64,000 bases of DNA from Ancylobacter sp. WKF20. Lineage in GTDB: Bacteria; Pseudomonadota; Alphaproteobacteria; Rhizobiales; Xanthobacteraceae. Numbering within the stretch: the stretch's first letter is position 1; every line of letters begins with the position of its first letter. Location of the stretch: assembly GCF_029760895.1 (NCBI RefSeq), contig NZ_CP121679.1, forward strand, positions 4,260,001 through 4,324,000, in the 5' to 3' direction. Positions 1-64,000 of this stretch are shown here, one piece after another. The translations under genes and the position numbers were made by a program. The notes under the pieces are model-generated. The model searched no databases. It was not told the origin of the DNA and saw only the letters and a program-made list of their open reading frames with translations.

Positions 1-323
1 ACGATGAGGTCGCCCTCATTCTCGCGGTCGTCATCATCCGTCACCACCAGCATCTCGCCGCGCGCGAACGCCTCGATTGCCGCCTGAACGCGGGCCTGCA
101 GATTGTCGCTCATCATTGCCATCTCGACGCTATCGATCCCGAGAAAGTCGTTGGGGGTGACCGCGCCGCCGGTGATGGCGGCGATCCGGCTTCCCACGTC
201 ACGGGAGACCCAGGCTTGCTGGTCGTTGCACAGGGCGGTGATGCTGGCCGGCGACAGGCCGACGCTGCGCGCGAAGGCGCTACGCGTCGTTCCTGTCATG
301 GCGAGCCAATCCGCAAGCTTCAT
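1..323 (-). CDS. ribB: 3,4-dihydroxy-2-butanone-4-phosphate synthase with N-terminal helix-turn-helix (partial)
   Basis: Reading leftward from the ATG at 323, the frame is open to the window edge. Residues 1 to about 62 resemble a Cro/CI-type helix-turn-helix (TTRSAFARSVGLSPASIT, then a second helix ending in TPNDFL). A linker follows, and from about residue 74 the text is the start of a RibB domain, with the acidic active-site segment VVTDDDDRENEGDLIV. RibB converts ribulose 5-phosphate to the four-carbon precursor of riboflavin. Only about 34 residues of the catalytic domain are visible, so whether a RibA domain follows cannot be told. It lies downstream of aroC on the same strand. The family call is firm; a DNA-binding role for the extension is inference. 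Confidence 0.88.
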   Translation of the reverse strand, partial: MKLADWLAMTGTTRSAFARSVGLSPASITALCNDQQAWVSRDVGSRIAAITGGAVTPNDFLGIDSVEMAMMSDNLQARVQAAIEAFARGEMLVVTDDDDRENEGDLI

Positions 324-360
324 GCAGCAAGCATAGGCGCGGCGAAATTCACTGGCAATG

Positions 361-393
361 AAAAAGCGAGCCCCTTTCAGTCATACTGAAGGG
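361..393 (-). terminator. Possible rho-independent terminator after aroC
   Basis: On the minus strand, just past the aroC stop, an imperfect hairpin (CCTTCAGT with ACTGAAAGG, one bulged base) is followed after five bases by a run of five T residues. The gap between stem and T-run makes it a weak candidate. If real, it would separate aroC transcription from ribB. Confidence 0.4.
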
Positions 394-404
394 TTGCCGT
401 CGCC

Positions 405-1517
405 TCAGCGCGGAAAGGGCCATACAGGCGGCGTGCCGACCTGGGCGCGGGCGCGCAACAGGTGGTCGGCCAGCACGCAGGCGACCATCGCCTCGCCCAC
501 CGGCACGGCGCGAATGCCGACGCAGGGGTCGTGCCGGCCCTTGGTCACGATATCGGCGTCGTCGCCGTATCGTGTTACCGTCTTGCGCGGCGTGAGGATG
601 GACGAGGTCGGCTTCACCGCGAAGCGCACCACCACCGGCTGGCCGGTCGAGATGCCGCCGAGAATGCCGCCGGCATGGTTGGCGAGGAAGACCGGCCTGC
701 CGTCATTGCCCATGCGCATCTCGTCGGCATTGTCCTCGCCGGTGAGGGTGGCGCTCGCGAAGCCCTCGCCGATCTCGACGCCCTTCACCGCGTTGATGCT
801 CATCAGCGCCCCCGCCAGATCCGCGTCCAGCTTGCCATAGAGCGGCGCGCCGAGGCCGGGCGGCACGCCTTCGGCGATCACCTCGATGACGGCGCCGACC
901 GAGGAGCCGCTTTTGCGGATGCCGTCGAGATAGGTCTCCATCCGCGCGGCAGCCTGCGCATCCGGGCAGAAGAACGGGTTGCGGCCGATCTCGGCGCTGT
1001 CCCAATTGGCGCGGTCGATGGTGATCTCGCCCATCTGCACCAGCGCGCCAGTGACGGTGACGCCCTCCAGCACCTTGGCGGCCAGCGCGCCGGCGGCGAC
1101 GCGCACGGCGGTCTCGCGGGCGGAGGAGCGCCCGCCGCCGCGATGGTCGCGCAGACCGTATTTCACGTCATAGGCATAGTCGGCATGGCCGGGCCGGTAG
1201 CTCTCGGCGATCTGCGCATAGTCCTTGGAGCGCTGGTCGACATTCTCGATCAGCAGGGCGATGGGCGTGCCGGTGGTAATATGAGACCCGTCTTCCTGCG
1301 GCAGCGTGCCGGAGAGCACCTTCACCTCGTCCGGCTCGCGGCGCTGGGTGGTGAAGCGCGACTGGCCGGGACGGCGCTTGTCCAGCGCTTCCTGGATTTC
1401 CTCCAGCCGGAAGCGGATGCCGGGCGGGCAGCCATCCACCACCCCGCCGATCGCCGGCCCGTGGCTTTCGCCGAAGGTGGTGACACGAAACAGCTGGCCG
1501 AAGGTGTTGAACGACAT
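405..1517 (-). CDS. aroC: Chorismate synthase
   Basis: Last enzyme of the shikimate pathway: it converts 5-enolpyruvylshikimate 3-phosphate to chorismate with reduced FMN as cofactor, in the cytoplasm. The 370-aa product begins [20 protein letters not shown], the family's conserved N-terminus, and contains [18 protein letters not shown] and the FMN-binding [13 protein letters not shown] near the C-terminus. An upstream in-frame start exists, but it adds only a low-complexity Pro/Arg stretch, so the ATG at 1517 is chosen. It is followed by ribB on the same strand, a neighbourhood seen in other alphaproteobacteria. Length is normal. Confidence 0.97.
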
Positions 1518-1680
1518 GGACGGGGCCCGGACTGGGAGGGGGTGAGGGCTTCTAGGCCCAGCGCGCGCGGGCGTCAAACCGCGTCATCCGCACGGCCGGG
1601 CACGGGAAATTCGGGCGGCGCCATGGTCAAGGCGGCGGCGCTGCCCCATAATAGGCGCACAGTTCACCCTCACGGACCCA

Positions 1681-3000
1681 ATGCCTCTCTTTGAAATCGC
1701 CGTCGTTGTCCTGCTTGTGCTGATCAACGGCGTCCTCGCCATGGCCGAGCTCTCAGTGGTCTCGGCCCGTCCCGCCCGTTTGCGGGCCATGGCGGATAAA
1801 GGCTCGCGCGGTGCCCGCATCGCGCTGTCCCTCGCCGCCGATCCCGGCCGCTTCCTCTCCACCGTCCAGATCGGCATCACGCTGATCGGCATCCTCGCCG
1901 GCGCCTTCTCCGGCGCCACGCTGGGCGGCCGGCTCGGCGAATGGCTGCGCGAGCTCGGCCTGTCGCCCGGTCTCGCCGATGGCCTCGGCTATTCGCTGGT
2001 GGTGGCCGCCATCACCTATATCTCGCTGATCCTCGGCGAGCTGATCCCCAAGCGCCTCGCCTTGCAGAGCCCGGAGAAGCTGGCGACCCTCGTCGCCCCC
2101 GGTATGATGTTACTGTCGCGCGTCGCCGCGCCGGCGGTGTGGCTGCTCGATATCTCCTCACGCGCCGTGTTGCGGCTGTTGGGCGAACAGAGCAAGGGCG
2201 AGGACGGTAACGTCACCGACGAGGAAATCCGCGCCATCGTCGCCGAGGCGGAGAGCGCCGGCGTGATCGACCCGGATGAGCGCCGGATGATCGCGGGCGT
2301 CATGCGCCTCGCCGATCGCCCGGTCCGCGCGGTGATGACGCCTCGCACCGAGGTCGACTGGATCGACCTGACGGACGACCCGGAGGCGGTGCGCCAGACC
2401 ATTCGCGAGACCCGCCACACCCGCATGCCCGCCTGCGAGGGCACGCCGGAAGAGCCCACCGGCGTCATCGACATTCGCGACCTGCTGGAAGCCTATCTGA
2501 ACGGCGAAACCCCGGACCCGCGCCATTATGTGAAGCCGGGGGCGGTGCTGGTGGAGACCGCCGGCGCGCTCGACGCGATGAAGTTGCTGCGCCACGCGGA
2601 ATCCCCGCTGGCGCTGGTAGTCGACGAATATGGTTCGATGGTCGGCGTGCTGACCCCGGCGGACCTGCTCGACACCATCGCCGGCTCGGTTGTGTTCGAT
2701 GAGGGCGGGCAGGTGAAGCCCGACGTGGTCGAGCGCGCCGATGGCAGCTATCTGGTGGCGGGATCGACGCCGGTGGACGAGCTGGCGGAGGTGCTGGGCA
2801 TCCGGCTGCCGCAGGAGGCCGGCTTTCATACGGCGGCGGGCTTCGTGCTGCACGAGCTCAAGAGGCTGCCGCAGGAAGGCGCCGTGTTCGAGACGCTGGG
2901 CTGGCGCTTCGAGGTGGTGGATATGGACGGGCGGCGGGTGGACAAGATCCTTGTCGGCCGTGCCGTGGTGCCGCGCCGGCGGGCGCCGGTGATGGGCTGA
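1681..3000 (+). CDS. CorC/HlyC-family membrane protein (DUF21, CBS pair, transporter-associated domain)
   Basis: A 439-aa inner-membrane protein. Residues 1 to about 175 form a DUF21 transmembrane domain with four hydrophobic segments (it begins LFEIAVVVLLVLINGVLAMA). A linker (DEEIRAIVAEAESAGVI) leads into two CBS motifs at about 205-335 (RAVMTPRTEVDWI; SPLALVVDEYGSMVGVLTPAD). A CorC_HlyC domain at about 350-430 ends the protein. Such proteins are often labelled hemolysins, but characterised relatives (CorC, MpfA) act in Mg2+/Co2+ efflux, which is the more likely role here. It is divergent from aroC and convergent with the pilin gene, whose stop lies four bases past its own. Confidence 0.9.
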   Translation: MPLFEIAVVVLLVLINGVLAMAELSVVSARPARLRAMADKGSRGARIALSLAADPGRFLSTVQIGITLIGILAGAFSGATLGGRLGEWLRELGLSPGLADGLGYSLVVAAITYISLILGELIPKRLALQSPEKLATLVAPGMMLLSRVAAPAVWLLDISSRAVLRLLGEQSKGEDGNVTDEEIRAIVAEAESAGVIDPDERRMIAGVMRLADRPVRAVMTPRTEVDWIDLTDDPEAVRQTIRETRHTRMPACEGTPEEPTGVIDIRDLLEAYLNGETPDPRHYVKPGAVLVETAGALDAMKLLRHAESPLALVVDEYGSMVGVLTPADLLDTIAGSVVFDEGGQVKPDVVERADGSYLVAGSTPVDELAEVLGIRLPQEAGFHTAAGFVLHELKRLPQEGAVFETLGWRFEVVDMDGRRVDKILVGRAVVPRRRAPVMG

Positions 3001-3004
3001 CGCC

Positions 3005-3217
3005 TCAGCGCGCCGCCCGGTCGATGGTTATCGTGGCGGCGGCATTCGCCTCCCCGCCATAGCGGGCGCTGAGCCCGGCCACCACCGTGACGATGGCGAT
3101 GGCGAGTGCGGCGGCGATCAGCCCGTATTCCAGGCCGGTGCTGTGCCCGCGGCGGGCAACCGCAGCGCGCCGCCGCATGTCGCGACCGATCAGCTCCCTG
3201 TCAACCAGCTCTCTCAT
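3005..3217 (-). CDS. Flp-type IVb pilin
   Basis: A 70-aa protein with a basic N-terminal leader and then GLEYGLIAAALAIAIVTVVA, the conserved Gly-Leu-Glu-Tyr prepilin junction and hydrophobic helix of Flp/Fap pilins. A CpaA/TadV-type peptidase would cleave after the Gly, and the mature pilin would be assembled by a Tad secretion system. No tad or cpa gene lies beside it, so this is an orphan copy, perhaps a minor pilin. It ends convergently with the CorC-family gene. A weak purine-rich site (AGAGTAGG) precedes the ATG. Confidence 0.85.
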   Translation of the reverse strand: MRELVDRELIGRDMRRRAAVARRGHSTGLEYGLIAAALAIAIVTVVAGLSARYGGEANAAATITIDRAAR

Positions 3218-3432
3218 GGGCCTACTCTGCTTGCGCTGTCTTTGCCGATATCTGTCTTCGGACAGATTTTGTTGTGGGCTTAGCCTGCGCCGCAGATGTT
3301 GACCGCGCGTTAAATCGCTCGCTCCATGCCGTTTGGCGGGGCGGTTACTGCCTCCGTGGTTAATGCTTTGCAGCCGTTTCGTTGAGGATTCGATGCAACG
3401 CGCCCCGCTCGCTGCGCGTCAGCTATGTCGGG

Positions 3433-5913
3433 TCAGCTGCGCGGTTTGGCGCGGCGCGTCGGCTCGGCATTGGCCGGGTCGTCCGGCCAGGGATGGCGGG
3501 GGTAGCGCCCGCGCATGTCGGCGCGCACGTCACGCCAGGAGCCGGCCCAGAAGGCCGGCAGGTCGCGCGTGAGCTGGATCGGCCGGTGCGCCGGTGAGAG
3601 CAGCGCCAGCGTCAGCGGCACGCGGCCCTGCGCGAGGCTCGGATGGGTCTTGAGGCCAAAAAGTTCCTGCACCCGCACGCTCAGCATCGGCCCGCCCTCG
3701 GCGGCGTAGTCGACGGGTATTTTGCTACCCGTTGGCACCTCGATATGGGTCGGCGCCTCCGCGTCGAGCCGGGCGGCGAGATCCCACGGCAGCAGCGCGG
3801 TCAGCGCCTGACCGAGGCGGCTGGCGTCGATCTGCGTGAGGCTGGTCGCCCCGTCGAGCTGCGGGGCCAGCCAGTCCTCCACCGTCTCCGCCATCTGCTC
3901 CCAGGACAGGTCCGGCCAGGTCTCCGGCAGGCGGGCATGGAGGAAGCGCACCCGGTCGAGCCATTGACGCTGGTGATCCGACCAGCCGAGCCGTTCCAGC
4001 CCCCGCGCCTGCGCCGCCTGCGCGAGTGCCCGCGCCGTCTCCGGCCCGGCCTTCACCGCTGCCGGGCGCTCGGCGAGCACCAGCCCGCCGAGGCGGCGCA
4101 GCTGCCGGGCCCGTAGCGCGCCGGCGGCGGTGTCGAAGCTGGTCTCGACGGCCTGCGTGATGGCGTCGCCGAACTCGGCTTCCAGCTCCGCCTCGGTGAG
4201 CTCCGCCGCCAGCAGGATGCGCGCCTCATCCGCCGTGCCGGTCAGCTCCGCCACGGCGAGATAGGGCGCGCGGGCCAGCGCCGCGGCGGTGTCGATCGCG
4301 GCGCCGCGCCCATTGGCCAGCACGAAGCGCCGCCCGTCGCCGCGCGCCCGCGCCACGCGGTCGGGAAAGGCCAGCGCCAGCAGGGCAGCGGGGGAGGGTG
4401 AGGTATCATGATGCTGCGCGCGGCTGGCGAGGCCCTCGGCCTCCCGGGCCCAGCGCTCGGCGAGGCGTCGCGCTTCCTCCGTCCGCCGTCCGTTGTCGCG
4501 CGCGAAGCCGTCCAGCCGGTGGGCGAGGTCGACGCCATCCCCGCCCAGCCCGCGTTCCGACACGATGGCGGCAATGCGGCCCGCCAAGAGCCCGGCGCCC
4601 CGCGCGGCGCCGTCGATCACCATGCGGGCGAGGCGCGGCTCCAGTGGCAGGCGCGCCATGGCCCGGCCGCGCTCGCTCGCCTGCCCGTGGGCATCGAGCG
4701 CGCCGAGCGTGCGCAGCAGCGTCTGCGCCTCCCGCCAGGCCGCGTCGGGCGGCGGATCGAGAAAGGCCAGCGCCCCCGGCTCGCGCACGCCCCAGACGGC
4801 GAGGTCGAGCACGAGGCGGGAGAGGTCGGCGGCGAGGATTTCCGGCGCGGCGAAGGCCGGCAGGCTCGCCGTTTCCGGCTCGTTCCAGAGCCGCAGGCAC
4901 ACGCCGGGCGCCGTGCGTCCGGCGCGACCCCGGCGCTGGTCGGCGGCGGCGCGTGAGACCCGCACCGTCTCCAGCCGCGTCAGCCCGACGCCCGGCTCGA
5001 AGCGCGGCACGCGGGCAAACCCGCTGTCGATGACGACCCGCACGCCCTCTATGGTCAGGCTGGTCTCGGCGATGGAGGTCGCCAGCACCACCTTGCGCCG
5101 CCCGGCCGGCGAGGGCGCGATGGCAAGGTCCTGCTCGCGCGGGTCGAGCGCGCCGTAGAGCGGGGCGATGTCCACCGACGGGTCGCGGATCGCCTCGCGC
5201 AGCAGGCGCTCGGTGCGGCGGATCTCGCCGGCGCCGGGCAGGAAGGCGAGGATGGAGCCGGCCTCGCTGGCGAGCGCGCGCTGCACCGCCTCCGCGATCT
5301 GCCGGTCGATGGGCGCGCGCGGGTCGCGGCCGAGATAGCGGGTCTCGACCGGAAAGGCGCGGCCGAGGCTCTCGATCACCGGCGCGTCGGCTCCGAGCAG
5401 GCGGGCGACACGGGCGCCGTCCAGCGTCGCGGACATGACCAGAAGCCGCAAATCCTCGCGCAGCGCCCCCTGGGCGTCGAGGGCGAGGGCAAGGCCGAGA
5501 TCGGCGTCGAGGCTGCGCTCGTGGAACTCGTCGAACAGCACGGCGGCGACGCCGGACAGCTCCGGGTCGTCCAGCATCATGCGGGTGAAGATGCCCTCGG
5601 TGATGACCTCGATGCGGGTCGCGCGGCCGACCTTGGAACCGAAGCGGGCGCGGTAGCCGACCGTCTGGCCCGCGCTCTCGCCCAGCGTCGCGGCCATGCG
5701 CTCGGCGGCGGCGCGGGCGGCGATGCGGCGGGGCTCCAGCACGAGGATCTTGCGGCCTTCGACCCACGGCTCGTCGAGCAAGGCGAGCGGCACGCGCGTC
5801 GTCTTGCCGGCGCCGGGCGGGGCGACCAGCACGGCGGCGTTGCGCGCGCGCAGGGCGGCGGTCAGTCCGGGCAGGGCGTCGTCAATGGGGAGGGGCAGGT
5901 CGAAGGCGCGCAT
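3433..5913 (-). CDS. hrpB: ATP-dependent RNA helicase HrpB
   Basis: An 826-aa DEAH-type helicase. Walker A is APPGAGKTT at about 31-39, the DEFH box at 128-131 and SAT at 161-163, followed by motif VI QRRGRAGRTAPG, a helicase-associated domain, and the C-terminal HrpB region rich in Trp and Pro. The length matches the family (about 810-840 aa). HrpB is a non-essential cytoplasmic DExH protein whose substrate is poorly defined. The gene stands alone. The next gene downstream on the strand is the pilin, about 215 bases away, and a palindromic repeat lies upstream of its start. Confidence 0.95.
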   Translation of the reverse strand: MRAFDLPLPIDDALPGLTAALRARNAAVLVAPPGAGKTTRVPLALLDEPWVEGRKILVLEPRRIAARAAAERMAATLGESAGQTVGYRARFGSKVGRATRIEVITEGIFTRMMLDDPELSGVAAVLFDEFHERSLDADLGLALALDAQGALREDLRLLVMSATLDGARVARLLGADAPVIESLGRAFPVETRYLGRDPRAPIDRQIAEAVQRALASEAGSILAFLPGAGEIRRTERLLREAIRDPSVDIAPLYGALDPREQDLAIAPSPAGRRKVVLATSIAETSLTIEGVRVVIDSGFARVPRFEPGVGLTRLETVRVSRAAADQRRGRAGRTAPGVCLRLWNEPETASLPAFAAPEILAADLSRLVLDLAVWGVREPGALAFLDPPPDAAWREAQTLLRTLGALDAHGQASERGRAMARLPLEPRLARMVIDGAARGAGLLAGRIAAIVSERGLGGDGVDLAHRLDGFARDNGRRTEEARRLAERWAREAEGLASRAQHHDTSPSPAALLALAFPDRVARARGDGRRFVLANGRGAAIDTAAALARAPYLAVAELTGTADEARILLAAELTEAELEAEFGDAITQAVETSFDTAAGALRARQLRRLGGLVLAERPAAVKAGPETARALAQAAQARGLERLGWSDHQRQWLDRVRFLHARLPETWPDLSWEQMAETVEDWLAPQLDGATSLTQIDASRLGQALTALLPWDLAARLDAEAPTHIEVPTGSKIPVDYAAEGGPMLSVRVQELFGLKTHPSLAQGRVPLTLALLSPAHRPIQLTRDLPAFWAGSWRDVRADMRGRYPRHPWPDDPANAEPTRRAKPRS

Positions 5914-5973
5914 GGCGCCCGCTCATAGCAGAAATATGCGCCGGCCGTCGCTGCGTCCGGGTCATCCAATAAA

Positions 5974-6090
5974 CGTCATCCCGGAATGGCCGTCGGCCAT
6001 ATCCGGGATCGCGTGAGAGGGGCCGCAGAACGATCCCGGCTCGCGCTCGGCGCGGCCGGGATGACCTCCTCATAGAGGGCCGGGATGACG
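5974..6090. repeat. Dispersed palindromic repeats, family A (two oppositely oriented copies plus a fragment)
   Basis: One copy reads CGTCATCCCGGA...ATCCGGGATCGCG. An inverted copy follows (GATCCCGGCTCG...GGCCGGGATGAC), and then a short fragment ending GCCGGGATGACG. The same element recurs between genes across the window. It fills the gap between the hrpB start and the aminotransferase end and may act as a bidirectional transcript end. Confidence 0.85.
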
Positions 6091-6106
6091 TGAAGGCCTG
6101 CCGGCC

Positions 6107-7453
6107 TTACATCACCGCGTCGATGGTCCGGCCGATCTTCTCGACCAGTTCACCCACCTGCGACTCGCTGATGATGAGCGGCGGGCTCACCGCGATGGTG
6201 TCGCCGGTGACGCGGAACATCACGTCCTGCTCGTGGAAGCCGTGCTCCATCGCCTCATAGCCGCGCTTGCCGGGGGTCTCGGGCTTGGGGGCCATGTCGA
6301 AGGCGGCGACCAGGCCGACGGTGCGGATGTCGAGCACGCCGGGCTTGCCCTTCAGGCTCATCACCGCGTCGGCGAAGATCGGCTCCATGGCGCGGGAGCG
6401 CTCGAACAGGGCTTCGTCGCGGTAGACGTCCAACGTCGCCAGCGAGGCGGCGCAGGCCAGCGGATGGCCGGAATAGGTGTAGCCGTGGAACAGCTCGATC
6501 ACATGCTCCGGGCCGTTCATGAAGGTGTCGTAGATGTGCTTGCGCACGATCACGCCGCCCATCGGCACCGCGCCGGAGGTCACGCCCTTGGCGAAGGTGA
6601 TCATGTCCGGCACCACGCCGTAGCGCTCGGCGGCGAAGGGGAAGCCGAGGCGGCCGAAGCCGGTGATGACTTCGTCGAAGATCAGCAGGATGCCGTACTT
6701 GTCGCAGATCTCGCGCAGGCGCTTGAGATAGCCCTTGGGCGCGGGCAGGCCGCCGGTGGAGCCGGCCATCGGCTCGACGATGACGGCGGCGATGGTCTGC
6801 GCGTCATGCAGGGCGACGATGCCCTCCAGCGCCTCGGCGCGCTCGGCGCCCCATTCCGGCTCGCCCTTGGAGAAGGCCTGCTTCTCGCGGTCATAGGTGT
6901 GCGGCAGGTGGTCGGCGCCGGCCAGCAGGCTGCCGAAGAAGCGGCGGTTCGGCGAGATGCCGCCGACCGTGATGCCGCCGAAGCCGACGCCGTGATAGCC
7001 GCGCTCGCGGCCGATGAGGCGGGTGCGGGTGCCCTTGCCGGTCACGGCATGGAAGGCCAGCGCGATCTTCAGCGCGGTGTCGCCGGCTTCGGAGCCGGAG
7101 TTGCAGAAGAACACATGATCGAGATCGCCCGGCGCCAGCTCGGCAATGCGCGAGGCCGCCTTGAAGGCCAGCGGGTGGCCGAACTGGAAGGTCGGGGCGA
7201 AGTCCATCTCCGCCGCCTGCTTCTGGATCGCGGCGACGATGGGCGCGCGGTTGTGGCCGGCATTGGAGCACCACAGGCCGGCGGAACCGTCGAGGATCGC
7301 CCGGCCCTCCGGCGTGTAATAGTGCATGTCCTTCGCCTTGGACACCATGCGCGGGCGGCGCTTGAAGGCGCGGTTCGCGGTGAAGCCCATCCAGAACGCC
7401 TCGAGGTCGTTCGGGGTGGTGGTGGCGAGATCGTAATCATAGGCGACGGACAT
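6107..7453 (-). CDS. Class III omega-amino acid:pyruvate aminotransferase
   Basis: A 448-aa PLP enzyme of the beta-alanine/omega-amino acid:pyruvate type. Visible are the phosphate-binding NSGSEAGDTALKIA, VEPMAGSTGG, LLIFDEVITGFGRLG with the Asp that contacts the pyridine nitrogen, and the Schiff-base lysine in FAKGVTSGAVPMGG (about Lys289). The ATG at 7453 is preceded by GGAG six bases upstream, which decides it over an in-frame start eight codons earlier. It probably moves an amino group from a terminal amine or beta-amino acid to pyruvate; the exact donor cannot be read from sequence. It is divergent from the TPR protein gene. Confidence 0.88.
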   Translation of the reverse strand: MSVAYDYDLATTTPNDLEAFWMGFTANRAFKRRPRMVSKAKDMHYYTPEGRAILDGSAGLWCSNAGHNRAPIVAAIQKQAAEMDFAPTFQFGHPLAFKAASRIAELAPGDLDHVFFCNSGSEAGDTALKIALAFHAVTGKGTRTRLIGRERGYHGVGFGGITVGGISPNRRFFGSLLAGADHLPHTYDREKQAFSKGEPEWGAERAEALEGIVALHDAQTIAAVIVEPMAGSTGGLPAPKGYLKRLREICDKYGILLIFDEVITGFGRLGFPFAAERYGVVPDMITFAKGVTSGAVPMGGVIVRKHIYDTFMNGPEHVIELFHGYTYSGHPLACAASLATLDVYRDEALFERSRAMEPIFADAVMSLKGKPGVLDIRTVGLVAAFDMAPKPETPGKRGYEAMEHGFHEQDVMFRVTGDTIAVSPPLIISESQVGELVEKIGRTIDAVM

Positions 7454-7503
7454 GATGAGCTCCGGTAGACGGTCCATAGGTGGGGGCCGCGCTTTTCATC
7501 ATG

Positions 7504-7532
7504 TATAATGCGTGAGCACGCTCGCGCTCACG
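7504..7532. promoter_or_regulatory. Candidate operator/promoter between divergent genes
   Basis: The AT-rich gap between the aminotransferase and the TPR gene holds TATAAT at 7504-7509 and, directly after it, an inverted repeat CGTGAGC-N8-GCTCACG. This looks like a transcription-factor site overlapping a promoter, but no matching regulator is identified. Confidence 0.35.
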
Positions 7533-7764
7533 AGAAATAATTATGATGTGATCACTTTCCTTTCTGGCGTGGCGCCCAAGCGCCCCCTGGCACCGGTCGC
7601 GCACCCGTTCCGCGCCTTGTTTCACGCCGGGCGGAGGCGTGCGGCAGGGGTGGTCATGAACTTGCCGCACAGCGCGTTACAGTCACCCTGCGTCACGTTA
7701 TTTGGTCGACAAGCGCATCCCGCTGGCCTACCGGGAGCGTGCATTCCGTTCACAGGACAGCCCG

Positions 7765-9693
7765 ATGTCCGATAGCCCCACAGCCGATAGCGCGGCCACA
7801 CCGGTGGCCGCCGGCGGCGACGCGCCGATCGAGCCGCCGCCTGAGGCGGTGCGCCGGGCTTTGGCGCAGGTGCTGGAGTCGGAAGAGCTGCGCTCCTCGC
7901 CGCAGCTCTCCACCATCCTGCGCTTCATCGTCGAGGCGACGCTGCAGGGCCGGGCCGACGCCATCAAGGGCTACACGATCGCGGTCGAGGCGCTGGGCCG
8001 CGACGCCTCCTTCGACCCGCAGACCGATCCCATCGTCCGCGTCGAGGCCACCCGGCTGCGCCGGGCGCTGGAGCGCTACTACGCCGGCGCGGGGGCGGGC
8101 GACGAGATCGAGATCGCTGTTCCTCGCGGTAGTTATGTACCTCAATTCATTCTCCGACGCGGTAGCGAGGCGCCGCTCGCGCCTGAGACCGAGCCGGCCG
8201 GCGAGGCGGAGGATGGGTCTCCGCCGGACGCACCCCTCCCTCCCGCGCTGCCCGAAAGCGGTCGCACACCGGCCGCCCGCCGCCGCCTGCCGCGGCTGGT
8301 CGCCCTCGGCACGCTTTTCCTGCTCGCCGTTCTCATCGTCACCGCCTTCACCGTCGACATGGTCGATCCGGTCGGCTGGCGCGCGCTGGTCTCCAGCGCC
8401 GCGCTGAAGCCGGTGGAGCGCGCCAACCGGCTGGGCATGCCGATGATCGAGGTGCGGGCCTTCGATTCCACCGGCGGCAAGCCGCTGCCGCCGAGCGAGA
8501 TCACCGGCTCGGCCGGCGTCGTCACCAGCGGCGACTTCACCGCCCGCGCGCTGGAGGTGCGGGTGCGCGACGCGCTCGCCCATTTCGACCTGCTCGACGT
8601 GCTGGCGAGCCCGGATGTGCGCCCCGCGCTCGATTGCGGGCCGGGCAGCAACTCGCCGCATTCGGTGTTCGCGCTGGGCGGGCTGGTGGAGAACCATGAC
8701 GATGGCAGCATCTCGCTACTGCTGCGGCTTTCCGACATGTGCGACGGCACCATCGTCTGGTCGCGCGAGTTCGACAGCCTGAAGCGCGGCGGCGACGCCA
8801 CCGCTTCGGAAATCGCGCTGGTGCGCGACATCATGGCGGCGATCGCCGAGCCCTACGGCATCATCCAGGCGCGGGCGCGGGCGCAGGTGATGGCGGCCGG
8901 CGGCGTGGCCAATGCCGGCCCCTATGGCTGCGTGCTGCTGGCCTATTCCTACTGGCGCTCCTATCGGCCGGAGGAGCATGAGCGGGCGCGCACCTGCCTT
9001 GAAGCCGCCGTGGCGGCCGATCGCGGCTTCGCGCTGGGCTATGCGCTGCTGGCCGAGCTGACGCTCGACGAGATCCGCAACGGCGCCGCGGCGGCCTCGC
9101 CCAAGCCCGCCGCGAACCGCGCGCTGGCCGCCGCCGAGCAGGCGGTGGAGCTCGCGCCGACCAGCGCGCTTGCCCAGCGTGCGCTGATGCATGTGCATTT
9201 CTTCCGGGGCGAGCGGGGCGGGGTGCTGGCCGCCGGCGAGGCGGCGCTGGCGCTCAATCCGTATGACGTCGACGTGCTGGCCGATTTCGGCGGGCAGCTC
9301 ATCCTGTTCGGCGAGGTCGAGCGGGGCGAAGCGATGCTGGCGAGCGCCACCAAGATCGCGCCGGGCATGCCGCCGGCGGTGGATTATTACCAGGTGATCG
9401 CCGCCTATCTGCGCGGCGACGCGCCGGCCGCGGCGGCTGCCGCCGACCAGCTGATGGGCGAGGGCTATGCGCCGGGCCTGCTTGCCCGCGCGCTTGCCGC
9501 CCATCTCGCCGGCGAGGAAGAAGCGGCCCGCGCCGATATCCGCCGGCTCACAGAAGTCGTGCCGCTCTGGGCCACCGACCCGGACGCCATGGTCGCCCGC
9601 TTCTTTCCGCGCGCCGAGATCGCCCGGCAGGTGCGCGAGGATCTGATCGCGCTTGGCCTGCCCATGCGTAAGACCTCCGCTGCCGCCAACTGA
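7765..9693 (+). CDS. Membrane-anchored protein with winged-helix-like N-terminus, TolB-like and TPR domains
   Basis: A 642-aa protein. Residues about 30-135 form a conserved domain (RRALAQVLESEELRSS through PRGSYVPQFILRR) that often precedes TolB/TPR or adenylate-cyclase modules; its end resembles the wing of OmpR/CadC winged helices. One transmembrane helix follows (LVALGTLFLLAVLIVTAF, about 175-195). A TolB-like segment with GMPMIEVRAFD comes next, and the C-terminal half is alpha-helical with TPR-like repeats. No cyclase catalytic motif is present. The ATG at 7765 has AGGA eight to eleven bases upstream. The layout is reminiscent of one-component membrane regulators. The function is not recognised and the regulatory reading is inference. 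Confidence 0.75.
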   Translation: MSDSPTADSAATPVAAGGDAPIEPPPEAVRRALAQVLESEELRSSPQLSTILRFIVEATLQGRADAIKGYTIAVEALGRDASFDPQTDPIVRVEATRLRRALERYYAGAGAGDEIEIAVPRGSYVPQFILRRGSEAPLAPETEPAGEAEDGSPPDAPLPPALPESGRTPAARRRLPRLVALGTLFLLAVLIVTAFTVDMVDPVGWRALVSSAALKPVERANRLGMPMIEVRAFDSTGGKPLPPSEITGSAGVVTSGDFTARALEVRVRDALAHFDLLDVLASPDVRPALDCGPGSNSPHSVFALGGLVENHDDGSISLLLRLSDMCDGTIVWSREFDSLKRGGDATASEIALVRDIMAAIAEPYGIIQARARAQVMAAGGVANAGPYGCVLLAYSYWRSYRPEEHERARTCLEAAVAADRGFALGYALLAELTLDEIRNGAAAASPKPAANRALAAAEQAVELAPTSALAQRALMHVHFFRGERGGVLAAGEAALALNPYDVDVLADFGGQLILFGEVERGEAMLASATKIAPGMPPAVDYYQVIAAYLRGDAPAAAAAADQLMGEGYAPGLLARALAAHLAGEEEAARADIRRLTEVVPLWATDPDAMVARFFPRAEIARQVREDLIALGLPMRKTSAAAN

Positions 9694-9813
9694 ACCTGCA
9701 AGGTTCGGCCTTGGTCGCGTAGCGCGCCGGCGGCGAACGCGCTATGAGGCTGTTCCCACCTCCTGCCTTCCCCGTTGCCGCCTTTCCCTTTGCAGCTCTG
9801 CCGGATGCTTCCC

Positions 9814-10929
9814 ATGTCGCACAGCTATGATCTCGCCATTGTCGGCGCGGGAGTCGTTGGTCTGGGTCACGCGATCGCGGCGCTGCGGCGCGGGCTCAAG
9901 GTGGTGGTGATCGACCGTGACGCGCAGGCTAATGGCGCCTCGATCCGCAATTTCGGTTTCGTCACCGTCACCGGCCAGCAGCGCGGCGAATGCTGGCGTC
10001 GCGCGGTGCGCTCGCGCGACATCTGGGCCGAGATCGCGCCCCAGGCCGGCATCGAGGTCATCCATCGCGGCCTGCTGGTCGCCGGGCGCCGGCCCGAGGC
10101 GATGCCGGTGCTGGAAGCCTTCCGGGCGACGGAAATGGGCGAGGGCTGCGAGCTGCTCACGCCCGACGAGGCCCGCGCACGCCTTCCGGCACTCACCGGC
10201 GAGCTTTCCGGCGCGCTGTGGAGCCCGCACGACATGCGGGTGGAATCGCGCCACGCCATCCCCAAACTCGCCGCGTGGCTTGCCGGGCAGGGCGTCACCT
10301 TCCGCCGCGAGACTGCAGTAACCGGCGTCGAGCCCGGCAAGGTCCACACCTCCGGCGGCACCGTCACCGCGGCGCGCATCGTTGTCGCGCCGGGCGATGA
10401 TTTTCACACGCTGTTCGAGGATCGCTTCAAGCTCTACGGCGTCACCCGCTGCAAGCTGCACATGCTGCGCGTCAGCGATCCCGCGCTTGGCACGCTGCCC
10501 GGCTCGGTGATGACCGACCTCTCGCTCGGCCGCTATCTGGGCTATGCGGAACTGCCCGAGGCCGAGCCGCTGAAGCGCCGCCTGGCCGTTGAGCAGGCCG
10601 CGCATCTGGAGCATGGCGTTCATCTCATCGTCGTGCAGTCGGCCGATGGTTCACTGGTGGTGGGTGACAGTCATCATTATGGCGCCACGCCCGATCCCTT
10701 CGCGCCGGAGTTCGTCGATGAGCTGATCCTGGACGAATATGCCGCGCTGTTCGGGCGCCGGCCGCACGTCACGGAACGCTGGATCGGCACCTATGCCTCG
10801 GCGAGCGACCGGCTCGCCTTCATCGACCGGCCGCATGACGACATCCGCCTCGTGGTGGTGACCAGCGGCACCGGCGCTTCCACCGGCTTTGCCATCGCCG
10901 AGGAAGCGGTGGCGGAGCTGTTCGGCTGA
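9814..10929 (+). CDS. TIGR03364-type FAD-dependent oxidoreductase of phosphonate catabolism (PbfD-like)
   Basis: A 371-aa flavoprotein of the DAO (glycine oxidase/MSOX) fold. The dinucleotide-binding motif YDLAIVGAGVVGLGHA is at the N-terminus, then VVVIDRD, and a C-terminal TSGTGASTGFAIAEE that closes the FAD site. Members of this subfamily sit in phosphonate gene clusters and have been linked to oxidation of 2-aminoethylphosphonate or its N-methyl form to phosphonoacetaldehyde. That is exactly the substrate of PhnX, encoded 26 bases downstream. The start at 9814 is chosen because the GxGxxG motif must lie near the N-terminus. The family is firm; the precise substrate is inference. Confidence 0.85.
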   Translation: MSHSYDLAIVGAGVVGLGHAIAALRRGLKVVVIDRDAQANGASIRNFGFVTVTGQQRGECWRRAVRSRDIWAEIAPQAGIEVIHRGLLVAGRRPEAMPVLEAFRATEMGEGCELLTPDEARARLPALTGELSGALWSPHDMRVESRHAIPKLAAWLAGQGVTFRRETAVTGVEPGKVHTSGGTVTAARIVVAPGDDFHTLFEDRFKLYGVTRCKLHMLRVSDPALGTLPGSVMTDLSLGRYLGYAELPEAEPLKRRLAVEQAAHLEHGVHLIVVQSADGSLVVGDSHHYGATPDPFAPEFVDELILDEYAALFGRRPHVTERWIGTYASASDRLAFIDRPHDDIRLVVVTSGTGASTGFAIAEEAVAELFG

Positions 10930-10955
10930 TCGTCTCACCTTTTGAGGACTGGACC

Positions 10956-11753
10956 ATGCTCAAGGCGCTGATTCTGGACTGGGCCGGCACGGCCGTTGAT
11001 TTCGGCTCGCGCGCCCCGATGGGCGCCTTTGTCGAAGCCTTCGCGCGCTTCGGCGTGACGGTCTCCATCGAGGAGGCGCGTGGGCCGATGGGCCTGCCCA
11101 AGCGCGACCATGTGGCGAGCCTGATCTACAGCCCGGCCATCGCGCCGCGCTGGCAGGAGGCGCACGGCGCTGCCCCGACCGAGGCCGATGTCGATCGTGT
11201 GCTCGCCGTGTTCGAGCCGCTCAATGTCGAAGTCATTCCGCGCCATGCCGACCTCATTCCCGGCCTGCTCGACGTGGTCGCGGAAGCCCGCCGGCGCGGC
11301 ATGAAGATCGGCTCCACCACGGGCTATACCCGCCCGATCATGGAAAAGCTGATGCCGCTCGCCGCCAGCGCCGGCTATGCGCCGGACAATGTGGTCTGCG
11401 CCGGCGATCTCGCGGCGGGGCGGCCGAGCCCGTTGATGATGTACCGCACCTTCGCCGATATCGGCGTGTGGCCGCCGAGCGCCTGCGTGAAGCTCGACGA
11501 TACCGAGCCGGGCATCGCCGAAGGGCTGGCGGCCGGCACCTGGACGGTGGGTCTGGCTTTGTCCGGTAATGCCGCCGGCCTCTCCAAGGCCGAGCTCGAC
11601 CGGCTCTCGCCGGATGAGCGCGCCGCGCTGCGCAAGCGCGCGACCGACAAGCTCGCGGGTGCGGGCGCGCATTTCGTCATCGACACGGTGGCGGACCTGC
11701 TGCCGGTGCTCGACGCCATCGAGGCACGCCTTGCCGCCGGGCTGCGGCCCTGA
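10956..11753 (+). CDS. phnX: Phosphonoacetaldehyde hydrolase
   Basis: A 265-aa HAD-superfamily enzyme that splits phosphonoacetaldehyde into acetaldehyde and phosphate. The nucleophile motif is LILDWAGT (Asp8), with Ala-Gly after the Trp as in PhnX rather than the usual DxD. The Schiff-base lysine is in MGLPKRDHV (about Lys49). Other HAD motifs are KIGSTTGYTR and KLDDTEPGIAEG. GAGG lies about eight bases before the ATG. It is cotranscribed with the FAD oxidoreductase. No phnW aminotransferase is nearby, so the partner oxidoreductase probably supplies the aldehyde. The gene ends three bases before the convergent ccoA-like gene. Confidence 0.94.
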   Translation: MLKALILDWAGTAVDFGSRAPMGAFVEAFARFGVTVSIEEARGPMGLPKRDHVASLIYSPAIAPRWQEAHGAAPTEADVDRVLAVFEPLNVEVIPRHADLIPGLLDVVAEARRRGMKIGSTTGYTRPIMEKLMPLAASAGYAPDNVVCAGDLAAGRPSPLMMYRTFADIGVWPPSACVKLDDTEPGIAEGLAAGTWTVGLALSGNAAGLSKAELDRLSPDERAALRKRATDKLAGAGAHFVIDTVADLLPVLDAIEARLAAGLRP

Positions 11754-11756
11754 TCC

Positions 11757-12938
11757 TCAGGCCAGCGCGCCCGACACCAGCACGCCCGCCAGCGCGGCGG
11801 TGAGCATCAGCCCGTCATGGGCGGCGAGTTGCAGGCGGGTCGGGCGACCCGCCTCATGCAGCATCAGCGTCGCCCCGCACATGGCGAGCGACCAGCCGGC
11901 GCCGACGCACAGAAAGGCCGTCCCGATGCCGAGCGCATCGGGTGCAATTCGCACCATCCCGGCCGCACCGAGGCAGAGGGTGAGCGCGAGAGCAGCCAGC
12001 CGCGCTGCGCCGAGCCGGCCGGCCAGCGCGCCGCCGGCCAGCGCCGGGGCGTACATCGCCACCACATGCCAGGCGACGAGGCCGGAGACCAGCGGCACGC
12101 CGACGCCGCAGCCGACCAGCGCCAGCGGCGCGCCGGCCATGGCGGAGGTCATCGCCCCCCAGGCCAGCGCCCCGATCAGCGTCGGCAGGGCGAGCGCGCG
12201 CCAGGCCAAGGGCGCGGGCACCGCGCGTGCGGCGGTGGCCTCGACGGTGAAGTCGGCATGGGAAAACCGCGCCTCCGGCAGCATCACAGCGAAGGCGAGC
12301 GCGCCGAGCTGGGCGAGGGCGGCGAGGATCAGCGTGCCGGCGAAGCTGTAGGGCACGAACAAAGCTTCCGCCCGCTCGGCCAGCAGCGGGCCGGCAAGGC
12401 CCGCCAGCGCGCCGGCACCGATCAGCCGGGCGACCGCTCCCGGCCGGCCGGCCGCTTCCGCGCCGAAGGCGGCGGCGTGGCGGTAGAACATGCCGAAGCC
12501 TTGAGCGGCGCCGAGCCAGAAGGCGCCGACGACCAGCAGCGGAAAGGCCGCCGCCATCACCGCATAGGCGCAGATGAGCCCGCCGGCTATGCCGAGGCTC
12601 GCCCCCAGCGCGAAGCCGGCGCGGCGGCCAAAGCCATCGAGCAGCAGGCTGGCGGGAAGGCTCGCCAGCGCCGCCCCGGCGAGGAAGGCGGCGAGCGGCA
12701 GGCCGGCGGCGGGGATCAGCCCGCCCAGCGCATGGGTGGGCGCCAGCATGGCGCCGGCCAGCGGCAGTGCGCCCAGCGTCAGCGCCTGCGCCAGCACCAC
12801 GAGGGCGAAGCCGGCGGCAAGCGGCAGCGCCCCGGCGCGGCGGCGCAGCGCCAGCGGCGCGTCCTCAGGGCAGGCGCAGCCAAGCCGGCCGGCGCGCAGC
12901 CCCTCCGCCTCGGCGCCGAACAGGTCGCCCGCGCTCAT
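11757..12938 (-). CDS. MFS transporter, CcoA-like copper importer candidate
   Basis: A 393-aa major-facilitator protein with about twelve hydrophobic segments. In the second half it has M263-x3-M267 (MTSAM) and H291-x3-M295 (HVVAM), 24 residues apart. Rhodobacter capsulatus CcoA has the same two motifs with the same spacing (M233/M237 and H261/M265), and there they are needed for copper uptake into cbb3 oxidase. The N-terminus also has a CAC pair at about 21-23. The ATG overlaps the ccoS stop by four bases, so it is translationally coupled to the cbb3 assembly genes. The MFS fold and motifs are seen; copper import is inferred from motifs plus context. Confidence 0.78.
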   Translation of the reverse strand: MSAGDLFGAEAEGLRAGRLGCACPEDAPLALRRRAGALPLAAGFALVVLAQALTLGALPLAGAMLAPTHALGGLIPAAGLPLAAFLAGAALASLPASLLLDGFGRRAGFALGASLGIAGGLICAYAVMAAAFPLLVVGAFWLGAAQGFGMFYRHAAAFGAEAAGRPGAVARLIGAGALAGLAGPLLAERAEALFVPYSFAGTLILAALAQLGALAFAVMLPEARFSHADFTVEATAARAVPAPLAWRALALPTLIGALAWGAMTSAMAGAPLALVGCGVGVPLVSGLVAWHVVAMYAPALAGGALAGRLGAARLAALALTLCLGAAGMVRIAPDALGIGTAFLCVGAGWSLAMCGATLMLHEAGRPTRLQLAAHDGLMLTAALAGVLVSGALA

Positions 12939-13108
12939 GGCCGCCTCGGGCCTTGGGCCGGCGGGGCGAGGTCGTCATCGTTCAGCACCCGCAGCGCGGC
13001 GCCGTCGAGATCGTCATATTGCCCGCTGCGCAGCGACCACAGGAAGGCGAGCAGGCCGAGAAGCCCGAGGCCGAGGGCGGCGGGGACCAGATAGAGCAGG
13101 ATGGTCAT
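12935..13108 (-). CDS. ccoS: cbb3-type cytochrome oxidase assembly protein CcoS
   Basis: A 57-aa protein. It has one transmembrane helix (LYLVPAALGLGLLGLLAFLW) and then SLRSGQYDDLDGAALRVLND, the hallmark CcoS stretch of Ser/Gly-Gln-Tyr-Asp-Asp-Leu. CcoS is needed for cofactor insertion into the cbb3 catalytic subunit. The start and stop both overlap neighbours by four bases (ATGA with ccoI upstream and with the MFS gene downstream), so the set is tightly coupled. Confidence 0.92.
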   Translation of the reverse strand: MTILLYLVPAALGLGLLGLLAFLWSLRSGQYDDLDGAALRVLNDDDLAPPAQGPRRP

Positions 13109-15375
13109 CGGGCCCCCTTGATGCCGATGCGGGCGCGCAGCGCATTGAGCGTGACGATCACCGAGGAGCCGGACATGGCGAGCGCGGCGATGAGCGGCGT
13201 CACCAGCCCGGAAATGGCGAGCGGCACGGCGATGAGATTGTAGACGACCGCGATCAACAGGTTCTCGCGCATCAGCGCCCGCGCCTTGGCGGCGACCGCC
13301 AGCGCGGTTTCGACCGGGGCGAGCCGGTCACCGAGGAACACGGCGTCGGCATGGGCGCGGGTCACATCCGCCGCGGTGATCGGCGAGAGCGAGACATGGG
13401 CGCTGGCCAGCGAAGGCGCGTCATTCAGGCCGTCGCCGACCATCAGCACGCGGTGGCCCTCGCTGGCGAGGGTGTCGAGCACGGCGATCTTGCCGGCGGG
13501 GCGGGTCTGCGACCACCAGTCGGTGACGCCGAGCGTGGCGGCGACGGGGGCGACGGCTTCCTCGCGGTCGCCTGAGAGCAGCACGACATGGAGGCCGGTG
13601 CCGCGCGGCCCACCGGAGGTCTTCAGGCGGCTCACCACGGCCTGCGCATCCGGCCGCAGCGCCTGGCGGATCTCCAGTACCGCCGTGCGCTCGCCGAGCC
13701 GCACCGCCACCAGCGAGGTGTCCGCCGCGTGCGGGGCATCGTCGGCGCAGCCGCAGAAGGCCGGGCTGCCGAGCCGCGCGACGCGCCCGTTGATCGTCGC
13801 CTCAAGGCCGAAGCCTGAGGTCTCGCGCGCCGCCGCCACCGGCACGGCGTCCGGCCGCAGGGCGGCAATGGCGCGGGCGAGCGGGTGGGTGCTGGCGAGC
13901 GCCAGCCGCGCGGCGGCATCCATCAGATCGGGAGGGATGGCGGCGGCGTTGGCGACGCTCGGCTCCGGCAGAGTGAGCGTGCCCGTCTTGTCGAAGGCGA
14001 CGGTATCGACCTCGGCCAGCCGCTCGAAAGCGTCGCCGGAATTGAGCAGGATGCCGTGGCGCATCAGCGTGCCGGCGGCGACCACCTGCACGGCGGGCAC
14101 CGCCAGCGCCAGCGCACAGGGGCAGGTGATGATGAGCACGGCGACGGCGATCAGCACCGCCTGATGCAGCGAGGCACCGGCGATCAGCCAGCCGATCAGC
14201 GAGAAAAGCGCGGTTGCGTGGACCACCGGCGCGTAGAGCCGCGCGGCCCGGTCGGCGAGGCGCACATAGCGCCCGCGCGCCGTCGCCGCCTTGTCGAGCA
14301 GCCGCTCGATCTCGTCGAGAAACGTGTCCTCGCCTGCTGCCGTGGTGCGCAGCCGCAGCGCGCCATCCTGCACGAGGCTGCCGGCATGGACCATGGCGCC
14401 GGCCTCCACCGGGCGGGGCAGCGTCTCGCCGGTGACGAGGCTCTCATCCACCGCTGCGCGGCCGGAGACCACGATGCCGTCCACCGGTGCCCGCTCGCCC
14501 GCGCTCACCATCACCTCGTCACCCGCCACCACGGCGGCGGCGGGAACGGTGACGAGGCTGCCATCGGGCGCGAAGCGGCGCGCGCTCACCGCCTTCAGCG
14601 CGGCGAGATTGCCGGCCTCGGCCCGCGTCTTGCGGCGCATGGCATGGTCGAGATAGCGGCCGGTCAGCAGGAAGAAGAGCAGCATCACGGCGGAATCGAA
14701 ATAGGCGTGCTCGGCATGGTTCAGCGTCTCGAAGACCGAGACGCCGAGAGCCAGCATGACGCCGAGCGTGATCGGCACGTCCATGTTGAGCGAGCGCGAC
14801 TTCAGCGCCCGCAGTGCGCTCTGGAAGAAGGGCTGTCCGGCATAGGCGGCGGCCGGCAGCGCGATCACCGCCGACAGCCAATGGAACAGGTCGCGCGTCT
14901 CCGGGGTGATGTCGGTGGCGTTGCCCGACCAGATCGAGACCGAGAGCAGCATGATGTTCATCGCCGCGAAGCCCGCGACCGCGAGGCAGCGTAGCAAATG
15001 CCGGGCATTGGCGTGCTCGATGGCTTCCAGCCGGTCCGCCTCGAACGGGTAGGCGCGGTAGCCGATCCGCCCGAGCGCGTCGAGTACCGCTTCGGGGCGT
15101 GCTTTCTCGCGCGCCGCCCAGCCGACGGTGAGGCGGTGGGCGGTGTAGTTCAGCCGGGCGCGGGCGACACCGTCCAGCGCCTCGGCCGCGTCCTCGATCT
15201 CGTCGATGCAGGCGGCGCAGTCGATGCCTTCGATGGCGAACGCCATCTCCGCCCCGCCACCGGCCTCCTCGCGCAGGAACAGCGAGAAATCGCGCGGCGC
15301 TTCAGCCGGCGTCGGCGCAGCGATGGCCGGTGCCGGCTCGGCCGCACGGGGAAAGGCGATCACCTGCGCGCCCAT
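13105..15375 (-). CDS. ccoI: Cu+-exporting P1B-type ATPase CcoI/FixI
   Basis: A 756-aa copper ATPase. It has an N-terminal heavy-metal domain with GIDCAACI (Cys53/Cys56), eight transmembrane segments, the CPC metal site in ITCPCALALAVP (about 418-420), the phosphorylation motif DKTGTL (about 462), an HP motif in STHPLARAI, and GDGLNDAPSL. CcoI moves Cu+ across the inner membrane for loading the CuB site of cbb3 oxidase. It lies between ccoH and ccoS in the standard GHIS order, ten bases after ccoH and overlapping ccoS. Length and motifs are normal. Confidence 0.97.
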   Translation of the reverse strand: MGAQVIAFPRAAEPAPAIAAPTPAEAPRDFSLFLREEAGGGAEMAFAIEGIDCAACIDEIEDAAEALDGVARARLNYTAHRLTVGWAAREKARPEAVLDALGRIGYRAYPFEADRLEAIEHANARHLLRCLAVAGFAAMNIMLLSVSIWSGNATDITPETRDLFHWLSAVIALPAAAYAGQPFFQSALRALKSRSLNMDVPITLGVMLALGVSVFETLNHAEHAYFDSAVMLLFFLLTGRYLDHAMRRKTRAEAGNLAALKAVSARRFAPDGSLVTVPAAAVVAGDEVMVSAGERAPVDGIVVSGRAAVDESLVTGETLPRPVEAGAMVHAGSLVQDGALRLRTTAAGEDTFLDEIERLLDKAATARGRYVRLADRAARLYAPVVHATALFSLIGWLIAGASLHQAVLIAVAVLIITCPCALALAVPAVQVVAAGTLMRHGILLNSGDAFERLAEVDTVAFDKTGTLTLPEPSVANAAAIPPDLMDAAARLALASTHPLARAIAALRPDAVPVAAARETSGFGLEATINGRVARLGSPAFCGCADDAPHAADTSLVAVRLGERTAVLEIRQALRPDAQAVVSRLKTSGGPRGTGLHVVLLSGDREEAVAPVAATLGVTDWWSQTRPAGKIAVLDTLASEGHRVLMVGDGLNDAPSLASAHVSLSPITAADVTRAHADAVFLGDRLAPVETALAVAAKARALMRENLLIAVVYNLIAVPLAISGLVTPLIAALAMSGSSVIVTLNALRARIGIKGAR

Positions 15376-15384
15376 GCGAGTGCC

Positions 15385-15897
15385 CTAGCGCACGATGATG
15401 CGGTTCATCGAGCGGTAGACCCGCTCGCCGCCGCGCGTGAAGTCGATCACCAGCTCCCACTGGCCGGCCGGAATATCGCTAGGCGCGCTCCACTGGCCCG
15501 CGGCGAGCTCGCTTGGCGTCAGCACCATGTCGAGTTTGCGGTTGGTCGGGTGATGCAGCTCCACGGCGAGATCGACGCCGTCGAGCGGCAGGCCCATCGC
15601 GTCGCGCGCGCTCACTACTACGCGGGACGGCTCGACATGGGCGTCGACCTGCCAGCGCAGCTGGGCCTGCGCTGCCGCGGCCTCGCTGTCGCGGCGGAAG
15701 TCGAGCCCGGCCTTATAGGAGCTTTCTGTTTCCACGCCGCCGAAGCTGGTCACCGCCGCACGCACCAGGAAGAAATTGGCGGCGAAGACGATGCCGAAGA
15801 AGCCGAGGAAGATGGCGAGCACAGTGCGCCCGGTGATCTGGCGCCCGGTGATCGGACGGCCGGCGGGCCCGGCGGCATCGGTGACGTCATAGGCCAT
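15385..15897 (-). CDS. ccoH: cbb3 oxidase assembly protein CcoH/FixH
   Basis: A 170-aa FixH-family protein. A short cytoplasmic N-terminus is followed by one transmembrane helix (TVLAIFLGFFGIVFAANFFL, about 29-48) and a periplasmic domain with SYKAGLDF and the late GQWELVIDF. CcoH associates with the cbb3 complex and is needed for its stable assembly. It starts 11 bases after ccoG and ends ten bases before ccoI. Confidence 0.94.
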   Translation of the reverse strand: MAYDVTDAAGPAGRPITGRQITGRTVLAIFLGFFGIVFAANFFLVRAAVTSFGGVETESSYKAGLDFRRDSEAAAAQAQLRWQVDAHVEPSRVVVSARDAMGLPLDGVDLAVELHHPTNRKLDMVLTPSELAAGQWSAPSDIPAGQWELVIDFTRGGERVYRSMNRIIVR

Positions 15898-15908
15898 GGC
15901 GGTTCTCC

Positions 15909-17369
15909 TCAGGGGCCCTTGAAGTGGTCGGGGGCCGTGCTCGCCTGGCCGGCGGCGACGTCGGTGATGGTGAAGGTCGCGGGAAGCGAGGCGTTGGCCG
16001 GCAGCTTGGCGTGGGTCGAGACCAGCACGCGCAGCTCATAGGTCTGGTCCGGTCCGACCTCGACCACCGGCTGGTCATTGACCATCGTGCTCACCCCGCC
16101 GGCGACTTCGAGCCGGGCGTCCGGCACGCCGGCCACCGAAATGGCGAAGCGGCGCGGCTGGTTCAGCTTGTTGACGATGCGCAGCGTGTAGGCGTTGCGG
16201 ATCGAGCCATCCGAGAGCTGGACGAAGAGCGGGTTGCGGTCATGCAGCACCGAGACGCTCTCCGTGGTCCGCGCGGCGAGCGTGTAGAGCATGATGCCGC
16301 CGATCAGCGCGATCAGCGCGAGATAGAGCACGGTGCGCGCGCGGAAGATGCGGGTGATCGGCGCCTGCCCCTTGATGCGGCGCTGCACGTTCATCTCGGT
16401 GTCGTAGGCGATCAGCGCCGTGGGGCGGCCGACCTTCTTCATCACCGTGTCGCAGGCGTCGATGCACAGGCCGCACTGGATGCAGGCGAGCTGGCTGCCG
16501 AGGCGAATGTCGACGCCCGTCGGGCAGGCGGAGACGCACTGCCGGCAGTCGATGCAGTCGCCGGCCGGCAGGCCCTCGCGCTTCAGCGCCTCGGTCTTCT
16601 TGAAGGAGCCGCGCGGCTCGCCCCGGTCATAGCGATAGGTGACGTTGAGCGCGTATTCGTCGGTCAGCGCCGCCTGGATGCGCGGCCACGGGCACATATA
16701 GGTGCACACCTGCTCGCGCATGTGGCCGGCGAGCACATAGGTGGTGAAGGTGAGGATGCCGATCCACAGATAGGCGACGGCCGGGCCCTGGCCCTTGAGG
16801 AGCTGCAGGGTCAGCGTCGGCGCGTCGGCGAAATAAAGCACCCAGGCGCCGCCGGTCCACCACGCGACCATCAGCCAGAGGAAATGCTTGGACGCGGCCT
16901 CAAAGGCGCGCTGGGCGCGCGAGGCGTGCTTGAGCTTCTCGCGGCGCTGGCGCGGATCGCCCTCGACCATGCGCTCGATGGCCTGGAACAGGTCGGTCCA
17001 CACGGTCTGCGGGCACAGATAGCCGCACCACAGCCGGCCGGCGACGGCGTTCATCAGGAACAGCACCAGCGCGGCGAGGATCAGCAGCCCGGTGACGTAA
17101 TAAATTTCCTGCGGCCAGATCTCGATGAAGAAGAAGTAGAAGCGGCCATTGACCAGATCGACCAGCACCGCCTGGGAGGGGGCGTTCGGGCCGCGGTCCC
17201 AGCGCAGGAAGGGCAGCAGGTAATAAATGCCGAGCGTGATGACGAGCAGCATCCACTTGATGCGGCGGAACGTGCCGTGGACGGCGATCGGGTAGATCTT
17301 GCGGCGCGCCTCATAGAGCGGTCCGTCGATCTCGGTGTCCACGGTCTGCGGTTTTGTTGCCACGTTCAT
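15909..17369 (-). CDS. ccoG: cbb3 oxidase accessory protein CcoG/FixG/RdxA
   Basis: A 486-aa polyferredoxin membrane protein with several transmembrane segments. It has the motif WCGYLCPQTVWTD, two 4Fe-4S clusters (CIDCRQCVSACPTGVDIR and CIQCGLCIDACD), and a C-terminal periplasmic Ig-like domain (NKLNQPRRFAISVAG). CcoG has been shown in relatives to reduce Cu(II) to Cu(I) during cbb3 assembly. It opens the ccoGHIS unit, about 250 bases after ccoP. A half-match to a FixK/FNR site (TTGATC) lies some 60 bases before its start, so the unit may have its own promoter. Confidence 0.96.
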   Translation of the reverse strand: MNVATKPQTVDTEIDGPLYEARRKIYPIAVHGTFRRIKWMLLVITLGIYYLLPFLRWDRGPNAPSQAVLVDLVNGRFYFFFIEIWPQEIYYVTGLLILAALVLFLMNAVAGRLWCGYLCPQTVWTDLFQAIERMVEGDPRQRREKLKHASRAQRAFEAASKHFLWLMVAWWTGGAWVLYFADAPTLTLQLLKGQGPAVAYLWIGILTFTTYVLAGHMREQVCTYMCPWPRIQAALTDEYALNVTYRYDRGEPRGSFKKTEALKREGLPAGDCIDCRQCVSACPTGVDIRLGSQLACIQCGLCIDACDTVMKKVGRPTALIAYDTEMNVQRRIKGQAPITRIFRARTVLYLALIALIGGIMLYTLAARTTESVSVLHDRNPLFVQLSDGSIRNAYTLRIVNKLNQPRRFAISVAGVPDARLEVAGGVSTMVNDQPVVEVGPDQTYELRVLVSTHAKLPANASLPATFTITDVAAGQASTAPDHFKGP

Positions 17370-17504
17370 CGTCTTCCCCGGGCACGGCGACAGCTTCTTT
17401 TAGGGCTTCGAAGCTACGCCTTTGATCCGGTCGATGACGGGCGGGAAAATGCTTATGCGGCGGCACGCCACGGTCCGCCACGACGTGCCAGGCTTCCCTC
17501 ACGC

Positions 17505-17540
17505 CGTCATCCCGGACGGTCCGCTGGACCGATCCGGGAG
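17505..17540. repeat. Dispersed palindromic repeat, family A
   Basis: One degenerate copy (CGTCATCCCGGACGG...GATCCGGGA) lies between ccoP and ccoG. It separates the structural from the assembly operon and could form a hairpin in the transcript. Confidence 0.75.
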
Positions 17541-17623
17541 AGGTGTCGGGCCGCGCGCGCCCTTCAGCGCGCGCCGGCATGCCGGTCTCCGATCAGGCGT
17601 CGCCACCGGATCGGAAAGGGTTC

Positions 17624-18508
17624 TTACTGGCCGCCACCTAGCGCGTGGACATAGACGGTCAGCGCCTTGATGGTCGTCGGGTCGAGGCGCGTGCCCCAGG
17701 CCGGCATGATGCCGCCGCGGCCATTGGTCAGCGTGGCTATCACGCTGTCGCGGCCGGAGCCATACAGCCAGATGCCGTCGGTGAGGTTCGGCGCGCCGAG
17801 CTCGATATTGCCCTTGGCGTCGGCGCCGTGGCAGGCGGCGCAGTTCGCCTCGAACACTTCCTTGCCCTTGGCGAGGTCGGGGGTGACACCCGCCGGCACC
17901 GGCAGGTTGCTGAGCGAGCGGACATAATCCGCCACCGCGACGATCTCCGGGCGCTGCAGGATGCCGTCGCGGCCGAAGGCGGGCATGTCGCCGACATGCG
18001 CGTCCGGGTCCGCCGAGCGGATGCCGTGCAGCAGGGTCTGCTGGATCTGCTCCAGCGAGCCGCCCCACATCCAGTCGTCGTCATTCAGGTTCGGGTAGCC
18101 CTTGGCACCGCCGCCGCCCGCGCCATGGCAGGGCGCGCAATTATTGGCGAAGGCCGCGCGGCCCTGCGCCCGGGCGAAGGAGAGCAGCTCCGGCGTGCTT
18201 TCGATCTGCTCCAGCGAGGCGGCCGCCAGCTTGTCGGCGAAGACGGCGCGCTGCGCGGTGAGGTCGGCAAGCTGCACCTGCACCGCATCGCGCGACTTCC
18301 AGCCGAGCACGCCGCTCGTATAGGAGCTGACCAGCGGCCAGGCCGGGTACACGATCCAATAGCCCACCGCCCAGACGATGGTGAGGTAGAAGACCCACAG
18401 CCACCAGCGCGGCAGGGGGGTGTTCAGCTCGCGGATGCCGTCCCACTCGTGGCCGGTCGTCGCGACGCCGCTGATGGCGTCCACATCGGGTTTGTGAATA
18501 TCGGCCAT
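17624..18508 (-). CDS. ccoP: cbb3 oxidase diheme c subunit CcoP
   Basis: A 294-aa membrane-anchored diheme cytochrome c. The transmembrane helix is at about 35-57 (WWLWVFYLTIVWAVGYW). The first heme site is CAPCH (124-128) with axial Met in GDMPAFG, and the second is CAACH (223-227) with Met in GIMPAWG. CcoP passes electrons from cytochrome bc1 toward CcoO and CcoN. It follows ccoQ by four bases and ends the structural operon. All heme ligands are present. Confidence 0.97.
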   Translation of the reverse strand: MADIHKPDVDAISGVATTGHEWDGIRELNTPLPRWWLWVFYLTIVWAVGYWIVYPAWPLVSSYTSGVLGWKSRDAVQVQLADLTAQRAVFADKLAAASLEQIESTPELLSFARAQGRAAFANNCAPCHGAGGGGAKGYPNLNDDDWMWGGSLEQIQQTLLHGIRSADPDAHVGDMPAFGRDGILQRPEIVAVADYVRSLSNLPVPAGVTPDLAKGKEVFEANCAACHGADAKGNIELGAPNLTDGIWLYGSGRDSVIATLTNGRGGIMPAWGTRLDPTTIKALTVYVHALGGGQ

Positions 18509-18512
18509 GATG

Positions 18513-18668
18513 TCAGTCCTCGCTCAGAGGCAGGCGGGCGGCGTGGTCGAACTGCGCCTTGCGCGAGGGCGAGAGCGCATAGACCAGCACGCAGAGGAAA
18601 AGGCCCACGAAGTAGAGAAGCCCCCAGGTCTGGGCGAATTCGGCGAGGGCGCGATAGGTCTCGTTCAT
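18513..18668 (-). CDS. ccoQ: cbb3 oxidase small subunit CcoQ/FixQ
   Basis: A 51-aa protein with one transmembrane helix (WGLLYFVGLFLCVLVYAL), then SPSRKAQFDHAARLPL, the usual FixQ tail. The ATG at 18668 has GAGGGAG six bases upstream. An alternative ATG two codons earlier would sit directly against that site and is less likely. CcoQ stabilises the CcoNOP complex. It lies between ccoO (11 bases) and ccoP (4 bases). Confidence 0.93.
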   Translation of the reverse strand: MNETYRALAEFAQTWGLLYFVGLFLCVLVYALSPSRKAQFDHAARLPLSED

Positions 18669-18679
18669 GTCCATCTCCC

Positions 18680-19438
18680 TCAGCGAATATTCGCCTTGTC
18701 GTCATAGAGCTTGAAGTCGACCATGGTGCCGAGCGCCTGGAGATAGGCGATCAGCGCGTCGGCTTCGGTGATTTCCTTCGGGTTGCCGTCGAAGTCGCGG
18801 ACATGGGCGCCGGGGTAGCGCTTCTGCAGCTCCGCCGCGTCGCCATCCAGGGTCGCCTGGAGGCGCAGGTCGGCGATCGCCTTTTCCTTCATCTCGTCCG
18901 TGTAGGGCACGCCGAGGATGGCGTTGACCGCGACGTCCTCGCCGATGTTCTCGTATTTCAGCGGCGTCTTTTCCAGGAACGGGTAGCCCGGCATGATCGA
19001 GCCCGGCACCACCGAGCGCGGATCGGCGAGGTGCTGGCGCTGCCACTCGTCGGAATACTTCTCACCGACGCGGGCAAGGTCCGGCCCGGTGCGCTTGGAG
19101 CCCCACTGGAACGGGTGGTCATACATGCTCTCGGCCGCCAGCGAGTAGTGGCCGTAGCGTTCCACCTCGTCGCGCAGCGGGCGGATCATCTGCGAGTGGC
19201 AGTTGTAGCAGCCCTCGCGGACATAGATGTTGCGCCCGGCGAGCTCGAGCGGCGTGTAGGGGCGCACGCCGGAGACGGTCTCGATCGTGCTCTTGAGGTA
19301 GAAGAGCGGTACGATCTCGACGAGCCCGCCGACCGAGATCACCAGCAGGATGCCGATGATCAGCCAGATCGAGTTCTTCTCGAAGAAGGCGTGCTTGGCC
19401 CAGAAGGACTTCTTGGGGGATGCGGCCAGTTCAGCCAT
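18680..19438 (-). CDS. ccoO: cbb3 oxidase monoheme c subunit CcoO
   Basis: A 252-aa monoheme membrane cytochrome c. A transmembrane anchor at about 24-45 ([18 protein letters not shown]) is followed by the heme site CYNCH (77-81) in the conserved [18 protein letters not shown]. The axial methionine is probably in SIMPGYPFL. CcoO transfers electrons between CcoP and the catalytic CcoN. It is ten bases downstream of ccoN. Confidence 0.97.
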
Positions 19439-19448
19439 GTGTCTGTCC

Positions 19449-21125
19449 TCACTCAGCCGGCACGAGGGACGGGGTCCGCACGCCGGTGTCGGCTTCGACG
19501 GTTCCCGGCTGGCGGATGGTCATGAAGATGTTGAAGGCCATCAGCAGGGCGCCGATCAGGAACAGCACGCCGCCCAGCGCCCGGATGATGTAGAAGGGGT
19601 GCATCGCCTCGACGGTCTCGATGAAGGAGTATTCGAGGAAGCCGAGCGAGGTGTAGGCGCGCCACATCAAGCCCTGCAGGATGCCCGCCACCCACATCGA
19701 CGAGATGTAGAAGACGATGCCGATGGTGGAGATCCAGAAGTGCCAGTTGACGAGGCGCAGCGAGTAGAGCTCGCGCTTCTGCCAGAGCCACGGCACCAGG
19801 CAGTAGATCGCGCCGAAGGAGATGTAGGCGACCCAGCCCAGCGCGCCGGAATGGACGTGGCCGATGGTCCAGTCGGTGTAGTGGCTGAGCGAGTTCACCG
19901 CCTTCACCGACATCAGCGGACCCTCGAAGGTCGACATGCCGTAGAAGGCGACCGAGACCACCATCAGGCGCAGCACCGGGTCGGTGCGCAGCTTGTCCCA
20001 GGCGCCGGAGAGGGTCATCAGGCCGTTGATCATGCCGCCCCAGGAGGGCATCCACAGCATGATCGAGAAGGTCATGCCCAGCGTCTGCGCCCAGTCGGGC
20101 AGGGCGGTGTAGTGCAGGTGATGCGGGCCGGCCCAGATATAGAGGAAGATGATCGCCCAGAAATGCACGATCGACAGCCGGTAGGAGTAGACCGGCCGCT
20201 CGGCGCGCTTGGGGATGAAGTAGTACATGATGGCGAGGAAGCCGGCGGTCAGGAAGAAGCCGACCGCGTTATGGCCGTACCACCACTGCACCATCGCATC
20301 CTGCACGCCCGCCCAGACGATGTAGGACTTGGGCGAGAACACCGAGATCGGGATGCTGGCATTGTTGCCGAGATGCAGCACGGCGATGGTGACGATGAAG
20401 GCGAGGTAGAACCAGTTCGCCACATAGATATGCGGCTCCTGCCGGCGCCACAGCGTGGCGAGGAAGACCAGCAGATAGGTCACCCACACGACGGTCAGCC
20501 ACAGGTCGGCGTACCATTCCGGCTCGGCGTATTCCTTGCCCTGGGTGATGCCGAGCAGATAGCCCGTGCCGGCGATGACGATGAAGAAGTTGTAGCCGAG
20601 CACGACGAACCACGGCGCCAGATAGCCGGCGAGCCGGGCGCGCGAGGTGCGCTGCACCACATAGAAAGAGGTCGCCAGCAGCACATTGCCGCCGAAGGCG
20701 AAGATCACCGCCGAGGTGTGCAGCGGCCGCAGCCGTCCGAAGGCGGTCCAGGGCAGGTCGAAATTCAGCACCGGAAAGGCAAGTTGGAAGGCGATGACGA
20801 CGCCGACCAGGAAGCCGGCAATGCCCCAGAACACCGCCGCGATGGTTGCGAACTTCACAGGCCCGAAATTGTAGTTCGGCTTGCCGTCGATGGTCAGCGC
20901 CGGCAGCTCGGCCGGGCGGTCCATGTAGCGGTTGAGGATGACGAACACCGTCGCCAGGCTCGCAAAGGCCGACAGATAGGCGTGGAAGGCATAGGCGCTG
21001 TCCTGCGCCTTCGCCGCCACGGTGATGGTTGAGAGGGCGAGAAGGGCGAAGACGACGGCAAGGCCACCCTCGCCGAATGTCAGACTCTTCTTTGCGCCCC
21101 CGGCGACGCTGCTTTGCTGCGACAT
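19449..21125 (-). CDS. ccoN: cbb3 oxidase catalytic subunit CcoN
   Basis: A 558-aa heme-copper oxidase subunit I of the C family, with about twelve transmembrane helices. The catalytic segment [18 protein letters not shown] carries the CuB histidine and the cross-linked tyrosine region, and further histidines lie in the [17 protein letters not shown] segment. It reduces O2 to water at high affinity and pumps protons. The start at 21125 has GAGGAGGG four bases upstream; the open frame continues 38 codons further without a good site. It is the first gene of ccoNOQP, with an FNR/FixK box about 100 bases upstream. Confidence 0.97.
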
Positions 21126-21225
21126 CAGACCCTCCTCGCCCGGATCCTGGTGGCGTGCCCACATCAGACCTGGAACGACTCCATTTTTCCGGCTGGAGCT
21201 TTCGCGCTGCGGGAAGGTCGCGGCC

Positions 21226-21239
21226 TTGATGCAGGTCAA
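21226..21239. promoter_or_regulatory. FNR/FixK-type box upstream of ccoN
   Basis: TTGATGCAGGTCAA is an exact TTGA-N6-TCAA dyad, the binding site of FixK/FNR/Anr-type activators. It is centred about 107 bases before the ccoN start, where such sites activate cbb3 oxidase genes under low oxygen in related bacteria. The divergent small membrane gene could also respond to it. Confidence 0.72.
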
Positions 21240-21401
21240 GGCTAGGTGTCTTCACGGACGCGCGAGGCGGCGGCGCAATGCCGCGCCGCAGCAGGGCTTT
21301 CACAGTGTCGCCCGCCATGGGGTTGCCCGCGCCCGGCGCGGGCGTCTAAGAGGGGGCGGCGCGCATATGGGTGCGCGGGGCTCTGGGGCGATGAGGTCGA
21401 C

Positions 21402-21710
21402 GTGCTGCGCATGATCCGCTTCCTGCTGCGCTTTCTCGGCATCTGGCTGATGGCCGGCGGCTTCGTCGCGCTGGTGCTGGACGGGGTGCGCTCCATCGCC
21501 TCGGCCGAGCTGGTCGCCACCCCGCTCGGCGTCACCTGGCTCGCCACCCATGAGGAGAGCCTCGCCGCCTTCCAGCAATGGATCGGCGACAGGCTGCCGG
21601 CGGGCACATGGGATCTGGTGGTCGCGCCGATCCTTCAGGCCCCGCTCTTTCTCGTGCTGGCGGTGATCGGCCTCGTGCTCATGCTGCTGGGCCGTCCGCG
21701 CGCCGACTGA
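21402..21710 (+). CDS. Small conserved membrane protein
   Basis: A 102-aa protein with two hydrophobic helices. One is near the N-terminus ([19 protein letters not shown]) and one near the C-terminus ([16 protein letters not shown]); a soluble stretch rich in Trp lies between ([19 protein letters not shown]). A GTG at 21402 with GAGG five bases upstream is preferred over an ATG three codons later. No function is recognised. It is divergent from the cbb3 operon and shares its upstream region with the FixK/FNR-type box. Confidence 0.72.
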
Positions 21711-21799
21711 CGCGGTTCGCGAGGGGGTCGCGCGGCCTCGACCCTCGCAAAAATCGCTCGCGATACTTACATTGGCGCCATCCAACGCGAGGACGCGCC

Positions 21800-22453
21800 A
21801 TGTTCTTCTTCAAGAAGAGTCCCGAAATGCCGACCCCCGCCGAGGCGCTGCCCGGCCGGTCGCGCCCGCTTCCCACCGCCACCCACCATTTCGTCAACAA
21901 GCGCCCGCTCAAGGGGCCCTATCCCGAGGGTCTGGAGACCGCGATCTTTGGCCTCGGCTGCTTCTGGGGCGCCGAGCGCAAGTTCTGGCAGACGCCCGGC
22001 GTCTGGGTCACCGCCGTCGGCTACATCAACGGCATCACCCCGAACCCGACCTATGAGGAGACCTGCACCGGCCTCACCGGCCATGCCGAGGCGGTGCTGG
22101 TGGTCTTCGATCCCGCGCAGGTGAGCTATGAGCAGCTTCTCAAGCTGTTCTGGGAGATCCACGACCCGACGCAGGGCATGCGCCAGGGCAATGATGTCGG
22201 CACCACCTACCGCTCGGGCATCTACGCTACCTCGCCCGCGCAGAAGGCCGCCGCCGAGGCGAGCCGCGCCGCCTATGACGTGGCGCTGAAGGCCAATGGC
22301 TACCCGCCGATCACCACCGAGATCGTCGAGGCGCCGGTGTTCTATTTCGCCGAGGAGTACCACCAGCAGTACCTCGCCAAGAACCCGAACGGCTATTGCG
22401 CGCTCAGCGGCACCGGCGTCTCCTGCCCGATCGGCACCGGCGTCACCGCCTGA
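21800..22453 (+). CDS. msrA: Peptide-methionine (S)-S-oxide reductase
   Basis: A 217-aa MsrA, which repairs S-form methionine sulfoxide in proteins with thioredoxin as reductant. The catalytic [10 protein letters not shown] (Cys54) is present, followed by [22 protein letters not shown] and the C-terminal [25 protein letters not shown] with the resolving cysteines. The ATG at 21800 follows GAGGA closely. An upstream in-frame extension would run through the end of the preceding gene and is rejected. Length is typical. Confidence 0.96.
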
Positions 22454-22595
22454 AGCCTGCGGGCGGGGGCGTACCCGCCGCCCGATCTTCCCGTGTGGGG
22501 GTGTCGATTGTTGATCGCATCGCCGGCGGCACCTTCCGCCGGGCGGGGCGGCGGACGTAGTCTCGGGCCATCGTAGCCACCCGCGAGGGACCGCC

Positions 22596-23321
22596 GTGAC
22601 CGCCCGCCTGACACCCCGCTTCTTCCTCGCCGCCCTCGTGGCGGCGCTCCCCTTCGCCGTGCCGAGCGTACAGGCCCAGTCGCCCGCGCCGCCGGTGCCG
22701 CAACTACCCGCGACGCTGCGCGATGCGCGCTATTGCGAGATCGTGCCGGTTCATGTGACCCGCGAGGGGCTGCGCGCCTCGGTCTACAACACGCTCGGCT
22801 TCGACGACTGCCCGGCCGACAAATGGGAGGCGCTCACCCGTCTCCAGCTGTTCCGCCAGTTCGATACGCTCGCCGTGGTGATGAACGGGCCGCGCCATTT
22901 CATCATGGACGGCATCAGCGCCACCGGTGCCACCAAGACCGGCGAGGTCATCACAATCGGCGGCATCACGCTGGCCAAGCGCGCCGAGGTGGGCCTGTCC
23001 CTGCATCAGGTGATGGGGCCGGCCTATACCGAGCAAACCATAGAGCGCGACACCACCTACCGCTTCGATGCCGGCAAGCCGGTCTTCACCCTCACCGCGC
23101 CGGACGGGGCGGTCTATGTGATGCAGTCCTACGCCCAGATCGTCGACCCGGCGCTCACCTATGCCGACTTGCCGGCGCTTGGCGCCAAGCTGAAGCTGCC
23201 CGCCGGCTGGAGCTATGGCACGCGCACGCCCGACGCCGACCTGCTGCTCACCGCCAGCGGCACGGCAACGGTGGTTCAGGACGACCTGAAGAACACCTAC
23301 CAGAAGATGCCGCCGCGCTGA
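22596..23321 (+). CDS. Secreted protein of unknown function
   Basis: A 241-aa product with a clear Sec signal peptide (FFLAALVAALPFAVPSVQA, cleaved near residue 27 at VQA-Q). A Pro-rich linker and a globular domain follow, with two cysteines (RYCEIVPVHV and FDDCPADKWEAL) that may form a disulfide in the periplasm. The GTG start has GAGGGA upstream. I do not recognise the family. The gene stands between msrA and the UPF0114 gene without obvious coupling. Confidence 0.75.
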   Translation: MTARLTPRFFLAALVAALPFAVPSVQAQSPAPPVPQLPATLRDARYCEIVPVHVTREGLRASVYNTLGFDDCPADKWEALTRLQLFRQFDTLAVVMNGPRHFIMDGISATGATKTGEVITIGGITLAKRAEVGLSLHQVMGPAYTEQTIERDTTYRFDAGKPVFTLTAPDGAVYVMQSYAQIVDPALTYADLPALGAKLKLPAGWSYGTRTPDADLLLTASGTATVVQDDLKNTYQKMPPR

Positions 23322-23441
23322 GCGCGGGGCTCCGAGACGCGGCGCCGGCCCGATGGAAGGCCGGCGTTCGCCTAGGGGCCTTGCCGCCGGGCGGGCGCCG
23401 TGTCACCCCTTCGCAGTCGCGAAAGGGAGTGGACCCGCCCC

Positions 23442-23939
23442 ATGCAGAAGCTTATCGAACGCTTCATCTTCATCAGCCGCTGGATCATGGCGCCGTTCTA
23501 TATCGGGCTTGTCATTGCGCTGCTGGTGCTGCTGTTCAAGTTCGGCCATGAGCTGTTCCACTTTGTCACCCATGCCTATGCCTCGGATGAGGCCGACATC
23601 ATCCTCGGCCTGCTCGCGCTGATCGACCTCACCTTCACTGGCAGCCTGGTCATCATCGTGATCTTCTCGGGTTATGAGAATTTCGTCTCGCGCATTGATG
23701 CCGAGGGCCATGAAAACTGGCCGGAATGGATGACCAAGGTGGACTTTGCCGGGCTGAAGCAGAAGCTGCTCGCCTCCATCGTCGCCATCTCCGCCATTGC
23801 CCTGCTCAAGGCCTTCATGAATCTCGACAAGGGCGTGGACGAGAAGCAGCTCATGTGGCTGGTCATCATCCACATGGTGTTCGTCGTCTCCGGCGTGGTG
23901 CTGGCCTGGACCGACCGGCTGTCGGAAAAGGGGCACTGA
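23442..23939 (+). CDS. UPF0114 (YqhA-type) membrane protein
   Basis: A 165-aa integral membrane protein matching TIGR00645/UPF0114. It has three or four transmembrane segments (FIFISRWIMAPFYIGLVIA; IILGLLALIDLTFTGSLVII; LMWLVIIHMVFVVSGVVLAW) and the conserved MVFVVSGVVLAWTDRL close. The function of the family is unknown. The ATG at 23442 is chosen because homologs begin near the ERFIFISRW stretch. Confidence 0.88.
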   Translation: MQKLIERFIFISRWIMAPFYIGLVIALLVLLFKFGHELFHFVTHAYASDEADIILGLLALIDLTFTGSLVIIVIFSGYENFVSRIDAEGHENWPEWMTKVDFAGLKQKLLASIVAISAIALLKAFMNLDKGVDEKQLMWLVIIHMVFVVSGVVLAWTDRLSEKGH

Positions 23940-24029
23940 ATTTACCGGACGATACACGTTTATTGATTTCAATGGACGTAAAGTCTGTGTAATAAGCGCC
24001 ATTCCCTACGCGAGCCCGACCGACCCGCC

Positions 24030-25529
24030 ATGAGCACCGATACGCCGCCGCCCGCCCCGTCCCGCCGCGCCGCCCCGAATGGGGCGCGCATGGCGCCGCT
24101 GGCGCGCCTGCCGGTGTTCTTCACGCTGGAGGGGCGGCGCGTCGTGCTGGCCGGCGGCTCGGAAGCTGCCGCCTGGAAGGCCGAACTGCTCGCCGCCGCC
24201 GGCGCCGACCTTCTCGTCTATGCCGCCGAGTTCTGCGAGGATCTGCACGCGCTGGCCAGCGCCCCGCCCGCCGGCGCGATCACGCTCATCGCCCGCGACT
24301 GGGCGCCGGACGATCTGGCCGGCGCGGCGCTCGCCATCGGCGCGCTGGAGGAAGAGGACGACTGCGCCCGCTTCCGCGCCGCCGCGCAGGCCGCCGGGGT
24401 GCCGGTGAACGTGGTCGACAAGCCCGCCTATTGCGATTTCGCCTTCGGCGCCATCGTCAACCGCTCGCCGCTGGTGGTCGGCATCTCCACCGACGGTGCC
24501 GCCCCGGTGTTCGGCCAGGCGGTGCGTGCCAAGATCGAGGCGGTGATCCCGCAGGGCTTCAAGCGCTGGGCCGAGGCGGCGCGCCAGTGGCGCCCGGCGG
24601 TGCAGGCGCTGGAGCTGTCCTATCAGGGCCGCCGCCGCTTCTGGGAGCGTTTCACCGGCGCGGCGCTGGAAGCGCCCGAGGAGGAGCCCTCCGAGGCGCT
24701 CAAGGCGGAACTGCTTGCTGACGCGCAGACCGGGCGCAGCGATTCCCCGCGCGGCTCGGTCGCGCTGGTCGGCGCCGGGCCGGGCGACCCGGAGCTGCTG
24801 ACGCTGAAGGCCGTCCGCGTGCTGCAATCGGCCGATGTCGTGCTCTATGACGATCTCGTCGCCCCGGCGGTGCTGGATGTCGCCCGGCGCGAGGCGCGCA
24901 AGATGCTGGTCGGCAAGACCGGCTACAAGCCCTCCTGCAAGCAGGACGACATCAATGCGCTGATGGTGGCGCTGGCGAAGCAAGGCAAGCGCGTGGTCCG
25001 CCTCAAGGGCGGCGACCCGATGGTGTTCGGGCGCGCCGGCGAGGAGATCACGGAGGCCCGCAAGGCCGGCCTGCCGGTCGAGGTGGTGCCCGGCATCACC
25101 GCCGCGCAGGGCGCTGCGAGCCGGCTCGCCACCTCGCTCACCCATCGCGACCATGCCCGCCGGCTGCAATTCGTCACCGCCCATGCGCGCGACGGCAAGC
25201 TGCCGCGCGATCTCGACTGGGGCGCGCTGGCGGACCCGGCCGCGACCACGGTGGTCTACATGCCCCAGCGCACCTGGGGGGAACTCGCGGCCAAGGCCAT
25301 GGCGGCCGGGCTCGATCCGGCGACGCCGGCCATCGCCATCTTCGCCGCCACCCGCCCGCAGGAGCGGCAGGTGCCGGCGACGGTGGGCACGCTGGCCGGG
25401 GCGCTTGAGCAGGCGGTTGCCGACGGCGCCACCGGCCCCTGCCTCGTCCTGTTCGGCCACGCGCTCGGCGAAGCCCCCGCCTTCGCCGCGCTGGACGCCA
25501 CGACCGACGCGCAGGCCGCGCAGGGCTGA
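24030..25529 (+). CDS. cysG: Siroheme synthase CysG (precorrin-2 dehydrogenase/ferrochelatase plus uroporphyrinogen methyltransferase)
   Basis: A 499-aa two-domain enzyme. Residues about 25-230 form the NAD-binding precorrin-2 dehydrogenase/ferrochelatase domain (VVLAGGSEAAAWKAELLAAAG). Residues about 243-480 form the SAM-dependent uroporphyrinogen-III methyltransferase (VALVGAGPGDPELLTLKA; VVRLKGGDPMVFGRAGEE; VVPGITAAQGAA). Together they make siroheme for sulfite or nitrite reductase. In many alphaproteobacteria cysG leads a sulfite-reductase operon; here it is followed only by repeats and the convergent hisG. The AT-rich upstream region (TTGATT and TAATAA) may be its promoter. Confidence 0.95.
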   Translation: MSTDTPPPAPSRRAAPNGARMAPLARLPVFFTLEGRRVVLAGGSEAAAWKAELLAAAGADLLVYAAEFCEDLHALASAPPAGAITLIARDWAPDDLAGAALAIGALEEEDDCARFRAAAQAAGVPVNVVDKPAYCDFAFGAIVNRSPLVVGISTDGAAPVFGQAVRAKIEAVIPQGFKRWAEAARQWRPAVQALELSYQGRRRFWERFTGAALEAPEEEPSEALKAELLADAQTGRSDSPRGSVALVGAGPGDPELLTLKAVRVLQSADVVLYDDLVAPAVLDVARREARKMLVGKTGYKPSCKQDDINALMVALAKQGKRVVRLKGGDPMVFGRAGEEITEARKAGLPVEVVPGITAAQGAASRLATSLTHRDHARRLQFVTAHARDGKLPRDLDWGALADPAATTVVYMPQRTWGELAAKAMAAGLDPATPAIAIFAATRPQERQVPATVGTLAGALEQAVADGATGPCLVLFGHALGEAPAFAALDATTDAQAAQG

Positions 25530-25540
25530 CGCGCCGTCTG

Positions 25541-25697
25541 CGTCATCCCGGACGGCCGGAGGCCGATCCGGGATCGCATGCCCCGTGAGCACTGTCATGA
25601 GCGACGTCATCCCCGGGCTTGGCCCGGGGATCCACGACTTTGGCTGGGCGCGACAGTCGGGAAGTCGTGGATGGCCGGGCCAAGCCCGGCCATGACG
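25541..25697. repeat. Dispersed repeats: family A followed by family B
   Basis: A family A palindrome (about 36 bases) is followed 29 bases later by a family B element of 93 bases. Family B begins CGTCATCCCCGGGCTTGG, passes through CACGACTT and AAGTCGTGG, and ends AAGCCCGGCCATGACG, so it can fold on itself. It occupies the gap between the convergent cysG and hisG. Confidence 0.9.
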
Positions 25698-25744
25698 CCG
25701 TGAGACGGTTCACGACAGGCGGGACGTGTGCTCCCGCCGTTCCG

Positions 25745-26719
25745 TCAGCCGATCCGCGCTTCCAGCTTCGCGTAGAGCGGGTTTTCGGCCGCGAAGACAT
25801 AGTCGAGCGGGCCGACTGATACCGTCGACGCCCCCTTCTCGCGCAGGAACACGGCGAGGCCGTGCAGCGTGTCGGGCGGGCAGTGCAGCGTAACCATGCC
25901 GGACGAGGTCGGCGCGCCGAAGGGCGCGGTGCAGCGGAAGCGGCGCACCGCCTCGCTCACCACCACGCTGTCGCAGGCGGTGAAGCGCGTCTTCACCTCG
26001 CGCATGGTGGCCGCGCGCTTTGCCGCCGTCACCCGGTCGAGCAGCGCCCGCGCCGCCGCCCGCGCGCCCGCGTTCCAGTCGGCCGAGAGCGAGGCAACCA
26101 GATTGGCCTCGGAGCGCAGGATCACCCCGTCATCCACCACCTTCAGCGCGTTCGCCGCCAGCGTCGAGCCGGTGGTGGTGATGTCGACGATCAGCTCCGC
26201 CGTGCCGGCCGCCGGCGTGCCTTCGGTGGCGCCCAGGCTTTCGACGATGCGGTAATCGACGATGCCGTGCCGGGCGAAGAAGGCGCGGGTGAGGGTGAGA
26301 TATTTGGTCGCCACCCGCATGCGCCGGCCACGGCTGGCGTGGAAATGCGTCGCCACATCGTCGAGGTCGCGCATGGTGCGCACGTCGATCCAGGCCTGCG
26401 GCACCGCCACCACGACATTGGCGTGGCCGAAGCCGAGGCCCTCCACCAGCAGCACCTTGGAATCGGCGTCGGGAATGCTCTCGCGCACCAGATCCTCGCC
26501 GGTGACGCCGAGATGCACGGCGCCCGCCGCGAGCTGGCTGGCGATCTCGGAGGCGGAGAGATAGGCGACCTCCACCCCCTCGACGCCCGATAGCGTGCCG
26601 CGATAGTCGCGCGCCCCGCGCGACTGGTTCAGCGTCATGCCGGCGCGGCCGAAGAAGCCGGTGGCGTTTTCCTGCAGCCGGCCCTTGGAGGGAACGGCGA
26701 CGATAAGGGGCGATGTCAT
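25745..26719 (-). CDS. hisG: ATP phosphoribosyltransferase, catalytic subunit
   Basis: A 324-aa first enzyme of histidine biosynthesis: ATP plus PRPP gives phosphoribosyl-ATP. It starts [19 protein letters not shown] and contains the PRPP-binding [21 protein letters not shown]. It is longer than the roughly 210-230 aa short form; the last 90 or so residues ([20 protein letters not shown] onward) look like the regulatory ACT-like domain of long HisG. The start overlaps hisZ by four bases. A long HisG next to HisZ is an uncommon combination. Confidence 0.95.
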
Positions 26720-27834
26720 TGGCGCGCCTCCACGGCGTCGAGGCGGTCGAGCCAGACGGCGAAACCGACCGCCGGCACGGGCTCCGGCGCGCCGAGCCGG
26801 GCGAGCAGCCCGTCATAGCGCCCGCCGGCGACCAGTGGCGCGCCGTTTCCATTCTCGTGCAGCTCGAACACCATGCCGCTGTAATAGTCGAGCGGCCGGC
26901 CGAAGGCGGCGGCGAAGGACAGGCGCTCGGGCTCGATGCCCTGCGCGGCGATGAAATTGGTGCGGCTCTCGAAGCTGTCGAGCGCGGCGGCAAGGTCCAG
27001 CCCCGCCTCGTCGGCCAGCGCCCGCAGCGCGCCGGCGGCGGCGTCGGGATTGCCCTGAATGGCGAGATAGCGCTCGAGCACCGCGACCTTCTCGGGCGCC
27101 AGCCCCTCCGCGTCACCGGGGGCGGCCTGCTCCAGGAAGCGCTCGGCGATTTCTGAGACGGTGCGGCCGGCCACCGTGGTGATGCCGGCGATGGACAGCA
27201 GGTCCGCCACCAGCGCGCGGGCGGCGGCGGGGTCGGAGCCGGCCAGCGCCGAGAGCACGCCGGCATGGGCGGAAACGCCGCCGGCTTCCGGGCGCTGCTT
27301 CAGCGCCTCGAGATCGGCGCGCAGATCGCCGGAGCGGGCGAAATCCTTCATCAGCCGGCGCCGCCAGCCGGGCGGCAGGTCAAGCGCGTCGAGCAGGGCG
27401 GCGAACAGCCCGGCATCGCCGAGGCGGATGGTCGGGTCGATCACGCCCCAGAGCGCGGCCGTCTCCAGCCCCAGCGCCAGAAGCTCGGCATCGGCGGCTT
27501 CGCGATCCGTGCGGCCGAAGGATTCCACACCCGCCTGCAACAGCTCGCCCTGCGCCACATCCGAGCGGAACACCGGGCCGAGATAGGCGAAATCGCGCGG
27601 CTGGGCGGCACCGTCGGCGATGTAGAGGCGGCACACGGGCAAAGTGAGGTCCGGCCGCAGGCAGAGCTCGCGCCCCTCCGGGTCGGTGGTGATGAACATG
27701 GTCCGCCGCATTTCCTCGCCGGAGAGGTCGAGAAAGGCGTCGGCCGGCTGGAGCACCGGCGGCTCGACACGCGCGAATCCGGCCCGCGCATAGAGCGCGA
27801 GCAAGTCGTCGGCGTGGCTCATTTCGGCGGGCAT
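26716..27834 (-). CDS. hisZ: ATP phosphoribosyltransferase regulatory subunit HisZ
   Basis: A 372-aa class II aminoacyl-tRNA synthetase paralog. Visible are motif 2-like [25 protein letters not shown] and the C-terminal [12 protein letters not shown]. It lacks a complete HisRS catalytic and anticodon-binding part. HisZ partners with HisG as an activating and feedback-responsive subunit. It is immediately upstream of hisG with a four-base overlap. hisS, often its upstream neighbour, lies about 2.4 kb away on the same strand beyond the repeat region. Confidence 0.95.
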
Positions 27835-27969
27835 GGGGCTCTGGTCCGCTGCGATCAGTCGAGGAGCGCCCGGCGGGCGCGCCGCGCGCTTCTAGCAAAG
27901 GGGGCGGGCCCGGTCCATGCACGGCACATGACATGGTTGCCGCACGGGGGCGTTCCCCATTCCTCCCAC

Positions 27970-28278
27970 CGTCATCCCGGACGGCCGAAGGCCGATCCGG
28001 GATCGGGGGGCGCCTCGTTCGGGCGGCCTCCCACCCCTCACGCCGTCATCCCCGGGCTTGGCCCGGGGATCCACGACTTTGGGCCGGCGCAGCGGCGGGA
28101 AGTCGTGGATGGCCGGGCCAAGCCCGGCCATGACGGCGTGAGGGTGTAGGGCGCCGCGCCAGAGTTGAATGGAAGCCGTCCCCCGGCTCACGTCCGGGGC
28201 CGGGATGCCGCCCCCCGTGACGCCGGCCCCTTTGTGAAGCGTCATCCCGGACGGCCGAAGGCCGAGCCGGGATCGCGT
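27970..28278. repeat. Dispersed repeats A-B-A upstream of hisZ
   Basis: A family A palindrome at about 27970-28005, a full family B element at 28044-28135, and another family A copy at 28240-28278. The stretch between them (28140-28240) shows nothing recognisable. Together with the following segments they form a gene-poor block of about 1.9 kb. Confidence 0.88.
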
Positions 28279-28440
28279 GCCGCCAGTCGGTCCCGCAAAC
28301 GCACCCGCACCAAAACCGCCCCTCCCTCCGCCCACACCAAAACCCCCGCGCCGCGTCGCGGCCGGGGTTCTGCGTCAGGCACCGACAGCCCAAAGAAGGG
28401 CGCGCGGGGCACCGGGGCGGACGCCAACGGCGGCCGCCTG

Positions 28441-28671
28441 CACCTTTGTTTTAAAAGGTGGTGCAAGCCTTCACTCAGCCAACCGACGCGCCGCTCCCGG
28501 CGCCCCGCACGCGGTGTTTTATGGCTTGCTCCGAATGGCCCCTGGAGGAGTCAGACTTGTTATCCTCCACTGAAGGCGGCGCCCACGCGCTTGAAGGCGC
28601 GTAGCATCCCGCCCGTGAACGGCGCTACGCCGCACGGGAACACCCGACTTGGGCCGCGACGCCTTCGGGTG
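28441..28671. other. Unexplained segment with many perfect inverted repeats, possible structured RNA
   Basis: Within 231 bases there are several perfect complementary pairs: CACCTTT/AAAGGTG (28441/28454); GCAAGCC/GGCTTGC (28463/28523), which competes with GCCTTCA/TGAAGGC (28467/28571); GGAGGA/TCCTCC (28544/28563); GCGTAGC/GCTACGC (28599/28624), interleaved with CCCGTG/CACGGG (28612/28633) as an H-type pseudoknot; and CACCCGA/TCGGGTG (28641/28665). It is not a copy of repeat families A or B. No tRNA T-loop, tmRNA tag, RNase P or SRP signature is seen, and the strand is undecided. It may be a structured RNA or a mobile repeat remnant. Confidence 0.4.
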
Positions 28672-28718
28672 CGTTAAGCCCGCCGACGCCGCCACCGCCC
28701 CCATCCCCCACGCCGGCC

Positions 28719-28763
28719 GCTCCGGACGCTCCGGACGCTCCGGACGCTCCGGACGCTCCGGAC
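28719..28763. repeat. Five tandem copies of a 9-bp unit
   Basis: GCTCCGGAC is repeated five times without interruption. There are no spacers and no cas genes, so it is a simple minisatellite rather than a CRISPR. It lies in the gene-poor block before the 277-bp array. Confidence 0.95.
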
Positions 28764-28863
28764 GCACCCCTCGGTGGGGACAGGTACGGGTAGGATGACG
28801 GAGATTGGGGTGAATGTCTAGGTTTTTTTTCCTACAAGCCTTGTTTGCCGTCGTCTCTGTTTC

Positions 28864-29588
28864 CGTCATCCCGGACGGCCAAAGGCCGAGCCGGGATCGC
28901 GCTCCGACTTGATCACGCGGTTCCCGCCCTCACGCCGTCATCCCCGGGCTTGGCCCGGGGATCCACGACTTCGGTCGGGCGCCACGAGAGGCAAGTCGTG
29001 GATGGCCGGGTCAAGCCCGGCCATGACGCCGTGCAGGTGGTGATGATGCGCTCTATGAGCCCCTTCGGCCCGCGATCCCGGCTCTCCGCTACGCTGCGGC
29101 CGGGATGACGATGGGATGGGGGATGGCGGCAACCTATAGCCGTCATCCCGGACGGCCAAAGGCCGATCCGGGATCGCGTGCCGCCTTCGCTCACGCGGTC
29201 CCCACCCTCACGCCGTCATCCCCGGGCTTGGGCCGGGGATCCACGACTTGGGCCGGGCGCGACAGCGGCAAGTCGTGGATGGCCGGGTCAAGCCCGGCCA
29301 TGACGCTGTGCAGGTGGTGATGATGCGCCCGATGAGCCCCATCGGCCCGCGATCCCGGCTCTCCGCTACGCTGCGGCCGGGATGACGATGGGATGGGGGA
29401 TGGCGGCAACCTATAGCCGTCATCCCGGACGGCCAAAGGCCGATCCGGGATCGCGTGCCGCCTTCGCTCACGCGGCTCCCACCCTTACGCCGTCATCCCC
29501 GGGCTTGGCCCGGGGATCCACGACTTGGGCCGGGCGCGACGAGGAAGTCGTGGATGGCCGGGTCAAGCCCGGTCCTGACGCTGTGCCG
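28864..29588. repeat. 277-bp composite repeat, two full tandem copies and a partial third
   Basis: Units start at 28864, 29141 and 29418, exactly 277 bases apart. Each full unit is a family A palindrome, a family B element, and an inverted family A copy ending CCGGGATGACG, then a shared tail ending GGCAACCTATAGC. The second and third units are closer to each other than to the first. The third stops after its family B part near 29588. The array suggests duplication of a composite element next to the his genes. Confidence 0.93.
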
Positions 29589-29754
29589 GGGGAGGCAGCG
29601 TCGCTTCCGAGGTTGCGTGCCCGCGGGCCGCGCCTTTCCCGGCCGTCCCGCTTGCCGCCGGCCGTAGCGGGAACGCGGACCTCGTCCCTCTGGCAACGCC
29701 CCGAGGTGGCGCCTATCTCACCGCCGCACGCATTTCCCATGAGGACGGTTCATC

Positions 29755-29982
29755 ATGAAAGGCGCCATCAAAGAGCTCTCCAGCTGGTTCGAGGCCCATG
29801 GTCTCAACCCCGCCGATTTCCGCCTGCGGCTGGAGGCGCGCAGCATTGCCGCGCAGCGCGACGCGCTGAAGGCCTTCAAGGCGGATGTGGAGCCGCATCT
29901 CGCTCCGCCCGCCGCGCCGCACCGCAAGGGCACGCTGGAGGGGGTGGAGATCTCCGTCGAGGGGCCGCTGCACGGCTTCTGA
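29755..29982 (+). CDS. Small hypothetical protein
   Basis: A 75-aa soluble product, MKGAIKELSSWFEAHGLNPA at the start, with amphipathic helices and a Pro-rich centre (LAPPAAPHR). GAGG lies about ten bases before the ATG. Codon use looks like that of neighbouring genes and the composition is not that of a shadow frame. No family is recognised. It follows the repeat array and faces the small membrane gene and hisS. Confidence 0.6.
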   Translation: MKGAIKELSSWFEAHGLNPADFRLRLEARSIAAQRDALKAFKADVEPHLAPPAAPHRKGTLEGVEISVEGPLHGF

Positions 29983-30005
29983 GACGCGCCACCTACTCGC
30001 CCCGC

Positions 30006-30227
30006 CTACTCGCCCCGCCGTCGGGCGTTCAGCCGGTTGAGGACGTCGAGGAACACCGAGATAAAGAAGAACGAGGCGAGGAACATCAGGATCGCGTAGA
30101 GCGCGAAGCTCTCCGCGATCGCGGGGTAGCGCGCTTCGAGCGAGGCGGTGGCGAGGAAGCCGGCGCCGGCGCCCAAGCCGCCGGCGAGCGCGCTGGTGGC
30201 GCGGGAGCTGAGCGGGAACAGCGCCAT
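30006..30227 (-). CDS. Small membrane protein downstream of hisS
   Basis: A 73-aa product starting MALFPLSSRATSALAGGLGA. It has a Gly-rich first hydrophobic stretch and a strong second one (FALYAILMFLASFFFISVFL), ending in a basic tail. AAAGGGG stands six bases before the ATG, which is 11 bases past the hisS stop, so it is probably cotranscribed with hisS. Function unknown. Confidence 0.62.
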   Translation of the reverse strand: MALFPLSSRATSALAGGLGAGAGFLATASLEARYPAIAESFALYAILMFLASFFFISVFLDVLNRLNARRRGE

Positions 30228-30238
30228 GGCCCGCCCCT

Positions 30239-31723
30239 TTAGCCCAGCGCCGCGCCGTGCGGCACGCCGTGATGGTCGAGCACCTCGATCACCTTGGCCA
30301 CCAGTTCGGCCTCGGCACAGGAAAACTGCGCCGGGCGGCTCTCGCGCCATTCCGCATTGTCGGTGATGGCGGCGGCGGCCTTGGCGCCCTCGATCAGATC
30401 CTTGATCTGCACCGTGCCGGCGGCCCGCTCGTCTGAGCCCTGGATGACCACGCAGGGCGAGTTGCGCCGGTCGGCATATTTGAACTGGTTGCCGAGATTC
30501 TTCGGGTTGCCGAGATACATCTCGGCGCGGATGCCGCTGTTACGCAACTGCGCCACGAGGCCCATATAATGGGCCGTCTGGTCGCGATCCATGACCACCA
30601 CCACGACCGGGCCGAACTCGGGTTTGGCTTCCGTTTTCAGATAGGAGAGCGCGGAAGCGAGGCGCGAGACGCCGATGGAGAAACCGGTCGCTGGCACCGC
30701 CTCGCCGCGGAAGCGGCCGACCAGCCCGTCATAGCGCCCGCCGCCGCCGACCGAGCCAAAGCGCACCGGGCGGCCCTTCTCGTCCGAGACGGTAAAGGTC
30801 AGCTCGGCCTCGAAGACCGGGCCGGTGTAATATTCAAGGCCGCGGACGACGGAGGGGTCGATGCGGATTCGCTCTTGATAGCCGGCTCCGTTCACCAGCG
30901 CCTCGATCTCGTCCAGTTCGCGGCGTCCGTCGAGATAGGTCGCGCTGGCCGGAACAAATTCGCCACCGCCGGGGGTGAGCATGGACAGGACAACCTGCGT
31001 CTGCCCCTCATCCAGCCCCGCGCCCTTGGTGAAATCCCCGCTCTTGGCCTCGGGGTTCTCCCAGCGGCCGGGGCCGAGCAGGTCGCGCACGCCGTCAATG
31101 CCGACCTTGTCAAACTTGTCGATGGCGCGCAGCACGGTGAGGCGGCGGCCGGCATTTTCCTCGCCGCCGAGGCCGATGGCCTCCAGCACGCCGTCCAGCA
31201 CTTTGCGGTTATTGACCTTGATGACGAACTGGCCCTTGAGGCCCAGCGCTTCCAGCGTGTCGGCCATCATCATGCAGATCTCGGCATCCGCCGCGACGGT
31301 GGGGGCGCCCACCGTGTCGGCGTCGAACTGCATGAACTGGCGGAAGCGGCCGGGGCCGGGCTTCTCGTTGCGGAACACCCAGCCGGCCCGGTAGGAGCGG
31401 AAGGGTTTGGGCAGCTTGTCGAAATTCTCCGCCACATGGCGGGCGAGCGGGGCGGTCAGGTCGTAGCGCAGCGACAGCCACTGCTCGTCATCGTCCTGGA
31501 AGGAGAACACGCCCTCATTCGGCCGGTCCTGATCGGGCAGGAATTTGCCGAGCGCGTCGGTGTATTCGATGAAGGGAGTTTCCAGCGCCTCGAAGCCGTA
31601 GAGCTCATAGACCTTGCGGATGGTCTCCAGCATGGCGCGCGTGGCGCCGAGCTCGGCCGGCCCGCGATCGGCAAAGCCGCGCGGCATCCGCGCCTTGAGT
31701 TTGCTGGGCTTGTCCTTGGCCAT
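30239..31723 (-). CDS. hisS: Histidyl-tRNA synthetase
   Basis: A 494-aa class II aminoacyl-tRNA synthetase that charges tRNA-His. Motif 2 ([20 protein letters not shown]), the histidine-specific [12 protein letters not shown], motif 3 ([13 protein letters not shown] and GFSIGVSRL) and a C-terminal anticodon-binding domain are present. The ATG at 31723 has AAGGA seven bases upstream and is preferred to a TTG five codons earlier. The insert after motif 2 makes it longer than the E. coli enzyme, as in other alphaproteobacteria. Confidence 0.96.
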
Positions 31724-31866
31724 GGCACCGTCCTTCAAGAGTATCGGCGCGGTTTAGAGGAAGGGGCGCAACCCGGCAAGACGCGGGGTGTTGTGTGGGC
31801 GCGCGGGCGGGTGCTCACGGGCCGGCATGGGGGCCGGGGCCATCTTGACGCTCGGGTGCATTTTAT

Positions 31867-31886
31867 GTAAGTGATCGTTCACTAAC
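31867..31886. promoter_or_regulatory. Probable TetR-family operator
   Basis: GTAAGTGATCGTTCACTAAC is a 20-bp palindrome, matching its own complement at 16 of 20 positions. It lies 20 bases before the acyltransferase start codon, downstream of a TTGACG at 31845. The shape is typical of TetR-type operators, and a TetR gene is the last gene of the unit it would control, so autoregulation is likely. Confidence 0.65.
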
Positions 31887-31906
31887 AAAATGCGGGAGGC
31901 TCCGCC

Positions 31907-34900
31907 TTGTTCACCCGGCTGATGACGTCACGGCGCTTCGCGCCGCTTTTCTGGTGCCAGTTCTTCTCCGCCTTCAACGACAATTTCGTGAAGAACGCCA
32001 TGGCGCTCCTCATCCTCTACGGCCTCGCCTCGACGGCGGAGACCGGCGGGGCGCTGGTGACGCTGGCGGGCGGCGTGTTCATCCTGCCCTTCTTCCTGTT
32101 CTCCAGCCTCGGCGGGCAACTGGCCGACCGCTACGACAAGGCGCTGATCGCCCGCCGGCTGAAATTCGCCGAGATCTGGATCGTGCTCGTCGCCTCCTCC
32201 GGCTTCGTGCTCGGCTCGCTGCCGCTGCTGTTCATCGGCCTGTTCCTGATGGGCACGCTGAGCGCGCTGTTCGGGCCGGTGAAATACGGCATCCTGCCCG
32301 ACCATCTCGCCCGCGATGAGCTGGTCTCCGGCAATGCGCTGGTGGAGATGGCGACCTTCGCCGCCATTCTCGGCGGCACGGTCGGCGGCGCCATCGCCGT
32401 CACCCATACGCATGACTGGGCGGTGGCCGGCTTCACCTTCGTCTTCGCGGTGATCTGCTGGCTGAGCGCGCGGGCCATTCCGCACACGGCGGAAGGCGCG
32501 CCCGATCTCAAGATCGACGCCAACATCTGGCGCAGCACGGTGGCGCTGATTTCCGAGCTGCGCGCCACCCCCGCCATCTGGCGCGGCACGCTCATCGTCT
32601 CCTGGTTCTGGCTGGTCGGCGCTGTGGTGCTGGCGCTGCTGCCGACGCTGGTGAAGGAAGATGTCGGCGGCACGGAAGGCGTCGTCACGCTGTTCCTGCT
32701 GCTGTTCACTGTCGGCGTTGCCATCGGCTCCACGCTGGCGGCCAAGCTCTCCGAAGGGCGCATATTGCTGGCGCTGGTGCCGTTCGCCGGCTTCGTCATG
32801 GCGGGCTTCGCGCTGTTCCTCGGCGCGCATTTCGCCGCGCTGACGCCCGCCGCCGAGCCGATCGGCTGGTATGATTTCCTCACCTCGGATGTCGGCCTGC
32901 TGGCCGCGCTCGGACTTGTCGGCCTCGCCGCCGCGGGCGGCGCCTTCGTGGTGCCGACCTTCGCCTTCGTGCAGGCGGAAGCGGGCGAGGATCGCCGCGC
33001 CCGCGTCATCGCCGGCAATAACGTGCTGAACGCCGCCTTCATGACGGTGGGCGCGGTGGTGGTCGCCGGTCTTCAGGCCGCCGGCGTCGGCGCGCCGGCG
33101 CTGCTGGCGCTTATCGGCGTGACGACGCTCGTCGCCGCCTTCCTGACGGCGCGGGCCTTCCGCGGCCATGTGCTGCGCGACCTGATCCGCCTCGTTTTCC
33201 GCGTCGCCTTCCGCGTGGAGGTGAAGGGCGCCGAGCATCTGAAGGCCGCCGGGCCCGGCTCGGTCATCGCCATCAACCATGTGAGCTTCCTCGACGCGCC
33301 GCTCATCATGGCGCTGCTCGACCACGACCCGATCTTCGCGGTCGATGCGGGCATCGCCGAGCGGTGGTGGATCAAGCCGTTCCTCAAGCTGGTCCGCGCC
33401 TTCCCGCTCGACCCCACTCGCCCGCTGGCGACGCGCGACCTCATCCGCCTCGTCCAGCAGGGCGAGCGGCTGGTGATCTTCCCGGAGGGGCGCATCACCG
33501 TCACCGGCTCGATCATGAAGATCTATGACGGCTCGGCGCTGGTGGCCGACAAGGCGAAGGCGCCGGTGGTGCCGGTGCGCATCGAGGGGCTGGAGCAGAC
33601 CTATTTCTCGCGCCTCACCCCGGACCAGACGCGCAAGCGCCTGTTCCCCAAGGTGCGCGTCACCATCCTGCCGCCGCAGCGCATCGAGCTCGACCCGGAG
33701 CTGTTCGGCCGCAAGCGCCGGCGCGCGGCGGGCGCGGCGCTCTACGACATCATGTCGGACCTAATCTTCGAGACCTCGCACACCGACCAGACCATCTATC
33801 AGGCGGTGAAGGAGGCGGGCGAGCGGCTCGGCATGGGGCGCCTCGTGGTGGAAGATCCGCTCGGCACCGCGCTCACCTACCGCAAGCTGGTGCTCGGCGC
33901 GCGCATCCTCGGCGACAAGCTGGCAGAGGTCACCGAACGTGGCGAGAAGGTCGGCGTGCTGCTGCCCAACGCAGCGGGCATCGCCGTCGTGCTGATGGGC
34001 CTGTCCCGCCATGGCCGCGTGCCGGTGATGCTGAACTACACCGCCGGCGCCGTGAACCTCGTCGCGGCCTGCAAGGCGGCTCAGGTGAAGATCGTCGTCG
34101 CCTCCCAGGCCTTCATCGACAAGGCGCGGCTGGAGGCGGAGGTGGCCGAGCTGTCGAAGCATGTGCGCGTGCTGCTCACCGAGGATCTGCGCGCCCAGGT
34201 CACCGGCGCCGACAAGTTCAAGGCGTTGCTGCCGCTGCCCGACCCCAAGCCCGCCCACCCGGACGAGCCGGCCTTCATCCTGTTCACCTCGGGCTCGGAA
34301 GGCAGTCCCAAGGGCGTCGTGCTCTCCCACCGCAACATCCTGACCAATGTGGCGCAGGTGGCGGCGCGGATCGACTTCTCGCCGGCCGACATCATGTTCA
34401 ACGTGCTGCCGGTGTTCCATTCCTTCGGCCTCACCGGCGGGCTGATCCTGCCGATGGTGTCGGGCCTCAAGACCTATCTCTACCCCTCGCCGCTGCACTA
34501 CCGGATCATCCCGGAACTGGTCTACGCCACCAACGCCACCGCCATTGTCGGCACCGACACCTTCCTCATGGGCTATGCCCGCACGGCCAACCCCTATGAT
34601 TTCCGCTCGCTGCGCTTCGTGGTGGCCGGCGCCGAGCCGGTGAAGACGGAGACGCGGCGTGTGTGGATGGAGAAGTTCGGCCACCGCATTCTGGAGGGTT
34701 ATGGCGTGACCGAATGCGCGCCGGTGCTGGCGGTGAACACGCCGATGTTCAACCGCGCCGGCACGGTGGGCCGGATGCTGCCGGGCATCGAGCATGTGCT
34801 GGAGCCGATGACGGGGATCGAGGAAGGCGGGCGGCTGCGCGTGCGCGGGCCGAACATCATGCTCGGCTATATCCGCGCCGAGGCGCCGGGCGTCCTCGAG

Positions 34901-35332
34901 CCACCGGAGGAGGGCTGGTACGACACCGGCGACATCGTCGCGCTGGACGAGGAGGGCTTCGTCGCCATTCGCGGCCGGGTCAAGCGCTTCGCCAAGATCG
35001 CCGGCGAGATGATCTCGCTCGCTGCCATCGACGCCATGGTGGCCGCGCTGCGGCCGGATGCGGAGCATGTCGCGGTCGCCATTCCCGACGCCAAGCGCGG
35101 CGAGCGTATCCTCCTGCTCACCACCGCCACCGACCTCACCCGCGCGGCCCTGCAGGCGCACGGGCGCGAGATTGGCGTGACCGAGCTGATGATCCCGGCC
35201 GAGATCCTGCCCATGGACAGCCTGCCGCTGCTCGGCACCGGCAAGGTGGACTTCACCAAGGCGCGCGTCATGGCGCTGGAGATGATCGCCGCCCGCAACG
35301 TCACGGCGGGCGGGGCTGGAGGCCCGGCATGA
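31907..35332 (+). CDS. MFS-PlsC-acyl-ligase fusion (lysophospholipid transporter / 2-acyl-GPE acyltransferase / acyl-ACP synthetase)
   Basis: An 1141-aa three-domain protein. Residues 1 to about 420 are an LplT-like MFS transporter (FFSAFNDNFVKNAMALLILY). About 435-620 is a PlsC acyltransferase with NHVSFLD (about 457-463) and FPEGRIT (about 524). About 640-1141 is an AMP-binding acyl-CoA/ACP ligase with FTSGSEGSPKGVVLSH (about 792) and GWYDTGDIV. Together the parts match LplT plus Aas, which import lysophospholipid and reacylate it at the inner membrane. It starts at a TTG with GGGAGG nine bases upstream and overlaps the TetR gene by four bases. Confidence 0.9.
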   Translation: MFTRLMTSRRFAPLFWCQFFSAFNDNFVKNAMALLILYGLASTAETGGALVTLAGGVFILPFFLFSSLGGQLADRYDKALIARRLKFAEIWIVLVASSGFVLGSLPLLFIGLFLMGTLSALFGPVKYGILPDHLARDELVSGNALVEMATFAAILGGTVGGAIAVTHTHDWAVAGFTFVFAVICWLSARAIPHTAEGAPDLKIDANIWRSTVALISELRATPAIWRGTLIVSWFWLVGAVVLALLPTLVKEDVGGTEGVVTLFLLLFTVGVAIGSTLAAKLSEGRILLALVPFAGFVMAGFALFLGAHFAALTPAAEPIGWYDFLTSDVGLLAALGLVGLAAAGGAFVVPTFAFVQAEAGEDRRARVIAGNNVLNAAFMTVGAVVVAGLQAAGVGAPALLALIGVTTLVAAFLTARAFRGHVLRDLIRLVFRVAFRVEVKGAEHLKAAGPGSVIAINHVSFLDAPLIMALLDHDPIFAVDAGIAERWWIKPFLKLVRAFPLDPTRPLATRDLIRLVQQGERLVIFPEGRITVTGSIMKIYDGSALVADKAKAPVVPVRIEGLEQTYFSRLTPDQTRKRLFPKVRVTILPPQRIELDPELFGRKRRRAAGAALYDIMSDLIFETSHTDQTIYQAVKEAGERLGMGRLVVEDPLGTALTYRKLVLGARILGDKLAEVTERGEKVGVLLPNAAGIAVVLMGLSRHGRVPVMLNYTAGAVNLVAACKAAQVKIVVASQAFIDKARLEAEVAELSKHVRVLLTEDLRAQVTGADKFKALLPLPDPKPAHPDEPAFILFTSGSEGSPKGVVLSHRNILTNVAQVAARIDFSPADIMFNVLPVFHSFGLTGGLILPMVSGLKTYLYPSPLHYRIIPELVYATNATAIVGTDTFLMGYARTANPYDFRSLRFVVAGAEPVKTETRRVWMEKFGHRILEGYGVTECAPVLAVNTPMFNRAGTVGRMLPGIEHVLEPMTGIEEGGRLRVRGPNIMLGYIRAEAPGVLEPPEEGWYDTGDIVALDEEGFVAIRGRVKRFAKIAGEMISLAAIDAMVAALRPDAEHVAVAIPDAKRGERILLLTTATDLTRAALQAHGREIGVTELMIPAEILPMDSLPLLGTGKVDFTKARVMALEMIAARNVTAGGAGGPA

Positions 35333-35955
35333 GCCTTCGCCCCGCGCGCCCCGTGGCCCGAGCCGCCTCCACCGCGCCCCGGCGCGGCCGGGACGGGACG
35401 GAGACGCGCGCGCGGATTGAGGCGGAGGCGCTGGCTCTGTTCGCGGCCAAGGGCGTGGACGGCACTTCGGTGCGCGACATCGCGCAGGCGGCCGGCCTGT
35501 CGGAAGGGGCGCTCTACCGCCACTTCCCCTCCAAGGAGGAACTGGCGCGCGAGCTATTCCTGTCCCGCTACGCCACGCTCGCCCGCGACATCAGCGCGGT
35601 CGATGCGGGCGGTGGCACGCTGGCGGAGAAGATCGCCACGGTGGTGGGGCTCGCCTGCCGGCTGTTCGATGCCGAGCCGGCGCTGTTCGCCTACCTGCTC
35701 ATCCACCAGCACGACCATCTGCGCTACGTGCCGGACACGCCGGAGGGCAATGTGGTGGAAGCGGTGGCGCGCCTGATGCGCGGCGCGGGATTGTCCGGCG
35801 AGGGCGCGACGCTCACCGCCGCCATGGCGCTGGGCTGCGTGGTGCAGCCGGCGGTGTTCGCGCTCTATGGCCGCCTCGACGGCCCGCTCGCCCCCCGCGC
35901 CGGCGAGATCGCCAGCGCCGTCATGGCGCTGGTGGAGCGGGCCAAGGCCGGCTGA
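35329..35955 (+). CDS. TetR/AcrR-family regulator
   Basis: A 208-aa repressor. After a basic leader, the helix-turn-helix runs from about 25 to 70 (EAEALALFAAKGVDGTSVRD and AAGLSEGALYRHFPSKEELA), with a helical ligand-binding C-terminus. The ATG overlaps the acyltransferase stop (ATGA), so both come from one transcript. It probably represses its own operon through the palindrome at 31867 in response to an acyl or lipid ligand; that ligand is a guess. Confidence 0.9.
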   Translation: MSLRPARPVARAASTAPRRGRDGTETRARIEAEALALFAAKGVDGTSVRDIAQAAGLSEGALYRHFPSKEELARELFLSRYATLARDISAVDAGGGTLAEKIATVVGLACRLFDAEPALFAYLLIHQHDHLRYVPDTPEGNVVEAVARLMRGAGLSGEGATLTAAMALGCVVQPAVFALYGRLDGPLAPRAGEIASAVMALVERAKAG

Positions 35956-35995
35956 CGCGCCGGCTTGTCCCGACGCTTCACATCATGATCGCGAG

Positions 35996-36014
35996 GCGCC
36001 GGCCTGGCCGGCGC
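35996..36014. terminator. Palindrome between convergent TetR gene and ybaB
   Basis: GCGCCGGCCTGGCCGGCGC is a near-perfect 19-base palindrome in the 66-base gap between two convergent genes. It lacks a clear T-run on either side, so it may stall or terminate transcription only weakly. Confidence 0.4.
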
Positions 36015-36021
36015 GCGCTTC

Positions 36022-36342
36022 TCAGAACAGCTTCATGCCGGGCGGGATCGGCAGGCCGGCGGTGAGCGCCTGCGTCTTCTCCTGGATCAGCCGCTCGCCC
36101 TTGGCGCGGGCTTCCGCGTGGGCGGCGACGATGAGGTCTTCGAGAATCTCGGCCTCGTCGGGATTAAGCAGGCTCGGGTCGATGCGGATCGCCTTCAGCG
36201 CGCCCTTGGCGGTGAGGCGCACCGTGACCATGCCGCCGCCCGAGGCGCCGTCCACCTCGATGCTTTCCAGTTCGGCCTGCATCTGTTCCATGCGGGCCTG
36301 CATCTCCTTCACCTTGGACATCATGCCGAGAAGGTCTTTCAT
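36022..36342 (-). CDS. YbaB/EbfC-family nucleoid-associated protein
   Basis: A 106-aa DNA-binding protein ([29 protein letters not shown] segment; [20 protein letters not shown]). YbaB dimers bind DNA and are usually encoded between dnaX and recR. Here it lies 12 bases after dnaX in an operon, but recR does not follow; the convergent TetR gene does. Confidence 0.94.
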
Positions 36343-36354
36343 GCGAGGCTCCCT

Positions 36355-38298
36355 TTAAAAATCCAGATCATCGTCCGGGCCGGCATCGTCGCGCGCGGCC
36401 ATCATTTCGTAATCGTCGAGCGAGCCCGGCGGCGGGCCCTCATCGGCGACCTGCGTGCGCACATCCACCACCGAGGCGCCGGGGAAGCGGGCGAGCACGG
36501 CGGCTACCAGCGGGTCGGCGCGCACATCGGTGAGCAGCGTTTCGCGGGCGGACTTGGCCTGCTCGGCCAGCGTCGCCTCACCCTCCTCGCGGGAGAGCGC
36601 GACCAGCCAGCGCTTGCCGGTCCAGTCGGAAATCTTGGTCTGAAGCTCCTGCACCAGCGCCATGGAGGCACCCGGCGCGAGGGAGAATTCCAGCTTGCCG
36701 TCCTCGAAGGAGACCGGGCGCACCTGGTTCTCCAGCGCGAACTTGGCCTTGAGGTCGCGCTTCTGCGTCGCGAGCACCACGAGATCGGCGAGGGTGTTGA
36801 CCCCGACGCTGGGCTTGGCTTCCGTCCGCCCTGCGGGCTGCGGCGTGCCGCGCGCGGCAACCGACAGATGGCTCGCCGCCACGGGCGCCGAGGATGGCGC
36901 GGCGCTTGGGGCGGCGCTCGGGGCGGCAAAGCGCGGGGCCGCCATGGCGGTGGCCGCCGAGCCGCCGGAAGATGAACCACCCGACGATCCCCCACCCGAC
37001 GATCCGCCGCCACCGGAGGGCGGGCGGGCGGGCGCATCGTCCGCGCTGTCGCGCAGGCGGCGCAGCGCCTCGTCGGGGGTCGGCAGGTCGCTGGCATAGG
37101 CGAGGCGCACCAGCACCATTTCCGCCGCCTGCATGGGCTTGGCCGCCTGCTGCACCTCGGCGAGGCCGCGATTGAGCATCTGCCACGCCCGCGAGAGCAC
37201 CCGCATGGACAGGCCATTGGCGAACTCGCGCCCCCGCGTGCGCTCGGCCTCGATCAGCGAGGGATCGTCCGCCGTCTGCGGCAGGATCTTCAGCTTGGTG
37301 ACGAGATGGGTGAACTCGGCGAGGTCGGTCAGCACCACCGCCGGGTCGGCGCCGCTGTCATATTGCTCGCGCAGCTCGGTCAGCGCCTGGCCGATATCGC
37401 CCTTCATCAGCGCCTCGAACAGGTCGATGACCCGCCCGCGATCGGCGAGGCCGAGCAGGGAGCGCACCTGTTCGCCATGCACGGACCCGCCGGCATGGGC
37501 GATGGCCTGATCGAGCAGCGAGAGCGCGTCGCGCACCGAGCCTTCCGCCGCGCGGGCGACGAGGCTCAGCGCCTCCACATCAATGCCGACGCCTTCCGCG
37601 TCGCAGATGCCGCGCAGGTGCCGCGCCATCGTCCCGGCATCGACACGGCGCAGGTCGAAGCGCTGCGTGCGCGAGAGCACGGTCACCGGCACCTTGCGGA
37701 TTTCCGTGGTGGCGAAGATGAACTTCACATGCTCGGGCGGCTCCTCCAACGTCTTCAACAGGCCGTTGAAGGCGGCGGTGGAGAGCATGTGCACTTCGTC
37801 GATGATGAAGACCTTGTAGCGCGCCAGCACCGGCTTGTAGCGGGCAGCCTCGATGATCTCGCGGATGTCGCCAATGCCGGTGTTGGACGCCGCGTCCATC
37901 TCCTGCACGTCGACATGCCGGCTTTCGATGATGTCGCGGCAATGCCGGCCGAGCACGGGCATGTCGAGCGTCGGAGCGCCCCCCCCGGCGGGACCGTCCG
38001 CCGGCTCGTAATTCAGCGCCCGGGCCAGGATGCGGGCGGTGGTGGTCTTGCCGACGCCGCGCACGCCCGTGAGGATATAGGCCTGCGCGATGCGGCCCGA
38101 GCTGAAGGCGTTCTTCAGCGTGCGGACCATCGCCTCCTGGCCGATCAAGTCGGCGAAGGTCTGCGGCCGGTATTTGCGGGCGAGCACGCGATAGGGCGTC
38201 ACCGCGCCGCGCACGCTCTGCGGGGCCTCGCCGAGATCGAAACCGGGGGAGGCATCGACGTCTTCGGCTGCCGGAAGATCGTGGCTGTCCGCGCTCAT
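36355..38298 (-). CDS. dnaX: DNA polymerase III subunit gamma/tau
   Basis: A 647-aa clamp-loader ATPase. Walker A is GVRGVGKTTTARILARAL, Walker B DEVHML, sensor 1 FATTE and the arginine-finger segment LSRTQRF. The zinc-binding cysteines of the E. coli protein are mostly replaced (PTLDMPVLGRHC), as in other alphaproteobacteria. A Ser/Gly-rich then Ala-rich linker at about 420-480 precedes the tau C-terminal domain. GAGGGA precedes the ATG. The order ffs, dnaX, ybaB is conserved, with a small membrane gene inserted between ffs and dnaX. Confidence 0.96.
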   Translation of the reverse strand: MSADSHDLPAAEDVDASPGFDLGEAPQSVRGAVTPYRVLARKYRPQTFADLIGQEAMVRTLKNAFSSGRIAQAYILTGVRGVGKTTTARILARALNYEPADGPAGGGAPTLDMPVLGRHCRDIIESRHVDVQEMDAASNTGIGDIREIIEAARYKPVLARYKVFIIDEVHMLSTAAFNGLLKTLEEPPEHVKFIFATTEIRKVPVTVLSRTQRFDLRRVDAGTMARHLRGICDAEGVGIDVEALSLVARAAEGSVRDALSLLDQAIAHAGGSVHGEQVRSLLGLADRGRVIDLFEALMKGDIGQALTELREQYDSGADPAVVLTDLAEFTHLVTKLKILPQTADDPSLIEAERTRGREFANGLSMRVLSRAWQMLNRGLAEVQQAAKPMQAAEMVLVRLAYASDLPTPDEALRRLRDSADDAPARPPSGGGGSSGGGSSGGSSSGGSAATAMAAPRFAAPSAAPSAAPSSAPVAASHLSVAARGTPQPAGRTEAKPSVGVNTLADLVVLATQKRDLKAKFALENQVRPVSFEDGKLEFSLAPGASMALVQELQTKISDWTGKRWLVALSREEGEATLAEQAKSARETLLTDVRADPLVAAVLARFPGASVVDVRTQVADEGPPPGSLDDYEMMAARDDAGPDDDLDF

Positions 38299-38402
38299 GG
38301 TCCCTCGCTGCTGGCCCCTTCATATCATCGCGGGGAGCCGATAGGGCAACCGGGCCGGCGCCGGGGTGGGGAAAAATCGGTGGGGCTGGCGAGCGCCGGC
38401 GC

Positions 38403-38618
38403 TCAGCCACTGACGGACGCGCGGCGGGACAGCCGCCACAGCGCATAGGCGCCGCCGAGCGACAGCGCGGCGATGGCGGTCACGATCACGCCGTCGAGGA
38501 AGGTGTCATGCGGCAGCCGTGTCACGGCGGCGAGGCCGGTGAGCAGCACCACGGCGATGCCGCCGCGCGCCGCGCCAAGGCCATTGCGGCGCTCCGAGAT
38601 ACGCTCGCCGCTCGCCAT
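38403..38618 (-). CDS. Small membrane protein between ffs and dnaX
   Basis: A 71-aa product, MASGERISERRNGLGAARGG at the start, with two hydrophobic segments (IAVVLLTGLAAV and GVIVTAIAALSLGGAYALW) and a basic tail. The frame stays open upstream through the SRP RNA, but this ATG gives a sensible membrane protein. No family recognised; coding status is moderate. Confidence 0.55.
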   Translation of the reverse strand: MASGERISERRNGLGAARGGIAVVLLTGLAAVTRLPHDTFLDGVIVTAIAALSLGGAYALWRLSRRASVSG

Positions 38619-38647
38619 GGCCGCTTCATCCGTCCTGCGGGAAAGGG

Positions 38648-38744
38648 TGGGAGGCTGGACAGAGACCCGAGACCGGGCTCGTTGGGGCTGCTTCCTTCCG
38701 GACCTGACCCGGTTGGCGAGTGGCTCGTCCACCGCCAACCTCCC
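38648..38744 (-). ncRNA. ffs: Signal recognition particle RNA, small bacterial type (4.5S)
   Basis: The minus strand carries GGGTCAGGTCCGGAAGGAAG followed by CAGCC, the invariant domain IV hairpin that binds Ffh. The flanks pair into the long rod: GGGAGG at the 5' end with CCTCCC at the 3' end, and GGTTGGCG with CGCCAACC nearer the middle. The transcript is about 97 nt. With Ffh it targets nascent inner-membrane proteins. Both ends are approximate by a few bases. Confidence 0.93.
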
Positions 38745-38750
38745 GGCGCC

Positions 38751-38779
38751 TATATCGGGCAGATGGGAGCGGGATGCAA
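38751..38779 (-). promoter_or_regulatory. ffs: Promoter of ffs
   Basis: On the minus strand TTGCAT, a 17-base spacer and GATATA lie seven bases before the expected 5' end of the SRP RNA. Spacing and placement fit a housekeeping sigma promoter, which argues that ffs kept its own promoter despite the insertion upstream. Confidence 0.65.
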
Positions 38780-38816
38780 GGGGCGCTCGGTTGCACACCA
38801 CGGTCTTGGGTCGTTC

Positions 38817-39890
38817 CTACGCTCTAATCTGCGCACCTCGATTCTGATAGTCTTGATACCTTCGCGCCAACCGATAGAGACGACTTGGTCTGCCGTGCCC
38901 TCTTCCAACCCGCCCTTTGTGACTCTCTATTATTTCAGCAAGCTTAACATTAAACAATGGAATTAGTAAAATGTCTGAAGTGTCGGGAGACATCTTAAGA
39001 TCATTTGATGTTTCTCTCAGATAATCATTAAAACTTTCAATTTTTGTACGAATTAAATCTCCATCAAAAAAACCAATGCAGTCTTTTATCTTTTGTATTG
39101 AATTAATATTCATTATTTTTAATTGATCAAATAAATGTCCAGAGTTCAGGGATGGCGTGTTTATTTGGAAGTTTTCTTTCAATTTTGTAACAAAATCATG
39201 TATGTCTGCAAATGGGCCTTCATTTTGTTCAGTTCTCTTTTCAAAAGCTGAAATAAGACGCGATATGAATTCGTCTCCTAAACGAACATTTTGTCCGAGT
39301 GCGCGCAATAAAAATCTTTCATCTTCAGATGGACTGCCAATTGTTGGCTTGTAAACAATATCGTGCTCGATCTCATTCCATACGTGGGATATCATTGTGC
39401 ATATTTGTATTTCGCAACTAATATCATCCAAGTTATCGTAAATTCCAATCAATTCATCATCTGGCAAATAAACTTGTGAATGTATTGATCGATAAAAATT
39501 ATTAGAATTAGTTAAATTTTTATCTTTATTTTCGGTTCTTATCGATCTTTCAATTTCATCACTAAATGATTTTTTTAACAAGCTTTCTACCAGTGCGCAA
39601 TCTTCAAATCTATAAGTTGCCACTCGTACTCCAGCTAAGTCGCTGATGCTATCAAATATTTCATCGACTGTTTGGTAGTTTCGCGTGTCTTGCAAAGAAA
39701 AGCGTCGCAACTTCCCTTCAAATGATTTTACGGTTTTTGATCTGAATGTGACCTGTGCGCGAATGGCGTTCTCTTCGCATATGTCTGTTCTACAAATTTC
39801 AGCAACGCGTTCTGCAAGCTTAGAGTATCGATCGCGCTCTCGCTGATATCTCTTCACTGCGACATCGATCAGTGCTTCGGAAAATGGCAT
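38817..39890 (-). CDS. RelA/SpoT-domain (p)ppGpp synthetase-like protein, horizontally acquired
   Basis: A 357-aa protein with an alarmone-synthetase domain at about 45-185. It has RSKTVKSFEGKLRR (ATP-binding basics), DLAGVRV (84-90), YRSIHSQV (133-140, with the guanine-stacking Tyr) and CEIQICT (Glu160, catalytic) followed by VWNEIEHDIVYK. No HD hydrolase, TGS or ACT domain is present, so it is a stand-alone synthetase type. The remaining 170 residues are helical and unrecognised. The gene is strikingly AT-rich (11 G+C in 39481-39540, against GC-rich neighbours) and lies between pip and ffs. Stand-alone relatives include toxSAS toxins and the phage-sensing CapRel. The domain is firm; a defence role is inference. 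Confidence 0.85.
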   Translation of the reverse strand: MPFSEALIDVAVKRYQRERDRYSKLAERVAEICRTDICEENAIRAQVTFRSKTVKSFEGKLRRFSLQDTRNYQTVDEIFDSISDLAGVRVATYRFEDCALVESLLKKSFSDEIERSIRTENKDKNLTNSNNFYRSIHSQVYLPDDELIGIYDNLDDISCEIQICTMISHVWNEIEHDIVYKPTIGSPSEDERFLLRALGQNVRLGDEFISRLISAFEKRTEQNEGPFADIHDFVTKLKENFQINTPSLNSGHLFDQLKIMNINSIQKIKDCIGFFDGDLIRTKIESFNDYLRETSNDLKMSPDTSDILLIPLFNVKLAEIIESHKGRVGRGHGRPSRLYRLARRYQDYQNRGAQIRA

Positions 39891-39960
39891 GGAAAGTCCA
39901 TATTTAAAGCGTTACATATTTGATGTTCAGTGAATTTATATCACGTTGCAAGTCAAGTGT

Positions 39961-40950
<990 letters not shown>

Positions 40951-41118
40951 TCAGCCGACCCTAGTGTAGCGGCAGGTCGGCGGAGACGTTAAATTACTAT
41001 AATACCAACAAACTCATCCTTTCGCCGTGGCATCGCCCGGCCGGCGCGGCTATAGCTCCCCGGCCGGCTCGGGCGTGCGCCGGCAGGGCTCGCCAGAGCG
41101 AGCGGATGAGGGCAGGGC

Positions 41119-41541
41119 ATGAGCGAGGCATCCGGGTTCGGGCTTGATCCACGGCTGGAGGCCGACACGTTTCCGGTCGGCGATCTCAGCCTTTGTACCG
41201 TGCGGCTGATGAATGATGCGCGCTTTCCCTGGCTGATCCTCGTGCCGCGCCAGCCGGACCTTGCCGAGCTGATCGACCTCGACGACGCGGCGCGGGCCCA
41301 GCTCACCACGGAGATCGACGCGGCGAGCCGGGTGCTGAAGGCGGCGACCGGCTGCGACAAGCTGAATGTCGCGGCGCTCGGCAATATGGTGCGCCAGCTC
41401 CACATCCATGTGATCGCCCGCTTCACCTCGGACGCCGCCTGGCCCGGCCCGGTCTGGGGCGTGGGGCAGCGCAAGGACTATGCGGCGCCGCAGGCCATGG
41501 TGCTGGCCGGCCGGCTGCGCCGCGAATTGGGGTGTGCCTGA
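41119..41541 (+). CDS. HIT-family nucleotide hydrolase/transferase
   Basis: A 140-aa HIT-like protein. The triad motif reads QLHIHVI: the first His is Gln but the central and third His are kept, as in a known bacterial HIT subgroup. Upstream it has FPWLILVPRQPDLAEL, typical of this subgroup. It probably acts on a nucleotide phosphoester or dinucleotide. Its stop overlaps the start of nudC (TGATG), so the two nucleotide-cleaving enzymes are translationally coupled. Confidence 0.87.
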   Translation: MSEASGFGLDPRLEADTFPVGDLSLCTVRLMNDARFPWLILVPRQPDLAELIDLDDAARAQLTTEIDAASRVLKAATGCDKLNVAALGNMVRQLHIHVIARFTSDAAWPGPVWGVGQRKDYAAPQAMVLAGRLRRELGCA

Positions 41542-42503
41542 TGGCGACGCACAGTCTCGGCCTCTGGCCGCATCTCGGCTATGTCGGCAACCGGCTCAAC
41601 CGCGCCAGCGAGCGGCGCAGCGAGGCGCCGACCCTGTTGCGCGACGAGCGCAGCCGGGTGTGCCTGATCTCCGGCGAGAGCATCGTGCTCCGGCGCCGCC
41701 CCGAGGCGGGGGAAGGCGCAGGCGCTTATGACGCGCTGTTCGGCATCAGCCACGCCATCTCGCTCGGCGGCAGGCTGAGCGAGGCGTGCCTGCTGGGTCT
41801 TGCCGATGACGTGCCGCATTTCGTGCTGCCGCTGCACCCGGCGGCGCTCGACCAGCTCACCACGCGCGACGATCTCCTGGTGACCGATCTGCGCAGCATC
41901 GCGGTGCAGGATCTCGTCTCGCAGGAGCAGCTTGGGGAGCTTGCCTGCGCCAAGTCGATGCTGGCCTGGCACGCGCGGCGGACCTTCTGTTCCAATTGCG
42001 GCCATACGCTCGATGTGGTCGAGGGCGGCTGGCGGCGCGAATGCCCGAATTGCGGCGCGCAGCACTTTCCGCGCACCGACCCGGTGGTCATCATGCTGGT
42101 GGTGGATGGCGACGCGTGCCTGCTCGGCCGCTCCGCCCGCTTCGCGCCGGGCATGTGGTCCTGCCTCGCCGGCTTTGTCGAGCCGGGCGAGACCTTCGAG
42201 CAGGCGGTGCAGCGTGAGACGCTGGAGGAAGCGGGCATCCACACCCGCGCGGTGCGCTATCTCGCCTCCCAGCCCTGGCCCTTCCCGATGTCGGTGATGA
42301 TCGGCATGCACGCGCAGGCCCTGTCGCGCGAGATCACCATCGATCCGAACGAGCTGGAAGCCGCGCGCTGGTTCCACCGCGATGAGGCCGCGCAGCTGCT
42401 GACCCGCACCCATCCGGACGGCCTCACCGCCCCGCCGGCCATGGCGATCGCCCACCACCTCATCCGCGCTTTCGTGGAAGGTCGCGACCCGCCGCTGGGG
42501 TGA
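41541..42503 (+). CDS. nudC: NAD+/NADH diphosphatase NudC
   Basis: A 320-aa Nudix enzyme that cleaves NADH and also removes NAD caps from RNA. The four-cysteine zinc ribbon is CSNCG then CPNCG, at about 153 and 171. The Nudix box GFVEPGETFEQAVQRETLEE follows at about 212-231. The SQPWPFPMSVM segment, which defines the NudC subgroup, lies just after. The ATG at 41541 shares bases with the HIT gene stop; an earlier in-frame ATG three codons upstream is possible. Confidence 0.95.
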   Translation: MATHSLGLWPHLGYVGNRLNRASERRSEAPTLLRDERSRVCLISGESIVLRRRPEAGEGAGAYDALFGISHAISLGGRLSEACLLGLADDVPHFVLPLHPAALDQLTTRDDLLVTDLRSIAVQDLVSQEQLGELACAKSMLAWHARRTFCSNCGHTLDVVEGGWRRECPNCGAQHFPRTDPVVIMLVVDGDACLLGRSARFAPGMWSCLAGFVEPGETFEQAVQRETLEEAGIHTRAVRYLASQPWPFPMSVMIGMHAQALSREITIDPNELEAARWFHRDEAAQLLTRTHPDGLTAPPAMAIAHHLIRAFVEGRDPPLG

Positions 42504-42570
42504 GCCTCAGAGCTTCGCGAGGGCGGCGACGTCCCACCTCTCGCGCGGTCACAGCAAGAGCCCTCTACCT

Positions 42571-42658
42571 CGTCATCCCGGACGGCCAAAGGCCGATCCG
42601 GGATCGCGTGCCGCATTCTTCACGCGGTCAGCGCCTTCACGCCGTCATCCCCGGGCAG
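42571..42658. repeat. Family A repeat and a truncated family B repeat
   Basis: A full family A copy is followed by the first 15 or so bases of family B (CGTCATCCCCGGGC), which then stops. The rest of the element, present in all other copies, is missing, and unrelated sequence begins. This marks the left limit of the accessory segment. Confidence 0.8.
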
Positions 42659-42744
42659 GTGTTAACCGATGCCGACACACCCTTCTGAGCGAGATCTGAG
42701 GCCGGTCGACTCCCGGGAGATGCAGCCGGTTCGGACGGCGTCGA

Positions 42745-42997
42745 CTAGTATTCGCCGATCAGGGCCATGTTCTGCCGCCTCATGGCATGCATGCGGGCGT
42801 CGTCCATTCCCGCGTGATCGAGACCAGTTTGACGCCGTTCTTCGCCAGCTTGCGGACGTAAAACTCCAGCTTGGTATGATCACCGAAGAAGCGGCCGATG
42901 CGGCCGGCCCCACATAGGTCTCGACCAGCCGATAGCCGCGCGCAGGGCAATACGCCTCGTCCTTCCGCTTCTGGCCGGCGATCGAGACATCATCATC
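42745..42997 (-). pseudogene. Serine recombinase remnant, N-terminal and middle parts
   Basis: Minus-strand reading gives DDDVSIAGQKRKDEAYCPAR followed by GYRLVETYVGPAASA, matching the resolvase-domain segment after the catalytic serine. After an internal deletion and frame change come FFGDHTKLEFYVRKLAKNGV and KLVSITRE. After a second frameshift comes MDDARMHAMRRQNMALIGEY and a stop. The N-terminus with the catalytic Ser is absent. At least two frame changes make it clearly dead. It lies about 200 bases past the autotransporter stop. The rest of the gap from nudC (42504-43197), apart from repeats, shows nothing. Confidence 0.82.
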
Positions 42998-43197
42998 CGT
43001 CTGGCGCGCGCAGGGTCGGTTCGGGACGCCGCTCGGTTTCCGGTTGCATGCCGCGGATCGCCCGCCGGGCGTCGCCGGGCGCGGCTTCTGCCGCCAGCTC
43101 CGGATTTCCCAATGAACGCGGCGCGACGTAGTCGTTGCCGCCCCTATTGCGTCCAGACCCGCCGATCCAGGCGGCGCGCAGCTCCAGCTGGTCCGCC

Positions 43198-46100
43198 TCA
43201 GAACCTGAGGGAGAACTGCGCCCAGAAGGCGTTCTGGCTGGCCTGCGAGGCAAGCTGCCCGGAATAGTTCACCTGGATGGAGGCGAGGTCCGAGAGAGCA
43301 TAGGCAATCCCTGCTCCCACCACGAAGGTATCCTCGGCGAGAGGAACGCCCTGCGTGGTGAAGAGCGTCGCGCCATCCAGGAAGCGCATGTTGGCGGTGG
43401 GGGTCGTGTCGCCAAAAGCATGCTGCCAGCCCAGGGTCACGCTCGGGGTGAGGGCGCGCCCGCCCATAAGGAAGCTTGTCGCCACCCGCGCGCCCAGCGT
43501 TGTGTAGAGCGTGCTCATGCTCTCCACATTGATCGCCAGACCCGCTCCATTGGTGCCGCTCTCATTGGTCGAGCCGCTGGAGACGTTGACATAAGCCAGA
43601 CCCGCAAAGGGCTCGAACTCATAGGCCCCGAAAGCCAGCCGGTAGCTGGCCTCGCCGAACACCTGTGTCGTGCCCAGTGTGTAGCTTCCGCTCTCCGTTC
43701 CAGAGAAGCCGGTGAAGGCGACGGTGCGCGTCACGTCGATGTCGTGCCAGCTATAGGATGCGCCGCCTCGCAGCCCGAGCGCGCCGAACTGGCCACCGAG
43801 ATAGACGCCCACATCGTAGCTATCCATCGAGCCGAAGGACGAGGCCGCATCGACATCGAACTGGGTCTCGCTGAAGCCCGCCACAATGCCCGCCCGCACA
43901 TTGCCGCCAATGTCCGCGTCGACACCGGCCAGGAAGCCGCCCATGGACGAGGAGATGGTCGAGGCATTGCCATCACCGTAGGCATCGCCCCAAGCCCCGT
44001 AGCCCTGTGCCCACAGGATCGGGGTGAGATCCTTGCCAAGGGCCGCCGTGGCCGGCCCGGCGGCCTTCGCCGCATAGGAGAGGGCGCCAGTCTCGTCATC
44101 CGTCGCGGACTGGCGCAACCGCGCACCCACGGCATCGCGCAGATAGATGCTCTCCTGCTGGATGACCGTGCTCACCGAGGGATAGATCTCGCCCGAGAGC
44201 TGGTTCAGCGCCGGCGCCACCTGCGAATCCGTGAGGCCATAGAGGGCCTCGAGCACCGGATTGGTATCGCTCAGTTGCTGCGCCGCCACCGCCACATTGA
44301 TCTCGTTGGCGGTCTGCGCATAGTCCACCAGCTGCATGCCGTTATAGACGAAGCTCAGATAGACGTTCTGCGCATCATAAGTGAGGGACGGCGTCAGGAA
44401 GGCATAATTGGAGGTCACACTTCCAAACGTGCCCGTCAGCGTTCCCGCCGTGCTCAGGATCGTCACCTGCCCGCTACGGGCATAGCTGCCCTCGGTCGCA
44501 TTCACGACGACGCTGGCCCCGGAGGACACGGTCACATCGCCGGTGGCGACGATGAGGTCGTGGGCGCCTTCCGGCGTCAGGTCCACCGCGTAGACGGACC
44601 CCGCATTGAAAGCGACGGTTCCGTTCACCGTGAGCGTGCCCGGTGAATAGCCCGGCGCCGCCGTGCCCCCGCTATTGACCGTGAGCCCGCCAATGGTCGC
44701 CGTGCCGCTCAGAACGCCGCCGCTATTGACCGTGAAGGGCGAGGTGGTGGTTGTGCCCGAGCTCAACTCGACGGTGCTGCCGTCCACCGCGACCGCCCCG
44801 GTATAGGGCGCCGAGAACTCCACCGTGCCCCCGGCGAAGATCACCGCACCCGAGCCGGTGATGCTTCCCGTGAACGCGTAACTGTCGGACCGGTTGAACA
44901 CCAGGATACCGTCGTTGACGATGTTGCCGATGATGGAGCCAGTCGTCCCGCCATCGCCGATCTGGAGCGTGCCCGCCGTTATGCTGGTCGTTCCCGTATA
45001 GGTGTTCGTGCCAGTCAGGATGAGCGTTCCGGTGCCGGTCTTGTCCAGATTGCCGCCACCGGAGATCACGCCCGAGAGAATGAGCGTCTCGGCCGCATCC
45101 ACCGCGATGGCCGCATCGGAGGGCGCGGACACCACGTCGGCGAGCAGCACATTGTTGGCGAGGGTGAAGCTGCCGCTCGCGCGCAGGGTGGCGCCCCGGT
45201 CGATGGTCACGGCGCCCGTACCCAGCGCCTGCCCGGATGCGATGCGCAGCGTGCCCGCGCCTACGGTGGTCCCGCCGGAATAGGTGTTCACGCCCGTCAG
45301 GGCGAGTTCACCGCTACCCAGCTGCGTGACCGAGCCGGTGCCCGAGATCACGCCGTCGAAACTCGTCGTGTCCGACCGGTTGAAAACGAGCGCGGCGTTG
45401 TTCACCACATCGCCCAGGATCGCGCCCGACGCGCCGCCCGCGCCGATCTGGAGCGTACCGCCGGAAATGGTGGTGCCGCCCGTATAGGTGTTGGCTCCCG
45501 ACAGGATCAGCGTTCCGAGATCCGTCTTCTCAAAGCCCGCGGAGCCGGCGAGGACGCTTTCGATGGTCGCTTCCGTGGCGGCGCCCGCCTCGGTGCCGTC
45601 GCCCACGCGGATCGTCGCGCGGCCCGTGCCGGTGAGCGTGATCGCGGCGCCCGTCACCAGATAGCCGCTGTCCACGAACTGCATGCCGCTGGCGGTGACC
45701 GCCCCGTTGCTGGCGTCCACCGTGACAGTGCCCGAAATGCCCTGGAACACGGCGAAATTGCCGTTCCAGTCCTGCGCTATGGTGCCGGAGGCATTGGTCC
45801 AGTTGGTCTGGCTGGCCGCCGTCCATGTGCCGGTGCCGCCTTCCACGGTCTGGGTGGCGGTGGTGTAGGGGCCGTTCCAGAACAGGGTGGGGCTGCCCGT
45901 GGTCTCGACCACCAGGTTCACCTGTCCCGCCACAGAGGTCTGCACGCCGCCGAGCAGGCCATCCGAAAGGGAGGCCACATCGAGCCCGTTGTCGGTCAGG
46001 CTGCCGGTGTAACTGGCGAGGCGATAGATGCCGGCGCCGAAGCTCGGGGCCTGGGTCACGTTCAGCGTGCCGTCCAGCGTCACATTGCCGTTCACCGTGA

Positions 46101-49100
46101 ACACGCCGCTGCCGGAGGGGGCGCCGAGCGTGACGTTCAGGTTTGACCCCGACTGCATATCGAGCCCGCCCATGGTCAGGCCCGTGGGCTGTCCGCCCTC
46201 CAGCGTGCCGCCATAGAGCAGGTGGACGGTCTGCGCCACGCTGCCCGTACCGGAAAGGCTCGCGCCATCCCCCACCGAGACGTCGCCCGCCACGCTGCCG
46301 GTGAGGGCGACCGTGCCGCCGCTGAGGGTGGTCGTGCCCGTATAGGTGTTCTCACCGCTCAGGGTGAGCGTGCCGGAGCCGACCTTGGTGAGGCCGCCAG
46401 TTCCGGACAGGATACCCGAGAAGGTACCGGAGCTGTTGTCAGCGCCCACGGACAGCGTCGCCGCGTTCATCTGCACGGTGCCGCCGCCGCTGATCGCGCC
46501 GAGTTCCTTGGTGCCGGTCATCTGGAGGTCGAGGGTCGCTCCGCTCGCCACCGATATGGCGCTGAAGTCCGCCAGCGCGGCATTGCCCTGCGCCACCAGC
46601 GTCCCGGCGGAGACCGTGGTCGTGCCCGTAGAGGTGTTGGTCCCGCTCAAGGTAAGCGTGCCAGCGCCCGTCTTGGTCAGGCCCCCCGTGCCGGAGAGCG
46701 TGCCGGAGAAGCTGGAACTGGTGCCGTCGCCACCCGCGGTGAGGGTGTGGCTGCCCAGCGCGACAGTGCCCGCGCCGGCGAGGGAGCCGACAGTCTCATC
46801 TGCATCGTCGAGCGACAGGGTCGCGCCCGCGCCGACGGTCAGGCGCGCGCCATCGGCCAGCGAGGCGCCGCCGCTGATGGCCAGCGTTCCGGCAGAGACC
46901 GTGGTCGCCCCGGTGAAGCTGTTGGTTCCCGTGAGCGTCAGGGTGCCCGCGCCCTGCTTGGTCAGCGTGCCCGTGCCGGAAATGGCGTCGGCATAGGTGA
47001 GGTTGTCGGACCGATCGAAGACCAGCGCGGCATTGTTCAGGATGGGGCCGGCCAGCGCGCCGGAGGTGCCGCCGTCACCCAGTTGGAGCGTGCCCGCCGC
47101 AATCGTCGTGGTGCCCGTGAAGCTGCTGGTCCCCGTCAGGATAAGCGTGCCCGAGCCCGCCTGGGTGAGGTCGCCGTCACCGGAAATGACCCCGCTGAAG
47201 GTAAGGCTGTCCGTGCGGTTGAAGGCGAGCGTTGCACCCGAGGCCACCGCCACATCGCCGAGAATGCTGCCGGTGCTGCCGCCATCGCCGATCTGCAGCG
47301 TGCCGGCCGAGACGGTGGTATCGCCCGTATAGGTATTGGTCGCCGTCAGGACCAGGGTGCCGAGGTCCGTCTTCTCGAGGCCGGTGGTGCCCTCGAGCAC
47401 CGAACCGATGGTCGCCACATAGCTGGCCCCATCGGCGCTGCCGTCGCCCACCCGGATCTGCGTCTGGCCGCTGGCGGCGGCGAGCGTAATCGTGCCGGAG
47501 GTGAGCGAATAGCCGTCCACCATGAACTGCATGCCGGTGGCGGAAACCGTGCCGGAAACAGTCACCTGCCCCGCCGTGCCGGCAAACGCCGCGAACTCGC
47601 TGTTCCACGCCACCGACTGGTTGAGCGGAGAGGTCAGCCAGTTGGTCGCGGCGAGGCTGGAGGACCAGGTGCCACTGCCGCCATGGATCGTTCCATCCGG
47701 CGTCGTGGTTGTGCCGTTCCAGTAGAGCAGGTCGCCATCGAGCACGTTAAGGTTCACGTGGTTGGGCACCACGCTGATGGAATAGGCATAATTCGACGGT
47801 GTGGAGCCAAGCTCAAGACCGTTATCGGCGACCATCGTCGTGTAGTCGATGAGGCGGTACACGCCGAGTGCAATAGCCCCGGTGTTGCTGATGTTCAGCA
47901 CGCCATCCAGCGTCAGGCTGGTGGCCTGGAGCACGCCGACACCGGTATTGGCGCCAAGCACCACATCGACATTGGCGCTGTCCGACAAGGTCAGCGCGGT
48001 CATGGACAGGCCGTAGAGGCCGGGCGTGCTGGTGGGCGCGGCGCGGATCGTGCCGCCATCCTGCACGCTCACCGTGCCGTTGACCGCGGCGCCGGCGGTG
48101 CCGCTCGTCTCGCCCTGCAACGTGGCGCCGCTGGCGACGGTGATGTTGCTGGCGAGGGAAACGCCGCTCAGGATTTCCAGCGTGCCGGCGGAGACGGTGG
48201 TGCCGCCGGCCGCGCTGTTCGCGCCGGTCAGGGTCAGCTTGCCGCTGCCCTGCTGCACGAGAGACCCGCTGCCGGTGATGGCCCCGGCGGCGACCACATC
48301 GTCCGAGCGGTTGAACGCCACCGTCCCGCTATTGGCGATGGCGCCCGCGATCGACCCGGTGGTTCCGCCATCGCCAATCTGCAGCGTGCCGGTAGAGACG
48401 GTAGTTGCACCCGTATAGGTGTTGTCCCCGCTGAGGATCACCGTACCGGAACCGGCCTGTGTCAGCGCGCCGCTGCCGGACAGCACGCCGGATAAGGTGA
48501 CGCTATCCGAGCGATTGATGACCAGCGTGCCGTTATTGGCGATGTCGCCGCCGATGCTGCCGCTCACGCCGCCATCGCCGATCTGGAGCGTGCCCGCCGA
48601 AATGGTGGTTCCGCCGGTATAGGTGCCAGGGGCGGTCACGATCAGCGTGCCGGCGCCGGTCTTGTTCAGGCCCGCGTTGCCCGCGAGGGTCGAGCTGATG
48701 GTGGCCGAGAGGCCGCTTTCCACCAGGATGGAGGGGACCGCGCCGGCGGCAAAGGCCGCAAGCTCGATCGAGCTGCCGGTCACCTCATAGCCATTCACCA
48801 GGAATTCCAGCCCCGCCACTTGCGGCGAGCTGCTGCCGCTCACGATGACCATGCCGCCCGTGCCGGCGAACACCGCGAGCCCACCCTGGCCCCAGGCGTC
48901 CGCGCTGGAGCCGGCCTCGTTCGTCCAGTTGGTGGTGGCCGCGGCCACGTCCCACGTGCCGGAGCCACCCACCACGGCGGAACCGCCGGAGGTTGTCGTG
49001 CTCCCGTTCCACCACTGCCCCGCCGCGACGACCAGGTTCACCTGCCCGCTGGTGGACGTGTCCACCGCGTAGAGGCTGTGCGCGGGGGCTGTTCCCACTT

Positions 49101-52100
49101 CGAGCCCGTTATCAGTGAGGGTGCTGCCATAGTTGATCAGGCGGTAAGTGCCGGTGGCGAAGCCGGCGCCCGCCGTGATGTCGAGCACGCCGTCCAGCGT
49201 CAGGCTGCCGCCCAGCCCCACCGCGGCCGTGGTGGTGGGCGCGCCCGCGGTGAAGGCAAACGTCGACGTGGCGCCGAGCGTCAGGGCGCCCGCCGTGAAG
49301 AGATTGCCGCTCGCGCCGGTCAGTGTGGCGCCGTCCGCAACGGTGAGCGTCCCGCTGACGATGCCGGAGCTGGTGCTGGCAAAGGTGGCGCCGGCGTTGA
49401 CGGTGATATCGCCGGACACGACGCCCGTCAGCGACAGCGTGCCGGCGGTCACGGTGGTCGGCCCGGTGCTGGAATTGGTGCCGGTGAACGTCAGCGTCCC
49501 GGCCCCCGCCTTCTCCATGGAGCCCGTTCCGGTAATGGTCCCGGAATAGGAGAGGTCGTCAGAGCGGTTGAAGATCAGCGCGGCATTATTGGTGATGTTG
49601 CCGGAAAGGGAGCCGGTGGCGCCGCCATTGCCGATCTGCAGTGTGCCATCGGAGATGGTGGTGCCGCCGGTGATGCCTGCCGCGCCGGTGAGGATGAGCG
49701 TACCCGCGCCGGTCTTCTCCAGCCCGTCGCTTCCGGAGAGGTCGGAGCCGATGGTGGCCGTGAGCCCGGTGCCCACAAGAATGGCGGGAACCGTGCCCGG
49801 CGCGAAGGCGGTGACGGTGATCTGGCCGCCAGTAACGGTATAGCCGTCGGTCAAGAACTGAATGCCCGCCACTTGCGGCGCCGTGGCGCCGCTGACGGTA
49901 ACGGTGCCCGCCGTACCGGCGAACAGTGCTAGACCGACCTGCCCCCAGGCATCGGCGCTCGAGCCTGCCGCATTGGTCCAGTTGGTGGTGGCCGCCGCCA
50001 CATCCCACGTCCCGTTCCCCCCAGCCACGGAGGAACCGCCGGCTGTCGTCACCGAGCCGTTCCACCACTGGCCCACGGCGACGGCCAGGTTCACCTGTCC
50101 GCTGGTGGCAGTGTCGAGATAGTACAGGCTGTCCGACGAGGTGGTGCCCAGCGTCAGACCGTTATTGGTGAGGGTGCCGCCATACGTGATGACGCGGTAG
50201 GTGCCGCTGGCAAAGCCGGTGCCCGCGCTGACGTCCAGCGTGCCACCGAGGACGAGGTTGCCGGTCACGCTCACCGCTGCGGTGGTCGGGGGAGTACCGG
50301 CGGTGAAATCGATTGTTGAGCCGGACGCGAGCGACAGCCCCCCGACGGTAAACAGGTTGCCGCTCGTGGCCGCCAGCGTCCCGCCGCTCTCGATGGTGAG
50401 CGTGCCGGCGACGAGGCCGGTGCTTGTGCCGACGAAGGTGGCGCCGGAACTGACGGTGACATTGCCGGCCATCCCGCCCGTGAGCGCCAGCGTGCCGGCT
50501 GAAACGGTGGTGAGCCCGGTGCTTGAGTTGGTGCCGGCGAACGTCAGCGTGCCGGCCCCAGCCTTCTGCAGGGTGCCGGTGCCGGAAATGGTCCCGGAAT
50601 AGGAAATGTCGTCGGAGCGGTTGAAGATCAGCGCGGCATTGTTGGTGATGTTCCCGGAGATCGACCCCGTTGTCCCACCATTGCCGAGTTGGAGCGTGCC
50701 ACCCGAGATGGTGGTGCCGCCGCTGTAACTGCTGTCCCCGGTCAGGGTGAAGGTGCCGGTGCCGGCCTTGGTAAGACCGAGGCTGTCACCCTGGCCCGGC
50801 GCGGACAGTGTGCCGGAGAAGGTGGTGCTGGTATTGTTCCCGCCGGCCGTCAGGACACGGCTGCCCCCCGTGGCGATGACGCTGCCCGCGCCGCTCAGGG
50901 AGCCGATGGTCTCGGACGCCGCAAGCGTCAGTGTGGCCCCCGAATCCACCGTGACCAAAGCGGTATCTGCGATCGCCGCTCCTCCGGAAACGGTCAGGGA
51001 GCCGCCGGAGACCCGATAGGTGCCAGTGGAGCTGTTCGTGCCCGCCAGCGTGAGCGTGCCGGTTCCCACCTTGGTGAGGGTTCCACTCCCGGTGATACTG
51101 CCCGAGAATGTGCCGCTACCGTCCCCAAGACCGATGGTGAGTTGCGTCGCGCCCAGCTGCAGAAATGCGGTGCCGGTCCCTCCGACCCCGTCATTGAGCA
51201 CCTTGATGCTCTTGCTGCCGCTGCCGCTGAAGGTCAGTTGCGTGCCGGCGCTGAGATTGACGGAGGATGCAGAAGCGATCGATCCCGTCGTGTTCACCAG
51301 CAGGGTGCCGCTCTGAAGGTTGAGAGCCCCCGTGAACGTGTTCGCGCCGCTGAGCGTTAGCGTGCCGCTGCCCGCCTTGCTGAAGGCCCCGTCGCCGGAG
51401 AGGATTCCGGAGAACGTGGTGGAGTTGTTGTTGCCACCTGCCGTGAGCGTCTGGCTTGACGCCAAGGACACGGCACCGGCTCCCGCCAGCGAGCCGATGG
51501 TCTCATTGCCCGTGACCGACAGCGTGCCCCCGGTCGCCACCGTGACCGCGCTGGAATCACCGATGGCAGAGCCGCCCGAGGCCACGAGCGTGCCGCCCGT
51601 GATGCTGGTCCCGCCGCTATAGGTGTTGGTGCCGGAGAGCGTCAGCGTGCCGGTTCCGGACACGGTGAGCCCGCCCGCGCCGGTGATGTTGCCGGAGAGC
51701 GTCTGCGCGGCGGAGGAGCCGTAATCGAACGTGGTGCCCGAGGCGAGGGAGAGGGCACCGGCATAGCTGCCCGTGCCGAGGGTGCCCGCGCCGGAAACCG
51801 TCAGCGTTCCCGCCGTGAGGGTGGTGTCGCCCGTATAGGTGTTGGCTCCGGACAGAACCAGCGCGCCGTCGCCGATCTTCTCCAGACCATTGGAACCCGC
51901 CAGCGGGGCGGAGATGGTAGCCGTGGTGCTCGAGCCGACCACATTGACCTGCGGCGTGGTGGAGCCGTTCAGGAGGGTGAGCGCATCACCGGCAATCGTA
52001 TAGCCCGATGTCTCGAACTTCAGCCCCTTGGCGGAGACCGCGCCGGACGTGGCGTCCACCGTCACCGTCCCCGCCGTGCCGGCGAAGATGGCGGTGAGGG

Positions 52101-54528
52101 TGGGGTCGGACACCACACGCGTCGTGCCGGATGAGTTCGTCCAGTTGGTGACGCCGCTCGCCGCCGCCGTCCAAGTGCCGTCGCCGCCGACGATCGGGCC
52201 GGAACTGCCTGTGGTGGTGGTGCCGTTCCAGTAGATCTCGGTTAGTGCATTGCCCGTGACGATCAGAAACACCTGCCCGGGGAAGGTGTTGGTGTCGATC
52301 GAGTACTGGAATTCGCTCGGCGCGGCGCCGATGGTGAGGCCGCTGCCCAGCAGACTGTTGGCATAGCTGACAATCACATAGGCGCCGGCATCCATGCCGC
52401 CGCCATTTATGATGTTCAGCGTGCCGTTGAGGGTCACAGACCCGTTCTGCAGCGCGATGAGTTCCGGCAGTCCCGTCGACGAGCCGAGGGTCAGGTTCAG
52501 CGTGCTGCCCGTGTTCAGCACCAGATCAGACTGTCCGGAAAGGGCGAAGGAGCTGGTGGTCTGAGCAACCGAAAGCTGGCCACCACTATTGACCGTGATC
52601 GTGCCCCCCACGGTTGCCGTGTGCGAGCTGTTGGTCGGGGTCGCCAGGATGCCACCGCTCTCCACCGTGACGGCGCCCGGAATCGTGCCAAGAGTGCTGG
52701 CACTGCCGAGTTGGAGAGTGCCGCTCTTGACCGTCCAGTTCGTCTGGGGCGAGGAGCCGGTGACTCCAGGCCCGTTGGTCAGGATCCAGGTGCCGGTCGT
52801 GTCCACCGCAAATTCGGTGAAGCCGGAGTAGGAGTAGGTGGATGTGACGCTACCGCCCAGATCGATCTGGCCGAGGTCGAAGACGCCGCCCGCGCCGCCC
52901 CATCTCAGCGTGTTGACGGTCTGATTTGCGGTTGTTGCCACCACATTTCCGGTGATGGTCGCGTAGGTGGAGCCCGACGAGCCCCCGCTCCCGAGCAGGA
53001 CCAGCGTGTTCGTGGTTGGAGTGTTGTCACCGTTTTCGAGGTAGATGGCGTCGGCACGCACGCCATTGCCATCGAGGCCGCCGGCAATCGTCGCTGCGAC
53101 ATCGAGAGTGATGGTCGTGGAGTTGACGGGGTCGTAGAAATAGCCCTCCAGCCCCCTGCCGCCGAGGCCGGCCGTGCCAGTACCGTTCCCGCCGAGGATT
53201 TGCCCGGAGAGGACGGTGATGTCCGAGACACCGCCACCCAGCACGAGGCCGGCGCCGCCGCCCATGCTGGCACCGTTGGTAGCGGTCCCTGCATCGCCGC
53301 CCTTGACGGTGGCGCCGGCCTGGATGGTCATGACAAGGTTGTTGGCGAGAATGCCGTAGCCGCCCAAGGAATAGCTCGTGGTCGAGGCATCGCCCGAATT
53401 GCCGCCTGTCACAGTGCCGTTGACAACAATATTGCCGGATTCGCCGATGAACATACCGTAGCCGCCCGAGCCGCTCGGTCCTGCCGCGTTGCTGCCTCCG
53501 TTGCCGCCCGTGACGGCCCCATCAATTGTAATTGTGCCGGTCAAGATGTTGGCTTCAATGCCGCGGCCACCGTCGGCGCCCTGGGACAATGCCGTCGCAT
53601 CGGCTCCGGCGCCGCCGGTCACAAAGGCATTGAGGGTCAGGTCCAGGGTAGCGCCCAGAATCGCTGTGCCACCGGGACCGGCATTGCTGTTGGTCTTTAA
53701 TGACGCTCCACCCTGACCACCAAAGACGGCTCCATTGATGGTGGCCGTCGCGGTGGTTCCGGTCGCGAACTCGATGCCGGAGCCGCCGATTCCGCCGTTC
53801 GCGCCACTTCCGCCGGCTCCGCCTGTGATGACCAGATTGACTGAAGAGGTGAAGGTGATGTCCTGACCGAAATAAAGGCCGACACCTCCTGAGCCGCCTC
53901 CGCCCGCGACATCCGCGGTGGAACCTGCGCCACCCGCGCCACCCGCGCCACCCGTGAGTGTGAAGGTTGCCGCGGACCAGTCGAGTAAGCCCGCGTTGTT
54001 GCCGAGAATGAGGGCTGCGGCAGCGCCGGCGCCGCCACCCCCGCCAAAGGATCCCGCGGTCCCGTCGCTACCATTGCCGCCGGTTAGACTCGTCGCGACG
54101 CCGCTGCCGTCACCGACATAGGTATGGCTGCCGCCGGCGCCGCCATCGCCACCGGTGCCGGCGCCTGACCCGCCCGCCCCGCCGGTAGCGCCGGCACCGC
54201 CGCCACCGCCGCTGCCATTTCCGCCGCCCGCGCCGCCAGCTCCGCCGGTTCCACCGGCCTGATAATTGTCGAAGCCTCTCGTGCCGGCCGTTGCGCCGCT
54301 GCCCCCTGCACCTTCGCCACCGCTACCGCTAGCGAGCGCCGGATGAGCCAACAGCGACACGGCGAGGAGTGGCACGAGGGCGGACGTGCGCATCAGGGTC
54401 TTGCGCAAACGGTCGCGTCCAGGTCCAGAATCACGCGAACCGAAACTTGAATGCGATCCCGCCACCACGACGCCCACCCCGAAACAAAAAGTCGAAACCG
54501 GCTTTCCCCAAGCCCGGTTCGTATTCAT
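43198..54528 (-). CDS. Giant autotransporter with beta-strand-repeat passenger
   Basis: A type Va autotransporter of up to 3,776 aa. A signal peptide (TSALVPLLAVSLLAHPALA) sits near residues 48-66, so the true start may be the ATG at 54393 or a TTG at about 54408. The Gly-rich head (GGAGGAGGGNGSGGGG; about 67-330) is followed by a long passenger of autotransporter-associated strand repeats (KTGAGTLTLSGTNTYTG; VSAGTLQIG). Five modules with [WY]WNG...GGxGTW...NW are spaced through it, near 52228, 50060, 49007, 47717 and 45873. The last 275 or so residues form the outer-membrane beta barrel, from LWAQGYGAWGDAYGDG to the terminal QFSLRF. It is probably an adhesin or biofilm protein. No frameshift is seen. 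Confidence 0.93.
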   Translation of the reverse strand: MNTNRAWGKPVSTFCFGVGVVVAGSHSSFGSRDSGPGRDRLRKTLMRTSALVPLLAVSLLAHPALASGSGGEGAGGSGATAGTRGFDNYQAGGTGGAGGAGGGNGSGGGGGAGATGGAGGSGAGTGGDGGAGGSHTYVGDGSGVATSLTGGNGSDGTAGSFGGGGGAGAAAALILGNNAGLLDWSAATFTLTGGAGGAGGAGSTADVAGGGGSGGVGLYFGQDITFTSSVNLVITGGAGGSGANGGIGGSGIEFATGTTATATINGAVFGGQGGASLKTNSNAGPGGTAILGATLDLTLNAFVTGGAGADATALSQGADGGRGIEANILTGTITIDGAVTGGNGGSNAAGPSGSGGYGMFIGESGNIVVNGTVTGGNSGDASTTSYSLGGYGILANNLVMTIQAGATVKGGDAGTATNGASMGGGAGLVLGGGVSDITVLSGQILGGNGTGTAGLGGRGLEGYFYDPVNSTTITLDVAATIAGGLDGNGVRADAIYLENGDNTPTTNTLVLLGSGGSSGSTYATITGNVVATTANQTVNTLRWGGAGGVFDLGQIDLGGSVTSTYSYSGFTEFAVDTTGTWILTNGPGVTGSSPQTNWTVKSGTLQLGSASTLGTIPGAVTVESGGILATPTNSSHTATVGGTITVNSGGQLSVAQTTSSFALSGQSDLVLNTGSTLNLTLGSSTGLPELIALQNGSVTLNGTLNIINGGGMDAGAYVIVSYANSLLGSGLTIGAAPSEFQYSIDTNTFPGQVFLIVTGNALTEIYWNGTTTTGSSGPIVGGDGTWTAAASGVTNWTNSSGTTRVVSDPTLTAIFAGTAGTVTVDATSGAVSAKGLKFETSGYTIAGDALTLLNGSTTPQVNVVGSSTTATISAPLAGSNGLEKIGDGALVLSGANTYTGDTTLTAGTLTVSGAGTLGTGSYAGALSLASGTTFDYGSSAAQTLSGNITGAGGLTVSGTGTLTLSGTNTYSGGTSITGGTLVASGGSAIGDSSAVTVATGGTLSVTGNETIGSLAGAGAVSLASSQTLTAGGNNNSTTFSGILSGDGAFSKAGSGTLTLSGANTFTGALNLQSGTLLVNTTGSIASASSVNLSAGTQLTFSGSGSKSIKVLNDGVGGTGTAFLQLGATQLTIGLGDGSGTFSGSITGSGTLTKVGTGTLTLAGTNSSTGTYRVSGGSLTVSGGAAIADTALVTVDSGATLTLAASETIGSLSGAGSVIATGGSRVLTAGGNNTSTTFSGTLSAPGQGDSLGLTKAGTGTFTLTGDSSYSGGTTISGGTLQLGNGGTTGSISGNITNNAALIFNRSDDISYSGTISGTGTLQKAGAGTLTFAGTNSSTGLTTVSAGTLALTGGMAGNVTVSSGATFVGTSTGLVAGTLTIESGGTLAATSGNLFTVGGLSLASGSTIDFTAGTPPTTAAVSVTGNLVLGGTLDVSAGTGFASGTYRVITYGGTLTNNGLTLGTTSSDSLYYLDTATSGQVNLAVAVGQWWNGSVTTAGGSSVAGGNGTWDVAAATTNWTNAAGSSADAWGQVGLALFAGTAGTVTVSGATAPQVAGIQFLTDGYTVTGGQITVTAFAPGTVPAILVGTGLTATIGSDLSGSDGLEKTGAGTLILTGAAGITGGTTISDGTLQIGNGGATGSLSGNITNNAALIFNRSDDLSYSGTITGTGSMEKAGAGTLTFTGTNSSTGPTTVTAGTLSLTGVVSGDITVNAGATFASTSSGIVSGTLTVADGATLTGASGNLFTAGALTLGATSTFAFTAGAPTTTAAVGLGGSLTLDGVLDITAGAGFATGTYRLINYGSTLTDNGLEVGTAPAHSLYAVDTSTSGQVNLVVAAGQWWNGSTTTSGGSAVVGGSGTWDVAAATTNWTNEAGSSADAWGQGGLAVFAGTGGMVIVSGSSSPQVAGLEFLVNGYEVTGSSIELAAFAAGAVPSILVESGLSATISSTLAGNAGLNKTGAGTLIVTAPGTYTGGTTISAGTLQIGDGGVSGSIGGDIANNGTLVINRSDSVTLSGVLSGSGALTQAGSGTVILSGDNTYTGATTVSTGTLQIGDGGTTGSIAGAIANSGTVAFNRSDDVVAAGAITGSGSLVQQGSGKLTLTGANSAAGGTTVSAGTLEILSGVSLASNITVASGATLQGETSGTAGAAVNGTVSVQDGGTIRAAPTSTPGLYGLSMTALTLSDSANVDVVLGANTGVGVLQATSLTLDGVLNISNTGAIALGVYRLIDYTTMVADNGLELGSTPSNYAYSISVVPNHVNLNVLDGDLLYWNGTTTTPDGTIHGGSGTWSSSLAATNWLTSPLNQSVAWNSEFAAFAGTAGQVTVSGTVSATGMQFMVDGYSLTSGTITLAAASGQTQIRVGDGSADGASYVATIGSVLEGTTGLEKTDLGTLVLTATNTYTGDTTVSAGTLQIGDGGSTGSILGDVAVASGATLAFNRTDSLTFSGVISGDGDLTQAGSGTLILTGTSSFTGTTTIAAGTLQLGDGGTSGALAGPILNNAALVFDRSDNLTYADAISGTGTLTKQGAGTLTLTGTNSFTGATTVSAGTLAISGGASLADGARLTVGAGATLSLDDADETVGSLAGAGTVALGSHTLTAGGDGTSSSFSGTLSGTGGLTKTGAGTLTLSGTNTSTGTTTVSAGTLVAQGNAALADFSAISVASGATLDLQMTGTKELGAISGGGTVQMNAATLSVGADNSSGTFSGILSGTGGLTKVGSGTLTLSGENTYTGTTTLSGGTVALTGSVAGDVSVGDGASLSGTGSVAQTVHLLYGGTLEGGQPTGLTMGGLDMQSGSNLNVTLGAPSGSGVFTVNGNVTLDGTLNVTQAPSFGAGIYRLASYTGSLTDNGLDVASLSDGLLGGVQTSVAGQVNLVVETTGSPTLFWNGPYTTATQTVEGGTGTWTAASQTNWTNASGTIAQDWNGNFAVFQGISGTVTVDASNGAVTASGMQFVDSGYLVTGAAITLTGTGRATIRVGDGTEAGAATEATIESVLAGSAGFEKTDLGTLILSGANTYTGGTTISGGTLQIGAGGASGAILGDVVNNAALVFNRSDTTSFDGVISGTGSVTQLGSGELALTGVNTYSGGTTVGAGTLRIASGQALGTGAVTIDRGATLRASGSFTLANNVLLADVVSAPSDAAIAVDAAETLILSGVISGGGNLDKTGTGTLILTGTNTYTGTTSITAGTLQIGDGGTTGSIIGNIVNDGILVFNRSDSYAFTGSITGSGAVIFAGGTVEFSAPYTGAVAVDGSTVELSSGTTTTSPFTVNSGGVLSGTATIGGLTVNSGGTAAPGYSPGTLTVNGTVAFNAGSVYAVDLTPEGAHDLIVATGDVTVSSGASVVVNATEGSYARSGQVTILSTAGTLTGTFGSVTSNYAFLTPSLTYDAQNVYLSFVYNGMQLVDYAQTANEINVAVAAQQLSDTNPVLEALYGLTDSQVAPALNQLSGEIYPSVSTVIQQESIYLRDAVGARLRQSATDDETGALSYAAKAAGPATAALGKDLTPILWAQGYGAWGDAYGDGNASTISSSMGGFLAGVDADIGGNVRAGIVAGFSETQFDVDAASSFGSMDSYDVGVYLGGQFGALGLRGGASYSWHDIDVTRTVAFTGFSGTESGSYTLGTTQVFGEASYRLAFGAYEFEPFAGLAYVNVSSGSTNESGTNGAGLAINVESMSTLYTTLGARVATSFLMGGRALTPSVTLGWQHAFGDTTPTANMRFLDGATLFTTQGVPLAEDTFVVGAGIAYALSDLASIQVNYSGQLASQASQNAFWAQFSLRF

Positions 54529-54762
54529 CGCGCACTTGCTCTGCGCGCTCCTGTGGCCCGACGAGATGGTCTGTCTTCAGGCGCGCATCTTCGGCAATGT
54601 CCGGAAAGATAACGGGTCGATGGTATTTATCAACCATCGACGCGCACGTGCGGGCTTCCGAACCAGAGCTCTTGCCTGAGTTTGTCCGAGCAACGGGCGC
54701 GCAGCCGTCGGCATGTGATCGAGCACCTAAGCCCTTGATATTGAAGATGTATCAGGGTTGAC

Positions 54763-55560
54763 GTGAAATTGGGCGGCGAGCGGTGCGCAGAATGTCCCAT
54801 GCGCGGGTATGATTATGCTGTCCACAAGAACCCGCGCGCCTATGGAAGGCGCACCATGTTGTCCGGCCTGATGTTCTGCGGATGCTGTGACCAGCCCTAT
54901 GTCCTCCGGGCCAGGACCGCTCTTGCTGCACCAGCCACCTCATGGGCACTGGCTGCACCAACAGCCGGACCGTCACACGAGACAAGCTTGACGCGCGCGT
55001 GGCAACGGCCTGACGAACCGGCTCATGGCGCCTGACAAGGCGGCCGAGGCGATGCGGGCCTTCGCCGAAGAGACCAACCGCCTCAACCGGGAGCGTCGGA
55101 CTTCCTGCGAATCTGACCGGCATGAGCTGAGCCAGATCGAAGCGTCCATCCGCTAGATCGTCGCCGTCATCGAGCAGGGCCGCGTCCAACGGGCGCTGCT
55201 GGACCGACTGACGGCTCTGGAGGCCAAGCAGGCCGAACTCCAGGAGCGGCTCGCCAAGGCTCCGGTCGACGTCCCGGACCTCTATCCCACCATCGCCGAG
55301 CTCTATCGCCGCAAGGTCGAGAGGCTAACCGAGGCCCTCGACCATCCGCAGGACCGCTACGAGGCGATTGACGCCATCCGCCAACGCGTCACCCGTGTCG
55401 TGCTCACACCGGGTGCAAAGCGTGGGGAAGTGCAAGCCGTGCGGCATGGTGACATCGTCGCCATTGCGGACTGGGTATCGCAGGAAGCAGACACACCGCG
55501 CAAAACTGGTCACCGCACCCATCGCGCCCGCACTCTCGCACGAGTATCGGAACCGGTGCT
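54763..55560 (+). pseudogene. Serine recombinase remnant, C-terminal parts
   Basis: Successive frames give RCAECPMRGYDYAVHKNPRA, then TMLSGLMFCGCCDQPY (the recombinase zinc ribbon). In another frame come DRSCCTSHLMGTGCTNSRTV and TRDKLDARVATA, then LTNRLMAPDKAAEAMRAFAE. An in-frame TAG stands at 55154, and afterwards the coiled coil and tail read LYPTIAELYRRKVERLTEAL and VVLTPGAKRGEVQAVRHGDI. So there are at least two frameshifts and one nonsense codon. The 234 bases between the autotransporter start and this remnant hold nothing I recognise. Confidence 0.85.
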
Positions 55561-55593
55561 GACGGTGCGGGCATGGCGGAAGGAGCGCCAAGC

Positions 55594-55667
55594 GATCCCG
55601 GCTCTCCGGCTTCGCGGAGCCTGCCCTTGGGCCTGCCGAAGGCAAGACCCGAGGGGCCGGGATGACG
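55594..55667. repeat. Dispersed repeat, family A variant with a long loop
   Basis: Reads GATCCCGGCTCTCCGG, then a longer imperfect inner arm, then GGCCGGGATGACG. It is the first dispersed repeat to the right of the accessory segment and sits near its right limit, before the dCTP deaminase end. Confidence 0.75.
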
Positions 55668-55740
55668 GCAGTGCGGGCGTGTACGGCAGGGCGGGATGTG
55701 AGGGCCGTATGAAAAGGCCGGATAACGGAGCTGCCCCGCG

Positions 55741-56874
55741 TCAGTCGCGCGTCCAGGGCAGGAAGTGCTTGGAGAGTTTCAGCCCCTGCGCCTGATAATT
55801 CGAGCCGAGAGCCTCGCCATAGAGGGTGCGGGGGCGCTCGATCATGCGCTCATAGACGAGGCGGCCGACGATCTGGCCGTCTTCCAGGATGAACGGCACC
55901 TCGCGCGAGCGCACCTCCAGCACGGCGCGCGCGCCATTATGCGGGCTGTTGTGGCCCCCGGCGGCGTCATGGCCGAATCCGGGATCGAAGAAGCCGGCAT
56001 AGTGCACGCGGAACTCGCCGACCAGCGGGTCGAACGGCACCATCTCGGCGGCATGGCTCGGCGGCACATGCACGGCTTCCTTGGAGGCGAGGATGTAGAA
56101 GGCGTCGGGGTCGAGCACCAGCTCGCGCCGGCCGCGCGTCACCAGCGGCTCCCAGAAATCCTCGACCTCGCAGGCGGCGCGCCTGTCCACGTCGATCACC
56201 GCCGTGTGCCGCTTGGCGCGGAAGCCGAGCAGACCGCCAAAGCCAGCACCGGACAGATCGACGCTCACCGCGATGCCGCCGCCCGCCGTGTCGGGCGTCG
56301 CGCTGTCAACCAGCCGGTCAGCGGTGTTGAGGGCGGCGAGCGCGGCCTCGTCGAGGCGCGCATCGCCCCGCCGGAAGCGGATCTGCGACAGGCGCGAGCC
56401 GCGCCGCACCAGGATGGGGAAGGTGCGCGGGCTGATCTCCAGATAGAGCTTGCCCTCATAGCCGGCCGGCACCACGTCGAAGGCGCGCGAGCGGTCGGCG
56501 ATGACGCGGGTGAACACGTCGAGCCGGCCGGTGGAGCTTTTCGGATTGGCCGAGGCGGCGATGTCGGAGGGCAGCGCCAGCGCTTCTTCCAGTTCGACCA
56601 GATAGACGCAGCCCGTCTCCAGCACTTCGCCCTCGGTGAGGTCGAGCCTGTGCAAAGCGAGCCGGGCCAGCCGGTCCGCCACCGTCTCGCTCGGGCCGGG
56701 CAGGAAGCTCGCGCGGATGCGCCAGGCGGTCGGGCCGAGGCGCAGATCGAGGCTGGCGGGCTGGACCTGGTCGCTGTCGAACGGGCGCGCGAGGTGGATG
56801 GCGCCGCGCGCGGCCAGAGCCTCGATGGCATGGCCAGGCAGGATGCCCTCGCCGATCAGACCCGAATGCGCCAC
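55741..56874 (-). CDS. dcd: 2'-deoxycytidine 5'-triphosphate deaminase, long alphaproteobacterial type
   Basis: A product of about 377 aa with the two-part DCD/dUTPase fold of pfam06559. The N-terminal half has DSDQVQPASLDLRLG and SANPKSSTGRLDVFTRVIAD; the C-terminal half has FFDPGFGHDAAGGHNS and GRLVYERM. It deaminates dCTP to dUTP for thymidylate supply. A GTG at 56874 with GGAG eight bases upstream is preferred; an ATG at 56958 would add 28 residues of unlike composition. It is divergent from the riboswitch-controlled metZ, a pairing I expect in related genomes. Confidence 0.85.
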   Translation of the reverse strand: MAHSGLIGEGILPGHAIEALAARGAIHLARPFDSDQVQPASLDLRLGPTAWRIRASFLPGPSETVADRLARLALHRLDLTEGEVLETGCVYLVELEEALALPSDIAASANPKSSTGRLDVFTRVIADRSRAFDVVPAGYEGKLYLEISPRTFPILVRRGSRLSQIRFRRGDARLDEAALAALNTADRLVDSATPDTAGGGIAVSVDLSGAGFGGLLGFRAKRHTAVIDVDRRAACEVEDFWEPLVTRGRRELVLDPDAFYILASKEAVHVPPSHAAEMVPFDPLVGEFRVHYAGFFDPGFGHDAAGGHNSPHNGARAVLEVRSREVPFILEDGQIVGRLVYERMIERPRTLYGEALGSNYQAQGLKLSKHFLPWTRD

Positions 56875-56985
56875 GTCGCCCGCTCCACTCAGCTGCCGCG
56901 CGCGGTCCAGCCTCGCGCAAGTTCCGTTCGGTTTAACGGACGCGCCCCTTGACGCCAAGCCGGGTGCGGGAGTAATCCCGCCGGG

Positions 56986-57045
56986 AACGTGGTCATTTGA
57001 GCCGGCCGGCTTGCCGCCACGCTAAATAAGGTTGCTAAAAAGGTC
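56986..57045 (+). promoter_or_regulatory. SAM-II riboswitch
   Basis: The leader of metZ shows the SAM-II pattern. P1 is CGTGG paired with CCACG (56988 and 57017). The conserved loop is TCATTTGAGCCGGCCGGCTT, and the downstream strand CTAAATAAGGTTGCTAAAAA with GG forms the H-type pseudoknot. SAM binding would hide the translation start region and lower MetZ synthesis. SAM-II elements are known before metA, metX and metZ in alphaproteobacteria, which fits exactly. Confidence 0.92.
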
Positions 57046-57107
57046 GGGGCCGCGCAGCGCATGCGCGTGGGCGTTCCCGGTCTGTCGAGAGATAGCGGAG
57101 CCGCCCG

Positions 57108-58316
57108 ATGAGCCAGAACGACAAGCTTTCCCCCGCCGAGATCGCCCAGCTTCGTCCCGATACCCGCCTCGTGCAGGGCGGCATCCTGCGCTCGCCCTTC
57201 GGCGAGACCGCCGAGGCGCTCTACCTGACGCAGGGCTATGTCTACGACACCGCCGAGCAGGCGGAGGCGCGCTTCAAGGGCGATGATCCCGGCTTCATCT
57301 ACACGCGCTATTCCAACCCGACGGCGGCTATGTTCGAGACCCGCCTCGCGCTGCTCGAAGGCGCCGAGGTGGCGCGCGCCACGGCATCCGGCATGGCGGC
57401 GGTGACCGCCTCGCTGCTGTGCCAGCTCAAGGCTGGCGACCATGTGGTGGCGGCCCGCGCGCTGTTCGGCTCCTGCCGCTATGTGATCGAGGAATTGCTG
57501 CCGCGCTTCGGCGTCGCCACCACGCTGGTCGATGGCACGGACCTCTCCGCCTGGCAGGCGGCGGTGCGGCCGGAGACCAAGGTGTTCTTCCTGGAGAGCC
57601 CGACCAACCCGACGCTGGAACTGGTCGATATCGCCGGCGTCGCGGCGATCTCCAAGGCGGCGGGCGCCTGCCTCATCGTCGACAACGTGTTCGCCACGCC
57701 CATGCTGCAGAGCCCGCTGACGCTCGGCGCGGATGTCGTCGTCTATTCCGCCACCAAGCACATTGACGGGCAGGGCCGGTGCCTTGCCGGCGTCGTGCTG
57801 TGCTCGGAGAAATTCCTCACCGACCATCTCCAGACCTTCCTGCGCCAGACCGGCCCCTCCGTCTCGCCCTTCAATGCCTGGGTGATGCTGAAGGGGCTGG
57901 AGACGCTGCCGCTGCGGGTCGAGCGGTCGCAGGCGACGGCGGGCGCGCTGGCCGACCGGCTGGCCGCGCAGGGCAAGATCGGCAAGGTGATCTACCCCTA
58001 CCGCGCCGATCACCCGCAGCATGAGCTGGCCAAGCGCCAGATGCGCGGTGGCGGCACGCTGGTGACCTTCGAGGTCGCGGGCGGCAAGGCCGGCGCCTTC
58101 CGCTTCCTCAACGCGCTGAAGGTGGTGCGCATCTCCAACAATCTGGGCGACGCCAAGAGCCTCGTCACCCACCCGGCGACCACGACGCACCAGCGCTTCT
58201 CCCCCGAGGCGCGGGCCGAGATGGGGATTTCCGACGGCATGGTGCGCCTGTCGGTCGGCCTCGAACATGTGGACGACCTCTCCGAGGATGTCATCCGGGC
58301 GCTCGCCGCCGTCTGA
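57108..58316 (+). CDS. metZ: O-succinylhomoserine sulfhydrylase
   Basis: A 402-aa PLP enzyme of the Cys/Met metabolism family. It makes homocysteine from O-succinylhomoserine and sulfide. The N-terminal RLVQGGILRSPFGETAEALY and YTRYSNPT phosphate contacts are present, then ESPTNPTLELVDI and the PLP lysine in SATKHIDGQGR (about Lys217). GGAG stands nine bases before the ATG. The SAM-II riboswitch upstream gives feedback control. It is followed by a strong terminator and then apaG. Confidence 0.95.
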   Translation: MSQNDKLSPAEIAQLRPDTRLVQGGILRSPFGETAEALYLTQGYVYDTAEQAEARFKGDDPGFIYTRYSNPTAAMFETRLALLEGAEVARATASGMAAVTASLLCQLKAGDHVVAARALFGSCRYVIEELLPRFGVATTLVDGTDLSAWQAAVRPETKVFFLESPTNPTLELVDIAGVAAISKAAGACLIVDNVFATPMLQSPLTLGADVVVYSATKHIDGQGRCLAGVVLCSEKFLTDHLQTFLRQTGPSVSPFNAWVMLKGLETLPLRVERSQATAGALADRLAAQGKIGKVIYPYRADHPQHELAKRQMRGGGTLVTFEVAGGKAGAFRFLNALKVVRISNNLGDAKSLVTHPATTTHQRFSPEARAEMGISDGMVRLSVGLEHVDDLSEDVIRALAAV

Positions 58317-58330
58317 TACCCTGGCAAAAG

Positions 58331-58370
58331 GCCGCGGCCGACCAATTCGTGACCGGCCGCGGCTTGTCTT
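58331..58370 (+). terminator. Rho-independent terminator of metZ
   Basis: A perfect 10-bp stem (GCCGCGGCCG with CGGCCGCGGC) with a 13-base loop is followed by TTGTCTT. It lies 15 bases past the metZ stop. Confidence 0.75.
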
Positions 58371-58418
58371 GCCTGGGCTCCGCCTTTCATAAAGAAACGA
58401 CAACAGCGGAGGATCGGC

Positions 58419-58811
58419 ATGTATCGGGCGACGACGAGAGGCGTTCAGGTAACGGTGACGCCGCGCTTCGCCCCGGAGCGTTCCGATCCGGAGCGTGGCC
58501 AGTATTTCTGGGCCTATACAGTGGATATCCTCAATCTCGGGGTGGAGACCGTGCAGCTGCGTGCCCGGCGCTGGATCATCACCGATGCGCTCGGCCGGGT
58601 GCAGGAAGTGCGCGGCGCGGGGGTCGTCGGCGAGCAGCCGGTGCTGCCGCCCGGCGGTCATTTCGAATATACGAGCGGCGTGCCGCTGCCGACCGCCACC
58701 GGCATCATGGAAGGCAGCTACGATATGGTGACGCAGGCCGGCGATGCCTTCGACGCCGCCGTGCCGCCCTTCTCGCTCGACCTGCCCGGTCTCGCCCGCA
58801 CGCTCAACTGA
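58419..58811 (+). CDS. apaG: ApaG family protein
   Basis: A 130-aa single-domain protein with the immunoglobulin-like ApaG fold (YFWAYTVDILNLGVETVQLR; RRWIITDALGRVQEVRG; GVVGEQPVLPPGGHFEYTSG). ApaG is linked to Co2+/Mg2+ homeostasis and to Ap4A levels, but its reaction is unsettled. It is about 100 bases after metZ, beyond the terminator, so it probably has its own promoter. Length is typical. Confidence 0.95.
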   Translation: MYRATTRGVQVTVTPRFAPERSDPERGQYFWAYTVDILNLGVETVQLRARRWIITDALGRVQEVRGAGVVGEQPVLPPGGHFEYTSGVPLPTATGIMEGSYDMVTQAGDAFDAAVPPFSLDLPGLARTLN

Positions 58812-58959
58812 GTTGTGCCCCCGGCGCGGCGCTGCTTCCGGCGGGCCGGCGAAGCGGCTATGGTGCGGATAGAGTGACGGCTTACCTGTCGCCGAGCCGC
58901 CCACCAGCCCCGCTTTCGCCGCCGAGCCCTTCCGCCTTGAGCAACGGTCTGCCCCACTC

Positions 58960-60411
58960 GTGATCGACCTGCGCCCGATCGCCGCCATTCTGGGCGTCCT
59001 GCTCGCCGTGCTGGGCACGACCATGATGATCCCCGCTCTGGTGGATCTCATCGCCGGGGAGCGGGATTTTCTCGTCTACGCCGCCACCGCCGTCATTACC
59101 GCCTTTGTCGGCCTCTCCCTCTGGCTCGCCGGCCGCTCCGGTGAGGTCGAACGGCTCAGCATCCGCCAGGCCTTCGTGCTGACGGCGGCGAGCTGGGTGG
59201 TGCTCTCCGCCTTCGCCGCGGTCCCGTTCATGTGGGCGGAGACGGATCTGAGCTTCACCGACGCCTATTTCGAGGCGATGAGCGGGCTCACCACCACGGG
59301 CGCGACGGTGATCTCCGGTCTCGATGACCGCCCGCCCGGCGTGCTGATCTGGCGCGCCTTCCTGCACTGGTATGGCGGCATCGGCATCATCGTCATGGCG
59401 ATGGCGCTTCTGCCCATGCTGCGCATCGGCGGCATGCAGCTGTTTCGCGCCGAATCCTCCGACAAGTCCGAGAAGGTGCTGCCGCGCGCGGCGCAGATGG
59501 CCAAGGGCATTCTCGGCAGCTACCTGCTGCTCACCTTCGCCTGCGCGCTGACCTATGCCTTTCTCGGCATGAGCGTGTTCGACGCGGTGGCGCACGCCAT
59601 GGCGACGATCTCGACCGGCGGCTTCTCTACCCACGACGCCTCCATCGGCTTCTTCAAGAGCCCGGCCATCGACTATGCGGCGATCGTCTTCATGATCTCC
59701 GGCTCGCTGCCCTTCGTGCTCTATGTGCGGGTGCTGGCCGGTGACTTCAGCCGCATCTTCGCCAATGCCGAGGTGCGGCTGTTCTTCGCGCTGGTGGCGG
59801 TGTTCACGCTGATCTCGACGGTCCAGCAGGTGAACGGCGGCATCGCGGTGGGCGAGACGGCGCTGCGCCAGGCGCTGTTCACGGTGGTGTCGCTGATGTC
59901 GACCACCGGCTTCGTCGCGGTGGACTACACCCATTGGGGCCCACTGAGCGACGCGCTGTTTTTCACCGTGCTGTTCCTCGGCGCCTGCACCGGCTCCACC
60001 GCCGGCGGCATGAAGACCTTCCGCATCGCCATTCTCGGCTCGGCGCTGGTGCAGCATCTCAAGCGCATCATCTACCCGAGCGGCGTTTTTCCGGCGCGCT
60101 ATGGCGGCAAGCCGATCGGCGATGATGTGGTGGCGTCGGTGCTGTCCTTCGCCTTCCTTTATCTGACGAGCTTCCTCGTCATCGGCATCGCCATCAACAT
60201 TCTCGGCTTCGATCTCATCACGGCCTTTTCCGCCAGCATCACCGCGCTGGCCAATGCCGGCCCCGGCCTCGGGCCCATCGTCGGGCCGGCGATGAACTTC
60301 GCCGGTCTGCCGGACAGCGTGATCTGGCTGCTCTCCTTCGCCATGCTGCTCGGGCGGCTGGAATTGTTCACCGTTCTCGTGCTGATCCTGCCGAGTTTCT
60401 GGCGGCGCTAG
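58960..60411 (+). CDS. TrkH-family potassium uptake protein
   Basis: A 483-aa channel-like membrane protein with four pore-repeat units. Selectivity-filter regions are visible as MSGLTTTGATVI, MATISTGGFSTHDAS, LMSTTGFVAVDY and SITALANAGPGLGP. The inner gate region GACTGSTAGGMKTFRI is well conserved. It takes up K+ together with a TrkA partner that is not in this window. The GTG start at 58960 places the first helix right after the N-terminus. Confidence 0.93.
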   Translation: MIDLRPIAAILGVLLAVLGTTMMIPALVDLIAGERDFLVYAATAVITAFVGLSLWLAGRSGEVERLSIRQAFVLTAASWVVLSAFAAVPFMWAETDLSFTDAYFEAMSGLTTTGATVISGLDDRPPGVLIWRAFLHWYGGIGIIVMAMALLPMLRIGGMQLFRAESSDKSEKVLPRAAQMAKGILGSYLLLTFACALTYAFLGMSVFDAVAHAMATISTGGFSTHDASIGFFKSPAIDYAAIVFMISGSLPFVLYVRVLAGDFSRIFANAEVRLFFALVAVFTLISTVQQVNGGIAVGETALRQALFTVVSLMSTTGFVAVDYTHWGPLSDALFFTVLFLGACTGSTAGGMKTFRIAILGSALVQHLKRIIYPSGVFPARYGGKPIGDDVVASVLSFAFLYLTSFLVIGIAINILGFDLITAFSASITALANAGPGLGPIVGPAMNFAGLPDSVIWLLSFAMLLGRLELFTVLVLILPSFWRR

Positions 60412-60469
60412 TTGGGCGGTGCAGCAAAGCCCTTTATGCTGGCGACCTGACCGCGACGGGGACCGCCTT

Positions 60470-61633
60470 ATGCTTGCCGCACGAACGACGACCGAGGAAC
60501 TGCTCGCCTACCTCGTCGCCTTCGACACCACGAGCCGCAACTCCAACCTCGCGCTGATCGACTTCGTGCGCGACTACCTCGCCGCCTATGGCGTGGAGAG
60601 CGTCATCATTCCCGATGCGAGCGGGCAGAAGGCCAGCCTCTTCGCCACCATCGGACCGAAGGGCGTGGGCGGCGTCTGCCTCTCCGGCCATTCCGACGTG
60701 GTGCCGGTGGACGGCCAGCCCTGGACCACCGATCCGTTCACGCTCACGCCGAAGGACGACCGGGTCTATGGCCGGGGCTCCTGCGACATGAAGGGCTTCA
60801 TCGCCACCTGCCTCGCCATGGTGCCGCAGATGACGGCGGCAAAGCTGGCGACGCCGATCCATCTTCTGGTGTCCTATGACGAGGAGATCGGCTGCACCGG
60901 CGTGGTTCCGGCGGTGCGCCGGCTCGGCGTCGATCTGCCGCTGCCCCGCGCCTGCATCGTCGGCGAGCCGACCTCGATGCGGGTGGTGGACGCGCACAAA
61001 TCGGGCATCGCCTATATGACGACGGTGACCGGGCGCGAGGCGCATTCCTCCATGCCGCAGCTCGGCGCCAATGCGATCTTCGCCGCCGCCGAGCTGATCG
61101 GCGAACTCGACCGCACCCGCGCGGAGCTGATCGCCGCCGGCGATGCCAGCGGGCGCTTCGACCCGCCCAACACCACGCTGCAGGTCACGGTGATCGAGGG
61201 CGGCACCGCCGGCAACATCGTGCCGCGCCAATGCGCCATCCGCTGGAATGTGCGCGGCCTGCCCGATTTCGACGAGGAGGCGCTGCTCGCGCGCTTCACC
61301 GCCTTCGCGGAAGGCACGGTGCTGCCGAAGCTGCGTGCCTCGGCGCCCGAGGCCAGCATCACCACCGATTTCATCTACAGGGTGCCGCCGCTGGCGCCGC
61401 AGACCGGCTCGGAGGCCGAGCTTCTGGCGCTGCGCCTCGCCGGGCAGAACCGCACCTACACCGTCGCCTATGGCACGGAGGGCGGTCATTTCCAGGCGCA
61501 GGGCATCCCGACCGTGATCTGCGGACCGGGCTCCATCGACCAGGCGCACAAGCCCGACGAGTTCATCGAGGTGAGCCAGCTGCGCGCCTGCGAGCGGTTC
61601 CTCAGCGGGCTGATCGCCGAGTGCGTGGGGTAG
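60470..61633 (+). CDS. argE: Acetylornithine deacetylase
   Basis: A 387-aa M20-family zinc hydrolase that converts N-acetylornithine to ornithine. Metal ligands lie in SGHSDVVPVDGQPW, GRGSCDMKGFIATC and SYDEEIGCTGV (catalytic Glu and ligand Glu), and the C-terminal GPGSIDQAHKPDEF. The dimerisation insert (GREAHSSMPQLGANAI) is present. The ATG at 60470 is chosen because the domain begins just after it. argF lies 1.4 kb away on the other strand, so the two are not in one operon. Confidence 0.93.
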   Translation: MLAARTTTEELLAYLVAFDTTSRNSNLALIDFVRDYLAAYGVESVIIPDASGQKASLFATIGPKGVGGVCLSGHSDVVPVDGQPWTTDPFTLTPKDDRVYGRGSCDMKGFIATCLAMVPQMTAAKLATPIHLLVSYDEEIGCTGVVPAVRRLGVDLPLPRACIVGEPTSMRVVDAHKSGIAYMTTVTGREAHSSMPQLGANAIFAAAELIGELDRTRAELIAAGDASGRFDPPNTTLQVTVIEGGTAGNIVPRQCAIRWNVRGLPDFDEEALLARFTAFAEGTVLPKLRASAPEASITTDFIYRVPPLAPQTGSEAELLALRLAGQNRTYTVAYGTEGGHFQAQGIPTVICGPGSIDQAHKPDEFIEVSQLRACERFLSGLIAECVG

Positions 61634-61648
61634 AGCCTTCCAGGGTCA

Positions 61649-61874
61649 CGTCATCCCGGACGGCCGGAGGCGAAGGTCGGCGGGCATGGCGCCTCATACG
61701 CCGTCATCCCGGACGGCCGGAGGCCGATCCGGGATCGCGTGCCGTGTTGAGCGCATAAGGTGGAGCGGAAGACGATCCCGGCTCTCCGGCTTCGCCTGCG
61801 GCCGGGATGACGCCTCATGAGGGAGAGGTGACGATCCCGGCTCAGCACCCCGCGGGGTTCCGGCCGGGATGACG
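61649..61874. repeat. Cluster of four family A repeats
   Basis: One truncated copy, one complete forward copy (61702-61738), and two inverted copies (GATCCCGGCTCTCCGGC... and GATCCCGGCTCAGCACC..., each ending GCCGGGATGACG). They fill the gap between the convergent argE and hslO genes. Confidence 0.88.
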
Positions 61875-61911
61875 CCAGGTCGCGTCCGCGGGGGAACACT
61901 CGGCCTTGCCG

Positions 61912-62937
61912 TCAGTTCCCCGCGGCGGCCTCGCCGGTCTCGTCCGGCCCCACCACTTCCTCCGCCGTGAAGCCGTAGTTCCGGCCGCAGAACTCGCAGG
62001 TGACGGTGATGCGGCCGTCCTCGACCAGACTCTCCCGCTCCTCATGGGAGAAGCTGGCGAGCACGTTCTTCACGCGCTCCTGCGAGCAGGAGCATTTGGC
62101 GACGACGTCCTCGGCGTCGAAGACGCGCACGCCGCGCTCATGGAACAGGCGATAAAGCAGCCGCTCGCTGGAGAGGTCGCTGTCGACCAGCTCGATATCC
62201 TCCAGCGTGGCGACCAGCGACTGCGCCTCCATCCAGGCATCGTCGTCGTCTCTCTCCGGCAGTTCGGTGCCTTCCGGCGCGTCGCCCGGATGCAGATCGA
62301 CCGGGCGCAGGCGCCCGCCCTCGGTCGGCAGGAACTGCACCATCAGCCCACCGGCGCGCCAGGAGGAGGCGGCCCCGCCGGGGCGCATCTCCTCGGCGAC
62401 CGCGAGGCGCACGCGGGTGGGAATCTGCTCGGACTGGGTGAAATACTGGTGCGCGGCCGCCTCCAGTCCCGCGCCTTCCAGCGCCACCACGCCCTGATAG
62501 CGGTTGACGCTCAGGCCCTGGTCGATCGTCATGGCCAGATGGCCGTGGCCGAGCAGCGCGCCGCTGTCCATGCCGAGGCCCGCCGCCTGAAGCGCGGCGA
62601 GGCGCTCGGCGTCGAAGCGGGCATAGGCGCGCACATCCTGCGGCGCGGTGAAGTCCACCACCAGCAGGTCGACCGGCCCGTCCGTGCGGGTCTGCAGGAT
62701 GAAGCGGCCGGAGATCTTCAGCGTCGAGCCGAGCAGCACGGTGAGGGCCACGGCTTCGCCCAGCAGGCGCTTCACCACGGACGGGTAATCGTGATGGGCG
62801 AGCACGGCGTCGAGCGTCGCACCCAGGCGCACGACACGCCCGCGCACGTCGAGCCCGTCGACGTGGAAGGGGGTCACGCGGTCGTCCACCGCCTCGGCGG
62901 AGGGCGGGCGGGAGGGAAAGTCGATATGTTCTGTCAT
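61912..62937 (-). CDS. hslO: Redox-regulated chaperone Hsp33
   Basis: A 341-aa cytoplasmic chaperone that is activated by oxidation. The N-terminal folding domain (RVVRLGATLDAVLAHHDYP; LLGEAVALTVLLGSTLK) is followed by the zinc-binding redox switch near the C-terminus: CSCSQERV and then CEFCGRNYGF, giving the four cysteines. The acidic linker at about 225-235 (ERDDDDAW) fits the family. It is preceded by a short dispersed repeat and transcribed in the same direction as argF. Confidence 0.95.
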   Translation of the reverse strand: MTEHIDFPSRPPSAEAVDDRVTPFHVDGLDVRGRVVRLGATLDAVLAHHDYPSVVKRLLGEAVALTVLLGSTLKISGRFILQTRTDGPVDLLVVDFTAPQDVRAYARFDAERLAALQAAGLGMDSGALLGHGHLAMTIDQGLSVNRYQGVVALEGAGLEAAAHQYFTQSEQIPTRVRLAVAEEMRPGGAASSWRAGGLMVQFLPTEGGRLRPVDLHPGDAPEGTELPERDDDDAWMEAQSLVATLEDIELVDSDLSSERLLYRLFHERGVRVFDAEDVVAKCSCSQERVKNVLASFSHEERESLVEDGRITVTCEFCGRNYGFTAEEVVGPDETGEAAAGN

Positions 62938-63005
62938 GTCGCCCGCCCATATGGGTGCGAGGTGGGATTTTCGCGAGGGCCCGCGCGAGAAGGGCGTGCG
63001 CAGCG

Positions 63006-63042
63006 CTTATCCCGGATCGCCGTGAGGCTGATCCGGGATCCG
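63006..63042. repeat. Dispersed palindromic repeat, family A
   Basis: A degenerate copy (TTATCCCGGATCGCC...GATCCGGGATCCGG) lies between argF and hslO and may separate their transcripts. Confidence 0.7.
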
Positions 63043-63074
63043 GTGAAGTCAGCCATGGCCCGGAGGGCGGGCCT

Positions 63075-63989
63075 TCAGGCGGCCGCGCCCTCGAGGCACC
63101 AGGCGAGGATGCCCTTCTGCGCGTGCAGCCGGTTCTCCGCCTCGTCGAACACCACCGATTGCGGGCCGTCCATCACCTCGTCGGTGACTTCCTCGCCGCG
63201 ATGGGCGGGAAGGCAGTGCATGAAGATGGCGTCCTTGGCGGCGCGCCGCATCAGCGCGCCATTGACCTGGAACGGCTTCAGCAGATTGTGCCGACGCTCG
63301 GCCTCGGCATCGCCCATCGACACCCAGGTGTCGGTGACGACGCAGTCCGCGCCTTCCACCGCCGCCTCGGCCTGGTGGCCGAAGTTCACCTTCGCGCCGG
63401 TCTTCTTCACCCACTCGACCAGCGCCGGGCGCGGGGCGAGCTCGGGCGGGGTCGCGACGTTGAGCGCGAAGTCGAAGCGCTCGGCCGCGTGGACCCAGGA
63501 GGTCAGCACATTGTTGGCGTCGCCGGTCCATGCGACGGTGCGCCCGCTGATCGGGCCCTTGTGCTCCTCGAAGGTCATCACATCCGCCATGATCTGGCAG
63601 GGATGGCTCTCGCGGGTGAGGCCGTTGATGACCGGCACGCTGGCATGGGCCGCCAGTTCCTCAAGCGCCTTGTGGTCGAGGATGCGGATCATGATGGCGT
63701 CGACATAGCGCGAGAGCACCTTGGCCGTGTCGGCGATGGTCTCGCCGCGGCCGAGCTGCATTTCCGCGCCGGTGAGCATGATGGTCTCGCCGCCGAGCTG
63801 GCGCATCGCGACATCGAAGGAGATGCGCGTGCGCGTCGAGGGCTGGTCGAACACCATGGCCAGTACCTTGCCGGCGAAAGGCTTCTCGGCGGCGACCTCG
63901 CGGCGGCGGCTCTTGAGGTCGTGCGAGAAGCGCATCAGCGCCCGCAGTTCGTCGGCCGAGAGGACGTCGAGGTCGAGAAAATGCTTCAC
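63075..63989 (-). CDS. argF: Ornithine carbamoyltransferase
   Basis: A 304-aa enzyme that makes citrulline from ornithine and carbamoyl phosphate. Carbamoyl-phosphate contacts are STRTR (51-55) and HPCQIMAD; ornithine contacts are VSMGDAE (in place of the SMG loop) and [13 protein letters not shown]. It starts at a GTG that overlaps an upstream stop (GTGA). The last codons before that stop run off the window and may be the end of argD, the usual partner, but only about four codons are visible. Confidence 0.95.
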
Positions 63990-64000
63990 GGCGCTGGCCG

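Follow-up and report, generated by a model that had tools for sequence, protein, structure and literature searches.

How did a gene for a lone RelA/SpoT-type synthetase, far poorer in GC than its surroundings, come to lie beside the SRP RNA gene, and what might its product do there? Phage defence already counts small alarmone synthetases (SAS) among its enzymes, in the form of toxSAS toxins and CapRel, and the original prediction looked to these two groups for an explanation of the gene. The window, by which we mean the whole 64-kb stretch of the Ancylobacter sp. WKF20 genome that was analysed, holds the following features at this locus:

38817..39890, minus strand: small alarmone synthetase (SAS) gene, intact and AT-rich; ATG start, 357 codons, 357 amino acids.
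39231..39890, minus strand: residues 1-220, RelP/RelQ-like synthetase fold; Pfam RelA_SpoT at residues 50-182, with D84, Y133 and E160.
39399..39416, minus strand: residues 159-164, CEIQIC, the family signature strand, with cysteine where RelP/RelQ have arginine.
38820..39227, minus strand: residues 222-357, conserved C-terminal domain of 136 residues, modelled with six helices and without a match to a known fold.
39961..40917, minus strand: pip-like alpha/beta hydrolase gene, the upstream border of the SAS gene.
38646..38744, minus strand: ffs, the small SRP RNA gene (Rfam RF00169, 57 bits), the downstream border of the SAS gene.
38781..39978, no strand assigned: foreign segment, in place of 55 bp in the relative G018; the final 18 bases of pip fall within it.

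The low GC content and sharp borders described in the original prediction are evident on measurement. The gene has a GC content of 0.37 (0.458, 0.346 and 0.304 at the three codon positions, a GC3 of about 30%) in DNA of about 68% GC, while six other genes of the window range from 0.657 to 0.703 overall and from 0.865 to 0.925 at third positions. Just 20 of the 1274 overlapping 300-bp segments of the 64 kb fall below 50% GC, and all 20 lie at the SAS gene. The pip stop is at 39961, and ffs starts 72 bp beyond the SAS stop codon. The last 38 codons are less AT-rich (GC 0.535), yet they encode the conserved family end GRGxGRPxR. With about 70 bp left on each side, the insert outside the SAS gene has no open reading frame of at least 60 codons that could be a separate antitoxin, as had been foreseen; the adjacent antitoxin gene expected of a bipartite toxSAS is absent, the neighbours being pip and ffs. 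The host genome carries one long RSH besides the SAS gene, and neither PglZ nor PbeA was found in it.

Elsewhere in the window, a 3776-codon ORF on the minus strand (43198-54528) has many Gly/Thr-rich repeats and an end that looks, by eye, like that of an autotransporter. The plus strand carries a SAM_alpha riboswitch at 56979-57059 (Rfam RF00521, 64.6 bits) and, at 31907-35332, a 1141-codon ORF that appears by eye to fuse a transporter, an acyltransferase and an acyl-activating enzyme.

Sister genomes support the idea that the segment is a foreign insertion. Both ffs and pip were found in all 30 genomes of the genus (own included), in the same order and at most 6.2 kb apart in 24, with pip elsewhere in the other six. 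The gap between them, 1170 bp here, is nearly empty in the close relative G018 (55 bp) and in G012 (87 bp) and reaches a maximum of 6181 bp. None of 60 relatives, of which 29 belong to the genus, carries a full-length copy of this SAS gene; two of the 60 (G007 and G023) give weak matches to the synthetase part only. Other cargo is found elsewhere at the site: 10 of the 24 pip-ffs gaps, own included (loci L076-L098 and the window), contain ORFs below 52% GC with a length of 130 codons or more, and BLASTP shows likeness only between those of G013 and G026. The cargo of G016 (L080) is an AIPR protein (Pfam, 101.9 bits; PADLOC AbiU, 90.3 bits). Six more cargo ORFs from five genomes have no Pfam match above cut-off, and five of these have none in PADLOC, the cargos of G013, G019 and G026 lying outside these scans. 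Part of the variation in gap length is not foreign, since GC-rich genes occupy several of the gaps; one example is an ORF of about 390 codons that looks, by eye, like a serine hydrolase. On the other side of ffs, the dnaX-ffs gap is at most about 0.66 kb in 20 of the 24 relatives with both aligned, and no dnaX block was found within 1.5 kb in 4 of the 24. The pip-ffs gap is a variable insertion hotspot in the genus. The gene does lie beside the SRP RNA gene, as first stated, but the insertion site belongs to this wider hotspot and is no feature of the SRP RNA gene itself.

The interest of the SAS gene lies more in its family than in where it sits. Sequence and structural model together identify its N-terminal part as a predicted RelP/RelQ-like pyrophosphokinase, intact and with its catalytic residues. 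Pfam RelA_SpoT (PF04607) matches residues 50-182 at 56 bits against a cut-off of 27, and neither a hydrolase domain nor any other Pfam domain appears up to E 1; the features of a RelA/SpoT-type SAS, namely PF04607 above cut-off, the catalytic Asp, the G-loop Tyr and the Glu, with no HD hydrolase domain, are all present. The key residues picked out beforehand (D84, Y133 and E160) are conserved across the family: in the best 120 of 354 homologues, own included, D84 is kept in 119 and C33, Y133, H137, C159, E160, Q162, C164 and H169 in all 120. When distant relatives are brought in, giving 37 aligned rows (the window plus 36 loci), C159, E160, Q162 and H169 are still invariant, and C164 is kept in 34, with Thr in L037, L039 and L042. 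This strand reads EIQIRT in RelP/RelQ, EVQLRT in CapRel and ELQIWN in PhRel2 of Lily; because these strands differ, the cysteine marks the SAS family among the synthetases compared. The CEIQxC strand suggests a changed acceptor site.

The C-terminal part, which the original prediction had called unrecognised, is still without a consistent Pfam match or a convincing PDB fold match, its best PDB sequence match lying at E 0.33, and it is a conserved domain of the family, with D306 and R337 in 37 of 37 aligned rows. The structure prediction proposed at the outset gives an all-helical domain, which lends no support to CapRel membership. The window protein has YQDY at residues 345-348, and both columns hold tyrosine in 2 of the 37 rows (the window and L013). 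The domain is a possible built-in antitoxin or sensor.

The family comprises rare proteins of about 360 residues. There are 354 homologues at E <= 1e-3, the best other one sharing 58% identity over 98%, and at E <= 1e-25 a family member is found in 2 of 385 genomes of the class, own included. To describe its surroundings, 44 loci (39 from genomes, 2 from viral contigs, 3 of the 13 plasmid matches and 1 from a class genome, minus one duplicate) were searched with representative Pbe, Dnd and BREX proteins. Pbe (Dnd-type) genes adjoin the SAS in 16 of the 44 (14 genome loci and 2 plasmids), and BREX genes do so in a further 7. The background among 190 class genomes is 9 with PglZ (8 above cut-off) and 3 with PbeA at E <= 1e-60. 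In a tree of 41 rows, the 16 Pbe rows form one group (100/98), and the 7 BREX rows form another together with L028, a 7-kb contig (100/100); a topology that groups the seven BREX rows to the exclusion of L028 is not rejected (p-AU 0.068). Three changes suffice to explain the context labels, against a shuffled mean of 18.2. Because each association falls in one clade, the links with Pbe and BREX are few and old, not many. The window gene belongs to a group of eight (98/97), with L005, L006, L010, L014, L034, L074 and L102, in which neither Pbe nor BREX occurs; its row has a long branch (0.71) and odd composition. One family member is broken: at L026:8001-8891 the frame stops after 296 residues, and similarity to the query continues to residue 346.

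PADLOC recognises the systems at individual loci. In L033 the order is PglX-SAS-PglZ-BrxL (C-terminal part of PglX 735.1, PglZ 1535 and BrxL 965.8 bits), and in L024 it is BrxC-SAS-PglX, followed by an ATPase-like ORF (by eye) and PglZ (BrxC 2123.7, PglX 1205.9 and PglZ 1025.7 bits, PglZ being cut by the end of the stretch). L008 has PbeA (893.1 bits) and PbeC (82.4 bits), members of the PbeABCD system, which the available part of PMC10853773 describes as a CxC ABC-ATPase/DndE system. Two Rhizobium plasmids carry, in order, a RelA/SpoT protein, a sigma-factor-like HTH protein, a DEAD/DEAH helicase, a CxC small protein and two hypothetical proteins, the last two matching PbeC and PbeD; cysteine desulfurase, dndE, dndD and dndC are divergent from this run. 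Next after the SAS in the Pbe operons comes a gene of about 520-990 codons, with sigma-70 region 4 and a short MzaA match (tested in L008:9083-11710), whose product is not a named PbeABCD component.

Further defence genes lie nearby at other loci. In L031, DrmD (657.9 bits) is about 95 bp downstream on the same strand, followed by a DrmMI/type IIG-like protein. The SAS of L014 is convergent with MzaE-D-C-B; in L037 the SAS and a run of DpdF, a weak DpdG and DpdH are divergent; and in L013 a type IIG enzyme is found 2.5 kb away. At none of these three loci do the MZA, Dpd or type IIG genes clearly share an operon with the SAS, though they are adjacent or close by. Phage genes accompany the SAS in L074 (portal, terminase and head protease), and terminase small subunit, integrase and methyltransferase genes do so in L006. 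A calcineurin-like phosphoesterase gene lies near the SAS in L074 (Pfam-confirmed, L074:1771-2685) and, by eye, in L042 and L043; at these three loci it could be a cognate hydrolase. Fifteen of the 44 loci yielded neither a defence gene nor a phage gene, PADLOC there covering one neighbour each of L028 and L034, with no match; L101, one of the 15, lies beside error-prone DNA polymerase genes. The window gene itself is not inside a BREX or Dnd-Pbe operon.

Among the literature matches listed, no paper assigns a RelA/SpoT synthetase to BREX, DISARM or Dnd-Pbe; supplements and most subscription papers fall outside this scope, and an earlier description of the family in BREX or Dnd-Pbe operons is possible. 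The words RelA, SpoT, ppGpp, pyrophosphokinase and SAS have no whole-word occurrence in the main text of the BREX survey PMC12839542 or in the available text of the Dnd paper PMC10853773, and PMC12458937, on DISARM and Dpd helicases, has no RelA, SpoT, ppGpp or alarmone. PMC6459918, as far as its text was available, describes PbeABCD without a RelA/SpoT-type gene. Within the passages available, PMC8649781 reports 70 RelA/SpoT proteins among the toxin cargo of Tn7-like transposons and PMC5512222 reports such proteins in phage polyvalent proteins, polymorphic toxins and toxin-antitoxin systems, neither with a tie to BREX or Dnd-Pbe.

What, then, is the gene? We lean, by a little more than an even chance, towards a solo member of a distinct defence SAS family, acquired horizontally into the pip-ffs hotspot and causing growth arrest when triggered by phage. 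Since many family members sit in anti-phage operons, the enzyme is probably one of phage defence, a role inferred from genomic context; the link to phage defence drawn in the original prediction has gained strength from that context. As no antitoxin gene adjoins, the synthetase would be silenced in cis, by its helical C-terminal domain, or by the absence of its trigger. An infection cue would release it, possibly, for members borne in operons, a restriction system that has failed or been blocked. The enzyme would then transfer pyrophosphate from ATP to a 3'-hydroxyl acceptor, which may be a G or A nucleotide or the CCA end of tRNA, and growth would halt before the phage matures. We do not prefer tRNA over nucleotide acceptors, because the nearest solved relatives by sequence are (p)ppGpp synthetases, with GTP and pppGpp complexes mentioned in their PDB titles, and the tRNA-targeting toxSAS are more distant. 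Where it sits in a BREX or Dnd-Pbe operon, such a protein may serve as a backup growth-arrest effector.

More tentatively, and with the chances somewhat against it, the gene may be the solo branch of an undescribed defence SAS family of modular backup effectors for DNA-modification immunity (BREX, Dnd-Pbe, perhaps DISARM, Dpd and MZA). In that case the enzyme would have an altered acceptor site (CEIQxC) and a new helical domain for regulation in cis or for sensing, and would couple nucleotide or tRNA pyrophosphorylation to the failure of restriction. If true, BREX and Dnd-Pbe, so far described by modification and nucleases, would gain a means of growth arrest from a separate family that stands closer to RelP/RelQ and recurs inside their operons. 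Acceptor choice and triggering can be studied in this family through one defined residue change (EIQIR to CEIQxC) and a domain that has no known match, and its solo members, being single small genes, are easy to test.

Other explanations have to be weighed. An unlikely one, though the strongest of them, is that the protein works like CapRel while being of separate descent, as a fused toxin-antitoxin that pyrophosphorylates the CCA end of tRNA and whose C-terminal domain is both cis-antitoxin and phage sensor; against it stand the lack of detectable similarity to CapRel, the preference of the family profile for RelP/RelQ, the helical model and the rarity of the Y-x-x-Y at 345/348. We give rather less credence to an ordinary RelP/RelQ-type (p)ppGpp stress synthetase that is on mobile DNA by chance and has no part in defence. 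The nearest solved relatives by sequence and fold, together with a host that has a single long RSH besides, would fit such an enzyme, but the EIQIR arginine is cysteine in all of the best 120 of 354 homologues, the conserved C-terminal domain is extra, 23 of 44 loci lie in a defence-operon context, and the distribution is very patchy (2 of 385 class genomes, own included). It is improbable, slightly more so, that the SAS makes a nucleotide signal by which a partner, for instance the sigma-like HTH protein of the Pbe operons, is activated or regulated: the synthetase does resemble makers of signal nucleotides, and a sigma-70 region 4 protein directly follows the SAS in Pbe loci, whereas no such partner stands beside the window gene or, in the 44-locus search, beside BREX and solo members. 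Least probable of all is a functionless passenger caught in the hotspot and heading for loss, which foreign composition, the long branch and odd make-up in the tree and the broken relative L026 would suit but against which the full-length frame, with every listed family-invariant residue, speaks.

How the preferred reading, a solo member of a distinct defence family, relates to known systems can be stated most directly for RelP/RelQ, the nearest solved relatives by sequence and fold (PDB 6ewz, 6fgk and 5dec). These have chains of about 210-255 residues and no such C-terminal domain, whereas the SAS family has 357 residues in the window protein and a conserved domain of 136; where RelP/RelQ read EIQIRT, the family reads CEIQ(I/V)C(T/S), with Cys164 in 120 of 120 aligned sequences (the best 120 of 354). 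Membership of RelP/RelQ fails on both counts.

The original prediction's suggestion of a CapRel or toxSAS protein does not hold by sequence. Compared with the PDB up to E 10, the family profile picks out RelP/RelQ-type synthetases and nothing else; CapRel SJ46 (PDB 7ztb and 9erv) scores 0.0 bits and PhRel2 of phage Lily -0.2 bits. Background on toxSAS and CapRel is taken from the available parts of PMC11782079, PMC9712102 and PMC11559606. CapRel SJ46 has, in the text available of PMC9712102 and PMC11782079, a pseudo-zinc-finger with YXXY, where the SAS C-terminal model is all-helical and the two tyrosine columns are filled in 2 of 37 rows. FaRel2, PhRel2 and other bipartite toxSAS have a separate antitoxin (PMC11782079, in the part available), and none adjoins the window gene. 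Two catalogued profiles match the synthetase part and not the C-terminal domain: the PADLOC candidate PDC-S33 (349 positions; 36.0 bits, residues 19-171) and PHROG phrog_9640 (365 positions; 73.9 bits, residues 14-210). The auxiliary effectors of BREX are likewise extra effector genes within or beside the core operon; those named in the passages available from PMC12839542 are nucleases (HNH, HKD, PD-(D/E)XK, TOPRIM/OLD, HEPN, PIN and Schlafen), whereas the family described here is one of synthetases.
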